The position numbers were made by a program, and so were the translations under genes. From contig NZ_CP053713.1 of the NCBI RefSeq assembly GCF_013201075.1, positions 1 to 43,488 of the forward strand: a stretch of 43,488 nt of DNA, read 5' to 3'. Positions within the stretch are counted from its first letter, which is position 1, and the number at the start of each line of letters is the position of its first letter. The notes beneath the pieces are model-generated. The model searched no databases, was not told where the DNA came from, and saw only the letters and a program-made list of their open reading frames with translations. Origin of the DNA: Lichenicola cladoniae. Lineage in GTDB: Bacteria > Pseudomonadota > Alphaproteobacteria > Acetobacterales > Acetobacteraceae. Shown here piece after piece: positions 1 through 43,488 of this stretch.

Positions 1-26
1 CTCGTGTCACCAGCCGCCACTTCGAG
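1..26. repeat. Tn3-family left terminal inverted repeat, inner part
   Basis: These 26 bases are the exact reverse complement of 10133-10158. The repeat continues backwards across the window origin into 43474-43488, giving a 41-bp terminal repeat that matches 10133-10173 at 38 of 41 positions (the mismatches are outer positions 5-7, TCA against CTG). This only works if the last and first bases of the window are adjacent, so it is the main evidence for a circular molecule. Confidence 0.85.
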
Positions 27-59
27 CGTTGGAAGTTTAACCCGTGCTGGCGATAGCGG

Positions 60-1010
60 TCATCCATCGTGAGATGTGGCCCAGAAGGGAGCATGTCCTA
101 CTCGCGCTGCACTTGTAGGCCACTCTCCGGAACGAGGTTCTTGTCGTGCCATTCTTGTAGAGCTGACCGACGCCAGGTGACGTCGCATAAGATCGGCTGC
201 ATCTCCGCGCTTGGCGGCCAGCAAGAGACGGGCGATCTGCAAGTGTTCGCGGCATCTCACTACGGCGTAATCGCGATCAATCGACTGCCTGAACTCCCTG
301 ATCCGGCGCAAGGTATCGATGCGCTTCAGATTATCCCGGAAGAATGCATTATGGCTACATTCGATGACTAACTGATGTATTTGGCTGTTCAGTTCGAATA
401 GTTCTGCATCGGAGACGGTCCAGATTCTGCCTGCAACCAAACTTTGCTGCTCACGGCAGCACTCCTCCAGAGCCGGGTGTTTCAGCTCGAAACCGGGGTC
501 CAAGATCGCCGCAGGCTCGATGACCAGCCGGAACCGGTAACTGTCCTCATAGGCTTGCGCCGAGGTGAGCAGCGGCAGGAACGCCCAGCCGCGACCGGGT
601 AGGCGCTCGATCCATCCTTCACCGGCAATCCGGCGAAGCACTTTCGCCAGTTGAACGCGCGTCAGGCCGTACCGCCGGACCAGGGTATTCTCTGTAACCT
701 TATCCGGCAGCCCGCCGGATAGCCGGTCTTCCGCGACCTTACCGTAGATCTCCTCGTCGCTGGCTGGCGGCTGCGGTCTTGGCCGTATGTCCTGGATAGG
801 CTTGAGGACCATATAGCCGCCACGCTCGGGCGCTCCCACGATCCCTTCGGTCTGCAGCACGCGCAGGGCGTTGCGGACGGGTGAACGCGACACGCGCAAC
901 TGGTCTGCCAACTTTCGCTCGACCAACAGGGTCCCTTCAGGTGCGTGGCCAGCGCGGATGTAGTCGGCGATCTGTGTCGCGACCCGCGCGGTAAGTTCTG
1001 TTGCCTCCAT
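60..1010 (-). CDS. GntR-family regulator with two winged helices and an FCD domain
   Basis: A 316-residue protein starting at MEATELT. The open frame extends further upstream, but the sequence from here matches a normal GntR N-terminus. Residues of about 5-70 form a GntR winged helix (VERKLADQLRVSRSPVRNAL, then a wing GGY). A second winged-helix-like segment follows at about 88-150 (NTLVRRYGLTRVQLAKVL, then PGRGW). The rest is an all-helical FCD ligand domain with the metal/acid-binding type of residues (ELNSQIHQLV, and REHLQIARLL near the end). It is divergent from the aminotransferase gene across 220 bp, so it probably controls that gene in response to a small organic acid or amino acid. 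The ligand cannot be read from sequence. The C-terminal tail of about 30 residues is longer than usual and lies close to the transposon end. Confidence 0.8.
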   Translation of the reverse strand: MEATELTARVATQIADYIRAGHAPEGTLLVERKLADQLRVSRSPVRNALRVLQTEGIVGAPERGGYMVLKPIQDIRPRPQPPASDEEIYGKVAEDRLSGGLPDKVTENTLVRRYGLTRVQLAKVLRRIAGEGWIERLPGRGWAFLPLLTSAQAYEDSYRFRLVIEPAAILDPGFELKHPALEECCREQQSLVAGRIWTVSDAELFELNSQIHQLVIECSHNAFFRDNLKRIDTLRRIREFRQSIDRDYAVVRCREHLQIARLLLAAKRGDAADLMRRHLASVSSTRMARQEPRSGEWPTSAARVGHAPFWATSHDG

Positions 1011-1230
1011 CAAACTCTCTGTTTGGTCCAGTGTGCAGCGTCTGAGTGCTTCTAATACCACGGGTGTTGCCGCGTAACCCGGATGCCGGAGATGGCTGCT
1101 GGTGCGGCGTCCTGCCCGTTGGTTAGGCAACAAGGCGCTGTTATGGTTTTAAATGGTTGCTTAGTGCCAAACGCTCGCGTAAGCGCCATAGCATGCTGGG
1201 CATGTGCCTCGGCGGTGTGCAGGAGGGTCC
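1011..1230. promoter_or_regulatory. Divergent GntR/aminotransferase intergenic region
   Basis: A 220-bp spacer between two divergent starts, which must contain both promoters and probably the GntR operator. A strong ribosome site AGGAGG lies at 1221-1226, four bases before the TTG at 1231. I see no clear perfect palindrome that I would name as the operator. Confidence 0.4.
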
Positions 1231-2433
1231 TTGAGCCAGCTATCCAGTCGTCTCGGCCAGTTCCGTCCATCACCGACCACCGAGATGGGTGCCCTGGTCC
1301 GCCGCCTTAGGGCCGAGGGCCGCGACATCATCGGCATGGTGAACGGTGAACCCGACTTCTCGACGCCGGACAACATCAAGGACGCTGGTATCCGGGCCAT
1401 CGCGACGAACAACACCCGGTACACCGACTCCAACGGCACGGCCGAGTTGCGCACGGCGCTGTCGGCGAAGTTCAAGCGCGAGAACGGCCTTGACTACGCG
1501 CCTGACCAGATCGTGGTCAGCAGCGGCAACAAGCCCCTGCTGCATGCCGCACTCCTGGCGATGATTGATCCAGGCGACGAGGTCATCATCCCGGCGCCGC
1601 ACTGGCCGTCGCACCCCGACATCGTGCAGATGGCTGGTGGCGTGCCGGTTTCTGTGCTTTGCCCGATAGAAGCCGGGTTCCGGCTGTCGCCTGAAGCCCT
1701 GGAAGCCGCCATCACTCCGCGGACCCGTGCGCTGGTGCTCAATTCTCCCAACAACCCCACCGGTGCCGCCTACGACAGGCATGAACTGCAAGCGCTCATC
1801 GCCGTCCTCAAGCGGCATCCTGATATCTGGATCCTAACCGACGAGATCTACGAACACATCCGCTTCGACGGACGGGACATGCCGTCACTTGCCGCCCTCG
1901 ACGAGGAGATCGCGGCCAGGACAGTGACGGCGAACGGCGCCTCCAAGGGTTATGTAATGACGGGCTGGCGCATCGGCTTCGCCGGCGGCCCCCGGCCGAT
2001 CATGGAGGCGATCTCGTCCATCGTTGGACAACTAATCGGTTCGCCCTCCGCGATCTCCCAAGCCGCGATGATCGAGGCATTGGCAGGCGACCAAGGCTTC
2101 CTCCAACGGAATGCCTCGATCTTCCAGGAACGCCGGGACATTGCGGTGGAGGCTCTGGGGCAGATGCCCGGCCTGCGCTGCCATGTTCCGGAGGGGGCCT
2201 TCTACCTGTTCGTTGACTGCGCCGGCGTCATCGGATGCACCCAGCCTGATGGACATGTCATCCAGACAGACGACGATTTCGTGCGCGGCTGCGTGAAGCA
2301 CGCCGGAGTGGCGTTCGTGCCGGGAAGCGCGTTCGGGTTGTCCCCGTACTTCCGTCTCGCCTACTCCCTAGAAACGGGCCAGCTCCGCGTCGCCATGGAA
2401 CGGCTGCGCCGCTACTGCAACATGATCCACTGA
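1231..2433 (+). CDS. Class I/II PLP-dependent aminotransferase (aspartate aminotransferase type)
   Basis: A 400-residue fold-type I aminotransferase that moves an amino group between an amino acid and a 2-oxo acid using pyridoxal phosphate. I chose the TTG at 1231 because AGGAGG lies just upstream and the resulting N-terminus (LSQLSSRLGQFRPSPT) has the usual form of the family; an in-frame ATG at 1204 lacks such a site. Visible signatures are NGEPDFSTPDNIK near residue 40, NSPNNPTGA (with the conserved Asn), DEIYEHIRFD, the PLP lysine in GASKGYVMTGWRIG, and a C-terminal arginine in YFRLAYS. It is the probable target of the divergent GntR regulator. The substrate is not determined: aspartate, aromatic or related amino acids are possible. 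Confidence 0.85.
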   Translation: MSQLSSRLGQFRPSPTTEMGALVRRLRAEGRDIIGMVNGEPDFSTPDNIKDAGIRAIATNNTRYTDSNGTAELRTALSAKFKRENGLDYAPDQIVVSSGNKPLLHAALLAMIDPGDEVIIPAPHWPSHPDIVQMAGGVPVSVLCPIEAGFRLSPEALEAAITPRTRALVLNSPNNPTGAAYDRHELQALIAVLKRHPDIWILTDEIYEHIRFDGRDMPSLAALDEEIAARTVTANGASKGYVMTGWRIGFAGGPRPIMEAISSIVGQLIGSPSAISQAAMIEALAGDQGFLQRNASIFQERRDIAVEALGQMPGLRCHVPEGAFYLFVDCAGVIGCTQPDGHVIQTDDDFVRGCVKHAGVAFVPGSAFGLSPYFRLAYSLETGQLRVAMERLRRYCNMIH

Positions 2434-2487
2434 CCACCGGTCCGGTGTTGCGCGCGCTCTATCCTCGTCTCGCTTAAGGAGCTTGCT

Positions 2488-2494
2488 GGCATGT
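2488..2494 (+). repeat. IS21 target-site duplication, left copy
   Basis: GGCATGT here is repeated at 5161-5167, directly flanking the IS21-family element. A 7-bp duplication is within the normal 4-8 bp range for this family. Confidence 0.85.
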
Positions 2495-2500
2495 TGCGTG

Positions 2501-2615
2501 TTCCGGCTGATCCTGATCACTGATTCCGTTTGATGGTGATCATTGAATCCGTTCGATCTCGATCATGCATTCCGTTTGATGGCGATCATCGGTTCCGGTG
2601 ATCCTGATCATGCTG
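2501..2615 (+). repeat. IS21 left-end multiple terminal repeats
   Basis: Five imperfect direct repeats of about 22-23 bp with the core TTCCG..TGAT..TGATCA. They lie between the tip of the element and istA and are presumed IstA binding sites. Confidence 0.75.
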
Positions 2616-2698
2616 GAGATGACGATGCCGGTCGGCTGCCGCTGACAGTCTTCAACCGAGGGTAGTGTCGACCTGTTGCCGGGGAGCAAGGGGTCGGG

Positions 2699-4231
2699 AT
2701 GCCAGGCGAGAGAGTGTCGATGCGCAAGATACGCGAGCTTCTGCGGCTGCGGTTGGAACAGCGGCTGCCGCAGCGAACGATCGGACTGAGCCTGCGGCTG
2801 GGCCAGGGAACGATCAGTGATTACCTGGGCCGGGCCCATCGTGCTGGCCTGGATTGGCCATTACCGGATGACATGGACGACACGCAGCTTGAGGCGCTGC
2901 TGTTTCCGCCACTGCCGGATGTGCCGCTGGATCAGCGGCCGGTGCCAGACTGGGCGGCGGTTCACCGCGATTTGCGCCGGCCAAACATGACGCTGGCCCT
3001 GTTATGGGAAGAATACCGCGCAGGATCGGCTCACGCGTTTGGCTACTCGTGGTTTTGTGATCTCTATCGCGCGTGGGCCGGACGGTTGAAACCGACGCTG
3101 CGCCAGGTGCACACGGCCGGCGAAAAGCTGTTCGTCGACTTCGCCGGTCAGAGCATGTCCGTCATCGACGGGGCAAGCGGGGAGAAGCATCAGGCCGAAA
3201 TCTTCGTGGCTGTGCTGGGGGCGTCGAGTTTTGTCTACGTGGAGGCGACCTGGAGCCAGACGCTGCCGGACTGGATTTCGGCTCATGTCAACGCTCTGGC
3301 CTTCTTTGGCGGCGTGCCGCACCAGATCGTCAGCGACAATCTCAAGGCCGGCGTCACCAGGGCCTGTTTCTTTGAGCCGACGATCAATCGCACCTACGCC
3401 GAGATGGCGGCGCATTATCGCAGTGCGGTCATTCCGGCCCGGCCCTACAAGCCGCGCGACAAGGCCAAGGTCGAAGTCGGCGTGCAGGTGGTCCAGCGCT
3501 GGGTTCTGGCCCAGCTCCGTAACCGGCAGTTCTTCTCGCTGGCCGATCTCAACTTGGCGATCCGTGAGCTGGTCGAGCAGATCAACGACCGGCCGATGCG
3601 CGGCTGGGGCACGACGCGCCGTGCCCTGTATGAACAGCTCGATCGTCCGGCCCTGCTGGCGTTGCCAGAAGTGCCTTACGAGTATGCGGACTGGCGGTAC
3701 TGCCGGGTTAATCTCGATTATCACATCGAGATCGCCCGGCATTTCTATTCGGTGCCGTTCCGGCTGGTCCGTCAGCCTGTGGAGGCACGCATCACAACCA
3801 GGACGGTGGAGATTTTCCACCGCGGCAGCCTCGTGGCCACGCATCTTCGCAGCGTGCGCCAGCATCAGCCAAGCACGGTGAGCGACCACATGCCGAGCAC
3901 GCACCGGCGCTACCGCGACTGGACCCATGAGCGGATCACACGCGAGGCGATGGCAACCGGCGACGATACCGCGGCTCTGATCGAGATCGTGCTGCGCTCG
4001 CGGCCACATCCCGAACAGGGTTTGCGCTCCTGCATCGGTATCCTCGGCCTGCGTGGCCGTTACGGCCCGGAACGGGTGGACGCTGCCTGTGCCAAGGCCC
4101 TGGCACTCGGCACCCGCTCCTACGGCTCTGTCGCCGCGATCCTGAAGAATGCCCAGGAGAAAAAGTCCGCCATCACTGACCAGCCCAGCCTGATGCACGA
4201 GAACATTCGCGGTCCTGGCTACTATCATTGA
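2699..4231 (+). CDS. istA: IS21-family transposase IstA
   Basis: A 510-residue transposase that cuts and joins the element ends. Residues of about 5-60 form a helix-turn-helix (IRELLRLRLEQRLPQRTIGL). A DDE integrase core follows, with DFAGQ near residue 150, the second Asp in QIVSDNLKAGV near 220, and the Glu in DKAKVEVGVQ near 265. The C-terminus is the beta-barrel Mu-transposase-like region and ends in HENIRGPGYYH. Length is normal for the family. The gene overlaps the open frame of istB, which is the usual coupled arrangement. The same C-terminal motif occurs in the decayed copy at about 9107-9143, so two different IS21 elements visited this transposon. Confidence 0.93.
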   Translation: MPGERVSMRKIRELLRLRLEQRLPQRTIGLSLRLGQGTISDYLGRAHRAGLDWPLPDDMDDTQLEALLFPPLPDVPLDQRPVPDWAAVHRDLRRPNMTLALLWEEYRAGSAHAFGYSWFCDLYRAWAGRLKPTLRQVHTAGEKLFVDFAGQSMSVIDGASGEKHQAEIFVAVLGASSFVYVEATWSQTLPDWISAHVNALAFFGGVPHQIVSDNLKAGVTRACFFEPTINRTYAEMAAHYRSAVIPARPYKPRDKAKVEVGVQVVQRWVLAQLRNRQFFSLADLNLAIRELVEQINDRPMRGWGTTRRALYEQLDRPALLALPEVPYEYADWRYCRVNLDYHIEIARHFYSVPFRLVRQPVEARITTRTVEIFHRGSLVATHLRSVRQHQPSTVSDHMPSTHRRYRDWTHERITREAMATGDDTAALIEIVLRSRPHPEQGLRSCIGILGLRGRYGPERVDAACAKALALGTRSYGSVAAILKNAQEKKSAITDQPSLMHENIRGPGYYH

Positions 4232-4242
4232 AAGGAAAGACA

Positions 4243-5010
4243 ATGCTGATCCATCCCATGGTGGACCGTCTGCGCGATCTTGGCCTGGCCGCGATGGCCG
4301 ACGCATTCATCGAAATGAGCCGCCAAAGTGCGGCCGATGATCTGTCGCGCGAAGACTGGCTCGGCCTGCTGGTCGATCGCGAGGTGACCGCGCGAGACAA
4401 CAAGCGGCTCGGCCGGCGGCTCAGCCATGCCCGGTTGCGCCAGAATGCGGTGGTCGAGGACACTGATCTGCGCACGCCCCGCGGGCTCGATCGTGGCCTG
4501 TTCCAGAGCCTGGCGGCCTGCGGTTGGATCCGCGACAGCCAGCATCTGCTGATCGTCGGCCCGACCGGCGTGGGTAAATCCTGGCTGGCCTGTGCGCTGG
4601 GACACAAAGCCTGCCGGGAAGGTTACGCTGTGCTCTACCGCCGTGCGCCGCGGCTGTTTGCCGACATCGCCACGGCGCGTGGCGAAGGGCGCCTGCCGCG
4701 CCTGATGCGGACAATCGAGCGCACACGCCTGCTCATCATCGACGATTGGGGCCCGGAGCCGCTGTCGGCTGAACAGCGTCGCGACCTGATGGAGATCGTC
4801 GATGACCGCGATGGGAAAGGCTCGTTGCTGATCACCAGCCAGGTCCCAACGAGCCGCTGGCACGAGATCATTGGCGATCCCACTCTGGGCGATGCAATTC
4901 TCGACCGCATCATTCACCGGTCCCATCGCATCGAGCTGAAAGGCGAAAGTCTGCGCAAGCGCCAGGTCCTGAACACGGCAGAAGGCTTGACGAGCGCCAA
5001 GGAGAAGTGA
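4243..5010 (+). CDS. istB: IS21-family helper ATPase IstB
   Basis: A 255-residue AAA+ ATPase that helps IstA choose and assemble on target DNA. I take the ATG at 4243 because GAAAGGAAAG precedes it. Walker A is GPTGVGKSWLA near residue 105, Walker B is LLIIDDWGPEPL near 165, and a sensor-like stretch TSQVPTSRWHE follows. An N-terminal helical domain (MVDRLRDLGLAAMADAF) precedes the ATPase. It lies 12 bases after istA in the same transcription unit and looks intact. Confidence 0.92.
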   Translation: MLIHPMVDRLRDLGLAAMADAFIEMSRQSAADDLSREDWLGLLVDREVTARDNKRLGRRLSHARLRQNAVVEDTDLRTPRGLDRGLFQSLAACGWIRDSQHLLIVGPTGVGKSWLACALGHKACREGYAVLYRRAPRLFADIATARGEGRLPRLMRTIERTRLLIIDDWGPEPLSAEQRRDLMEIVDDRDGKGSLLITSQVPTSRWHEIIGDPTLGDAILDRIIHRSHRIELKGESLRKRQVLNTAEGLTSAKEK

Positions 5011-5160
5011 GACCTGTTCAACCGTCAGTGGTAGCTCACCGGCACCACGTCATGCTGTCCGCCATGCCCTCCCCAGGCAGGGTGAACACCGTGATCCGGA
5101 TCACCATGAACGGTGATCACGATCAGCTGGAATGGCTGATCAGCATCAACGGAATACGCA

Positions 5161-5167
5161 GGCATGT
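5161..5167 (+). repeat. IS21 target-site duplication, right copy
   Basis: GGCATGT, identical to 2488-2494. The remaining 186 bp up to the LysR gene show nothing I can assign. Confidence 0.85.
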
Positions 5168-5353
5168 ATCATCATTGCTTGGATTCCGGCCTCCATGGCC
5201 AACCAGCGGTGGGCACGCAAACGCCTGTCAGCCCGGTTGATAAGCGCTTTGGAAACAGTGCGAGGCCGGGAGCGAGGCAATCAGCCCGTCTCTCACGCCG
5301 GCTTGGCCTCCCGGCCTGCGCAGTCCGTGAGCCGGTTAGGATCGATGCCTTCC

Positions 5354-6253
5354 TCACTCAGCCGCCGTTTCGTTTCTGATTTTGGCGAACAACCAGTTCA
5401 GGAAGGTTCGCAGTCGCGGGGAGAGCTGCTTGGCGCGGGGATAGAGCACCGACACGGGTGACGGCGACGGCGGGGTGTCTGTCAGCACCGGTGACAGTGT
5501 CCCGCGACGGAAATCCTCTTCCAATCGGTAGCGCGGCGCCTGGATCAGCCCCAACCCCATGCGCGCCGCCGCTGCATAGGTCTCTGCGCCGCTCACCGTG
5601 ATGCTCGCCGGCAGGATGACGGTGCGCGCCACGCCGTTGCTGATGAACTCCAGGGGCAACACGCTGCCCGTCGCCGACGAGTGGAAGCCGACCATGCGAT
5701 GCCCGTCCAGGGCGTCGAGGTCCTGAGGGACGCCGTGGCGCGCGAGGTAGGAGGGAGACACGCACGTCGTCTCTTCGAGCGTCGTCAGACGACGTGTGAT
5801 CAGGTCGCTGTCGGGCAGGCGCCCAACGCGGATGGCGCAGTCCACGCCATCGCGCACCAGGTCGACGTAGCGGTCACCCTCGCTGATGAACAGCTCGACA
5901 CCAGGATATTCGGCCAGGAAGCCGGGTAGGTGCGGCACGATGAAGTGGCTCGCCATCGTCCCATGCACGTTAACGTGTAGCATCCCTTGCGGCTTGGCCC
6001 CGGTTAGGGCGCCCTCCGCGTCCTCCAGGTCGGCGATCAGACGCAGGCAGCGCTGATAATAGGCTTCCCCGTCGAGCGTCGGACTGACGTGACGCGTCGT
6101 CCGTTGCAGGAGTGGAACGCCAAGGCGGGCCTCTAAGGCCTTCACAGCGTCCGTTACGGAGGAGCGCGGCAAGCCGAGGTCCTCAGCCGCGTGGGTGAAA
6201 CTCCTGCGCTCCACGATCCGGGTGAACACCCGCATGGCATGAAAGCGGTCCAT
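5354..6253 (-). CDS. LysR-family transcriptional regulator
   Basis: A 299-residue regulator. Residues 1-60 are the winged helix (MRVFTRIVERRSFTHAAEDL, then SSVTDAVKALEARLGVPLLQ), and the rest is the periplasmic-binding-protein-like effector domain (PGVELFISEGDRYVDLVRDG, CAIRVGRLPDSDL, MGLGLIQAPRY). Subtype features match the large LysR group usually found divergent from oxidoreductases. It is divergent from the SDR at 6367 with 113 bp between starts, so that gene and the next are the likely targets. The effector is unknown. Confidence 0.9.
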   Translation of the reverse strand: MDRFHAMRVFTRIVERRSFTHAAEDLGLPRSSVTDAVKALEARLGVPLLQRTTRHVSPTLDGEAYYQRCLRLIADLEDAEGALTGAKPQGMLHVNVHGTMASHFIVPHLPGFLAEYPGVELFISEGDRYVDLVRDGVDCAIRVGRLPDSDLITRRLTTLEETTCVSPSYLARHGVPQDLDALDGHRMVGFHSSATGSVLPLEFISNGVARTVILPASITVSGAETYAAAARMGLGLIQAPRYRLEEDFRRGTLSPVLTDTPPSPSPVSVLYPRAKQLSPRLRTFLNWLFAKIRNETAAE

Positions 6254-6366
6254 TGTTCGACCTGTCGAATTGTAATGCCGGATTACGCCTGATTATGCGC
6301 TTAGGCGGAAGTGCCATGTCTGATGCGTTCCAGCCGCCATCGCGCGGCAAATCAGGAGAAGGCATC
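6254..6366. promoter_or_regulatory. Divergent LysR/SDR promoter region
   Basis: A 113-bp spacer between the LysR start and the SDR start. LysR proteins normally bind such spacers. AGGAGAAGG at 6355-6363 is the ribosome site of the SDR. No convincing T-N11-A palindrome was assigned. Confidence 0.4.
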
Positions 6367-7107
6367 ATGAGCAGCACATCCCAGAAGGTCGCGATCGTGA
6401 CGGGCGCATCGGGTGGCATCGGCGCCGCCGTGTCCGAACGGCTGGCCAAGGACGGCTTCACCGTCGTCGTGAACTATGTTGGCAACGCCGCGGGCGCCGA
6501 GGCCTTGGTGCGCAAGATCGACGCGGCCGGGGGCCGGGCCACGACGGCGCAGGCCGACGTGTCCGACGCCGCCGCGTTCGTCCGCATGTTCGACGCGGCC
6601 GAGGCTGCTTTTGGTGGCGTGGACGTGCTCGTCAACAGCGGCGGCATCATGAAGCTGTCGCCGATCGGCGAGACCGACGATGCCCTGTTCGACCAGCAGG
6701 TCGCGGTCAATCTGAAGGGTGTGTTCAACGGCCTTCGTGAAGCGGCTCGGCGGCTGCGCAACGGCGGGCGCATCGTGAGCTTCTCCTCAAGCGTTGTGGG
6801 CCTCTACCAGCCCACCTACGGGGTCTATGCGGCGACAAAGGCCGGTGTGGAGGCGATGACGCACATCCTGTCCAAGGAGCTCCGGGGCCGCGACATCACA
6901 GTCAACGCCATCGCCCCCGGTCCGGTCGCGACCAAGCTGTTCCTGGACGGCAAGCCGAAAGAGGCGATCGAAGGTGCTGCGAAGGCATCTCCCCTCGGGC
7001 GGCTTGGCGAGCCGGACGACATCGCCCGCGCGGTCTCGTTCCTCGTGGGTCCGGACGGTGGCTGGATTAACGGTCAGATCCTGCGCGCCAATGGCGGCGT
7101 CATCTGA
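6367..7107 (+). CDS. Short-chain dehydrogenase/reductase (classical SDR, 3-oxoacyl reductase-like)
   Basis: A 246-residue NAD(P)-dependent oxidoreductase. I use the ATG at 6367, which follows AGGAGAAGG; ATGs further upstream in frame lack a ribosome site. Signatures are TGASGGIGAAV (cofactor loop, residues 13-23), the NNAG-equivalent VNSGGI (here NSGG, a deviation), catalytic Ser in SFSSSVVG, and YGVYAATKAG with the Tyr-x3-Lys pair, followed by the NAIAPGPVATKLF loop. It ends in the usual INGQILRANGG. It heads a two-gene unit with the next SDR under likely LysR control. The substrate is unknown. Confidence 0.88.
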   Translation: MSSTSQKVAIVTGASGGIGAAVSERLAKDGFTVVVNYVGNAAGAEALVRKIDAAGGRATTAQADVSDAAAFVRMFDAAEAAFGGVDVLVNSGGIMKLSPIGETDDALFDQQVAVNLKGVFNGLREAARRLRNGGRIVSFSSSVVGLYQPTYGVYAATKAGVEAMTHILSKELRGRDITVNAIAPGPVATKLFLDGKPKEAIEGAAKASPLGRLGEPDDIARAVSFLVGPDGGWINGQILRANGGVI

Positions 7108-7168
7108 TCACCCTCGTGCGGTCCCCCACTCATCGCTGACCAACCGTTCCCGACAGGAGAGTTCTCGC

Positions 7169-8071
7169 ATGTCTCAATCTGTGATCCTCGTTACCGGCGC
7201 GTCGTCCGGCTTCGGCCTGATGACAGCCAAGTCGTTGGCCGAGGCCGGCCACACCACCTACGCGTCCATGCGCGAGACGAGCGGCAAAGGGGCTGCCCTC
7301 GTCGCCGAGCTTTCGGCCTGGGGAAAGGAGCGCCACGCCGACCTGCGCACCGTGGAGCTGGACGTGCAGTCCGACGCTTCGGTGGACGCGGCCGTGTCCC
7401 ACGTGCTTGCGGATGCGGGACGGCTGGACGTGGTCGTCCACAACGCCGGGCACATGGTGTTCGGCCCGGCCGAGGCGTTCACCCCGGAGCAGTTGGCGCA
7501 GCAGTATGATGTCAACGTGCTTGGCACCCAGCGGCTGAACCGTGCCGCCCTGCCGCACATGCGCCGACGGCGGCAAGGGCTGCTGGTATGGGTCGGCTCG
7601 TCCTCGACGCGAGGCGGCACACCGCCCTTCCTGGGGCCTTACTTCGCGGCCAAGGCGGCGATGGATGCGCTTGCGGTGTCATATGCGGGAGAGCTGGCGC
7701 GCTGGGGGGTAGAGACCACCATCGTCGTGCCCGGCTCGTTCACCACGGGCACGAACCACTTCGCAAACGCGGGCAAGCCGTCCGACGCAACCCGGGCGGC
7801 GGAGTACGAGGACGGTCCCTATGCCGGGGTTTCCGATCAGGCGCTGAAGGGACTGGCTGCCCTGTCTCCCGAGGACGCCGACCCGGACGAGGTAGGGCGC
7901 GCCATCGTGCGGGTCGTTGATGCCCCCTTCGGCAAGCGTCCCTTCCGGGTCCACATCGACCCAGCGCAAGACGGCGCCGAGATCGTCAACGGCGTGGCCG
8001 ACCGCATGCGTCGGGAGATGTTCCGCGACATTGGCCTAGCCGACTTGCTCACACCCCGCACCAAAGACTGA
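7169..8071 (+). CDS. Short-chain dehydrogenase/reductase (longer SDR type)
   Basis: A 300-residue SDR. The ATG at 7169 follows ACAGGAGAG. Motifs are TGASSGFGLMTA at residues 9-20, the NNAG-equivalent VHNAGHMVFG, catalytic Ser in VGSSST, and YFAAKAAMDAL carrying the Tyr-x3-Lys pair, then VVPGSFTTGTNHF. The C-terminal 70 residues are longer than in classical SDRs and place it with the oxidoreductases often found in LysR-controlled pairs. It lies 61 bp after the first SDR. The substrate is not known. Confidence 0.87.
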   Translation: MSQSVILVTGASSGFGLMTAKSLAEAGHTTYASMRETSGKGAALVAELSAWGKERHADLRTVELDVQSDASVDAAVSHVLADAGRLDVVVHNAGHMVFGPAEAFTPEQLAQQYDVNVLGTQRLNRAALPHMRRRRQGLLVWVGSSSTRGGTPPFLGPYFAAKAAMDALAVSYAGELARWGVETTIVVPGSFTTGTNHFANAGKPSDATRAAEYEDGPYAGVSDQALKGLAALSPEDADPDEVGRAIVRVVDAPFGKRPFRVHIDPAQDGAEIVNGVADRMRREMFRDIGLADLLTPRTKD

Positions 8072-8081
8072 CCGGCGCTGC

Positions 8082-9100
8082 GTGTCGGCCATTCACGAGG
8101 GCGTCTGGGATCTGGTTCCGGCGGATCGCCTCCTGGTCGAGGCCAAACGCTGGACCAACTGGCTGCGCTTCGCCGTCATGCTGCTGTTCTTCCGCGCCCG
8201 GGGCCGCTTCCCGCGCGTCGCGGCCGAGCTAGACGGGGCCGCGGTGGCGGAGCTGGCGCGCACCCTTGGCGTGCCGGAGCCGAGTATCGCCGAACCATTG
8301 CTGCCCGACGCTGCGGACCGCACGGCGGAGCGGCAGCGCGCCGAGATACGCGCCCTGTTCGGTTTCCGCGAGGCGAGCGCGGCCGACGCGGAGGCGCTTG
8401 GCTGTGCGACAAGACTATTGCCCGGACTCGCAACCCCGTCGAGCTTGCCGCGGACGCCGAGGCCAGGTGCCGTGCGCTCTGTATCGAGCCGCCCGCCCCC
8501 GACCGCATCGCGCGCATCGTCCGCACGGTAATGCGGGTCTACGAGGACGGGCGAATAGCTGCAGTCCATGCCCGGCTGACGCCGGCGACGCGCGTGAGCC
8601 TGGACACCCTGCTGCAGCCTGTCGAACCGGAGGTGACCGGCGACGCCGGGGACGGGGCCGTGCCGGACGGCAGGATGGACGCTCTCCTTTATTCATCTAC
8701 GTGCCGGACCCGGCCGCGCCAGCGTCGCCAGCCTGCGTGACGAATTGGCCAGGCTTGGGGCAGTCCGCAGGGTCGGCTTGCCCGTGGACCTGTTCACGGA
8801 CTGGGGCCTTCAGGACCTGGGGGCATGCCGCCAGCGCGTGGCCGTCGAGGCGCCCCACGAACTCCGCCGCCATCCGGACGCAGCCCGCCATGTCTGGCTG
8901 GCCGCCTATGTCCACCTGCGTGGCCGTGCCGTCACCGACACCCTGGTCGATCTGCTGATCGAAACCGTCCACCACATCGGCGCCCGCGCCGAGAACAAGG
9001 TCGAGCAGGAGCTGCTGGACGACATCAAGCGCGTCGGCGGCAAGCAAGACCTGCTGTTCAACCTGGCCAATGCCGCAGTCGAGAAGCCCGACGAACTGCC
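8082..9100 (+). pseudogene. tnpA: Tn3-family transposase, broken N-terminal part
   Basis: Three reading frames in turn match one Tn3-type transposase N-terminus (the DUF4158 region). 8082 to about 8405 encodes WTNWLRFAVMLLFFRARGRF and ERQRAEIRALFGF; the next frame (about 8405-8690) encodes RNPVELAADAEARCRALCIE and AAVHARLTPATRVSLDTLL; the third (about 8715-9100) encodes RASVASLRDELARLG, VDLFTDWG, and ENKVEQELLDDIKRVGGKQD. At least two frameshifts are therefore present. At about 9100 the frame runs straight into the tail of a different protein, IstA (VQHENIRGSSYYH). The central catalytic DDE part of the Tn3 transposase is missing. Confidence 0.8.
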
Positions 9101-10042
9101 CGTCCAGCACGAGAACATCCGCGGCAGCAGCTATTATCATTGAGGAGCACCCCATGCTGACCCACCCCACCACGGACCGCTTGCACGAACTCGGTCTTGC
9201 CGGAATGGCCCGGGCACTCGAGGAGCAGCGGCGCCATCCAGACGCCACCGATCTCGGTTTTGAGGATCGCCTGGCCATGCTGGTCGAGCGCGAGGCGCTG
9301 GAACGTGACACCAAGCGGCTGGCGACCCGGCTGCGGTTCGCAGGCCTGCGCCAACAGGCCACGCCGGAGGACGTCGACCATCGTGCCGCCCGCGGTCTCG
9401 ATCGCGCGCTGTTCGGCAAGCTGACGGGCGGCGAGTGGATCGAGCGCCACCAGGATCTGCTGGTCACCGGCCCGACCGGCACCGGCAAAACCTAGTTGTC
9501 GTGCGCTCTGGGACATCGCGCCTGCCGCGACAACCGCTCCGTGCTTTATCAGCGCGTGCCACGATTGCTAGAAGCGCTCGGCATCGCCCGCGGCGACGGA
9601 CGCTATGCTCGCATGCTGAAAAGCCTGGCGAGGGTGCAACTGCTGATCCTGGACGACTGGGCCATCATGCCGCTGACGGCGGAACAGCGGCCCGACCTGA
9701 TGGAGATCGTCGACGACCGGCACGACCGCGCCTCCACCATCGTTACCAGTCAGGTGCCGGTCGAACTCTGGCACGAGCATATCGGCAACCCGACCATCGC
9801 TGATGCCGTCCGCGACCGCCTAGTCCATGGCGCGAACCGCATCGAACTGAAAGGAGAAAGCATGCGAAAGCTGCGCGCCGCCAAAGCCAGGCTTGACGAA
9901 GCCGTCGTCCAGTAGCTCAACTCCACCCGCTCGCGACACGTACGGCTACCCGGCTGGGATCATCGGAATCCCCGGCTGGCTTCGATCGGAATCGATGGCT
10001 GGTTTCAATCGGAATCACCGGCTGCAATCGTCGGAATACGCA
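9100..10042 (+). mobile_element. Decayed IS21-family relic inside the Tn3 transposase
   Basis: What remains is the last dozen codons of istA, a whole but mutated istB, and the right terminus with several ATCGGAAT units ending in CGGAATACGCA at 10042, the same tip as the intact IS21 element at 5160. The left end and nearly all of istA are gone, and so is the middle of the host transposase gene, which points to one deletion spanning both. The two IS21 copies differ clearly in sequence, so this is not a recent duplicate. Confidence 0.8.
9154..9915 (+). pseudogene. istB: istB with in-frame amber stop
   Basis: From the ATG at 9154 the frame encodes an IstB of about 253 residues, but a TAG at 9493-9495 interrupts it directly after the Walker A motif GPTGTGKT. 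The frame resumes with LSCALGHRACRDN, then Walker B LLILDDWAIMPL and TSQVPVELWHEHIGN. In the intact copy the residue at this place is Ser-Trp, so a TGG-to-TAG change would explain it. The ribosome site GAGGAGC precedes the start. It is presumably inactive unless the amber is read through. Confidence 0.88.
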
Positions 10043-10132
10043 CTACACGCGCTGACGCCCCTGTTCTGGGGGCATATGAACCCGTATGGCCGCTTCGACC
10101 TCGACATGCGGACCAGGCTCGACTTCAACTGA
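10043..10132 (+). pseudogene. tnpA: Tn3-family transposase, C-terminal remnant
   Basis: About 30 codons reading LHALTPLFWGHMNPYGRFDL and ending RLDFN-stop at 10132, directly next to the right terminal repeat. Tn3-family transposases commonly end with a L(T/S)P-x-H-x-x-x-(F/Y)G segment just before the terminal repeat, which fits. Together with 8082-9100 it brackets the IS21 relic, showing that this was once a single gene. Confidence 0.65.
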
Positions 10133-10178
10133 CTCGAAGTGGCGGCTGGTGACACGAGTGTTGGGTCAGGGCCTATAA
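10133..10178. repeat. Tn3-family right terminal repeat and 5-bp duplication
   Basis: 10133-10173 is the right 41-bp inverted repeat, starting one base after the transposase remnant's stop. 10174-10178 is TATAA, the direct repeat also present at 43469-43473. Outside the repeats the flanks read GTGCC on the left and GCAC on the right, so the original target was about GTGCCTATAAGCAC. Confidence 0.85.
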
Positions 10179-10285
10179 GCACCGATGATCCATCAATCCA
10201 CGCCGGCTACTTCCCTCACCAAGGTTTTGGCGATGTCTGCCGAACGTGACCTTCTGAGGCAGGACATGAGCGAGACGTCCGGCGT

Positions 10286-11725
10286 ATGAATCCCAACCAA
10301 CACGTGTCGACGGTGCCGAACGTGGAACCTGAAGTCGCTGCCACCATGACGCCATGGCTTGTCGTAGTTCTGGCTGTCATCCTGCTCTCGGGCGCGTTGT
10401 TCGGCTACGACCAGGGTGTCATCTCAGGTGCCCTGACCAGCATCAAGAGGGAGTTCTCGCTCAGCGCGCTTCTGGTAGAGGTGGTGACCAGCTGGGTCAC
10501 GCTAGGCGCATTGTTCGGTGCGCTGTTGGGTGGCGAGCTGGCGGACCGGATAGGGCGTCAACGCGCGGTGTTGATTGCTGGCGTGGTCTTCACCCTCGGG
10601 TCGCTTGTGGAAGCGTTTGCCCCCGGCACGTTGATGCTGGTCGGCGGTCGGCTGATCGTGGGCTTCGGAGTCGGGGTCGCTGCCGTAGCGGCACCTTTAT
10701 ATGCCGCTGAACTGGCTCCCGCGGCGCTGCGCGGACGTTTCGTCTCGGCGTATCAGCTTGCCGTAGCCGGCGGCATCTTCGCTGCCTACCTCGTCGACGG
10801 ATGGCTGTCTGAAGCCGGGGCTTGGCGCTGGATGCTGGGCTTGTCGGCAGCACCGGGCCTGATGCTCATCGCCGTTGGGTTGCTGGCGCCGCAGTCGCCG
10901 AGATGGCTGATGCGGGTCGGCCGTCGGACCGACGCCGCCACCCAGATGAGGAAGATACACCCAGGCACCGACCCCGGTCCCGCCCTCGACGCGATCGCGA
11001 CCACGCTGGCAAATGATCGCGGTCAGGCGTCATGGGCTGAGGTGTTCGGCAAGCGGTGGCGTCGCCCATTGCTGGTTGGGGTGGGCCTAGCAGTGTTTCA
11101 GCAAATCACCGGCGTCAACGCGGTCATCTACTATGCGGATCAGATATTTCAGGCGGCCGGTTTCACGACCCAGGCAGCTCAGACAACGGTGACGACCTGG
11201 GCAGTGGGCGGCGTCAACGTTGCCGCCACGTTCATCGCCATAGCCTTCATAGACCGGCTGGGACGGCGCAAGCTGCTGCTGGCTGGATTGTTTGGCATGA
11301 CCCTGAGCCTTGTCGTCGTCGGCGCTGCCTTCGAGTTCATCACGACCGGCAACGCCCCACATCCTGCTGCTACGAGCACGGCGGGGATCGTGACGCTTGT
11401 GGCCCTCGTCGTGTTCATTGCCTGCTTTGCGTTCTCGCTGGGGCCGGTAGTCTGGACCGTCATCAACGAAATTTCCCCCGGGCATATTCGGGGCCGGGCG
11501 GTCGCGGTTGCAACCGCCGTCAACTGGGCAGCAGCATTCTTCGTTAGCCAGATTTTCCTGACGCTGATCGACACACTCGGTAATTCATTCACCTTCTGGC
11601 TGTTCGGTTTGTTCTGCATCGTTGGTTGGATATGGGTCTTCTACGCCGTGCCAGAAACCAAGGGCCGGTCGCTCGAGCAGATCCAGCTTCTATGGAAGAA
11701 AAGCGAACCAGAGCACGCCGGCTAG
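10286..11725 (+). CDS. MFS sugar porter (sugar:H+ symporter family)
   Basis: A 479-residue inner-membrane transporter with 12 predicted membrane segments. Family marks are FGYDQGVISGAL in helix 1, GGELADRIGRQ between helices 2 and 3, PLYAAELAPAALRGR after helix 4, PESPRWL-like PQSPRWLM before the central loop, QQITGVNAVIYYA in helix 7, DRLGRRKLLL, and the C-terminal VPETKGRSLEQ. This is the GalP/XylE/glucose-facilitator type that imports hexoses or pentoses. It lies just outside the right end of the Tn3 element. It could feed the oxidative sugar cassette at 33-40 kb, but that link is inference from content only. A hairpin terminator follows. Confidence 0.92.
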   Translation: MNPNQHVSTVPNVEPEVAATMTPWLVVVLAVILLSGALFGYDQGVISGALTSIKREFSLSALLVEVVTSWVTLGALFGALLGGELADRIGRQRAVLIAGVVFTLGSLVEAFAPGTLMLVGGRLIVGFGVGVAAVAAPLYAAELAPAALRGRFVSAYQLAVAGGIFAAYLVDGWLSEAGAWRWMLGLSAAPGLMLIAVGLLAPQSPRWLMRVGRRTDAATQMRKIHPGTDPGPALDAIATTLANDRGQASWAEVFGKRWRRPLLVGVGLAVFQQITGVNAVIYYADQIFQAAGFTTQAAQTTVTTWAVGGVNVAATFIAIAFIDRLGRRKLLLAGLFGMTLSLVVVGAAFEFITTGNAPHPAATSTAGIVTLVALVVFIACFAFSLGPVVWTVINEISPGHIRGRAVAVATAVNWAAAFFVSQIFLTLIDTLGNSFTFWLFGLFCIVGWIWVFYAVPETKGRSLEQIQLLWKKSEPEHAG

Positions 11726-11775
11726 AGCAGCATCGGAAAATGCCAGGCTTCAACACGCCAATCACCTGGTCATCT

Positions 11776-11797
11776 GACCGGGCCAGCTCGCCCGGTC
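11776..11797 (+). terminator. Hairpin downstream of the sugar porter
   Basis: A perfect 8-bp stem GACCGGGC/GCCCGGTC with a 6-base loop, 50 bp after the porter stop. No long T-run follows, so termination strength is uncertain. Confidence 0.5.
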
Positions 11798-12298
11798 CGT
11801 TATCTGCTGGCAAGGGCGGCAGGCAACGCCAGATCATCTTGCTGTCTCTAATCCCCTGCGGCATGTCCGCTTTTATAAGCAACAAAAGATGCATTCAGAC
11901 GACCGGAATGAGCTCACAGCGGCCATTCGACCGGTCAGCCATTTCCAATGCCGGTTGCGATCGTCGGAAAACCATCGCTTTCCGGTAGGCATATTACACT
12001 AATGTTAATTGTGTAGCAGATCCGTGGCCAAGCGAGCTTGAACGACCGAGTTCGAGGATACCAATCTGCCGATTCCGATACACTTCTTGTGATACATGCC
12101 CAAATGCGCGCGCCAGGCCCCTGCCCAACTGTCGCTTTGGTCGTCCTCATCGGCACCGACCAGAGCGCTTGGCGCTTCTACCGCTTCGCTACTTGTTTCG
12201 ACTTCTTCGGCGGCACGCTTTTGCTTCGACATTCGGGCCGGCTCGGGCCAATCGGCGCGCCTGTGCCTTCTGTCTCACGACAAGAATCAATATCTTGC
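11798..12298. other. Gene-free stretch upstream of the partition locus
   Basis: About 500 bp with no reading frame I can recognise on either strand. It lies between the porter terminator and the partition repeats, and could hold part of a plasmid origin or centromere. Confidence 0.4.
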
Positions 12299-12380
12299 TT
12301 TACGTAAGACATCTTTACGTAAAAATATCTTACGTAAAGATCTAAATATGCGTAAAGACAACTTTGCATCTTTACGTAAA
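12299..12380. repeat. Partition/operator repeats TTTACGTAAA
   Basis: Five related sites occur in 82 bp just before parA: TTTACGTAAG (12299), TTTACGTAAA (12314), TTACGTAAAG (12330), a half-site TGCGTAAAG (12349) and TTTACGTAAA (12371). Centre spacings are about 15, 16, 19 and 22 bp. The core TTACGTAA is palindromic. Related sites recur at the end of parA, before the second gene, and at 13438-13474. The pattern fits a centromere and/or autoregulatory operator bound by the small Par partner. Confidence 0.75.
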
Positions 12381-12422
12381 GCCCGTATTGGGCGAGCATG
12401 ACGTGCCGTTACAGGAGTGCAC

Positions 12423-13097
12423 ATGCCCGTTCTCACCATTGCCAGCCGCAAGGGCGGTACCGGCAAATCAACAGCAAGCGTCGCGATCGCCAGCATGCTT
12501 GATGCTGAGGGTGTTGACGTCGGTCTGTTAGATACTGATCCAAACCAAGGGGCCTATCGCTGGGCGACTCAGAAATATGGTGGGACCACACTCAAAGCTT
12601 ACGCTGAGTCTGACACGGAAAAGCTGGCGGATTTGCTCCCTACCCTTGCAGCTAGGCACGCAGTACTGATTGTCGATACTGCGGGTTTTGGAAATCAGGC
12701 TGCGACTGTCGCTATGGCCGGCGCTGATGGCGTTTTGGTTCCAGTAACACCAGGAGAGGGCGATGTGGTTGAGGCTGGGCGGACAGTTGGGTTTGTAGAG
12801 GGGTTAGCAAAGATGGCCCGCCGGCCAATCCCGGTGCGGGTATTACCAAATCGGCTTCGGCGCAGTACCACCTTAACAAAGCATGTTTTAGCTGAAATGG
12901 ATGCCAACGGCCTGCCTAGGCTTAAGGCTAGTCTGAGTGAGGCTGTCAGCTACGGTGAGATGTCATTCTCAGCTGCACTACCGCGAACCGGCACTGCAGC
13001 TGGTGAAGTTGAAGCGCTCGTTGCAGAGCTACGTGAGCTGCGCTGGCTTCCAGAGAAGGGAGCTACTTCGTCTTTGCGTAAAGAAGTAAAGGCGTAA
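12423..13097 (+). CDS. parA: ParA-type partition ATPase
   Basis: A 224-residue ATPase of the short (type Ib) ParA group without an N-terminal DNA-binding domain. The deviant Walker A KGGTGKST is at residues 10-17, followed by LLDTDPNQGAYRW (Walker A') and the Walker B-like VLIVDTAGFG. A GTG at 12417 is also possible, but the ATG at 12423 is preceded by ACAGGAGTG. It drives plasmid segregation by dynamic binding to the nucleoid together with the downstream gene. The coding sequence is visibly more AT-rich than the metabolic genes. Its 3' end itself contains CGTAAAG sites. Confidence 0.9.
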   Translation: MPVLTIASRKGGTGKSTASVAIASMLDAEGVDVGLLDTDPNQGAYRWATQKYGGTTLKAYAESDTEKLADLLPTLAARHAVLIVDTAGFGNQAATVAMAGADGVLVPVTPGEGDVVEAGRTVGFVEGLAKMARRPIPVRVLPNRLRRSTTLTKHVLAEMDANGLPRLKASLSEAVSYGEMSFSAALPRTGTAAGEVEALVAELRELRWLPEKGATSSLRKEVKA

Positions 13098-13099
13098 AG

Positions 13100-13435
13100 A
13101 TGGCTACGAAGCGTCTTCAGTCGGCCGGCCGGCCCAACCGAGCGCCGCCTGATACAGCGATAGAACCCACAGAAGCACCCCGGCCTACGGCTGCCGAACT
13201 TCTCCGGTTAGCTGGAGCCGATCAAAGTCAGCCTCCTGCAGTCATGCGTGAGCAGCACAAAACAGTACTAGTTAATTTTCGGGTGACTGAGAAACTGGCA
13301 ATTGCGCTTGCCTCTGCGGCGATCGAGAGAGGTATCACCCAAAAAGTGATCCTTGCACGTGCGCTTAAAGCAAGCGGTTTGGATGTGCCGCCGGAAGACT
13401 TACAGGATCGTAGTCCGCGCCGACGCGGCAAATAG
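13100..13435 (+). CDS. Small partition partner (ParB/ParG-like DNA-binding protein)
   Basis: A 111-residue protein starting two bases after parA stops, so translation is probably coupled. The first 50 residues are rich in Pro, Ala and Arg and look flexible (RPNRAPPDTA); the second half (KTVLVNFRVTEKLAIALASA, then GITQKVILARAL) looks like a ribbon-helix-helix fold. This layout matches centromere-binding partners of type Ib ParA proteins, in which a flexible arm stimulates the ATPase. It likely binds the TTTACGTAAA sites on both sides. Identification is by context and fold pattern, not strong sequence similarity. Confidence 0.7.
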   Translation: MATKRLQSAGRPNRAPPDTAIEPTEAPRPTAAELLRLAGADQSQPPAVMREQHKTVLVNFRVTEKLAIALASAAIERGITQKVILARALKASGLDVPPEDLQDRSPRRRGK

Positions 13436-13437
13436 CG

Positions 13438-13474
13438 TTTACGTAAATTCGTAAAGACATCTTTACGAATTTAC
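13438..13474. promoter_or_regulatory. Partition-site palindrome after the par genes
   Basis: A TTTACGTAAA site at 13438-13447 overlaps a perfect inverted repeat with 15-bp arms (13443-13457 and 13460-13474) separated by CA. The arms contain CGTAAAGA/TCTTTACG, as in the upstream array. It could act as a binding site, a terminator, or both. Confidence 0.7.
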
Positions 13475-13520
13475 CCGAAAGTTGTTGCACGTCAGTGACT
13501 TGCGGGGCAATTTTAGGATG

Positions 13521-13591
13521 TCGCTCGAATCCTCGAGCGAGGGACAAATCATGATTTAAAACGCGAAAGGCGGCTCCAGAAGGAACCGCCT
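13521..13591. other. Two hairpins in the RepA leader
   Basis: 13521-13540 is a perfect 8-bp stem TCGCTCGA/TCGAGCGA with a 4-base loop. 13568-13591 has a 10-bp stem (AGGCGGCTCC/GGAACCGCCT, one mismatch) with loop AGAA. They lie 140-200 bp upstream of the RepA start and could be leader structures or a terminator. The remaining sequence to 13726 contains no assigned feature, though an origin near here is likely. Confidence 0.5.
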
Positions 13592-13726
13592 CTCCCACCC
13601 CTCACGGGGCACTGTCTGTGACTTGGCAGTTCAGATAATGCCCACCGGAAGGTCTTTTTTCAAGCCCTATGGCTCGAGATGGGAGAGCTTTATCCTTCAC
13701 GTGCTGCCCTCGCCAGGAGACTGACG

Positions 13727-14353
13727 ATGACGGGTAAGCTTGTGGGACGCCTTGGGCGTTCCAAACGAGAGAAGGTATTCGGCGAGGGCAGGGCGATCCC
13801 GCTCGACCGCAACGCCAAGGCGCGGATCTGGGCCTACGCGCTGGCCCGTACCGCCAAATTACGCCGCCCCGGCCAGCACCGTGGCCCTCTTACCCGCGCC
13901 ACGCTGGACGTACTGCGGACGCTGCTCTGGGGCTTCCACAACTGGAGCACCGGCCGGTGCTTCCCCTCTTATGAGCGGATCGCCGATAGCGCGCGCGTGC
14001 ATCGGGCGACCGTGGCTCGGGCGATCGCAGCTCTCGAGCGAGAAGGCGTCCTGACCTGGGAGAACCGCCTGGTGCGCCAGCGGGTCGCGATCGAAGGCCT
14101 GTTTGGCCCGCAGTGGGTGATGGTGCCCAGGCGCACCTCCAATGCCTACAGCTTTTACGACTATCGCCGTGATGCCTTTGGCCAACCGGTTGATGTGCCT
14201 TCTTCTCCTAAGTCGCAGAAGTCGACTAAAACCATATCTCAAGAGAATCAAAAGCTTGCTCATGAACAAACGGAGTGCGGGGCGATCGTAACTCTCGATC
14301 CCGACAATCCGCTCGAGGCAGCTCTGCTCAGGCTGGGTCAGGCTATGAGATAA
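13727..14353 (+). CDS. repA: RepA-like plasmid replication initiator
   Basis: A 208-residue protein; the ATG at 13727 follows CAGGAGAC, while the ATG at 13679 in the same frame lacks a ribosome site. Residues of about 55-125 form a winged-helix domain (CFPSYERIADSARVHRATVA, then REGVLTWENR). Its position next to the par locus and its overall type (RKxKVFGEGRAIPLDRNAKA N-terminus) fit the small RepA proteins of Acetobacteraceae plasmids. It would bind the origin and start replication. The C-terminal 60 residues are polar and Ser/Lys-rich. Function is assigned from family resemblance and context. Confidence 0.7.
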   Translation: MTGKLVGRLGRSKREKVFGEGRAIPLDRNAKARIWAYALARTAKLRRPGQHRGPLTRATLDVLRTLLWGFHNWSTGRCFPSYERIADSARVHRATVARAIAALEREGVLTWENRLVRQRVAIEGLFGPQWVMVPRRTSNAYSFYDYRRDAFGQPVDVPSSPKSQKSTKTISQENQKLAHEQTECGAIVTLDPDNPLEAALLRLGQAMR

Positions 14354-14391
14354 ATCGGGGATCTACGGACCTTCAGGGGCAGAGCAGAGCC

Positions 14392-16524
14392 TCAGTTGGT
14401 TCCCTGCAGCCACTCACGCAGCTTGGACCACCGTCTGCGGGCATTGCCGTTCCTGACCGCCATGGCCAGTGCCTTCCGCTGCCCGACCAGAACCACTAGG
14501 CGCTTGCCACGGGTGACGCCAGTATACAGCAGGTTGCGCGCCAGCATGGCGTAGTGCTGCGTCGCCAGCGGGATCACCACCACCGGATACTCCGAGCCCT
14601 GCGCCTTGTGGATTGTGGTCGCATACGCCAGCACCAGCTCATCCAGCTCCCCGAAACCATACTCCACCGCACGCCCCTCGAAGCTGACCGTCAGCGTGCT
14701 TTCCTCCATGTCGATTGCGCTGATGATGCCGAGGTCGCCGTTGAAGACGTCGCGCTCATAATCGTTGGCCACCTGCATGACCTTGTCGCCCGGGCAGAAG
14801 GTCCAGCCGAACCGTTCCACCCGCTGGTCGCCCGGTGGGTTCAGCACCTGCTGCAGCGCGACGTTGAGCGTCCTCGCCCCCAGGCTACCGCGGTTCATCG
14901 GGCACAACACCTGCACATCGCGCACCGGATCCAGCCCGAACCGCTTGGGGATGCGGCGGCTGACCACAGCCAAAAGCTTGGCAGCCGCATCTTCCGGCTC
15001 GTCCGCTTCCACGAAGAAGAAGTCCGACCCTTCCGGCGCCGTCAGCTCCGGCATCTGACCCTGGTTGATGCGGTGCGCGTTGGTGATGATCCGGCTCTGC
15101 GCTGCCTGGCGGAACACCTCGGTTAACCGGATCACCGGCACTGCGTCGGAGCCGATGATGTCGGCCAGAACCTGACCCGGTCCTACGCTGGGCAGCTGGT
15201 CCACGTCGCCGACCAGCAGCAAGGCTGCCCGGTTTGGCAGCGCCTTCAGCAGGGCGCGCATCAGCGGCACATCCACCATGCTGGCTTCGTCCACCACCAG
15301 CAGATCGCACTCAAGTGGATGCTCCTCGCCCCGCTTGAAGCCGCCGGTCTTCGGGTCTGCCTCCAGCAAGCGGTGGATGGTGCGCCCATCCAGCCCAGTG
15401 CTTTCCGTCAGCCGCTTGGCCGCCCGACCGGTGGGCGCACACAACGCCACCTGCATACCCTTGGCGCCGAGCACCTTCAGGATGGAGTTCACCAGGGTGG
15501 TCTTGCCGACGCCGGGACCCCCGGTGATCACCAGCACCTTGGTCCGCACCGCCAGGGTCAGCGCTTCGATCTGGCTCGGCGCCAGCTTGAGCCCGGTCTT
15601 GCCCTCCACCCATGGGATCGCCTTGGCGACCTCGATCATCGGCCAGGGCGGCCGGTCGGCGGAAAGCAGGCGCAGCTGCTCGGCAATGACCTGCTCGGAG
15701 CGGTAGAGGCCGGCCAGGAACACGCACGGCGCGTCATCCACGGTGTCGGCGATCAGGGCGCCGTCCTGCAGCTCCAGCCCAAGGGCCATCTCGATCAGTC
15801 CGGTCTCGACCTCGATCAGCTCGGCAGTGCTGTGGATCAGTTCGGCAACTGGCAGGCCACAGTGACCTTGGCCGGTTGCCTCCGCCAGCCCGAAGGACAG
15901 CCCAGCGCGCACCCGGATCATCGCGTCCTTGGCGATGCCCAGCTTGGCGGCGACCTGGTCCGCTGTGCGGAAGCCGATGCCACGGATGTCACGGGCGAGG
16001 CGGTATGGGTTCTCGGTGATCAGCGCGATCGCTTCCTGCCCGTAGGTCTTGAAGATCCGCACCGCCCGGCTGGTGCCGACGCCGTTGGCGTGCAGGAACA
16101 GCATGATCTCGCGGATGGCCTTCTGGTCGGCCCAGCCGGCGACGATGCGGCTGGCCCGCTTGGCGCCGATGCCGGTCACCTCGCGCAGCCGTGCTGGCTC
16201 CTGTTCGATCAGGTCGAACACCGCCTCGCCGAACGCCTTCACCAGGGCCTTGGCATAAACCGGACCGATGCCGCGGATCATGCCCGAGCCCAGATACTTC
16301 TCGATGCCCTCCAGCGTCGTCGGCTGGGTGGTGACAACGGTGGCGGCCTTGAACTGCAGCCCGTGCTCACGGTCGTTGATCCACCAGCCGGTGGCGCTGA
16401 TGAACTCGCCGGCGTTGACGGCGGCGGCATGCCCGACCACCACCACCAGGTCGCGCTGCCCACGCGCCTTGACCCGCAACACGCAGAAGCCGTTCTCGGC
16501 ATTGTGGTAGGTGACGCGCTCCAC
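14392..16524 (-). CDS. recD2: RecD2-type ATP-dependent DNA helicase
   Basis: A 710-residue 5'-to-3' helicase. The N-terminus VERVTYHNAENGFCVLRVKA is followed by helix-hairpin-helix repeats (IRGIGPVYAKALVKAFG, VTGIGAKRASRIV). The helicase core carries Walker A GGPGVGKTTLVNS, Walker B LLVVDEASMVD, GDVDQLPSVGPG, and the C-terminal YATTIHKAQGSEYPVVVIP. The only start I see is the GTG at 16524, but the frame remains open upstream for about 24 more codons and encodes a plausible N-terminus (ETLSGL just before VERV) without any ATG, GTG or TTG. The original start may have been lost. It is convergent with repA. Confidence 0.87.
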   Translation of the reverse strand: MERVTYHNAENGFCVLRVKARGQRDLVVVVGHAAAVNAGEFISATGWWINDREHGLQFKAATVVTTQPTTLEGIEKYLGSGMIRGIGPVYAKALVKAFGEAVFDLIEQEPARLREVTGIGAKRASRIVAGWADQKAIREIMLFLHANGVGTSRAVRIFKTYGQEAIALITENPYRLARDIRGIGFRTADQVAAKLGIAKDAMIRVRAGLSFGLAEATGQGHCGLPVAELIHSTAELIEVETGLIEMALGLELQDGALIADTVDDAPCVFLAGLYRSEQVIAEQLRLLSADRPPWPMIEVAKAIPWVEGKTGLKLAPSQIEALTLAVRTKVLVITGGPGVGKTTLVNSILKVLGAKGMQVALCAPTGRAAKRLTESTGLDGRTIHRLLEADPKTGGFKRGEEHPLECDLLVVDEASMVDVPLMRALLKALPNRAALLLVGDVDQLPSVGPGQVLADIIGSDAVPVIRLTEVFRQAAQSRIITNAHRINQGQMPELTAPEGSDFFFVEADEPEDAAAKLLAVVSRRIPKRFGLDPVRDVQVLCPMNRGSLGARTLNVALQQVLNPPGDQRVERFGWTFCPGDKVMQVANDYERDVFNGDLGIISAIDMEESTLTVSFEGRAVEYGFGELDELVLAYATTIHKAQGSEYPVVVIPLATQHYAMLARNLLYTGVTRGKRLVVLVGQRKALAMAVRNGNARRRWSKLREWLQGTN

Positions 16525-16726
16525 CAGACCCGACAGCGTCTCGGTCGGGGTCGAGGCTGTACTCGCGCTGCCGGCTGCCTGTTTCAGGTCGCAGGTTCCT
16601 TAGCTGCCAAGATTGGCTTCAGCTCGTCAGCCTGGCTGAACCTAGCCCGTCCTCGGCCAAGTCTTCCTCGATATCGAGCCGCACGCATCTGGACACGAAA
16701 ATCTTGCTTACCATTGACCATCATGG

Positions 16727-16750
16727 TTTGTGCACAAAGTGTTTTGTGCA
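16727..16750. promoter_or_regulatory. Palindromic operator upstream of MNT/HEPN pair 1
   Basis: A perfect 12-bp palindrome TTTGTGCACAAA at 16727-16738 is followed by a second half-site TTTTGTGCA at 16741-16750. It lies just upstream of the antitoxin start, where an autoregulator would bind; the adjacent protein has its own DNA-binding N-terminus. Confidence 0.6.
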
Positions 16751-16761
16751 TAGGTGATGTG

Positions 16762-17205
16762 ATGGAAGGGATGGCTTACCTCTCCGTTCGGGTTCCTGAG
16801 GGGGTTCGGAACCGCCTGAAGGCTGCAGCCGCCCAGCGCGGTGAACGGTTACAGGATCTGGTCGGCGGCCTCGTTGAGCAGTTCCTCACCGAAATCGAGC
16901 GCAAACCGCCCGAGTTGGCCGATGTGCTCCAGCGCCTTCGCTTGATCCAGGGATCGCTGCAGGCCCGAGGGGTCGCATCTTTGTGGGTGTTCGGCTCCGT
17001 CGCCCGGGGAGACGCCCGCCCCGACAGCGATGTCGACGTCACGATTGAGTTTGCTCCAGATGCGGCGCCATCGCTGTTCGAGATCGGCCACATCAAGGAT
17101 GAGGTGGAGGCAGCTCTTGGTCATCGCGTGGACCTTGGAGAGCGCTCGACCATGACGCCCAAAGTGGCAGCCACAGCCGAACGTGACATGGTTCAAGCGT
17201 TCTGA
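16762..17205 (+). CDS. MNT nucleotidyltransferase antitoxin with N-terminal DNA-binding domain
   Basis: A 147-residue fusion. Residues 1-45 (AYLSVRVPEGVRNRLKAAAA, then RLQDLVGGLVEQF) look like a ribbon-helix-helix DNA-binding domain. Residues of about 65-147 are a minimal nucleotidyltransferase with FGSVARGDARPDSDVDVTIE, that is the GSxxRG and SDxD metal-binding pattern. In characterised MntA/HepT pairs the MNT protein silences the HEPN RNase by transferring AMP to its active-site tyrosine. Its stop overlaps the HEPN start by one base. The fused DNA-binding part is unusual and would give direct autoregulation at the palindrome at 16727. AGGTGA before the ATG at 16762 supports the start. Confidence 0.85.
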   Translation: MEGMAYLSVRVPEGVRNRLKAAAAQRGERLQDLVGGLVEQFLTEIERKPPELADVLQRLRLIQGSLQARGVASLWVFGSVARGDARPDSDVDVTIEFAPDAAPSLFEIGHIKDEVEAALGHRVDLGERSTMTPKVAATAERDMVQAF

Positions 17206-17567
17206 TGCCCAGGAGCCCGGAAGAACGCCTGCAAGACATTCGTGAAGCGGCCACCGACCTGCGGGATTTCGTGGGGTCAATAGAAACAGCAGCCTTCCAC
17301 CGGATCCCGCATGCCGACCGGATGGGCTTCAGGGCATTGAAGAACGCGCTCACGGAATTAGGCGAAGCCGTGAAGGCGCTGCCAGCAGACATCGTTGCGC
17401 GTCATCCTCGGATCGACTGGAAGGGGTTCGCCGGCTTACGTGACTTGGTCACCCACCAGTATTTCGGCCTGGATACCAAGCGGCTGCTCCCGATCATCCA
17501 GACCGAGATTCCGGCCCTGCTCGTCGCCGTCGAGATAGAGCTACGTCTGGAGGACTCCTCTTCCTAA
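17205..17567 (+). CDS. HEPN RNase toxin (HepT/DUF86 family)
   Basis: A 120-residue all-helical protein translationally coupled to the MNT gene (TGATG overlap). The catalytic signature is RDLVTHQYFG near residue 82-91, giving R-x4-H-x-Y as in HepT toxins; the Tyr is the residue modified by the partner in studied systems. An upstream helix (DRMGFRALKNALTELGEAV) fits the domain. It would cut RNA when free of its antitoxin and so stabilise the plasmid. No frameshift or stop is seen. Confidence 0.87.
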   Translation: MPRSPEERLQDIREAATDLRDFVGSIETAAFHRIPHADRMGFRALKNALTELGEAVKALPADIVARHPRIDWKGFAGLRDLVTHQYFGLDTKRLLPIIQTEIPALLVAVEIELRLEDSSS

Positions 17568-17785
17568 AGATCGCCCGTAACCTGCCGCCGGTCCTCTTCC
17601 TCGCGATTGCAGGCGCTTTCGCGTTCGGTTGAACCATTCCGGAGATCAGAAGCATGCAGAACAGCTGAGACTAGCTTTATCCGCTCATCCTGATTGCGGG
17701 CGCCCTGCAGGCATGACCGAAGATGTGACGGAACTCTCCAGCGCGGCCTGGGATCCCTCTATCGGGTCGCTCGGAGGCGCGAAGC

Positions 17786-18808
17786 ATGACGACAGTACGT
17801 TCAAGGCTCCAGTTGCCGAACACAGAGGCCGCTCAGAGCTTTGCCCTGTTCAAGGCCACGGTCGAGGCTGTCGGCGACGCCGTAGTCGTCACATCCTGTG
17901 AGCTGGATCCACCAGGTCCCAGGATTGAGTACGTTAACCCGGCCTTCACCCGCATGACCGGCTTCAGCGCCGAAGAGTCGCTTGGCCAAACGCCACGCTT
18001 TCTGCAGGGTCCATTGACGGACCGTGTCGAGCTGGACCGGCTGCGGGTTTGCCTCATCAACGAACAAACGTTCGATGGCGAAGTCATCAACTATCGAAAG
18101 GACGGAGGCGCCTACCTCATCGAGTGGATGGTCACGCCGGTCAAGAACCCAGCTGGCCAGACAACGCATTGGCTGTCGGTTCAGCGAGACGTTACCGCGC
18201 GCAAACAGCTCGAGCACCAGCAGAAGCTTCTGGTGGCCGAGTTGCACCACCGGACGCGCAACCTGCTTGCCGTGACGCGCGCTATCGCGTTGCGCACGTT
18301 GCCGAACTCGTCGGATCGGGACGTGTTCGATGCCAGATTGGCGGCACTTGGTCGGGTGCAAAGCTTTCTATCGACGACACCAACTCAGTTCGTGTCGCTG
18401 GACGACATCGTGCGCGGCGAATTGGAAGCCGTTGGCGAGGACGGGCTTGGACAGGCGACGGTCGAGGGACCATTCGTCGAACTGCCCTGCGACAAGGTGC
18501 AGGCGTTGGTGTTGTTGCTGCACGAGTGCGCCACAAACGCGATCAAGCATGGGGCGTTGTCGCAGCCGGATGGGCGGCTTGCGGTTCGATGGCATTTCGC
18601 CGAAGAGGCGCGTCTAGTGCTGACCTGGCAGGAAAGCGGAGTCAGGATGCCGGCCGATCCCAACCGTCGCGGTTTTGGTACGGATCTGATCACGCGCGCG
18701 CTGCGCTACCAACTCTCGGCAGAAACCTGGCTTGAATTCCGATCCGATGGCGTGTGGTGCACGATCTGGCTGCCAGCCGAATCGTTTCGAGCAGGCCATA
18801 CGTCCTGA
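17786..18808 (+). CDS. PAS-HWE sensor histidine kinase
   Basis: A 340-residue soluble kinase with no membrane segment. Residues of about 23-140 are a PAS domain of LOV-like shape (IEYVNPAFTRMTGFSAEESL, then GQTPRFLQGP), but the cysteine that binds flavin in true LOV domains is replaced (TPRFLQG instead of NCRFLQG), so light sensing by the usual adduct is unlikely. The HWE/HisKA_2 dimerisation motif ELHHRTRNLLAV starts near residue 152 (His 154/155), then LLLHECATNAIKHGAL and GFGTDLITRAL form the ATPase. No response regulator lies next to it. In alphaproteobacteria such kinases often feed the general stress or chemotaxis-like networks. Confidence 0.88.
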   Translation: MTTVRSRLQLPNTEAAQSFALFKATVEAVGDAVVVTSCELDPPGPRIEYVNPAFTRMTGFSAEESLGQTPRFLQGPLTDRVELDRLRVCLINEQTFDGEVINYRKDGGAYLIEWMVTPVKNPAGQTTHWLSVQRDVTARKQLEHQQKLLVAELHHRTRNLLAVTRAIALRTLPNSSDRDVFDARLAALGRVQSFLSTTPTQFVSLDDIVRGELEAVGEDGLGQATVEGPFVELPCDKVQALVLLLHECATNAIKHGALSQPDGRLAVRWHFAEEARLVLTWQESGVRMPADPNRRGFGTDLITRALRYQLSAETWLEFRSDGVWCTIWLPAESFRAGHTS

Positions 18809-18915
18809 GGCCGGTCGTCTGGTAAAGACCGCATCGGGCTGTGCCAGACCATGCTAGCCCCACTCCTCATGCTCATCTCGCACGCTCCTAGGAAATAAAG
18901 CAGAGCCTGAAAAGG

Positions 18916-19914
18916 CTACCTCGTCATGCAGGTCTTGCTAATCCGTAGTGTGACCACAGCACCCTGCGGTAGCCAATCGTATGTGATGGAGCCTTCGAGC
19001 TGGAAGGAGATACTCCGCGAGATCAGCTTGCTGCCGAAGCCCTTCGGTCCCTGACTGGGGTTAAGGGCAGGACCACCCCGCTCGGTCCAGAGTATGACAT
19101 GATCACTGCCCTCATCGGTGCAGGATACGTCCAATGTTCCGCTTGCGGCCGACAGGGCGCCATACTTGACTGAGTTGGTGGCCAGCTCGTGGACGACCAG
19201 GGCCAGCGTCGTGGCGCTTGCCTCCCCGACCGGCCGTTCCGGCGCGGAGATATGCAGGCGACGGCCGATCGTCGTCTGATCGTCGTAGGGTGCGAGCAGC
19301 ACGGCCAGAAGTTCGCCAAGCAGCGCCTTATTCTCCTGGCCAGGATTAGGGCGGACCAGGCTGTGGGCGCGCCCCAAGGCCGCCAGCCGGCCGGTCAGGT
19401 CATCGGCCATTTCCGCTTTCGTCTCGGTCGATCGGGCGGCCAGGCTAGTCAGGGCGGATGCCAACGCAAACAGGTTCTTGATGCGGTGGTTCATCTCGCC
19501 CGCCAGCAGCTCGCGAGTTTCCTCGGCCTGCTTGCGATCGGTCACGTCGAGAAAGACCCCGAACATCACCCGGTTGACGATGCCGACATCCTCACTTTGG
19601 CCGCGCGCCGAAATCCATCGGATGCTGTCGTGGTGCAGGATGCGGAAGTCTATCTCGTAGGCGCCGATCATCCCGCGGGTTGCGGTGAACGCCGCCTTTA
19701 CGCGGCCCAGATCCTCGGGGTGGATACGGGCAGACAGGGTTTCGAAGGTGACCGGCCTGTTTCTGGACGCGCCCCATAGGGCGTGCGCGCGCTCGTCCAG
19801 TGCGATCTCATCGGTATCGACGTTCCATGACCAGAGGGCAACGCCGGCCGCATCAGTGGCGACGCGCATCCGTTCGGCATCCCAAACCAGATCGCTAGAT
19901 CCGCTCCATAACAT
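18916..19914 (-). CDS. PAS-HWE sensor histidine kinase
   Basis: A 332-residue soluble kinase. Residues of about 15-130 are a PAS/PAC unit (ALWSWNVDTDEIALDERAHA, FRILHHDSIRWISARG, FGVFLDVTDRKQAE). The phospho-acceptor motif is GEMNHRIKNLFALASAL with His near 143, and the ATPase carries LVVHELATNSVKYGALS and GFGSKLISRSI. Its start codon directly abuts the stop of the upstream CheB-like gene, so the two form one operon. No receiver protein is encoded nearby, so the target is elsewhere in the cell. Confidence 0.88.
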   Translation of the reverse strand: MLWSGSSDLVWDAERMRVATDAAGVALWSWNVDTDEIALDERAHALWGASRNRPVTFETLSARIHPEDLGRVKAAFTATRGMIGAYEIDFRILHHDSIRWISARGQSEDVGIVNRVMFGVFLDVTDRKQAEETRELLAGEMNHRIKNLFALASALTSLAARSTETKAEMADDLTGRLAALGRAHSLVRPNPGQENKALLGELLAVLLAPYDDQTTIGRRLHISAPERPVGEASATTLALVVHELATNSVKYGALSAASGTLDVSCTDEGSDHVILWTERGGPALNPSQGPKGFGSKLISRSISFQLEGSITYDWLPQGAVVTLRISKTCMTR

Positions 19915-20526
19915 CTAGAGGTACCTCGCTTCGGTGGTCACCCGCCCGACCATCTCAGCGATCATGTGCGCCGTTCCCACGAGATCAACCGGACCGTCGT
20001 GTTGAATAGCGTTCTGCTGCATACCCGGCGGCCATTTGCCGCGGGGGTCGAGCACCATCGTCACCCCGCTGGCGGCGTGGACAGCGGCTAGACCGCGAGA
20101 CCCGTCATCCAGCGAGCCGGACAGGATGATGCCGATGGCCCGGCCGGGGGAGAAGGCCGCGACTGAGTTGAAGAGGGTGTCCACGGTTCGGTTGCGCAGC
20201 TTGTCGTCCTGACCCGTGACCAGGCTGGCCTGGGCGTCAGTCTTCAGCGTGAGATGGCCGTCCGGTTCACCGATGTAGCAGGTGCCAGGCACGAAGCGTT
20301 CAGCGTCACCGGCGACCACCACGGGCATACCGGAGCCCCGAGCCAGGATGTCCCGCAAGTGGCTGATCTTGTCGAACGGCCGATGGAGCACCGCCAGAAC
20401 GACCGCATGCACAGGCTTGGGAAGCAAGTGGAGCAAGGTCACCGTGTCCGTCATACCCTCGCCGCCGGAGGCGCCGATTGCGATGATAAAGGGAAGGCCA
20501 CATTCACTCACGAAAATATTATACAT
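19915..20526 (-). CDS. Stand-alone CheB-type methylesterase
   Basis: A 203-residue esterase domain lacking the usual N-terminal receiver. CheB removes methyl groups from chemoreceptor glutamates. The catalytic residues line up: Ser 20 in IGASGGEG, His 48 in AVLHRPFD, and Asp 141 in SGSLDDGSRGL. TGQDDKLRNRTVDTLFNSVA is a typical CheB stretch. No CheR, CheA, CheW or receptor is present on the plasmid. It is cotranscribed with the HWE kinase downstream, which suggests a signalling role outside classical chemotaxis. The start is uncertain: ATG at 20526 or a GTG six codons later (VSECGLPFIIAIGA). Confidence 0.82.
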   Translation of the reverse strand: MYNIFVSECGLPFIIAIGASGGEGMTDTVTLLHLLPKPVHAVVLAVLHRPFDKISHLRDILARGSGMPVVVAGDAERFVPGTCYIGEPDGHLTLKTDAQASLVTGQDDKLRNRTVDTLFNSVAAFSPGRAIGIILSGSLDDGSRGLAAVHAASGVTMVLDPRGKWPPGMQQNAIQHDGPVDLVGTAHMIAEMVGRVTTEARYL

Positions 20527-20637
20527 GTCTATCGGAAAAGTTACGCGTGTTTTTTAAGACTCATTGTGAGCAAACACGGGCGGAGGCGTACGGAGACTTC
20601 GTGATCGTCCAGGCCATTATGAAGGGACTGGGGTTCG

Positions 20638-21198
20638 ATGGACTCGTCTTTGAAGGAGCAGTTCGCCCGACTGGGGCCCGTCCGGGCCATCGACCGTGTA
20701 GCATCTGGTACACCCGCCGTGTTCTCGATCCGCCTCCAGCCGGATCATCCAGCTCCTAGGACGATCGAGGCCATGTTCGTCCTGGCCCGCCGCGGGCTGA
20801 GCATGTTGAAGGCGAAGCGGCAGATCGAGGCTGTGATCGAGACGGGGCAGGCAACCGTCGAACTCCCGACCGTCGAGGATACGTCTACTGTGGTGGCCGA
20901 ACTCGATACGGCGGGTTTTGAGGCCCAGTTGGTGCAGTTGTCCACGACGCTCGACGTGCGCCATGTGCGGCAGAAACTCGGACTGTCGCGGGAGCAATTT
21001 GCTCTTCGCTACGGCCTGGAAGTCGAGGCGGTTAGGAATTGGGAGACCAGTAAACGGGACCCAGACACTGCGGCGCGCAGCTATCTGCGGGTAATCTCGA
21101 ATGCCCCTGAACAAGTCGGGCTGGCCTACGCTCAGAACCCGTCGCCGTATCAGTATGGGTTTAGAAGATACCGGTCAGCTGGACGTTGTCGGCATTGA
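20638..21198 (+). CDS. XRE-type helix-turn-helix regulator
   Basis: A protein of up to 186 residues. The N-terminal half (MFVLARRGLSMLKAKRQIEA, TGQATVELPTVED) is of a type seen in plasmid-borne regulators, and residues of about 100-155 are a clear XRE-type helix-turn-helix (VRHVRQKLGLSREQFALRYG, LEVEAVRNWETSKRDPD). This resembles HigA/MqsA-like antitoxins, but no toxin gene can be seen next to it. The last 12 codons (from about 21161) overlap the end of a duplicated gene on the other strand, so the true C-terminus may have been replaced when that duplicate arrived. Confidence 0.75.
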   Translation: MDSSLKEQFARLGPVRAIDRVASGTPAVFSIRLQPDHPAPRTIEAMFVLARRGLSMLKAKRQIEAVIETGQATVELPTVEDTSTVVAELDTAGFEAQLVQLSTTLDVRHVRQKLGLSREQFALRYGLEVEAVRNWETSKRDPDTAARSYLRVISNAPEQVGLAYAQNPSPYQYGFRRYRSAGRCRH

Positions 21199-21310
21199 TC
21201 CCGAGCCGCTTGTAGAGGGTTTCGTAGCGTGGATCCTGTGGCGCATAGGCAGCGTCCGGATGGCTGCCATCGGAGCCAACGATCCGTAACCATTCCTTCT
21301 GACCGTGGCA
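21161..21310 (-). pseudogene. 3' fragment of the secreted-protein gene (duplicate of 22941-23090)
   Basis: On the minus strand this encodes CHGQKEWLRIVGSDGSHPDA and ends in NVQLTGIF, matching the C-terminus of the intact gene at 22941-23456. I count about 18 mismatches in 150 bp, roughly 88% identity. Similarity stops near 21310; the sequence upstream of it encodes nothing related. The fragment has no start of its own. From 21311 to 21641 I see no other gene. Confidence 0.85.
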
Positions 21311-21641
21311 GACGCTCCGGGCGGTGGGCACCTGAACGGCGAAGCCGGCTTCGTCACCTTTCCACAAATACGTGACACAATCCTCGCAACACGCCTGAGC
21401 ATAGCCAGACAGGACCGAGGCTGATTGTCGCTCTGCGGTTTTACGCTTTGGCCGCAGTCTGATCGCCCGCACGTATTCGGCTCCAATCGGGGATAACTGC
21501 GATCGGCATGACGGGCCGTTGATCCATTGACGTTATTCGGCTCGATCTATGTGCCGACCCTATGAAGGTAGGCCTGAAAACAACTTCCTAGTTAGTAATG
21601 CATCCTTACATTATATTGCTCTCGATAGGGAGAGCTGAGCC

Positions 21642-21893
21642 ATGACGACATTGACCGTCACCACGCGGGGCCAGGTCACGTTCCGAAAGGACGTGCTGCA
21701 TCATCTTGGCATTCACCCTGGTGAGAAGATCGAGCTGGATATGCTGCCGGACGGGCGGGTGTCGCTTAAAGCAGCCAGACCGGCCGGAACGATCGATGGC
21801 TTTGTCGGCCTGCTCGCCGGAAAGACCAGAAAAGTGGCCAGTCTCGAGGAGATCGATGCGGCTGCGTCGTCCGGTTGGGCTAGGCGCGAATGA
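21642..21893 (+). CDS. vapB: AbrB/MazE-fold antitoxin of a VapBC pair
   Basis: An 83-residue protein with the swapped-hairpin AbrB fold at residues 1-45 (TLTVTTRGQVTFRKDVLHHL, then GEKIELDMLPDGRVSLKAA). The C-terminal 35 residues would wrap the toxin. The ATG at 21642 follows GGAGAGCTGAGCC. The stop overlaps the next start by four bases (ATGA). It should neutralise VapC and repress the pair. Confidence 0.88.
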   Translation: MTTLTVTTRGQVTFRKDVLHHLGIHPGEKIELDMLPDGRVSLKAARPAGTIDGFVGLLAGKTRKVASLEEIDAAASSGWARRE

Positions 21894-22288
21894 AGATCAC
21901 CGTCGACACCAACATCCTGGTTCGGGCTGTGGTGCGTGACGATGAAAAGCAGGGAGAAGCCGCCGCGGCTCTTCTGAAGGAAGCAGAGCTGATCGTCGTG
22001 CCGCTTCCCTGTCTCTGCGAGTTCGTCTGGGTGCTGCGCCGGGTCTATGGGTTCGGACAGCCCGATATTTCCATCGCTCTGCGTGTTCTGCTCGGCGCCG
22101 GCAACGTGGTCGTCAACCGTCCGGCCGTTGATGCTGGTCTGGCTATCTTCGAGACTGGCGGCGATTTTGCCGATGGCCTGATTGCCTATGAAGGGCGCTG
22201 GCTCGGTGGCGAGGTGTTCGTCTCCTTCGACAAGAAGGCCGTCGCGCTGATCGCAAAGCAGGGGCAACAGACCCGGCTGCTGGCCTGA
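21890..22288 (+). CDS. vapC: VapC PIN-domain RNase toxin
   Basis: A 132-residue PIN-domain nuclease. The acidic metal ligands are present: VDTNILVRAVV (Asp 6), LCEFVWVL (Glu near 43), FADGLIAYEG (Asp near 98) and FDKKAV (Asp near 114). VapC toxins cut tRNA or rRNA when the antitoxin is lost. It is coupled to the AbrB antitoxin, and only 10 bp separate it from a third gene. No damage is seen. Confidence 0.9.
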   Translation: MKITVDTNILVRAVVRDDEKQGEAAAALLKEAELIVVPLPCLCEFVWVLRRVYGFGQPDISIALRVLLGAGNVVVNRPAVDAGLAIFETGGDFADGLIAYEGRWLGGEVFVSFDKKAVALIAKQGQQTRLLA

Positions 22289-22298
22289 CCCTCTGCCA

Positions 22299-22820
22299 AT
22301 GAATCATCCTGATCTTCTATTGCCGGATGCAGGATCCCTTCTGCTGCTGAGCGAACTTGGGCAGCTCGCGCTGTTGCCCTTGATCGGCCGGCAGCTGGTG
22401 CTGGTCGACCTGGTGCGGATGGACCTCATGCGCCGTTCGCCCAAGCTGGCGGATCCCGTGCTGGGCTGGCTCAAGGCACAGGGCGAACGGGTGCGGGTTG
22501 ATACAACTTCAAGCGGCGAGATGCTGCGACGGCTCTGGACCTATGAGCCGGAGTATTGGCCCTTGGATAGCGGCCTGATCGCGATCGCCGAATGGCTGGC
22601 CAACGCCACGCTGGAGGCCGATATCGAGTTGCTGATACTGACCGAAACTCCTCGCCTGCATGAGGTTGCCGGCATGCGCGGGCCGGATGCTGATATCGAT
22701 GTCATCGGCATCAGCGGTCTGCTCAAGCTGGCTGAGGCACGCGGGCTCGTCACATCGGCAGCGGCCATACTCGGGGGCCATATACTCAGGCATCAACGCA
22801 CGCGGCGCCGCCGGTCCTGA
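22299..22820 (+). CDS. PIN-like protein following VapC
   Basis: A 173-residue protein I do not recognise by family name with certainty. The N-terminus LLPDAGSLLLLSELGQLALL and the segment VLVDLVRMDLMRR resemble the first strand and second acidic position of PIN-fold proteins. Later, LLILTETPRLHEVAG and DVIGISGLLKLAEARGLVTS resemble the end of PIN relatives of the DUF3368 kind. A helix rich in acid residues lies between them. It starts 10 bp after vapC, so it is probably cotranscribed. It could be a second toxin, an accessory nuclease, or an inactive relative. The usual trio of acidic residues is not fully clear. Confidence 0.55.
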   Translation: MNHPDLLLPDAGSLLLLSELGQLALLPLIGRQLVLVDLVRMDLMRRSPKLADPVLGWLKAQGERVRVDTTSSGEMLRRLWTYEPEYWPLDSGLIAIAEWLANATLEADIELLILTETPRLHEVAGMRGPDADIDVIGISGLLKLAEARGLVTSAAAILGGHILRHQRTRRRRS

Positions 22821-22940
22821 CGCTCTTCCTCACTGGCGCTCATCGTTGTGGCGGCGACCGCTAAATCCTGGTGCGCCATGCCGACCCGCAGGAAGGCGAC
22901 GCGTAACGCTGGTTCGGGCCCTGCAGTGCCCCCAATTTGC

Positions 22941-23090
22941 TTAGAAGATGCCGGTCAGCTGGACGTTGTCGACGCTGATCCCGAGGCGCTTGTAGAGGGC
23001 ATCGTAGCGTGGATCCTGCGGCGCGTAGGCAGTGTCGGGATGGCTACCATCGGTGCCGACGATCCGAACCCATTCCTTCTGGCCATGGCA
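22941..23090. repeat. Direct repeat of 21161-21310
   Basis: About 150 bp at roughly 88% identity with 21161-21310, in the same orientation and 1,780 bp apart. The vapB-vapC-PIN-like block lies between the two copies. Confidence 0.85.
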
Positions 23091-23456
23091 AACGCCATCG
23101 TCATTCTCACGCATGCAGCTGACATCGAGCAGGACATAGGTTTTACCTTGCGTGCTGGTCAGGCAAGCCCAGGAGACGACTGCAGCGGCGAGCGCCTTCT
23201 GCCGGCCGATCGCGATCATGCCCGCTTTCGGATCGACCTGCAGGGAAACGGACTTGTGGGCTGGTGTTCCGCTCAGCATGATTTTCTGTGCGAGCCAGGC
23301 GAAGTCGTCGTTTGGCGGCACATGCGGATCGGTGGTTGAGGTCGCTGTGACTGTCGCCGGCCCACAGCTCAATGTGCTGGTGACGGTCTTTGGCGCGGCA
23401 ATCGCGGTTGCTGACAGCGTCGTGCAGATGGCCGCGACAGGAAGCGTGATTTTCAC
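22941..23456 (-). CDS. Secreted protein of unknown function
   Basis: A 171-residue protein with a clear signal peptide (MKITLPVAAICTTLSATAIA, cleavage likely after the next Ala). The mature part has four cysteines (SCGPA, ACLTS, SCMREN, VCHGQ) and ends in DNVQLTGIF. I recognise no domain. A second, truncated copy of its 3' end lies at 21161-21310 in the same orientation, so the toxin genes between them are bracketed by a direct repeat. Confidence 0.65.
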   Translation of the reverse strand: MKITLPVAAICTTLSATAIAAPKTVTSTLSCGPATVTATSTTDPHVPPNDDFAWLAQKIMLSGTPAHKSVSLQVDPKAGMIAIGRQKALAAAVVSWACLTSTQGKTYVLLDVSCMRENDDGVCHGQKEWVRIVGTDGSHPDTAYAPQDPRYDALYKRLGISVDNVQLTGIF

Positions 23457-23770
23457 CGTCTAGCTCCACTGGCTGCGGCTGATGACTTATCGTGCGTGCA
23501 GGAGATCAAATATGTCTCATAGCGGTTCTTTGCCGCTTGCACCGAGACCTGGTTCTGCCCGGCGCCAGGAAGCGAGGACCACTCCAGCCGCAGCAGCCTG
23601 AAAGCCTCATCCAAGGTAGCGCGGCCCCCACAGACAGCTACCTGAGCATGGCGTCTACCGATCTTCCACCAAGCCAGCTTGTCCTGGCTGGCGGAGCAGC
23701 TTCAGGAAGGCCTGAACCTTTGGGTCGCTGATCGTGCACAACACAGCCGATGCCATGATCATTGTCCTCG
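23457..23770. other. Gene-free stretch before traD
   Basis: About 310 bp between the start of the secreted-protein gene and the traD stop. Short open frames exist, but none looks like a real gene. Confidence 0.4.
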
Positions 23771-24052
23771 TCACGCTATCTCGGCTGCATCATTCTCGAA
23801 CGTACGACGCCCCCGCCGTTGCCATCGAGCCTTTAGATGTTGCGGATCCTCTTCCTCACGCCCATGCAGCTGATCGGCCACGTCGAGTAGCGCACCGAGC
23901 AGAGTCGCTCGATCATCCTCCAGCAGCTCCACTAAACCAGCCTTTTGCACCAATCCGCCAAGCTCGATCAGCTGGCGGGTACGGGCACGTCGGTCCTGCA
24001 CCCACTGGCGGGTATCGTCACGGGTTCGCGCTCGCTCGAGCCGGGTCTGCAT
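23771..24052 (-). CDS. traD: Conjugal transfer protein TraD (Ti-plasmid type, small)
   Basis: A 93-residue basic protein starting at MQTRLERART. The signature of the small TraD family is RRARTRQLIELGGLVQKAGL, followed by an acidic stretch (LLEDDRATLLGALLDVADQL). It is not the large coupling ATPase also called TraD. It is thought to help the relaxosome at oriT. The open frame extends upstream, but the internal ATG gives the family's normal length. It follows traC on the same strand. Confidence 0.78.
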   Translation of the reverse strand: MQTRLERARTRDDTRQWVQDRRARTRQLIELGGLVQKAGLVELLEDDRATLLGALLDVADQLHGREEEDPQHLKARWQRRGRRTFENDAAEIA

Positions 24053-24065
24053 GATGGTCAGGCGC

Positions 24066-24374
24066 CTAAGCTGCGCTGCCGTTGCCTGTGCTTGCTGGAG
24101 CAGGGTTGCCGGACTTCGACTGCTTCCCCCGCTTGCCCCCTGTTTGAAACAAGGTCTCACCACGTTCGGTCCACCTCGCGATGGCTTCCGGCTGCTTCTT
24201 GCTCTGCTCAAGGGCTGCCATCAGTGCACCGGCAAAAGCCTCCAAGGGGAGGGCGTCAGCACCGACCATCTGGGCGATCTCGCCGAGCTGGATGGTCTTC
24301 TGGGACTTGACCTTCTTAGCGCGCTCCATAAGCGTTTGGAGTTCAGCGTCGTAATCACGGGGCTTGCGGGCCAT
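24066..24374 (-). CDS. traC: Conjugal transfer protein TraC (Ti-plasmid type)
   Basis: A 102-residue protein with MARKPRDYDAELQTLMERAK at the start and LGEIAQMVGADALPLEAFAG in the middle, as in TraC relaxosome accessory proteins that act with TraA at oriT. The C-terminus (GGKRGKQSKSGNPAPAS) is basic and flexible. It is divergent from traA with oriT between them, the classical pTi layout. Confidence 0.85.
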   Translation of the reverse strand: MARKPRDYDAELQTLMERAKKVKSQKTIQLGEIAQMVGADALPLEAFAGALMAALEQSKKQPEAIARWTERGETLFQTGGKRGKQSKSGNPAPASTGNGSAA

Positions 24375-24494
24375 GGTCTTCTCCAGCTGCCGTTTGGCAT
24401 CCGTAGCCTACCGGCGCCCTGGTCATCCCGTAAATATGGGAACGTCGCTAACCCCGTCATTTCTGTGACCGAAGCACAGCGAAGGTCAGTCAGG

Positions 24495-24535
24495 AAATGC
24501 GCGCTTATACGTCACTGCGTGACGTGCGCTGAGAG
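24495..24535 (+). other. oriT: Origin of transfer (oriT), Ti/RSF1010-like nick region
   Basis: The sequence around GCGCGCTTATACGTCACTG (24499 on) closely resembles the pTi-type nic region, whose core is GCGCAATTATACGTCGCTG. An inverted repeat ACGTCAC/GTGACGT (24509-24515 and 24519-24525, spacer TGC) sits on it, inside a wider GCGC/GCGC pair. It lies between divergent traC and traA, exactly where expected. Confidence 0.85.
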
Positions 24536-24555
24536 TCGTGCCAAACTCCGGCCGC

Positions 24556-27387
24556 ATGGCCATCTACCACTTCAGCGCCAAGATCATCAGCCGCGGCGGT
24601 GGGCGCAGCGCGATCGCGGCTGCTGCCTACCGTGCAACTGAAATGCTTGACGACCACCTGACCAGCCAGGTGCACGACTACACCGCCAAGCAAGGCGTAG
24701 CGCATTCGGAGATCCTGCTTCCCGCCGGCGCACCGGCCCGGTTCCTGGACCGCTCGGTGCTGTGGAACGAGGTCGAGGCCAAGGAGCGGCGCAAGGACTC
24801 ACAATTGGCCCGCGACGTCGAAATCGCCTTGCCGCGCGAGCTATCCCGTACGGAGGCGATTGCCTTGGTGCGTGACTTCGTGTCCGAGCAGTTCGTCGCG
24901 CGCGGGATGATCGCCGACCTGAACGTGCACTGGGGCAAGACGGCGGATGGTGAAAAGCAGCCGCATGCGCACGTCATGCTCACCATGCGGTCCGTCAGCG
25001 AAGAGGGTTTTGGCCCCAAGGTTCGGGAGTGGAACTCGACCACGTTGCTGACGGACTGGCGTGAGCGCTGGGCTGAGCTTGCCAATGAGCGTCTCTGTGC
25101 TTTGGGGCATGATGCACGGATCGATCACCGGTCCAATGCCGAGCAAGAAATCCCGCTGCAGCCCCAGCACAAGATCGGTCCGGCCGGAGCCCGCCGAGAA
25201 GCACGTGGCGAGGATGCGGAACGAGCTGACGAGCATCGGGCGATTGCCAGAGAGAACGGCGCGCGCCTGCTGCAGGAGCCGGAGATCGCGCTGCGGGCGC
25301 TGACGCATCAGCATTCCACCTTCAGCAAGCGTGACCTGGCGCGCTTCGTCAGCCGGCATAGCGACGGGGCAGATCAATTCACCGCAGTGATGGCGGTGGT
25401 ACAGGCATCGCCGGAGCTGGTCCGCGTCGGCGAAGATGGACGCGGTCAGGAGCGGTTCAGCACGCGTGAGATGCTGGAGACGGAAGCACGGCTCGAGCGG
25501 GATGCATTGGCGTTAGCGGCAGCCTCCGGGCATGCGGTGAGTGAACGGGACAAGGCAACCGCCTTGCGTCGCACAAGTGCTGGCAGCGGTGCTGGATCAG
25601 GCGGTCTCGGGATCGAGCAGCAGGCGGCGTTTGTGCATGTGACGGGTGACGCCGATCTGGCGGTGGTGGTTGGGTTCGCCGGCACCGGCAAGAGCACGAT
25701 GTTGGGCACGGCGCGGATCGCGTGGGAAGCAGCGGGCTACCGAGTGCACGGTTCTGCATTGTCCGGTATTGCGGCCGAAGGTCTGGAAGGTGGATCCGGG
25801 ATCGAGAGCCGCACTATCCACAGGCGGTTGCATGCATGGGCGCAGGGACGTGAGGAACTGACAGCGCGCGATGTGCTGGTGGTGGACGAAGCCGGGATGA
25901 TCGGCTCACGGATGATGGACCAGCTGATGTCGCGGGTGCGCGAAGCCGGGGCCAAGTTGGTGTTGGTGGGAGACCCGGAGCAGCTGCAGGCGATCGAGGC
26001 CGGAGCGGCATTTCGCGCGATCGCCGACCGGGTTGGAACGGTGGAGATCACCGAGGTTCGGCGGCAGCGCGCGGCCTGGCAACGGACTGCGACGCGAGAG
26101 CTGGCCACGAGCGGTACAGCTGCGGCGCTGGAGCGCTATACCGAGGCCGGGATGGTGCACGCGTCGGCCACGCTGGTGGAAGCCAAGGCGGCACTGGTGG
26201 CGGGATGGGATCTGGAGCGGCAGCGTCAGCCAAACGAGAGCCGGGTAATGCTAGCCTCCACACGGGCGGACGTGACGGACCTCAATCAGCTGGCGCGTGG
26301 TCGGCTGCAGGCGGCAGGTGCGCTCGGTTCGGACCATGTGGTGCAGACGGAGCGGGGCGAGCGCTCGTTCGCCAATGGCGACCGGCTGATGTTCCTGCGC
26401 AACGAGCGCGGACTGGGTGGGAATGCAGGCGGACGGAACAGCGTCGCGGTGAAGAACGGTACGCTCGGCACGCTGATGGCGGTGGAGTCCGGTGGCGAGC
26501 GGCTGACGGTGCGTCTCGACGGTGCCGGGCCAGAGGGAAGCAGTAACAGCCGGCATGTCACGTTCTACCTGCGGGATTACGCGCATCTCGATCACGGCTA
26601 CGCGGCCACGGTGCACAAGGCACAGGGCGTTACGGTGGACCGGGCACATGTGCTGGCCACCGAGATGATGGACCGGCACGCCGCCTATGTCGGTCTGACC
26701 CGGCACCGGGACGGGGTGGCGCTGCACTATGCGCGCGAGACGTTCGGGGACGCTGTGCAGCTGGCACGCGCACTCGGGCGGGAGCGGGCGAAGGATACCA
26801 CGCTGGATTACGGATCCGGTGACCTGGCGCAGCGCTACGGGGCGCGACGTGGCCTGGTGCCAGAGAGCGAGATCGTGCTGCCGGCAGCGGCGGCCAGGCA
26901 GGCGCGTGAGGTGGAGCTGGCGCGCGACGTGGCGGCCGGTCGGGCGCGGTTCCGGGATCGCTTTGCGGCGCATCGGCAGCAGCGCCAGGCGGCGGCAGAG
27001 CGCGACGAGCAGGCACGCGGGCTGGTCGGGCAGTGGGACCAGCTGATCAAGAGCTATGGCGCAGCACTGCCGGGGCTGGATCGGGATCCGGTTTATGTCG
27101 CCGCCCGACAGAAGTTGCTGGGCTTCGGGCAGCACGTGCGAGAGCGGCCGGAGCTGGTGGCGGTGCTGCGGGAGCGTGGGGCGGAGTTCGGGATGGCCGA
27201 GCGGCCCAACCTGCAGCGGGTGCTGGCCGATCCAAAGCCGGAGCAGGTCATCGACGGGATCGTGGCGCAGTCGGAGAACGCGCAACGGGCGCAGGCGGCT
27301 GCGTATCAGGAGCGGGTCCGGCAGGCGGCGGAGGTAGCGCGTCGGGCTCAGGAGCAGCGTCCACGTGGTCCACGAATGGGAATGTGA
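24556..27387 (+). CDS. traA: TraA relaxase-helicase (MobA/MobL plus TraI-type helicase)
   Basis: A 943-residue relaxase that nicks oriT and unwinds the strand for transfer. The ATG at 24556 gives the standard start MAIYHFSAKIISRGGGRSAI. The relaxase domain (1-230) has the histidine pair in KQPHAHVMLTMRSV. The helicase has Walker A VVGFAGTGKSTML near residue 372, VLVVDEAGMIGSRMM, LVLVGDPEQLQAIEAG and HGYAATVHKAQGVTVDRAHV, with YVGLTRHRD near the end. The C-terminal 230 residues are helical and charged. No traG coupling protein or mating-pair genes occur on the plasmid, so a helper would be needed. Confidence 0.93.
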   Translation: MAIYHFSAKIISRGGGRSAIAAAAYRATEMLDDHLTSQVHDYTAKQGVAHSEILLPAGAPARFLDRSVLWNEVEAKERRKDSQLARDVEIALPRELSRTEAIALVRDFVSEQFVARGMIADLNVHWGKTADGEKQPHAHVMLTMRSVSEEGFGPKVREWNSTTLLTDWRERWAELANERLCALGHDARIDHRSNAEQEIPLQPQHKIGPAGARREARGEDAERADEHRAIARENGARLLQEPEIALRALTHQHSTFSKRDLARFVSRHSDGADQFTAVMAVVQASPELVRVGEDGRGQERFSTREMLETEARLERDALALAAASGHAVSERDKATALRRTSAGSGAGSGGLGIEQQAAFVHVTGDADLAVVVGFAGTGKSTMLGTARIAWEAAGYRVHGSALSGIAAEGLEGGSGIESRTIHRRLHAWAQGREELTARDVLVVDEAGMIGSRMMDQLMSRVREAGAKLVLVGDPEQLQAIEAGAAFRAIADRVGTVEITEVRRQRAAWQRTATRELATSGTAAALERYTEAGMVHASATLVEAKAALVAGWDLERQRQPNESRVMLASTRADVTDLNQLARGRLQAAGALGSDHVVQTERGERSFANGDRLMFLRNERGLGGNAGGRNSVAVKNGTLGTLMAVESGGERLTVRLDGAGPEGSSNSRHVTFYLRDYAHLDHGYAATVHKAQGVTVDRAHVLATEMMDRHAAYVGLTRHRDGVALHYARETFGDAVQLARALGRERAKDTTLDYGSGDLAQRYGARRGLVPESEIVLPAAAARQAREVELARDVAAGRARFRDRFAAHRQQRQAAAERDEQARGLVGQWDQLIKSYGAALPGLDRDPVYVAARQKLLGFGQHVRERPELVAVLRERGAEFGMAERPNLQRVLADPKPEQVIDGIVAQSENAQRAQAAAYQERVRQAAEVARRAQEQRPRGPRMGM

Positions 27388-27391
27388 GCCG

Positions 27392-28027
27392 ATGAGCGAT
27401 GAAGCGGAGGATCGGCTGTACGGGCTGATCGAGATCGCCGAGCGGCACCAGGCAGCGGTGCAGGCAGCGCTCGAAGGGCTGGCCGTGGAGCGAGCGGCGC
27501 TGAAGGCTGAGCGGGAGCGGCTCGGTCAGGACGTGAATGGGCTCAGCCGCACTATCCGCACGGCGGTGCAGGGTGGAGTGGCGGAGAGCATGTTCGTGGC
27601 GGCCGAGACCGGAGCGTCAGCGCTCAAGGCTGCGACCGGGCCGCTGCTGGGACGGCTGGACCAGGTGGGGACCATAGCCGACCAGGCGGAGGCAACACTT
27701 CGGCGGGTGGTGCTGTGGGCAAGCTGGCGGCTGCTGGGCTGGGGTATCGCCGCGATCGCAGCACTGGGGATGATGTGGTGGCTGGCCAGCAGTGCGGTGC
27801 TGTGGTGGGACGCCGGGGCGATCGGCCAGGCGCAGGAACAGAAGGGCGAGCTCGAGGCGCAGATTGCCGAGCTCAGGGCAAACAAGGATGGATGGGAGAG
27901 GGCCGGCATGCTGGCGAAGATCACGCAATGCGGGCCACGGAGCCGCCCCTGCGTTCGGGTCGACGAGAACGCTGGGCAATTCGACGCCGACGGGCACGGC
28001 GACTATCGGGTGATCCAGGGATACTGA
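27392..28027 (+). CDS. Mobilisation-associated membrane protein
   Basis: A 211-residue protein starting five bases after traA, so it is in the same operon. It opens with a helical, probably coiled-coil region (residues 10-60, VERAALKAERERLGQ), then a membrane hairpin or long segment of about 32 residues (WRLLGWGIAAIAALGMMWWL), a second short coiled coil (QEQKGELEAQIAELRANKD) and a C-terminal part with two cysteines. Similar proteins commonly follow traA/mobA genes, but the function is not known to me. It may anchor the relaxosome at the membrane. Confidence 0.7.
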   Translation: MSDEAEDRLYGLIEIAERHQAAVQAALEGLAVERAALKAERERLGQDVNGLSRTIRTAVQGGVAESMFVAAETGASALKAATGPLLGRLDQVGTIADQAEATLRRVVLWASWRLLGWGIAAIAALGMMWWLASSAVLWWDAGAIGQAQEQKGELEAQIAELRANKDGWERAGMLAKITQCGPRSRPCVRVDENAGQFDADGHGDYRVIQGY

Positions 28028-28092
28028 CGGAGAACGTTCCTCAGGAAGGCAGTGCAGGAACTGCGCGCGCCTGACACCAGGGACACGCTTGT

Positions 28093-28115
28093 CATGTAAG
28101 GATCTTCCTTACATG
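28093..28115. promoter_or_regulatory. Perfect operator palindrome before the orphan antitoxin
   Basis: 10-bp arms CATGTAAGGA/TCCTTACATG separated by TCT, ending seven bases before the antitoxin ATG. This is the expected site for autorepression by an AbrB-fold antitoxin. Confidence 0.75.
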
Positions 28116-28122
28116 ATGAGGC

Positions 28123-28317
28123 ATGATTACCAGCCGGCTGACCAGCAAGGCGCAAACGACCATTCTGCAGCCAGTGCGGGTGGCCCTGCATCTGCATGAA
28201 GGCGACGAGATCGCGAACGTCATCGAGGCCAGGCGTGTAGTGCTAACCGACGACTCGCTCAGCACCTTCCTCGAGTGGGACAGCTCCGCTGATGTCGAGG
28301 CCTATGCTGCTCTGTGA
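28123..28317 (+). CDS. PrlF-like AbrB-fold antitoxin, orphan
   Basis: A 64-residue protein (ITSRLTSKAQTTILQPVRVA, then HEGDEIANVIEARRVVLTDD) ending in FLEWDSSADVEAYAAL. The end is the typical EWDS-AD--AYA tail of PrlF-family antitoxins. It is shorter than usual, because the linker between fold and tail is nearly absent. No toxin gene follows: the next gene runs the opposite way. It may act on a toxin elsewhere (anti-addiction) or be a leftover. Confidence 0.8.
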   Translation: MITSRLTSKAQTTILQPVRVALHLHEGDEIANVIEARRVVLTDDSLSTFLEWDSSADVEAYAAL

Positions 28318-28333
28318 AGATTAGGGTCGCTCT

Positions 28334-28711
28334 TTAGGAAGCGAGACCGGCTCCGTGCCCATAATAATCATCGATGTCATGGCCGCGGAGATCATCCCAC
28401 ACACTCATCTCATTGGCTGCGTAAGCCGGTGCACCTTCAAGTCGGTCCCGGCTGAGGTTGATCACATAGCCGCCTTGGCGAGGGTCATATTTCAGCTGAT
28501 TCCAAGGCAGCGGGTGATATTTATCACCGATTCCGAGAAAGCCGCCAAAGCTCAGGATGGCATACTCTGCTTTTCCAGACACCTTGTTAAGCATGACATC
28601 GTACACGTTGCCTAACTTCTCGCCGGCCTCGCTGTAGACGCTTGTACCGCTTACTTTGCTGGCGGCGATGATACGGCCACCGGTCTCGCTTGGATTGTCT
28701 ATGCTAGCCAT
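28334..28711 (-). CDS. PRC-barrel domain protein
   Basis: A 125-residue protein with a PRC-barrel fold at about 12-90 (IIAASKVSGTSVYSEAGEKL, GNVYDVMLNKVSGKAEYAIL, FGGFLGIGDKYHPLPWNQLK). The start is well supported by AAGGAAG. Such proteins occur widely in alphaproteobacteria and are often linked to envelope or desiccation stress. The exact role is unknown. It is monocistronic. Confidence 0.82.
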   Translation of the reverse strand: MASIDNPSETGGRIIAASKVSGTSVYSEAGEKLGNVYDVMLNKVSGKAEYAILSFGGFLGIGDKYHPLPWNQLKYDPRQGGYVINLSRDRLEGAPAYAANEMSVWDDLRGHDIDDYYGHGAGLAS

Positions 28712-28829
28712 GGTGTTCTTCCTTTTGCCGTTGAGTTATGCGCAATTAATGCATTCCTGGAGATACGTAATCTAGCCTGTGTCGAAACGTTGGCAGGCGC
28801 TACAAGTTTGATGCTGGGGCCAGCTGTGT

Positions 28830-29215
28830 TTAGCCGCTCAGGATAAGAACATCGTGCCGACCGAGCACGGCCTGGCGCTGGTCGATCCAGGCGTCACTGC
28901 CCAACTCGAGTGGCTGCTAGACGAGGTCCTGGTCGTGCAGATGAAGATGATGAGCGCGATCGACGCGGTCTGCGCCCAGGCGTCGGGAATCATTGGCCGG
29001 CTGACGGACCACGCCGCAAGCGGGGCGGCTTCGCTTGTCGCCACGACCGCGGCAGGCCCAGCCGGCCCCGACCGTCCGCCGACGCCGGCGATGAAGGCCT
29101 ATGTTGATAGCCTTGCGAAGCAGAACGGGGTCAAGCCTCCTGGAGGCTACACCAGTTCCAGCGCGATCTGCCCTGCCTTCCTCGACAGACATGCGTTTTC
29201 GAAGCAGGCTCACAG
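28830..29215 (+). pseudogene. DNA topoisomerase III, C-terminal remnant
   Basis: The frame reads LAAQDKNIVPTEHGLALVDP, TAQLEWLLDEVLVVQMKMMS, then PPTPAMKAYVDSLAKQNGVK and ICPAFLDRHA. These match the far C-terminal part of type IA topoisomerases of the plasmid TopB group, after the catalytic domain. Upstream the frame closes at once (TGA at 28809-28811), so the catalytic part with the active tyrosine is missing. Downstream the frame stays open to 29567 but turns into low-complexity sequence. Confidence 0.6.
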
Positions 29216-29657
29216 CAAAGAGGCAACCTCAGCCGCCAATCCGACTCGCTCATGCACCGGATTGCAGGCAGCTAGGGGCAGCTGGCGCGTCCCCAAAGAG
29301 AACTACCAAGGCAAGGCGATCGACAAAAACAAGGCGGTCTCTCGATCATCCTCAGCACCTGCTGCTACCTCTGCTGACGGACCAACTGAGACAGCACTCA
29401 GAATCTCCTACAGCAATAAGGAAGTAGCGCTGAAACTCGGCCCGCCCACTACCGCGATGGCAGTTGGTATGGACCTGCCGGTGTCAATCTCGCAGCATTC
29501 TGACAAAAGGGCTGGCTCTGATTTCCACATAACATCGAGGAAATCTCCAAATAACTTGGATGAATAAGGACTTTGCCTATCTTACGAAATTCGGCTTAGC
29601 AGGTTCCCGTCCGAACTGTGCTATCTTGTAGATATATCCGGTGACTAGCTCTGAAGG
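29216..29657. other. Gene-free stretch before the AAA ATPase
   Basis: About 440 bp with no recognisable product. Composition becomes AT-richer from about 29480 on. It should contain the promoter of the ATPase gene. Confidence 0.4.
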
Positions 29658-29666
29658 ATGACCTGC

Positions 29667-30926
29667 ATGACGATCAAGGGGCTTGAGGAGGAGAAATTTC
29701 GTCAGATTCTTGCGGCGCATCTTACGCCCAGCCAACCGATCTCTAGCCCAGAGCACCTTAAGGGGCGTGAGCATATGCTCACTCAGATAAGTCGGTCGTT
29801 TAACTCGCCAGGAAAACACATATTTATCCATGGTGATCGAGGCGTCGGTAAGACGTCGCTGGCACAGACAGCTGCCACCCTCCGACAATCCTCGGATGCA
29901 GAACCGATTCTAGTCGGGTGCAGCAATCCTTCGTTCCTGGCTATTGTACGCGATGCTGTAAAGCGCTGTTTGCCTGTTGGAGACGGGGTCCTGCAGAGGA
30001 AGAGGGAGACAAAACTTAAGGCGGGGATAGCTGGCTTCGGCGTTGAACTGACGAGGAGTATTGCCGCCGGCAACGTGCCAGATGTCGAGTCAGTTAATGA
30101 CGCAGTTCAGCTTCTCAAATTCGTCGCCGAGTACCACTCAACGCAGCCAGTGATTATACTTGATGAGTTCGACCAATTGACCGACGATGGCGAGCGCAAG
30201 CTTTGCGCTCAAATGATTAAGGAGGTCTCTGACCAGAGAGTGAATGTGAAGTTTATCATCTGCGGAATTGGTTCTAGCTTGGTAGACTTGATAGGCAGCC
30301 ATCTCTCGACTGGAAGATACTTAGCACCATACAGCCTCGACAGGCTGACCCATGATGCGAGGTGGGATATTCTTACCTCCGCCGCTACCGCCATGGGCGT
30401 GGAAATAGGGCACTCCTTTAGGGTAAGAATAGGTCAGATCAGCGACGGGTTTCCATCTTACATCCATCTGATAGGTGAACAGATCTTATGGAATATGTTC
30501 GATGATGAGACTGAAACAAGCGCCTGTGCACAAACACACTTTAATGAAGGAGTTAGGCAGGCTGTGTCAGAAGCCCAGCCTACGCTTAAAGCTATTTACG
30601 AAAAGGCAACTCAGAAATATTCTAATGACTACGAAGAAATATTGTGGGCATTAGCCGATCAGCACCTTATGCGTCGACAGACTACCGATATTTATGACAA
30701 GTCATACCTGAGGATCATGGGCGAGCGGAGTTCGTCCGACCACCCCATATTAAGTAAGCCAATATTTTCCCAGCGCCTCAACAGTCTAAAGAGTGCCAGG
30801 CATGGTGAGATCATAGTAGGTACAGGTGCCGGCTGGTATGAATTCCGGGAAAACATTGTTCGCGGCTTTGTAAGGCTTAAGGCCGAGAGTATGGGTATCG
30901 AGATTGGCGTAGAGGGTTATGGATAG
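29667..30926 (+). CDS. Lone AAA (Orc/Cdc6-like, AAA_16-type) ATPase
   Basis: A 419-residue protein. I take the ATG at 29667 because AAGGA lies eight bases before it; an ATG at 29658 overlaps that site. Counting from 29658, residues 35-45 carry the N-box-like HLKGREHMLTQI, Walker A is GDRGVGKTSLAQ at 59-70, Walker B is PVIILDEFDQL at 164-174, and a sensor-1 strand follows (VKFIICGIGSSLVD). An arginine in GRYLAPYSLDRL could be the finger. The last 150 residues are a helical, then winged-helix-like C-terminal part with no known effector. The gene stands alone in visibly AT-richer DNA, which suggests recent transfer. Possible roles are phage defence, a STAND-like sensor or a replication factor. 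Confidence 0.7.
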   Translation: MTIKGLEEEKFRQILAAHLTPSQPISSPEHLKGREHMLTQISRSFNSPGKHIFIHGDRGVGKTSLAQTAATLRQSSDAEPILVGCSNPSFLAIVRDAVKRCLPVGDGVLQRKRETKLKAGIAGFGVELTRSIAAGNVPDVESVNDAVQLLKFVAEYHSTQPVIILDEFDQLTDDGERKLCAQMIKEVSDQRVNVKFIICGIGSSLVDLIGSHLSTGRYLAPYSLDRLTHDARWDILTSAATAMGVEIGHSFRVRIGQISDGFPSYIHLIGEQILWNMFDDETETSACAQTHFNEGVRQAVSEAQPTLKAIYEKATQKYSNDYEEILWALADQHLMRRQTTDIYDKSYLRIMGERSSSDHPILSKPIFSQRLNSLKSARHGEIIVGTGAGWYEFRENIVRGFVRLKAESMGIEIGVEGYG

Positions 30927-31089
30927 CAATGCCGAACACAACCTGCACCGACTGCATTTCTTTTCCGGTTGCAGACTGAACTTCTTGAGAAACGAACGCT
31001 TCGTTTAGTCAGCGGCCTAGAGCCGATAGGCTAGTTCTGGCCAGGCATGCAGTGGTAGCCGCCGCGGCCTTGCCTCCACCTCGCGCTAC

Positions 31090-31113
31090 ATATGATAATG
31101 TCCTTTATCATAT
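31090..31113. promoter_or_regulatory. Palindrome upstream of MNT/HEPN pair 2
   Basis: 9-bp perfect arms ATATGATAA/TTATCATAT with a 6-base spacer, 40 bp before the MNT start. It is a likely promoter-overlapping operator. Confidence 0.6.
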
Positions 31114-31153
31114 ATAGTTTGACCTGGGACCGGCCTGGTTGGTATAAACAGTG

Positions 31154-31477
31154 ATGTCCCCTGCCCTGGCCAGCGACCCGGTCCTCGTCCACCTCCGCAC
31201 AGCCCTGACCGGGCTCTATGGCTCGCGTCTTGAGCGGGTCTTGCTGTTCGGGTCCCGGGCCCGCGGTGATGCCCAGCCCCAGTCCGACTATGACGTTGCC
31301 GTATTCCTTGAGCCGCTGCATGACCGATGGGCCGAACTTGATCGTCTGGCCGACCTACGTGTGCGTTTTCTCGACGAGACCGGCGCGTTCATCGACGCCA
31401 AGCCTTATTCGACAGCGGCCTATGGCGACCCCACGCCGCTGATGCACGAGATCCGACGCGAAGGCTTGGATCTGTGA
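31154..31477 (+). CDS. MNT nucleotidyltransferase antitoxin, pair 2
   Basis: A 107-residue minimal nucleotidyltransferase with FGSRARGDAQPQSDYDVAVF near residues 34-53, so the GSxxRG and SDxD pattern is complete. Unlike pair 1 it has no DNA-binding extension. Its stop overlaps the HEPN start (GTGA). The partner toxin gene carries an amber stop, so this antitoxin may have no working target of its own. Confidence 0.85.
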   Translation: MSPALASDPVLVHLRTALTGLYGSRLERVLLFGSRARGDAQPQSDYDVAVFLEPLHDRWAELDRLADLRVRFLDETGAFIDAKPYSTAAYGDPTPLMHEIRREGLDL

Positions 31478-31857
31478 CCGAAGAAGGAAGGATGTTCCTG
31501 GCGAAAGCCGCCAAGCTACTGAACGAGGCGGAAATGATGCTGTCGGTCAATCTGAACGAGGCCGCTGGCCGGTCCGCCTACCTCGCGGGTTTTCATGCTG
31601 CTTAGGCGCTGATTTTTAAGCATCTGGGCAAGGTCCTGAAGACGCATGCTGGTGTGCACGCGGAGTTCCTCCGCCTGACCAGGGACGATCCTCGTCTTGA
31701 TGCCGACCTGCGCGTCTTCCTATCGCGAAGCTACAACCTCAAGGCCATCGCCGATTACGAGACCGATCCGCAAACAGGCGTGACCCCGGCACGTGCGGCG
31801 GATGCCATCGCAATAGGACGTTGTTTCGTAGCCAGCATCGAGAATATTATCGAATGA
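31474..31857 (+). pseudogene. HEPN toxin with in-frame amber stop, pair 2
   Basis: A frame of 127 codons from the GTG at 31474 (or the ATG at 31492) encodes a HEPN-domain protein: MFLAKAAKLLNEAEMMLSVN, GRSAYLAGFHAA, then a TAG at 31603-31605, then ALIFKHLGKVLKTHAGVHAE and YNLKAIADYETD. Relatives usually have Gln (AAQALI) at the stop position, so a CAG-to-TAG change is the simplest explanation. The rest of the frame is undamaged, which suggests a recent mutation or occasional read-through. Confidence 0.85.
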
Positions 31858-32045
31858 ACGAGAACCCGTTCTCCCAGGGAGCTCCTGGCGGAAACGAACG
31901 TGCGCCGCCTGAGGTTGATAATTCCGCCCAGTGGCGTAGGCTTGAGCAGACCATAATGGAAGCCCGCGAGCGGTTCGGCAATCTTCCGGCCGACGAGCTG
32001 CAGGCAATCCTCGACGAAGCAGTCATGACGTCGCGTCAGGCTTGA
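31854..32045 (+). CDS. Small protein coupled to the HEPN gene
   Basis: A 63-residue protein whose ATG overlaps the HEPN stop (ATGA). After a polar start (NENPFSQGAPGGNERAPPEV) it has one amphipathic helical region (QWRRLEQTIMEARERFGNLP, DELQAILDEAV). I do not recognise it. The coupling to the MNT-HEPN pair and to the recombinase eight bases downstream suggests a third component or a small regulator. Confidence 0.5.
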   Translation: MNENPFSQGAPGGNERAPPEVDNSAQWRRLEQTIMEARERFGNLPADELQAILDEAVMTSRQA

Positions 32046-32053
32046 TAACGTGC

Positions 32054-33067
32054 ATGACTGATCACCAGAATGGGGTTTCCATGCGCGTCACGCTCATTGA
32101 GCAGGAAGCGACCCAGAAGGTCATTTCCTTCAATGATGGTCACGTGCCCGTTCTCGTTGTGGCCGCCGGTGAACGTGCCGGAATCCGGTTTCTTGAGTTC
32201 TTTGCTTCGGCGATCCGCAATCCGCACACCCGGCGAGCCTATTTGCGCGCGGTCAGAGACTTCCTTGCCTGGTGCGAGACGATGGGCGTGTCCTCGGTTG
32301 CTGGGGTGCAGCCGTTACACGTAGCTAGCTGGATAGAGCTGCAGACCCGGGAGCGATCGGCGCCCACCGTGAAGCTGCACTTGGCCGCGCTCCGCCATCT
32401 GTTCGACTGGCTGGTCACCGGCCAGGTGATACCCACCAACCCAGCCGCCTCGGTCCGTGGCCCGGCGCATAGCGTACGCAAGGGCAAGACGCCGGTGCTG
32501 GATCCGCTTGAGGCCCGGCAGTTGCTCGACAGCATTGACGTCTCGACCCCAATCGGGCTGCGGGACCGGGCGCTGATTGGGCTGATGGTCTTCAGCTTTG
32601 CGCGGGTTGGGGCGGCGCTGGCCATGCGGGTGGAAGACGTCTTCGTGCAAAACCGCAGGCTCTGGGTGCACCTGCGCGAGAAGGGCGGCAAGCGACACGA
32701 GATGCCCTGCCACCATACGCTTGAGGCCTACCTGCACGCCTATCTGGAGACGACCGGGATCGCTAAGGATCCAAAGGGGCCGCTGTTCCGGACCATTGGT
32801 CGCGGTACCGGGCGGTTGAGCCGGACCCCCCTTCCTCAGGCAAATGCCTACCTCATGGTGCAGCGGCGCACGCTGGCGGCTGGCATCGGCACTCGGATCG
32901 GCAATCACAGCTTCCGAGCAACGGGGATTACCGCCTACTTGAAGAACGGCGGGACGCTAGAGAATGCAGCCGCCATGGCCAACCATGCCAGCACCCGGAC
33001 CACCCAACTCTATGACCGTAGGCGGGATGATATCAGTCTTGATGAGGTTGAACGGATCAGAGTGTAG
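32054..33067 (+). CDS. Tyrosine recombinase (phage-integrase family)
   Basis: A 337-residue XerD-like enzyme. The N-terminal SAM-like domain (FASAIRNPHTRRAYLRAVRD) is followed by the catalytic domain with all key residues: Arg in FSFARVGAALAM, Lys in EKGGKRHEM, HxxR in NHSFRATGI, His in MANHASTRTT and Tyr in QLYDRRRD. I use the ATG at 32054; an in-frame ATG at 32081 is also possible. It could resolve plasmid multimers or have carried in the neighbouring cassette. No matching att repeats were identified. Confidence 0.9.
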   Translation: MTDHQNGVSMRVTLIEQEATQKVISFNDGHVPVLVVAAGERAGIRFLEFFASAIRNPHTRRAYLRAVRDFLAWCETMGVSSVAGVQPLHVASWIELQTRERSAPTVKLHLAALRHLFDWLVTGQVIPTNPAASVRGPAHSVRKGKTPVLDPLEARQLLDSIDVSTPIGLRDRALIGLMVFSFARVGAALAMRVEDVFVQNRRLWVHLREKGGKRHEMPCHHTLEAYLHAYLETTGIAKDPKGPLFRTIGRGTGRLSRTPLPQANAYLMVQRRTLAAGIGTRIGNHSFRATGITAYLKNGGTLENAAAMANHASTRTTQLYDRRRDDISLDEVERIRV

Positions 33068-33107
33068 CATCCGGGCCCATTAGGATCAGCGCAGTTCCCC
33101 GGCCGGA

Positions 33108-34010
33108 TCAGGCGGATGCTAGTGTGCAGCGGCGCGGCACGCCGGTCCGGCTGGGCCGGAGCCGCAGCAGTCCGCCAGCATGTGGTTCGGCACGTCGCTG
33201 AGCATCGCTGAGCTTGTCGGCGGCGCTGGTGACGTAGAGCGTGTCGAGCTTCGGGCCGGCGAAAGCACACATAGTTGGCTGGCTGACCGGGAGCACGATG
33301 TCGCAGTCAATGCTGCCATCCTTGTTGAAACGACGTAGCCGGCCTGCCCCGTGTAGCGCGCACCAGTAGCCACCGTCGGTATCGACGGCGGCGCCATCGG
33401 GCAAGCCGTCCCCTTTGGGGATTGCAGCGAAGGTACGACGATGACTTAGCCGGCCGCTCTCGGGCTCGAAGTCGAAGCTCCAGATCACGCCCGCCTGACT
33501 GTGCGAGAGCAGAAATTGCCGACTATCGGCGCTCCACGCCATGCCATTATGCAGCTCTGCTGCGTCGGGTTCCGGCTTCAGCCCACCTGCCCTGGTGAAG
33601 CTGTGCAACGAGGCGGCGATCGGCACGCACACCCCTGGCTGCAGCGGGTCGAACATCACGCCCACCCAGAAGCGACCGGTCACGTCGCAGGCGCCCTCGT
33701 TGAAGCGGTGCAACGCCGGGTCGAACGGGGGCGGGGCGAGCAGCGTCAGCCTGCCCGATGCGAAATCCAGTGCGAAGACGCCGGTGCGGAGCGCTACGAC
33801 GGCGCCGGAGAGGTCATCGTCCAGCACGAACGCACCAATGTCGGACGGAAGCGGCCATGCCCGCTGCGCGCCGCTTTCTGGATGATAACGGTAGAGTGCC
33901 GGCTTCTTGACGTCGATCCAGTAGAGTGCTGCTTCGGAGGCGGACCACGTTGGTGATTCCCCAATCGTAGCACCTGCGTCCACAGCCAGCTCGATCACTT
34001 CGTCGGACAT
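33108..34010 (-). CDS. SMP-30/gluconolactonase family lactonase
   Basis: A 300-residue six-bladed propeller enzyme that opens sugar lactones to aldonic acids. AGGAGAT precedes the ATG at 34010. Metal-site residues can be placed: Glu 18 in ATIGESPTW, Asn in AELHNGMAWSAD, and Asp in GDGLPDGAAVDTDGG; HRFNEGACD and FWVGVM are also family marks. It is divergent from the ThDP-enzyme operon with 148 bp between starts. Next to a GMC sugar dehydrogenase and a sugar-acid dehydratase, its likely job is the hydrolysis of the lactone product. Confidence 0.88.
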   Translation of the reverse strand: MSDEVIELAVDAGATIGESPTWSASEAALYWIDVKKPALYRYHPESGAQRAWPLPSDIGAFVLDDDLSGAVVALRTGVFALDFASGRLTLLAPPPFDPALHRFNEGACDVTGRFWVGVMFDPLQPGVCVPIAASLHSFTRAGGLKPEPDAAELHNGMAWSADSRQFLLSHSQAGVIWSFDFEPESGRLSHRRTFAAIPKGDGLPDGAAVDTDGGYWCALHGAGRLRRFNKDGSIDCDIVLPVSQPTMCAFAGPKLDTLYVTSAADKLSDAQRRAEPHAGGLLRLRPSRTGVPRRCTLASA

Positions 34011-34158
34011 GCATCGATCTCCTGGTAGCGGTCTTGGTACAAGAAACGTCGATCGCCCTCCTCTGTCCATCTGCGGAACCAGATGGGGCGAACGGCGTAA
34101 AGCGGCAAGGCCTCGATCAGTATGCACCGGTCGACGCAGTACGGCGTGGAGACCAGCG
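34011..34158. promoter_or_regulatory. Divergent promoter region of the sugar cassette
   Basis: 148 bp between the lactonase and ThDP-enzyme starts. It must drive both directions. No regulator gene belongs to the cassette and I see no clear palindrome. Confidence 0.4.
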
Positions 34159-35943
34159 ATGAGCATGACCGTCAGCGATTTCGTGTGGAGCCGTCTCGGC
34201 GAGTGGGGCTTGAAGCGGGTGTTCGGCTATCCGGGTGACGGCGTTGGCGGGCTCGATTTGGCGCTTGAGCGAGCCAAAGAGAAGATGGCCTACGTCCAGG
34301 TGCGGCACGAGGAAATGGCCGCGTTCATGGCATCGGCGCATGCTAAGTTCACTGGCGAGGTCGGGCTTTGTTACGCAACGTCCGGACCCGGCGCGATCCA
34401 TCTGTTGACTGGCCTTTACGACGCCAAGATGGACCATGTACCGGTAGTGGCGATCGTGGGCCAGCAGGCGCGCACAGCGATCGGCGCACATTATCAGCAG
34501 GAGGTCGACCTCCAGGCGTTGTTCAAGGACGTCGCCAGCGAATATGTCGTGACGGCGATGGTGCCAGAGCAGATCAGGCACTGTATCGACCGCGCAGTGC
34601 GGATCGCTGCGACAACGCGCAGTGTGACCTGCGTTATCATTCCGAACGACCTGCAGGAACTTGCATACAAAGATCCACCACTCGTCCACGGTACCACGCA
34701 CACTGGTGTGGGTTATGCAGGCCCGGCGAAGCTTCCGGAGCAGTCGCTGCTGCATCAGGCCGCGGACGTCCTGAACGCTGGCAAGAAGGTCGCGATCCTG
34801 GTGGGGTCGGGTGCCCTCGGTGCGACAGACGAGGTAATCGCAATCGCTGAGAAGCTGCAGGCGGGTGTCTCGAAGGCGCTGCTCGGGAAGGCGGTACTTC
34901 CCGATTCCCTCCCCTGGTGCACAGGCGGGCTCGGGCTGCTTGGGACCAAGCCTTCCTGGGACCTCATGCAGGAATGCGATACGCTCCTGATGATTGGCTC
35001 TTCTTTTCCATATAGCGAGTTCCTGCCGAAGCCGGGCACGGCACGCGGTGTGCAGATCGATCTAGACGGTACAAGACTTAGCCTGCGCTATCCAATGGAA
35101 ATCAACATGGTGGGCGACTCCGCTACCGCGTTGAAGGCGCTACTGCCGCTGCTTGAGCAGAAGAAGCCCGGAAGCTGGCGCAAGGAGATCGAGAGCAACG
35201 TCGAAGCATGGTGGAAGACACTCGAGGACCGCGCCATGCAGCCGGCCAATCCGATCAATCCGCAACGGATCTTCTGGGAGGCGTCGAAACGCCTGCCGGA
35301 GAACTGCATCATGACCGGTGACAGCGGCTCGGTCGCAAACTGGTATGGCCGCGACATCAAGATGCGTCGCGGCATGATGGGATCGCTGTCCGGCAGTCTG
35401 GCCTCGCTCGGTGCGGCGACGCCCTATGCGGTGGCAGCAAAATTCGCGTTTCCTGACCGTGTGGTGCTGGCCTTCATCGGCGACGGCGCCATGCAGATGA
35501 ATGGCCTGAACGTAATGATTACCATTTCCAAATACTGGAGGGAGTGGTCGAACCCGAAGCTGATCGTGATGGTTCTTAATAACCAGGACCTGAACCAGGT
35601 CACGTGGGAGGAACGCGTCCAGCTCGGTTCCGGCAAGACAGAATCGACCCAGGCCATCCCAGATTTCGCCTACGACAAATATGCCGAACTGCTCGGTCTC
35701 AAGGGCATCGTCGTGCGTGACCCGGAGAAGCTGGGTGCCGCCTGGGACGAGGCATTCGCCGCCGACCGCCCGGTCATCATGAACGTTTATGCCGATCCGA
35801 ACGTGCCGCCGCTACCGCCGCACATCACCTTCAAGGACGCCAAGAACTTCCTGACCATGATGGCTACCGAACCGGAGCTCGGCAGCGTGCTCAAGAACAG
35901 TGCCAAGGAGCTATTGGCTAGCGTCCTGCCCAGCAAGCACTGA
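34159..35943 (+). CDS. ThDP-dependent enzyme (pyruvate oxidase/decarboxylase-like)
   Basis: A 594-residue three-domain thiamine-diphosphate enzyme. The activating Glu is in QVRHEEMAAFMASA near residue 51, the middle domain carries LVGSGALGATDEVI, and the metal/cofactor motif IGDGAMQMNGLN starts near 440 and ends with VLNNQDLNQ. It resembles pyruvate oxidase or PoxB-type dehydrogenase, but the C-terminal membrane-binding helix of PoxB is not evident. The reaction is probably the decarboxylation of a 2-oxo acid. It is the first gene of a five-gene operon with gaps of only a few bases or overlaps. Confidence 0.87.
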   Translation: MSMTVSDFVWSRLGEWGLKRVFGYPGDGVGGLDLALERAKEKMAYVQVRHEEMAAFMASAHAKFTGEVGLCYATSGPGAIHLLTGLYDAKMDHVPVVAIVGQQARTAIGAHYQQEVDLQALFKDVASEYVVTAMVPEQIRHCIDRAVRIAATTRSVTCVIIPNDLQELAYKDPPLVHGTTHTGVGYAGPAKLPEQSLLHQAADVLNAGKKVAILVGSGALGATDEVIAIAEKLQAGVSKALLGKAVLPDSLPWCTGGLGLLGTKPSWDLMQECDTLLMIGSSFPYSEFLPKPGTARGVQIDLDGTRLSLRYPMEINMVGDSATALKALLPLLEQKKPGSWRKEIESNVEAWWKTLEDRAMQPANPINPQRIFWEASKRLPENCIMTGDSGSVANWYGRDIKMRRGMMGSLSGSLASLGAATPYAVAAKFAFPDRVVLAFIGDGAMQMNGLNVMITISKYWREWSNPKLIVMVLNNQDLNQVTWEERVQLGSGKTESTQAIPDFAYDKYAELLGLKGIVVRDPEKLGAAWDEAFAADRPVIMNVYADPNVPPLPPHITFKDAKNFLTMMATEPELGSVLKNSAKELLASVLPSKH

Positions 35944-35946
35944 GCC

Positions 35947-37056
35947 TTGTTCGACATGCTGCCGATTGGCGTGGTGCGGGCACAGGCCTTTGCTATTCCA
36001 ACTGACGGCCCGGAGGCAGATGGTACCGCTTCCTGGGATAGTACCACTCTTGTCGTCGTACACGCGCAGGCCGGCGATTGGGAGGGGATCGGCTACAGCT
36101 ATGCCGATCTGTCCGTTGCGGCACTGGTAAACAGCAAGCTGGCATCGGTAATCGTGGGCAACGACGCAAGCGATCCGCCGCGCGCTTTGCGCCTGATGCA
36201 GGTTGTAGTGCGCAATCTTGGTCGCGATGGCATCGCCGCCTGCGCGATCTCGGCAGTCGACACAGCCTCATGGGACCTGAAGGCGAAGCTACTGGATGTG
36301 CCGCTGGCGCATCTGCTCGGGCAGTATCGCAACGCGGTGCCGATTTATGGCAGTGGCGGCTTCACCAACTACGATGATGGCCGTCTTGCCGAGCAACTCG
36401 CCAGATGGGTTGAGCATGATGGATGCCGTTGGGTAAAGATGAAGGTCGGCATGCATCCGGAGCGGGATCCAGAGCGGGTCTCGCAGGCGAAGGCGGCAAT
36501 CGGACCAGCTACGCTGTTCGTCGACGCCAATAATGCTTATGGCGTAAAGCAGGCGATCGAGTTCGCCAGACGCTTCCTCGACGAGCAGGACGTGAGATGG
36601 TTCGAGGAGCCAGTCTCGTCCGACGATCTCGTCGGACTGCGTCGCGTGCGTGATCAGGTATCGGCGGCGATAGAGATCGCCGCCGGCGAGTACGGTTACG
36701 AGCCGACCTACTTCCGGCGCATGCTGGAGGCAGGGGCAGTCGATGTGCTGCAGGCGGATGCCACGCGATGCGGCGGCGTAACGGGGTTTATGCTGGCAGC
36801 GTCGTTGCCGGAGGCGTTCCATGTCGACATATCGGCGCACTGCGCGCTGGCGCTGCATCGTCACCTTGGCACGGCGGCACCGCGGTTCCAGCATTGCGAG
36901 TGGTTCCATGACCACGTTCGGATCGAGCGCATGCTGTTCGATGGCGCGCCGGTGCCGCATGATGGTGCGATCATGCCCGATCCGGAGCGGCCCGGTTTTG
37001 GGCTCGTGTTCAAGCGGCAGGACGCGGAACGCTTCGCCGTCTGCACAGGGAGCTGA
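35947..37056 (+). CDS. Enolase-superfamily sugar-acid dehydratase (mandelate racemase group)
   Basis: A 369-residue protein, or 366 from a later ATG; the TTG at 35947 starts three bases after the previous stop. Acid/base and metal residues are in place: Lys 164-x-Lys 166 (KMKVG), Asp 193 (DANNAY), Glu 220/221 (FEEP), Glu 248 (AAGEYGYE), Asp 271 (QADATRCGG) and His 298 (DISAHCALALH). The KxK lysines with the Asp-His dyad are typical of mandelate-racemase-like acid-sugar dehydratases, which turn aldonic or aldaric acids into 2-keto-3-deoxy acids. The substrate is not determined. Confidence 0.87.
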   Translation: MFDMLPIGVVRAQAFAIPTDGPEADGTASWDSTTLVVVHAQAGDWEGIGYSYADLSVAALVNSKLASVIVGNDASDPPRALRLMQVVVRNLGRDGIAACAISAVDTASWDLKAKLLDVPLAHLLGQYRNAVPIYGSGGFTNYDDGRLAEQLARWVEHDGCRWVKMKVGMHPERDPERVSQAKAAIGPATLFVDANNAYGVKQAIEFARRFLDEQDVRWFEEPVSSDDLVGLRRVRDQVSAAIEIAAGEYGYEPTYFRRMLEAGAVDVLQADATRCGGVTGFMLAASLPEAFHVDISAHCALALHRHLGTAAPRFQHCEWFHDHVRIERMLFDGAPVPHDGAIMPDPERPGFGLVFKRQDAERFAVCTGS

Positions 37057-37058
37057 GA

Positions 37059-38039
37059 ATGGCGCGCGACATGACCGCACTGGGCAGCTCGGGCATGGCG
37101 GCGTTGGGGCTGGCAAGCCTGGCTGCAACCCGGCTGAAGCAACAGGCAACGTCTCGTTTGGCAAAGACGCAGAATCAGGCGGCCTCGTCTCCTAGCGCCC
37201 CAGCACGGCTCGATCCGGATGCGGCTGTTCACGCCGCACGTCGGCTCAATCGTGCTGCCGGGGTGCTCGCCGCCTCGGTGCTGGCCGACAGCGCTGTGGA
37301 GCATTATCGCGGCCAATTCCACAACAGGGCTATGGTCACGCCGCTGGTAACGGCCAGCTTGTCGCTCGCGGTGAGCGCGCACGGCAACGCCGACAAGCGG
37401 CCGGTTGCACACCGCGCGCGCGACGGCGTCTATCTGCTGGCAGCCGCGACAGGAGTGATCGGCACGGGGTTCCATCTTTACAACGTACTGAGCAAGCCTG
37501 GTGGGCTGAGCTGGCAGAATTTGTTCTATTCAGCTCCACTTGGTGCGCCGGCAGCGCTCTCGCTTTCGGGTGCTATGGGTTTCCTCGCCGAGCGAGTGCG
37601 GGATACCTCTCCAGGCTCGTCGCCGATGATTGCCGGCGTCGCTGCGGGCCGTGTCGTCGGCGTCGCGACGAGCGTCGGCCTGCTCGGAACAATGGGTGAA
37701 GCTGGGCTGCTGCATTTTCGCGGAAACTACCAGAACCCGTTCATGTATGTGCCGGTGTCGCTACCACCGGTAGCAGCTGCTGCGCTGGGGCTGGCGGCCC
37801 TCGGCCGTACTGGGCAGCGCAGCCGATGGGCGCGCACTTTGCTGCGGCTGACCGCGGCGATGGGTTATGCCGGCGCCGGGTTTCATCTACGTGGCGTGGC
37901 GCGGCAAATGGGCGGCTGGCGCAACTGGAGCCAGAACATTCTGAACGGGCCGCCGGTGCCGGCGCCACCGAGCTTCACTGGGCTTGCCATGGCGGGGCTC
38001 GCGGCGCTCGGCCTTCTGGAGGACCATCCCGATGACTGA
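37059..38039 (+). CDS. Membrane protein of the sugar-oxidation operon
   Basis: A 326-residue, Ala/Gly-rich protein with several hydrophobic segments (MAALGLASLAA; GVLAASVLA; LVTASLSLAVSA; GVYLLAAATGVIGTGFHLYN; AAAALGLAALG; GLAMAGLAALGLL). It lies two bases after the dehydratase and overlaps the next gene. I do not recognise a family. The HFRGNYQNPFMYVPVSLPP segment lies between membrane parts. It could anchor the dehydrogenase in the membrane or link it to the quinone pool; this is inferred from its operon position. Confidence 0.65.
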   Translation: MARDMTALGSSGMAALGLASLAATRLKQQATSRLAKTQNQAASSPSAPARLDPDAAVHAARRLNRAAGVLAASVLADSAVEHYRGQFHNRAMVTPLVTASLSLAVSAHGNADKRPVAHRARDGVYLLAAATGVIGTGFHLYNVLSKPGGLSWQNLFYSAPLGAPAALSLSGAMGFLAERVRDTSPGSSPMIAGVAAGRVVGVATSVGLLGTMGEAGLLHFRGNYQNPFMYVPVSLPPVAAAALGLAALGRTGQRSRWARTLLRLTAAMGYAGAGFHLRGVARQMGGWRNWSQNILNGPPVPAPPSFTGLAMAGLAALGLLEDHPDD

Positions 38040-38697
38040 TCATGACGGCACGCGCAATCCGGACCGTTACCCGGACTATGACGTGATGAGCAAGCAGTTC
38101 TCGCCGTCTTGGAACGAGGTCACGCGCAAGGTGGTGCATGCGCGCCTTGCCGTGCCGCGGGAACCGCGTTTCTTCAATCAGGGCGAGTGGGACACCCTGC
38201 AGGCAGTCTGCGCCCGGATCATGCCGCAGCCGGCGACCGGTGCGATTATTCCCCTTCCCGCCTATGTCGACGCCAAGATTACCGAGAAGCACGAGGATGG
38301 TTACCGATATGCGTCGCTGCCGCACCAGGGTGAGGCGTGGCAGCGCGGATTGGCAGCGCTCGACCAGGAGGCGGCGGACTCGCACGGTGCTCGCTACCAT
38401 CTGCTGACACCGGAGCAGCAGGACGCATTGCTGCAGCGGATGCAGGATGGCAAGCTGGATTGCAGCGCGTGGCAGGGCATGCCGTGCAAGCTGTTCTTCG
38501 AGCACCGCGTGATCGCCGACATCACGCATGCCTATTATGCCCATCCGATCGCCTGGAACGAGATCGGCTTCGGCGGTCCAGCCAGTCCCCGCGGCTATGT
38601 GCGCATGGGGCTCAATCGCCGCGATCCATGGGAAGCGGCTGAAGCGCATCCCGGCAAGGAAGCGCACGCAAGGCGGGAGAACAAGCGTGTCGGCTGA
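38032..38697 (+). CDS. Gluconate 2-dehydrogenase subunit 3 (gamma)-like protein
   Basis: A 221-residue protein with the subunit-3 pattern: FFNQGEWDTLQAVCARIMPQ, IPLPAYVDAKITEKHEDGYR, LLTPEQQDALLQRM, and the C-terminal HAYYAHPIAWNEIGFGGPAS. In characterised enzymes this subunit helps mature and export the large flavin subunit. Here there is no twin-arginine signal at the N-terminus, unlike the classic periplasmic form. Start and stop overlap the neighbouring genes. Confidence 0.87.
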   Translation: MTDHDGTRNPDRYPDYDVMSKQFSPSWNEVTRKVVHARLAVPREPRFFNQGEWDTLQAVCARIMPQPATGAIIPLPAYVDAKITEKHEDGYRYASLPHQGEAWQRGLAALDQEAADSHGARYHLLTPEQQDALLQRMQDGKLDCSAWQGMPCKLFFEHRVIADITHAYYAHPIAWNEIGFGGPASPRGYVRMGLNRRDPWEAAEAHPGKEAHARRENKRVG

Positions 38698-40330
38698 TCC
38701 GTTCGCTGCACCACGTGGTGCCAATGGCCGAGCTCCGGACATTTTCTCCGAAGATGGCTGGATGCCGATGCGGCAGTATAGCGAGGACGAGGCCGTCGAT
38801 TTCTTGGTGATCGGCACCGGTGCCGGTGGCGCACCACTAATCGCCGGCCTCGCTGAAGGCGGCTTCTCGGTGGTAGGTTTCGATGCCGGTCCGTGGTTCC
38901 GTCCGTTGGAAGAGTTCGCTTCCGACGAGCAGGAGCAGAACAAGCTCTACTGGACCGACACGCGCGTCGTCGACGGCGCTAATCCGATGGTGATGGGCGG
39001 TAAGAATAGCGGCAAGGCGGTCGGTGGCAGCACCGTGCATTTCGCAATGGTATCACTGCGGTTCAGGCCCGACTGGTTTAAATCGCGCACTACGCTCGGC
39101 TACGGCGCTGACTGGCCGCTCGATTGGCGCGAGATGTGGGACTACTACACGAAGGCCGAGCAGGCTCTGAAGATCTCCGGCCCGGTTGTCTATCCGTGGG
39201 GCCCGAAGCGGCCACGCTATCCCTATCGCGCTCACGAACTTAATAGCGCGGCTGAGCTGCTTGGTCGCGGTGCCGAGGCAATGGGGATTCGCTGGACGCC
39301 AACACCGCTCGCCACCGTATCGGCGCCACGCGGCGATAGCCCGCCCTGCGTCTACCGGGGCTATTGCCGGTTCGGCTGCTCGACCAATGCCAAGCAGAGC
39401 GCGCTGGTCGCGTTCGTGCCGCGTGCAGTCAAGGCCGGCGCCGAGATCCGCGATCTCGCCATGGTCGGGCGCATCGAGGTAGACAGCAGCGGACGTGCCA
39501 CCGGCGTGCACTACATTCGCGAGGGAAAGTGGCGGTTTCAGCGCGCGCACAACGTGATCGTGGCAGGCTACGCGGTCGAGACGCCGCGTCTGCTGCTAGC
39601 ATCGGCGACCGACCGCTACCGAGACGGACTCGCCAACAGTTCCGGCCTGGTCGGCAAGAACCTGATGACGCAGTCTAACCAGGCAGTATTTGGAACGATG
39701 CAACAGGAGGTGCGCTGGAACAAGGGACCGCCTTCGCTGTCGCTCACCGAGCACTGGAACTACGACGACCGCAAGGACTTTTCTGGCGGCTATTGCTGGA
39801 TGGCGCAGGGCCCGCTGCCGGTCGAATGGGTGACGGTACAGACTGGCTCACGCGGCTTGTGGGGCCAGAAGCTCATCGACGAGATGGAAAAATACAACCA
39901 TCAGGTTGGGCTTAAGATGGTTGGCGAGATGCTGCCAGATGAGCGCAACACTGTCACACTCGATGATGAGGTCGACCAATACGGGCTGCGCGTTGCCCGC
40001 GTTACGTACAGCTGGGGCGATAACGACAAGGCGCTGATCCAGCATGCACTCAGCCAGATGCAGACCAGCCTGGAGGCGGTCAGTGCTACCGACATCTTCC
40101 GACAGGAGAACGATACGAACCATCTCGGCGGCACCGCCCGCATGGGCAATGACCGTCGAAACAGCGTCGTCAATGCTGATTGTCGAAGCTGGGATATTCC
40201 CAATTTATGGGTCTGCGACGGCTCGGTGTTTCCAACCGTCGGCGGCGTCAATCCGTCACTAACCATTACCGCAATCGCGATGCGAACGGTAGATCGGATC
40301 AAGCAGATGGCTAAGCGCGGGGAGCTTTAA
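38687..40330 (+). CDS. GMC-family flavoprotein oxidoreductase (sugar/gluconate dehydrogenase-like)
   Basis: A 547-residue FAD enzyme with a GTG start inside the previous gene. The FAD loop is VIGTGAGGAPL at residues 41-51. A cysteine cluster Cys 221-x5-Cys 227-x3-Cys 231 (CVYRGYCRFGCSTN) lies where related sugar dehydrogenases carry a metal- or Fe-S-binding region. The catalytic His is in HLGGTARMG near 479 and the partner Asn in GGVNPSLTI near 521. No signal peptide is seen. With the subunit-3 protein it should oxidise a sugar or sugar acid and pass electrons to a quinone or cytochrome; no cytochrome c subunit gene is present in the operon. Confidence 0.88.
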   Translation: MSADPFAAPRGANGRAPDIFSEDGWMPMRQYSEDEAVDFLVIGTGAGGAPLIAGLAEGGFSVVGFDAGPWFRPLEEFASDEQEQNKLYWTDTRVVDGANPMVMGGKNSGKAVGGSTVHFAMVSLRFRPDWFKSRTTLGYGADWPLDWREMWDYYTKAEQALKISGPVVYPWGPKRPRYPYRAHELNSAAELLGRGAEAMGIRWTPTPLATVSAPRGDSPPCVYRGYCRFGCSTNAKQSALVAFVPRAVKAGAEIRDLAMVGRIEVDSSGRATGVHYIREGKWRFQRAHNVIVAGYAVETPRLLLASATDRYRDGLANSSGLVGKNLMTQSNQAVFGTMQQEVRWNKGPPSLSLTEHWNYDDRKDFSGGYCWMAQGPLPVEWVTVQTGSRGLWGQKLIDEMEKYNHQVGLKMVGEMLPDERNTVTLDDEVDQYGLRVARVTYSWGDNDKALIQHALSQMQTSLEAVSATDIFRQENDTNHLGGTARMGNDRRNSVVNADCRSWDIPNLWVCDGSVFPTVGGVNPSLTITAIAMRTVDRIKQMAKRGEL

Positions 40331-41231
40331 GATAAGCAATCAGCTACACTACTACCCAATAATATAACAGATCCCGGCTCGCACATGCAGGAGTGGCTTA
40401 TTTCGGCGATACCTAATCGTCGATCCTGATACTTCTTGCGTCATCATGCTCAAAGTTTTATCCAGGATCCATTCCGTTTCGGTTGCGATCTTCTCGATGT
40501 ATTAGCTCTGGTGAAGGTAAAATGACTAGAGCAGAGTCTGATCATTCTGGCTCGTAGCCTGCGGCGGTGAAGTAGTTTTCGCACTCGCGTTGGCTGAAGG
40601 TTGGGAGCGCGTCGCGGATGGCGTTCCAGAGGTCATCGATGGTCCGAGCGGCTGCCTTGCGCAGCACCGCCTTCAGCTTGGCGAAGGCGTTCTCGATCGG
40701 GTTGAAGTCCGGTGAGTAGGGCGGCAGGTATCGCAGCGTGGCGCCTGCAGCATCGATCAAGGCGCGAATGGAGACACCTTTATGGGCGGCCAGGTTGTCC
40801 ATCACGACGATGTCGCCTGAGCACAACGTCGGGACGAGCACCTGCTGGATGTAGGCATGGAACGCCGCGGCGTTCATCGGACCGTCGAGCACCATTGGTG
40901 CCGTCATGCCGGAGAGCCGGAGTGCGCCCGTGAAGGTGGTGGTCTTCCAGTGCCCGTGCGGAACAGGCGCGCGGCAGCGGTGACCACGCCGGGCGCGGCC
41001 GCGCAGGCGCGCCATCTTGGTGGAAGCACCGGTTTCATCGATGAAGACCAGACGGGCCGGGTCGAGGTCTGGCTGGGCGTCGAACCAGGCCTGCCTGCGC
41101 ACGGCGACGTCCGGCCGCTCCTGCTCGCTGGCGTGTGCTGTTTTTATGGGATGGCCCGCCCCTTATCTCTCCGACACCGAAAACTGGAGCGCTAAGCTGT
41201 CAGGGCAACCGGAGAAACAGGAGCTGGGCTA

Positions 41232-42260
41232 ATGCAGATTGCAGTATTGGGTATCGACCTCGGCAAGAACAGCTGCAGTGTCGTGGGGCTAGATACAACC
41301 GGGCGCGTTGTCCTGAAGCGTCGCCTCCACCGTGATGGCGTCCTGAAGCTTGCAGCGAGCATGCCCAGCTGCGTGATGGCAATGGAGGCCTGCTGTGGGG
41401 CGCACCATCTTGGCCGGATATTGCGCGATCAAGGACACGAGGTTCGGCTGATGTCGCCGGAATATGTCCGACCCTACGTCAAGGCTCAGAAGAATGATGA
41501 CCGGGATGCCGAGGCGATCGCCGAAGCGGCAACGCGGCCGACTATGCGGTTCGTGACGCTGAAGAGTGAGACACAGCTCGACATGCAGAGCCTGCACCGT
41601 GCCCGCGACCGGCTGGTCGGCGAGAGAACGGCTCTGATCAACCAGCTGCGCGCCATCCTGCTTGAGCGTGGCATCATCGTGCCGCAGGGACGACGTAAGA
41701 TGGAACTGCACCTCGAGGCGCTTTTAGCCGGAGAAGGCGTTGGGCTGAGTGCAAGAACCCGGTTGCTGGTCGACGATCTGCGTCTCGAGTGGGGCGAGCT
41801 GGATCGCCGTATCGAGGGTTTTGACGCCGAATTCGCAGCAAAGGCGCGCACCGACGAGACCGCCCGCCTGTTGACCACGATCCCGGGTATCGGCCCGCTG
41901 AACGCGACGGCGCTGGCGGCCGCCATCGGCAACGCCCAGACTTTCGGACGTGGACGCGACCTGGCCGCCTGGCTGGGGCTGGTGCCCAAGCAGATGACGA
42001 CCGGCGGCAAGCCGAAGCTTCTGGGAATAACCAAGCGCGGCAACGGCTACCTGCGCAAGATGCTGATCCACGGTGCGCGTGCAGCCTTGCCGTCGCTGTC
42101 CAAGGGTGAGACCGCGATGGGTGGCTGGTTACGCGGCTTGCTCGCGCGAGCGCACGTGAACACCGTAGTGGTGGCGCTGGCCGCCAAGCTGGCACGGATC
42201 ATCTGCGCAGTGCTTCGGAGCGGGCGGAAGTTCGAGCTCACGACTGCAACGGTGTCATAA
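41232..42260 (+). CDS. IS110-family (IS1111 group) transposase
   Basis: A 342-residue DEDD transposase. The RuvC-like domain has VLGIDLGKNSCSVVG, MAMEACCGAHHLG and KNDDRDAEAIAEAA. The C-terminal Transposase_20 domain has LLTTIPGIGPLNATALAAAI, then WLGLVPKQMTTGGK and ITKRGNGYLRKMLIHGARA. Length is normal and no defect is seen, so this is probably the most recently active element in the nest. Confidence 0.92.
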   Translation: MQIAVLGIDLGKNSCSVVGLDTTGRVVLKRRLHRDGVLKLAASMPSCVMAMEACCGAHHLGRILRDQGHEVRLMSPEYVRPYVKAQKNDDRDAEAIAEAATRPTMRFVTLKSETQLDMQSLHRARDRLVGERTALINQLRAILLERGIIVPQGRRKMELHLEALLAGEGVGLSARTRLLVDDLRLEWGELDRRIEGFDAEFAAKARTDETARLLTTIPGIGPLNATALAAAIGNAQTFGRGRDLAAWLGLVPKQMTTGGKPKLLGITKRGNGYLRKMLIHGARAALPSLSKGETAMGGWLRGLLARAHVNTVVVALAAKLARIICAVLRSGRKFELTTATVS

Positions 42261-42504
42261 TCAATAGAATTGGCTGGTCGCGCTCACCCGGCGCGGACGG
42301 TTGATGGGGTCTGCGGGTGGTTAATGCGAGATGGCCTGACAGTTGATCGGCGTTCTGGAAACCTGGTTCAAAAAATGGCGCTCGACGCCGATGTTTTTAT
42401 GAGGACCGGGACGTGCGGATCTCCATCTTGGCCGGGACAATGTCCCGAGACCGGATACGTTGGCGTAGACTGACCAGATCGGATCGCAAAGATCGCTTGC
42501 AGAG
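42261..42504 (+). ncRNA. Candidate bridge/seek RNA of the IS1111-group element
   Basis: IS110-family elements use a non-coding RNA from one end to choose target and donor; in the IS1111 group it comes from the long 3' end. This 244-bp non-coding end has hairpin potential, for example CGGGAC/GTCCCG at 42433-42447. Placement is by analogy only, and the guide loops were not resolved. Confidence 0.4.
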
Positions 42505-42959
42505 GGGGCGGGCCATACGTTTTTGAAGGTCATCCCGTGGCGGTCGAGGAAACGCCAGATCGTGCTTGGCGCGAACGACGCACCATTCCGCTCACGTAGC
42601 AGCTCAGAGAGTTCGACGAGAGTGATATCCACCTGCGCGTCGATAGCCGCGAGGATCACCTCCCGGTAGCTCTCGATCCGCTGGGAGCGCAGGTCGCCGC
42701 CCTTGGGCCGCGGTGTTGTCAGTCCCTCCGTCCGCCAGGCCCGAACCCAACGGACCGCTGTCGCTACTGCCACGCCAAACCGCGCGGCGGCAGCATTGCG
42801 CGACATGCCGCCATCGACGGCGGCGATCACCCGGTCTCGAAGGTCCTGAGAAAGTGTCCGTCCCATCCATGCTGGCCTCCAATCCAGCCAGCATAGTGAA
42901 TCAGATCTGCTCCGCGTCGGGGAAGAACTTTCGATTCCAGTCGGTCAGATTAGGCTCTA

Positions 42960-43163
42960 GCTAGATGTCGACAAGAGAAAACAAAACCCGCAAGGTATGA
43001 ATCCATGGCCAGGAGCGGGCCAAGGCTGTTCAACACTCTTGTGCCGCCACCATTGAGTCAGATCTGCAACAGGAGCGACGTGAAATAGACGGCTGATCGA
43101 TTTGGGGGTTCTCGAAGCGGATAATCTCTGACTCTTGGCAAGGCAACCGAATCGGAGGTTGCC
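42960..43163. other. Spacer between the IS630 and ISAs1 remnants
   Basis: About 200 bp without a recognisable gene. The last part holds the ribosome site CGGAGG (43153-43158) of the ISAs1 fragment. Confidence 0.4.
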
Positions 43164-43331
43164 TTGGCTACGTTTTCCCCGTTGCTGGATATGCTGACGG
43201 ACATCCCTGATTCGTGCCGGGCCGAAGCCAAGCTCAACACGCTGCTCCACGTCCTGTTGTTTGCCATTCTCGCCATCGTTACCGGCTGCAACTCGTATCG
43301 TGGCATCGTCACCTTTATTGACGTGCATCGG
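43164..43331 (+). pseudogene. ISAs1-family transposase, N-terminal fragment
   Basis: The frame from the TTG at 43164 reads ATFSPLLDMLTDIPDSCRAE, then LNTLLHVLLFAILAIVTGCN and YRGIVTFIDVHR. This is the characteristic N-terminal region of ISAs1-family transposases. The match ends at about 43331, so over 80% of the usual length is missing. The 140 bp after it, up to the Tn3 left end, contain nothing I can assign. Confidence 0.8.
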
Positions 43332-43468
43332 TCGTCTGTCCGCACTCATGCTATGCCGTGGCGGCCGAACCCTGGCACCTCCACCAGGCGACACTGTCGG
43401 CTCGCAAACTGTAGATCATCTATAGTTAAGAAAAATGAAACAGCAGGACCTTCCGGAGTGATCGTGCC

Positions 43469-43488
43469 TATAAGGCCTCAACCCAACA
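43469..43488. repeat. Tn3 5-bp duplication and outer part of the left terminal repeat
   Basis: 43469-43473 is TATAA, the direct repeat also found at 10174-10178. 43474-43488 is the outer 15 bp of the left inverted repeat, continued at positions 1-26. Confidence 0.85.

Follow-up and report, generated by a model that had tools for sequence, protein, structure and literature searches.

The window analysed here is an entire contig of 43,488 bases that also contains a MobA/MobL relaxase gene, which fits the description 'plasmid-borne' given in the first-pass annotation. That annotation reported six tightly packed genes with one divergent promoter, and all six genes were found, with the following layout:

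33108..34010, minus strand: SMP-30/gluconolactonase-type lactonase, 300 aa (Pfam SGL, 1.1e-69); divergent, optional partner
34011..34158, no strand: divergent intergenic region of 148 bases, from the gene boundaries
34159..35943, plus strand: PoxB-like ThDP(/FAD) enzyme, 594 aa (NCBIfam NF006129; nearest solved chain 3ey9; pocket Q/S/Q)
35947..37056, plus strand: enolase-superfamily acid-sugar-dehydratase-like protein, 369 aa, TTG start (Pfam MR_MLE_C, 2.7e-59; nearest solved chain 3cyj)
37059..38039, plus strand: membrane protein with eight transmembrane segments (8-TM), 326 aa, with a two-fold internal repeat and invariant His 82/139/219/276 (repeat score, alignments, AF2)
37224..37628, plus strand: membrane protein repeat 1, residues 56-190 (His82, His139), from the self-repeat; homologous to stand-alone single-repeat proteins
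37629..38036, plus strand: membrane protein repeat 2, residues 191-326 (His219, His276), from the self-repeat
38032..38697, plus strand: Gluconate_2-dh3 (subunit-3, or 'hitchhiker') protein, 221 aa, no Tat motif (Pfam PF13618, 2.4e-23)
38687..40330, plus strand: GMC flavoprotein of the fructose/FAD-glucose dehydrogenase type, 547 aa, GTG start (Pfam GMC_oxred_C/N; nearest solved chains 7w2j, 6a2u)

The ThDP and dehydratase genes are three bases apart and the dehydratase and membrane protein genes two bases apart; the membrane protein and subunit-3 genes overlap by eight bases, and the subunit-3 and GMC genes by 11 bases.

Using the membrane protein as the query we gathered 91 related loci, some of which end before the dehydratase gene. 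Subunit-3 is present in 90 of them, the GMC protein in 87, the ThDP enzyme in 77, the dehydratase in 64 and the lactonase in 18; the dehydratase was not seen in 27 loci and the lactonase in 73, part of these loci being cut short. The same five-gene order, which the first-pass annotation had proposed to look for in other genomes, is found in 51 of the 91 loci, more than expected by chance; 48 of the 51 have no other of the six genes and three (L014, L023 and L034) also have the lactonase. The outcome that the annotation had named as counting against it, genes scattered in relatives, was not encountered among these loci. A separate sampling of genomes gave the same picture: all ten genomes with the membrane protein (including the window's own) have subunit-3 and GMC genes adjoining it, and the seven genomes with GMC orthologues above 900 bits all have the membrane protein (7/7). 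The gene set is almost certainly a conserved unit, but the lactonase (18/91) and the dehydratase (64/91) are not invariant members: the invariant part is the membrane protein, subunit-3 and the GMC protein, usually plus the ThDP enzyme.

The set that includes the ThDP enzyme is spread over unrelated bacteria, the titles of its loci naming Alpha-, Beta- and Gammaproteobacteria, Deinococcus and Granulicella (Acidobacteriota). Smaller sets exist as well: one on a Frondihabitans (actinobacterial) plasmid comprises just a half-size membrane protein, subunit-3 and GMC, and four loci keep the membrane protein with subunit-3 and GMC next to upstream DNA without a ThDP or dehydratase match (∼10 kb in L055 and L066, ∼3 kb in L037 and L076). 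In another locus (L035) the DNA ends just upstream of the membrane protein/subunit-3/GMC set, and an Embleya match resembles a decayed remnant.

The GMC protein has the residues of an Fe-S/flavin sugar dehydrogenase. Its H119, C222, C228, C232, H480 and N523 (numbered by the first row of our GMC alignment, A3) align with His105, Cys212/218/222 and His476/Asn519 of BcGDH, and the FAD-linking His, the three 3Fe-4S Cys and the catalytic His/Asn are kept in 84–85 of 85 GMC sequences, that of the window included; the roles of these residues in BcGDH are described in the part of PMC6719666 available to us. Asn475, which contacts glucose in BcGDH, is not conserved (C in 45, N in 30, A in nine and S in one of the 85 sequences), so that glucose is not indicated as the substrate. 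Subunit-3 matches PF13618 with 83.4 bits (cut-off 23.4), and neither a sequence-profile search nor a fold search (E <= 0.001) against PDB returned a solved subunit for it.

The first-pass annotation saw no twin-arginine signal on subunit-3, and this holds across 97 subunit-3 sequences (the window and its copies among them): none has a hydrophobic N-terminal segment, and in the three that contain an RR string no hydrophobic stretch follows. As a control, the twin-arginine motif was found in all seven ordinary subunit-3 paralogues in nearby genomes, in none of four linked to the membrane protein and in none of six intermediate ones. No export signal was seen by eye at the N-terminus in the GMC alignment. 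The GMC protein and subunit-3 are likely cytoplasmic. Subunit-3/GMC pairs without the Tat motif also occur without the membrane protein alongside: in 4/4 regions of 12–14 kb, in 6/6 further loci of 3.4 kb (two from the same genomes), and in the window's own genome, which has a Tat-less subunit-3/GMC fusion protein with no such membrane protein beside it.

The membrane protein has no Pfam/NCBIfam family at E 1e-3 and no PDB sequence match up to E 10, and a lax-threshold Pfam search with 83 members gave only scattered weak matches to 31 families (best E 0.0027). Its internal repeat scores 118, against a maximum of 60 in 1000 shuffles. His82, His139, His219 and His276 do not vary in two alignments, one of 83 and one of 70 sequences; the alignments and an AF2 model (pLDDT 88.6) place two of them in each repeat, near the same helix ends. 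A fold search of the protein against PDB gave nothing at E <= 0.001 (best E 0.44), in a type of search that also missed the solved relatives of subunit-3. Single-repeat membrane proteins that keep both His adjoin subunit-3 and GMC genes on three plasmids, and the protein is best read as the two 4-TM units of a dimer fused into one chain. The K+R count puts the His-bearing face, which is also the most conserved, outside the cytoplasm in 83/83 members (15.8 vs 7.9), while net charge differs little between the two sides (about +7.0 vs +5.9). With the His face predicted outside, a cytoplasmic GMC protein would not meet that face.

The ThDP enzyme matches NF006129 with 1007.6 bits (cut-off 724), a family whose NCBI name is just 'thiamine pyrophosphate-requiring protein'. 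Its nearest solved chain is the PoxB-type 3ey9 (269 bits, nearly full length), and it shares with PoxB (pyruvate:ubiquinone oxidoreductase) the ThDP motif, the catalytic Glu and the FAD-region motifs, which we take to have the same roles here; the ThDP motif and the Glu are kept in 76–77 of 77 sequences. PoxB has a lipid-binding amphipathic helix at the C-terminus; in the present enzyme the best amphipathic moment in the tail lies at the 96th percentile of its own 11-mers. Being PoxB-like, the enzyme probably couples decarboxylation to oxidation through FAD and quinone, instead of acting as a plain decarboxylase. Its pocket, however, differs from that of PoxB: the positions of F112, V380 and F465 are Q (77/77), S (76/77) and Q (77/77), F465 presumably being a pyruvate pocket residue of PoxB. 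Replacement of F112 or V380 alters the activity of PoxB and its preference between pyruvate and 2-oxobutyrate, Q and S not being among the variants shown in the available part of that report (PMC7824062).

The dehydratase has 3cyj as its nearest solved chain (361 bits) and matches no NCBIfam equivalog with a named substrate (best 172.4 bits, cut-off 500). Its KxK motif, D/E/E residues (which we take to be metal ligands) and His-Asp dyad are invariant in 64/64 sequences, with roles that we assume from the superfamily. To our knowledge the enolase group of 3cyj has no assigned function. For the lactonase the nearest solved chains are regucalcin. The first-pass annotation had read these genes as a route from sugar to lactone, aldonate, keto-deoxy acid and a decarboxylation product; the sugar-acid enzymology stands, whereas plain decarboxylation gives way to a probably oxidative step.

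A four-gene core of this kind is already in print, so the locus, put forward as a candidate undescribed system, is not wholly undescribed. Asbog_02184-02187 of Asaia bogorensis were named the 'pyruvate oxidase operon' in 2015, and the part of that paper available describes the operon as unique to this species, without settling its function or location (PMC4596401). It has a ThDP enzyme, a multi-TM protein, a Gluconate_2-dh3 protein and a GMC protein in identical order; as described there, it differs in having no dehydratase or lactonase. Fructose dehydrogenase, B. cepacia FAD-glucose dehydrogenase and gluconate 2-dehydrogenase likewise combine subunit-3 with a GMC protein bearing the FAD-linking His, the 3Fe-4S Cys and the His/Asn pair. 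In the available part of PMC6719666, the sugar dehydrogenase family that is valued for direct electron transfer (DET) has Tat export and c-type cytochrome subunits. The present set departs from those three complexes in that a Tat motif and a recognised c-type cytochrome are both missing and an unclassified 8-TM protein is present in their stead; in agreement with the first-pass annotation, none of the six genes matched a cytochrome family. That annotation offered a cytoplasmic enzyme and a membrane protein in place of the cytochrome as an either/or, but these are not alternatives, and both can hold.

With slightly less than even confidence, we propose that the whole is a membrane-linked cytoplasmic Fe-S/flavin sugar(-acid) dehydrogenase that delivers electrons to the membrane via the membrane protein. 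Judging from the conserved residues, the GMC subunit would oxidise a sugar or sugar derivative and pass electrons from FAD to the 3Fe-4S cluster; subunit-3 would be a retained structural partner whose role in export is lost, in line with its missing Tat motif. The 8-TM protein would stand in for the c-type cytochrome subunit and hand electrons to the quinone pool, its four invariant His perhaps forming b-heme sites or a quinone site. The dehydratase and the optional lactonase would provide a 2-keto-3-deoxy sugar acid, to be decarboxylated oxidatively by the PoxB-like enzyme, which could also feed quinone. A carbohydrate-derived substrate is likely, the exit of electrons via the membrane protein is evenly balanced, and the complete route with all steps as proposed is possible but doubtful. 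Counting against the proposal are the outward prediction for the His face, the Tat-less subunit-3/GMC pairs elsewhere that have no such membrane protein alongside, the lack of any structural match pointing to a heme protein, and the loci in which the dehydratase or the lactonase was not seen. It is somewhat unlikely, though conceivable, that the membrane protein is the first of a new electron-transfer family: a two-fold bundle, derived by fusion from a homodimer of a 4-TM two-His unit, through whose hemes or quinone site electrons from a cytoplasmic 3Fe-4S/FAD sugar dehydrogenase would enter respiration. If the proposal is true, this mobile, conserved version without Tat or a c-type cytochrome, coupled to an unclassified two-fold membrane protein and a probable oxidative keto-acid decarboxylase, would be another wiring of sugar oxidation to the respiratory chain, and it would suggest a function for the NF006129 ThDP family and the 3cyj enolase group.

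We consider it unlikely that the membrane protein is instead a transporter, for uptake of a sugar, lactone or sugar acid or for release of a product, with no role in electron transfer. Eight TM segments, a two-fold repeat and a half-size homologue are seen in many small transporters, its conserved face is predicted outside, and the fold search gave no known electron carrier; but subunit-3 and GMC track it more strictly than the ThDP enzyme and the dehydratase do, its gene overlaps that of subunit-3 in the window, and L055, L066, L037 and L076 keep the three together without a ThDP or dehydratase match. The outward face would also suit a GMC/subunit-3/membrane protein complex that is exported or faces the periplasm via some route of its own, with the membrane protein as a periplasmic-side quinone reductase, and relatives in the GMC family are periplasmic (PMC6719666, in the part available). 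However, subunit-3 has neither a Tat motif nor a hydrophobic N-terminus and the GMC N-terminus no signal by eye, and we regard such a complex as very improbable.

The missing Tat motif also speaks against a further reading, drawn from PMC4596401, that this is a membrane-associated pyruvate oxidase operon in which the ThDP enzyme is a pyruvate-using PoxB, with the other three proteins as its accessory subunits, possibly periplasmic. The same gene order in the Asaia loci L051, L053, L057 and L068 and the closeness of the ThDP enzyme to PoxB agree with it, but the Q/S/Q pocket does not, and dehydratase, lactonase and GH15 neighbours (GH15 in 23 of 92 loci) do not fit pyruvate. It is quite improbable, and under our cytoplasmic dehydrogenase proposal the label 'pyruvate oxidase operon', probably misleading, would be replaced.

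Low-oxygen (FNR/FixK-like) control was set aside as weak: 16 of 73 loci have a site with at most two mismatches upstream of the ThDP gene, vs 18 of 365 single-base shuffles, and the window's own site falls within the lactonase gene. The available parts of papers on microoxia and Burkholderia (PMC6515984, PMC6127331, PMC3155924) show no tie between the operon and low oxygen; a single named GMC gene that is down in microoxia (PMC6515984) was not linked to the present operon. Neighbours that give the dehydrogenase proposal a sugar context are, besides GH15, FMN_dh (8/92 loci), an aldose 1-epimerase gene near the Frondihabitans locus and ASRT-type genes in four annotated loci; COX1 (15/92) and COX2-cytochrome c (13/92) give it a respiratory one. 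Cytochrome c genes lie in the flanks of only some loci. In a Rubrobacter neighbourhood (PMC2739507, seen in part) a pyruvate decarboxylase/oxidase and a dehydratase/racemase lie by an ASRT gene; that part says nothing of GMC, subunit-3 or the membrane protein, and the words 'gluconate' and 'GMC' occur 0 times in the main text of the paper. The same combination of ASRT, decarboxylase/oxidase and dehydratase/racemase genes is seen in our Nitrobacter and Deinococcus D7000 loci.

The six genes lie where the first-pass annotation placed them and are packed as closely as it claimed:

33108-34010, minus strand: SMP-30 lactonase (SGL)
34159-35943, plus strand: ThDP enzyme (TPP_enzyme_N/M/C, NCBIfam NF006129)
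35947-37056, plus strand: enolase-superfamily protein, the dehydratase (MR_MLE)
37059-38039, plus strand: membrane protein (no family matched)
38032-38697, plus strand: subunit-3 (Gluconate_2-dh3)
38687-40330, plus strand: GMC flavoprotein (GMC_oxred)

The plasmid location that had also been proposed is likely, because the window is a complete contig of 43,488 bases with a MobA/MobL relaxase. Mobile-element genes flank the set (a tyrosine recombinase before it, IS630 and IS110 transposases after it). Elsewhere on the contig, positions 2494-3000, reaching into an rve/Mu-type transposase gene, have 100% identical copies at six further genomic sites (the query ended at 3000), and an MFS gene of a sugar-transporter family (10286-11725) could possibly serve substrate uptake.

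Searches with the membrane protein matched 22 plasmid records and, in one genome collection, at least 274 confirmed relatives. Loci were fetched for the best 80 of these relatives and, initially, for 11 of the 22 plasmid records, giving 91 loci, all picked by the membrane protein and excluding the window; two Deinococcus loci, one Frondihabitans and one Embleya locus were found later by searching with the Granulicella protein. Subunit-3 is present in 90 of the 91 loci, GMC in 87, the ThDP enzyme in 77, the dehydratase in 64 and the lactonase in 18, and part of the loci lacking the ThDP enzyme or the dehydratase are incomplete stretches (e.g. L035 and L072). GMC is missing from four loci: L046 and L073 stop less than ~0.6 kb from the membrane gene, L021 ends inside subunit-3, and L045 lacks both subunit-3 and GMC despite 4.2 kb of DNA. 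The five-gene order of the window recurs in 48 of the 91 loci, with the lactonase in three more (L014, L023 and L034), and in seven loci the ThDP gene sits between the membrane protein and subunit-3. As these loci were selected via the membrane protein, genomes were sampled as well: positives numbered 5 among 60 relatives, 3 among 142 genomes of the class and 5 among 398 genomes of the phylum (own genome counted in each), and in all ten distinct genomes, own included, subunit-3 and GMC adjoin the membrane gene. Conversely, GMC orthologues above 900 bits were found in seven genomes (sets of 60 and 385), all seven with the membrane protein. Across the five proteins, pairwise distances are correlated (r 0.62-0.79), as expected of a jointly inherited unit. 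The gene set is a real module, spread wide but thin; its distribution is sparse and patchy, with plasmids among the carriers.

Some copies are broken: the GMC frame is interrupted by one TGA stop in G029 (L123/L106), one of the ten positive genomes, and split in L065, the GMC match is only partial in L060, and the ThDP match falls into several pieces in L016, reflecting either sequencing error or decay. In the Embleya locus (L127) a ThDP gene and a single-repeat membrane protein are present as fragments; the locus is apparently a decayed remnant.

The closest solved relatives of GMC are fructose dehydrogenase and the FAD-glucose dehydrogenase of B. cepacia (BcGDH). According to the part of the BcGDH study used here, His105 links FAD, Cys212/218/222 bind 3Fe-4S, His476/Asn519 are the catalytic pair, and Cys213 forms a disulfide to the small subunit, such cysteines not being generally conserved (PMC6719666). 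Positions equivalent to all of these except Cys213 are conserved in 84-85 of 85 sequences, whereas the window GMC has Val at the position of Cys213. No hydrophobic N-terminal segment was seen in any of 97 subunit-3 sequences. The annotated absence of a twin-arginine signal was borne out: among all 17 Gluconate_2-dh3 matches in 11 nearby genomes, the motif occurs in seven of seven ordinary proteins, in none of four linked to the membrane protein and in none of six of an intermediate class (in two of the six the open frame before the match, where the start is uncertain, includes a hydrophobic stretch). Among the Fe-S/flavin sugar dehydrogenases the module is a variant that lies outside the three-subunit periplasmic complex, since it does not show two features that define this complex, the Tat signal and the multiheme c-type cytochrome subunit.

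The intermediate class comprises Tat-less subunit-3/GMC pairs (L118-L121, L138 and L141-L145; GMC ~437-507 bits in genome searches), beside which no membrane protein, ThDP or dehydratase gene was found; L120 has an FMN_dh gene nearby. The window's own genome encodes a single-chain subunit-3/GMC fusion of 776 aa (contig 2, ~200823-203153; L100:4824-7154, minus strand), which keeps a Cys-rich motif resembling the 3Fe-4S site, has no Tat motif that could be seen and is encoded next to a flavoprotein of the DAO type and a receptor protein of the TctC type; no membrane protein was found beside it. Since these pairs and the fusion do without an adjoining membrane protein, its being a mandatory partner of a cytoplasmic GMC becomes less credible.

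The membrane protein is the part of the module worth testing. The AlphaFold2 model, built from an alignment of 70 sequences thinned to <88% identity, is confident (pLDDT 88.6, pTM 0.83) and shows eight long helices in a bundle, together with a helix at the N-terminus that is missing in some relatives. Its halves align with a score of 118 (maximum 60 among 1000 shuffles), and His82, His139, His219 and His276, spaced by 57 residues within each repeat, are invariant and sit close to equivalent ends of helices 1, 3, 5 and 7, all on one side of the bundle. Three plasmids (L125, L126 and L128), two from Deinococcus and one from Frondihabitans, encode a half-size protein of 154-157 residues that adjoins subunit-3 and GMC, matches either repeat far above shuffles and retains both His, so the long protein looks like a fused dimer. 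In L125 and L128 one open frame is matched by both subunit-3 and GMC, and in L125 a small protein with a sub-cut-off VKOR match precedes the half-size protein. No PDB match was found by sequence or fold search, weak evidence because a comparable fold search missed the solved relatives of subunit-3. By K+R counts the side bearing the His residues faces outward in all 83 members, with net charge near-equal on both sides; this is at odds with a cytoplasmic GMC docking directly on that face, the principal conflict in the picture.

The module most likely serves respiratory sugar or sugar-acid oxidation. The ThDP enzyme is PoxB-like over its length, and the PoxB pocket residues F112, V380 and F465 are replaced by Q (77 of 77), S (76 of 77) and Q (77 of 77). 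Changes at F112 and V380 shift PoxB activity and substrate preference, no Q or S variants appearing in the portion of that work consulted (PMC7824062). A larger polar 2-keto acid, e.g. a 2-keto-3-deoxy sugar acid, would fit such a pocket. The enolase-superfamily protein, whose closest solved relative is 3cyj, keeps the acid-sugar dehydratase residues in 64 of 64 sequences; no named NCBIfam equivalog was assigned, its score being under every cut-off.

The suggestion of an undescribed system holds in part. A four-gene core is already in print as a one-species oddity, the 'pyruvate oxidase operon' of Asaia bogorensis, which the sections consulted call unique to the species and highly expressed in co-culture, leaving the location of its products undecided (PMC4596401). 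The five-gene set, its spread and the membrane protein family were met in no further paper of the literature searched, most subscription journals lying outside it.

Neighbours over the whole fetched stretches of 92 loci (the 91 plus the window in full), counted as single-linkage clusters, include short-chain dehydrogenases (40), GH15 (23), COX1 (15), COX2-cytochrome c (13) and FMN_dh (8); counting in this way may inflate the figures, the first of them above all. An aldose 1-epimerase is close by in the Frondihabitans locus. On a Burkholderia multivorans plasmid (L008) the ThDP gene of the operon is inverted, and the operon is flanked by cytochrome c oxidase genes on one side and cytochrome bd-type genes on the other. 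Genes of the sensory rhodopsin transducer (ASRT) type lie no more than a few kb from the operon in Nitrobacter and Croceicoccus and on two Deinococcus plasmids (L005, L010, L125 and L128; PF07100 in L125), and Rubrobacter ASRT genes are described, in the part of the source used, as adjoining pyruvate decarboxylase/oxidase and dehydratase/racemase genes (PMC2739507).
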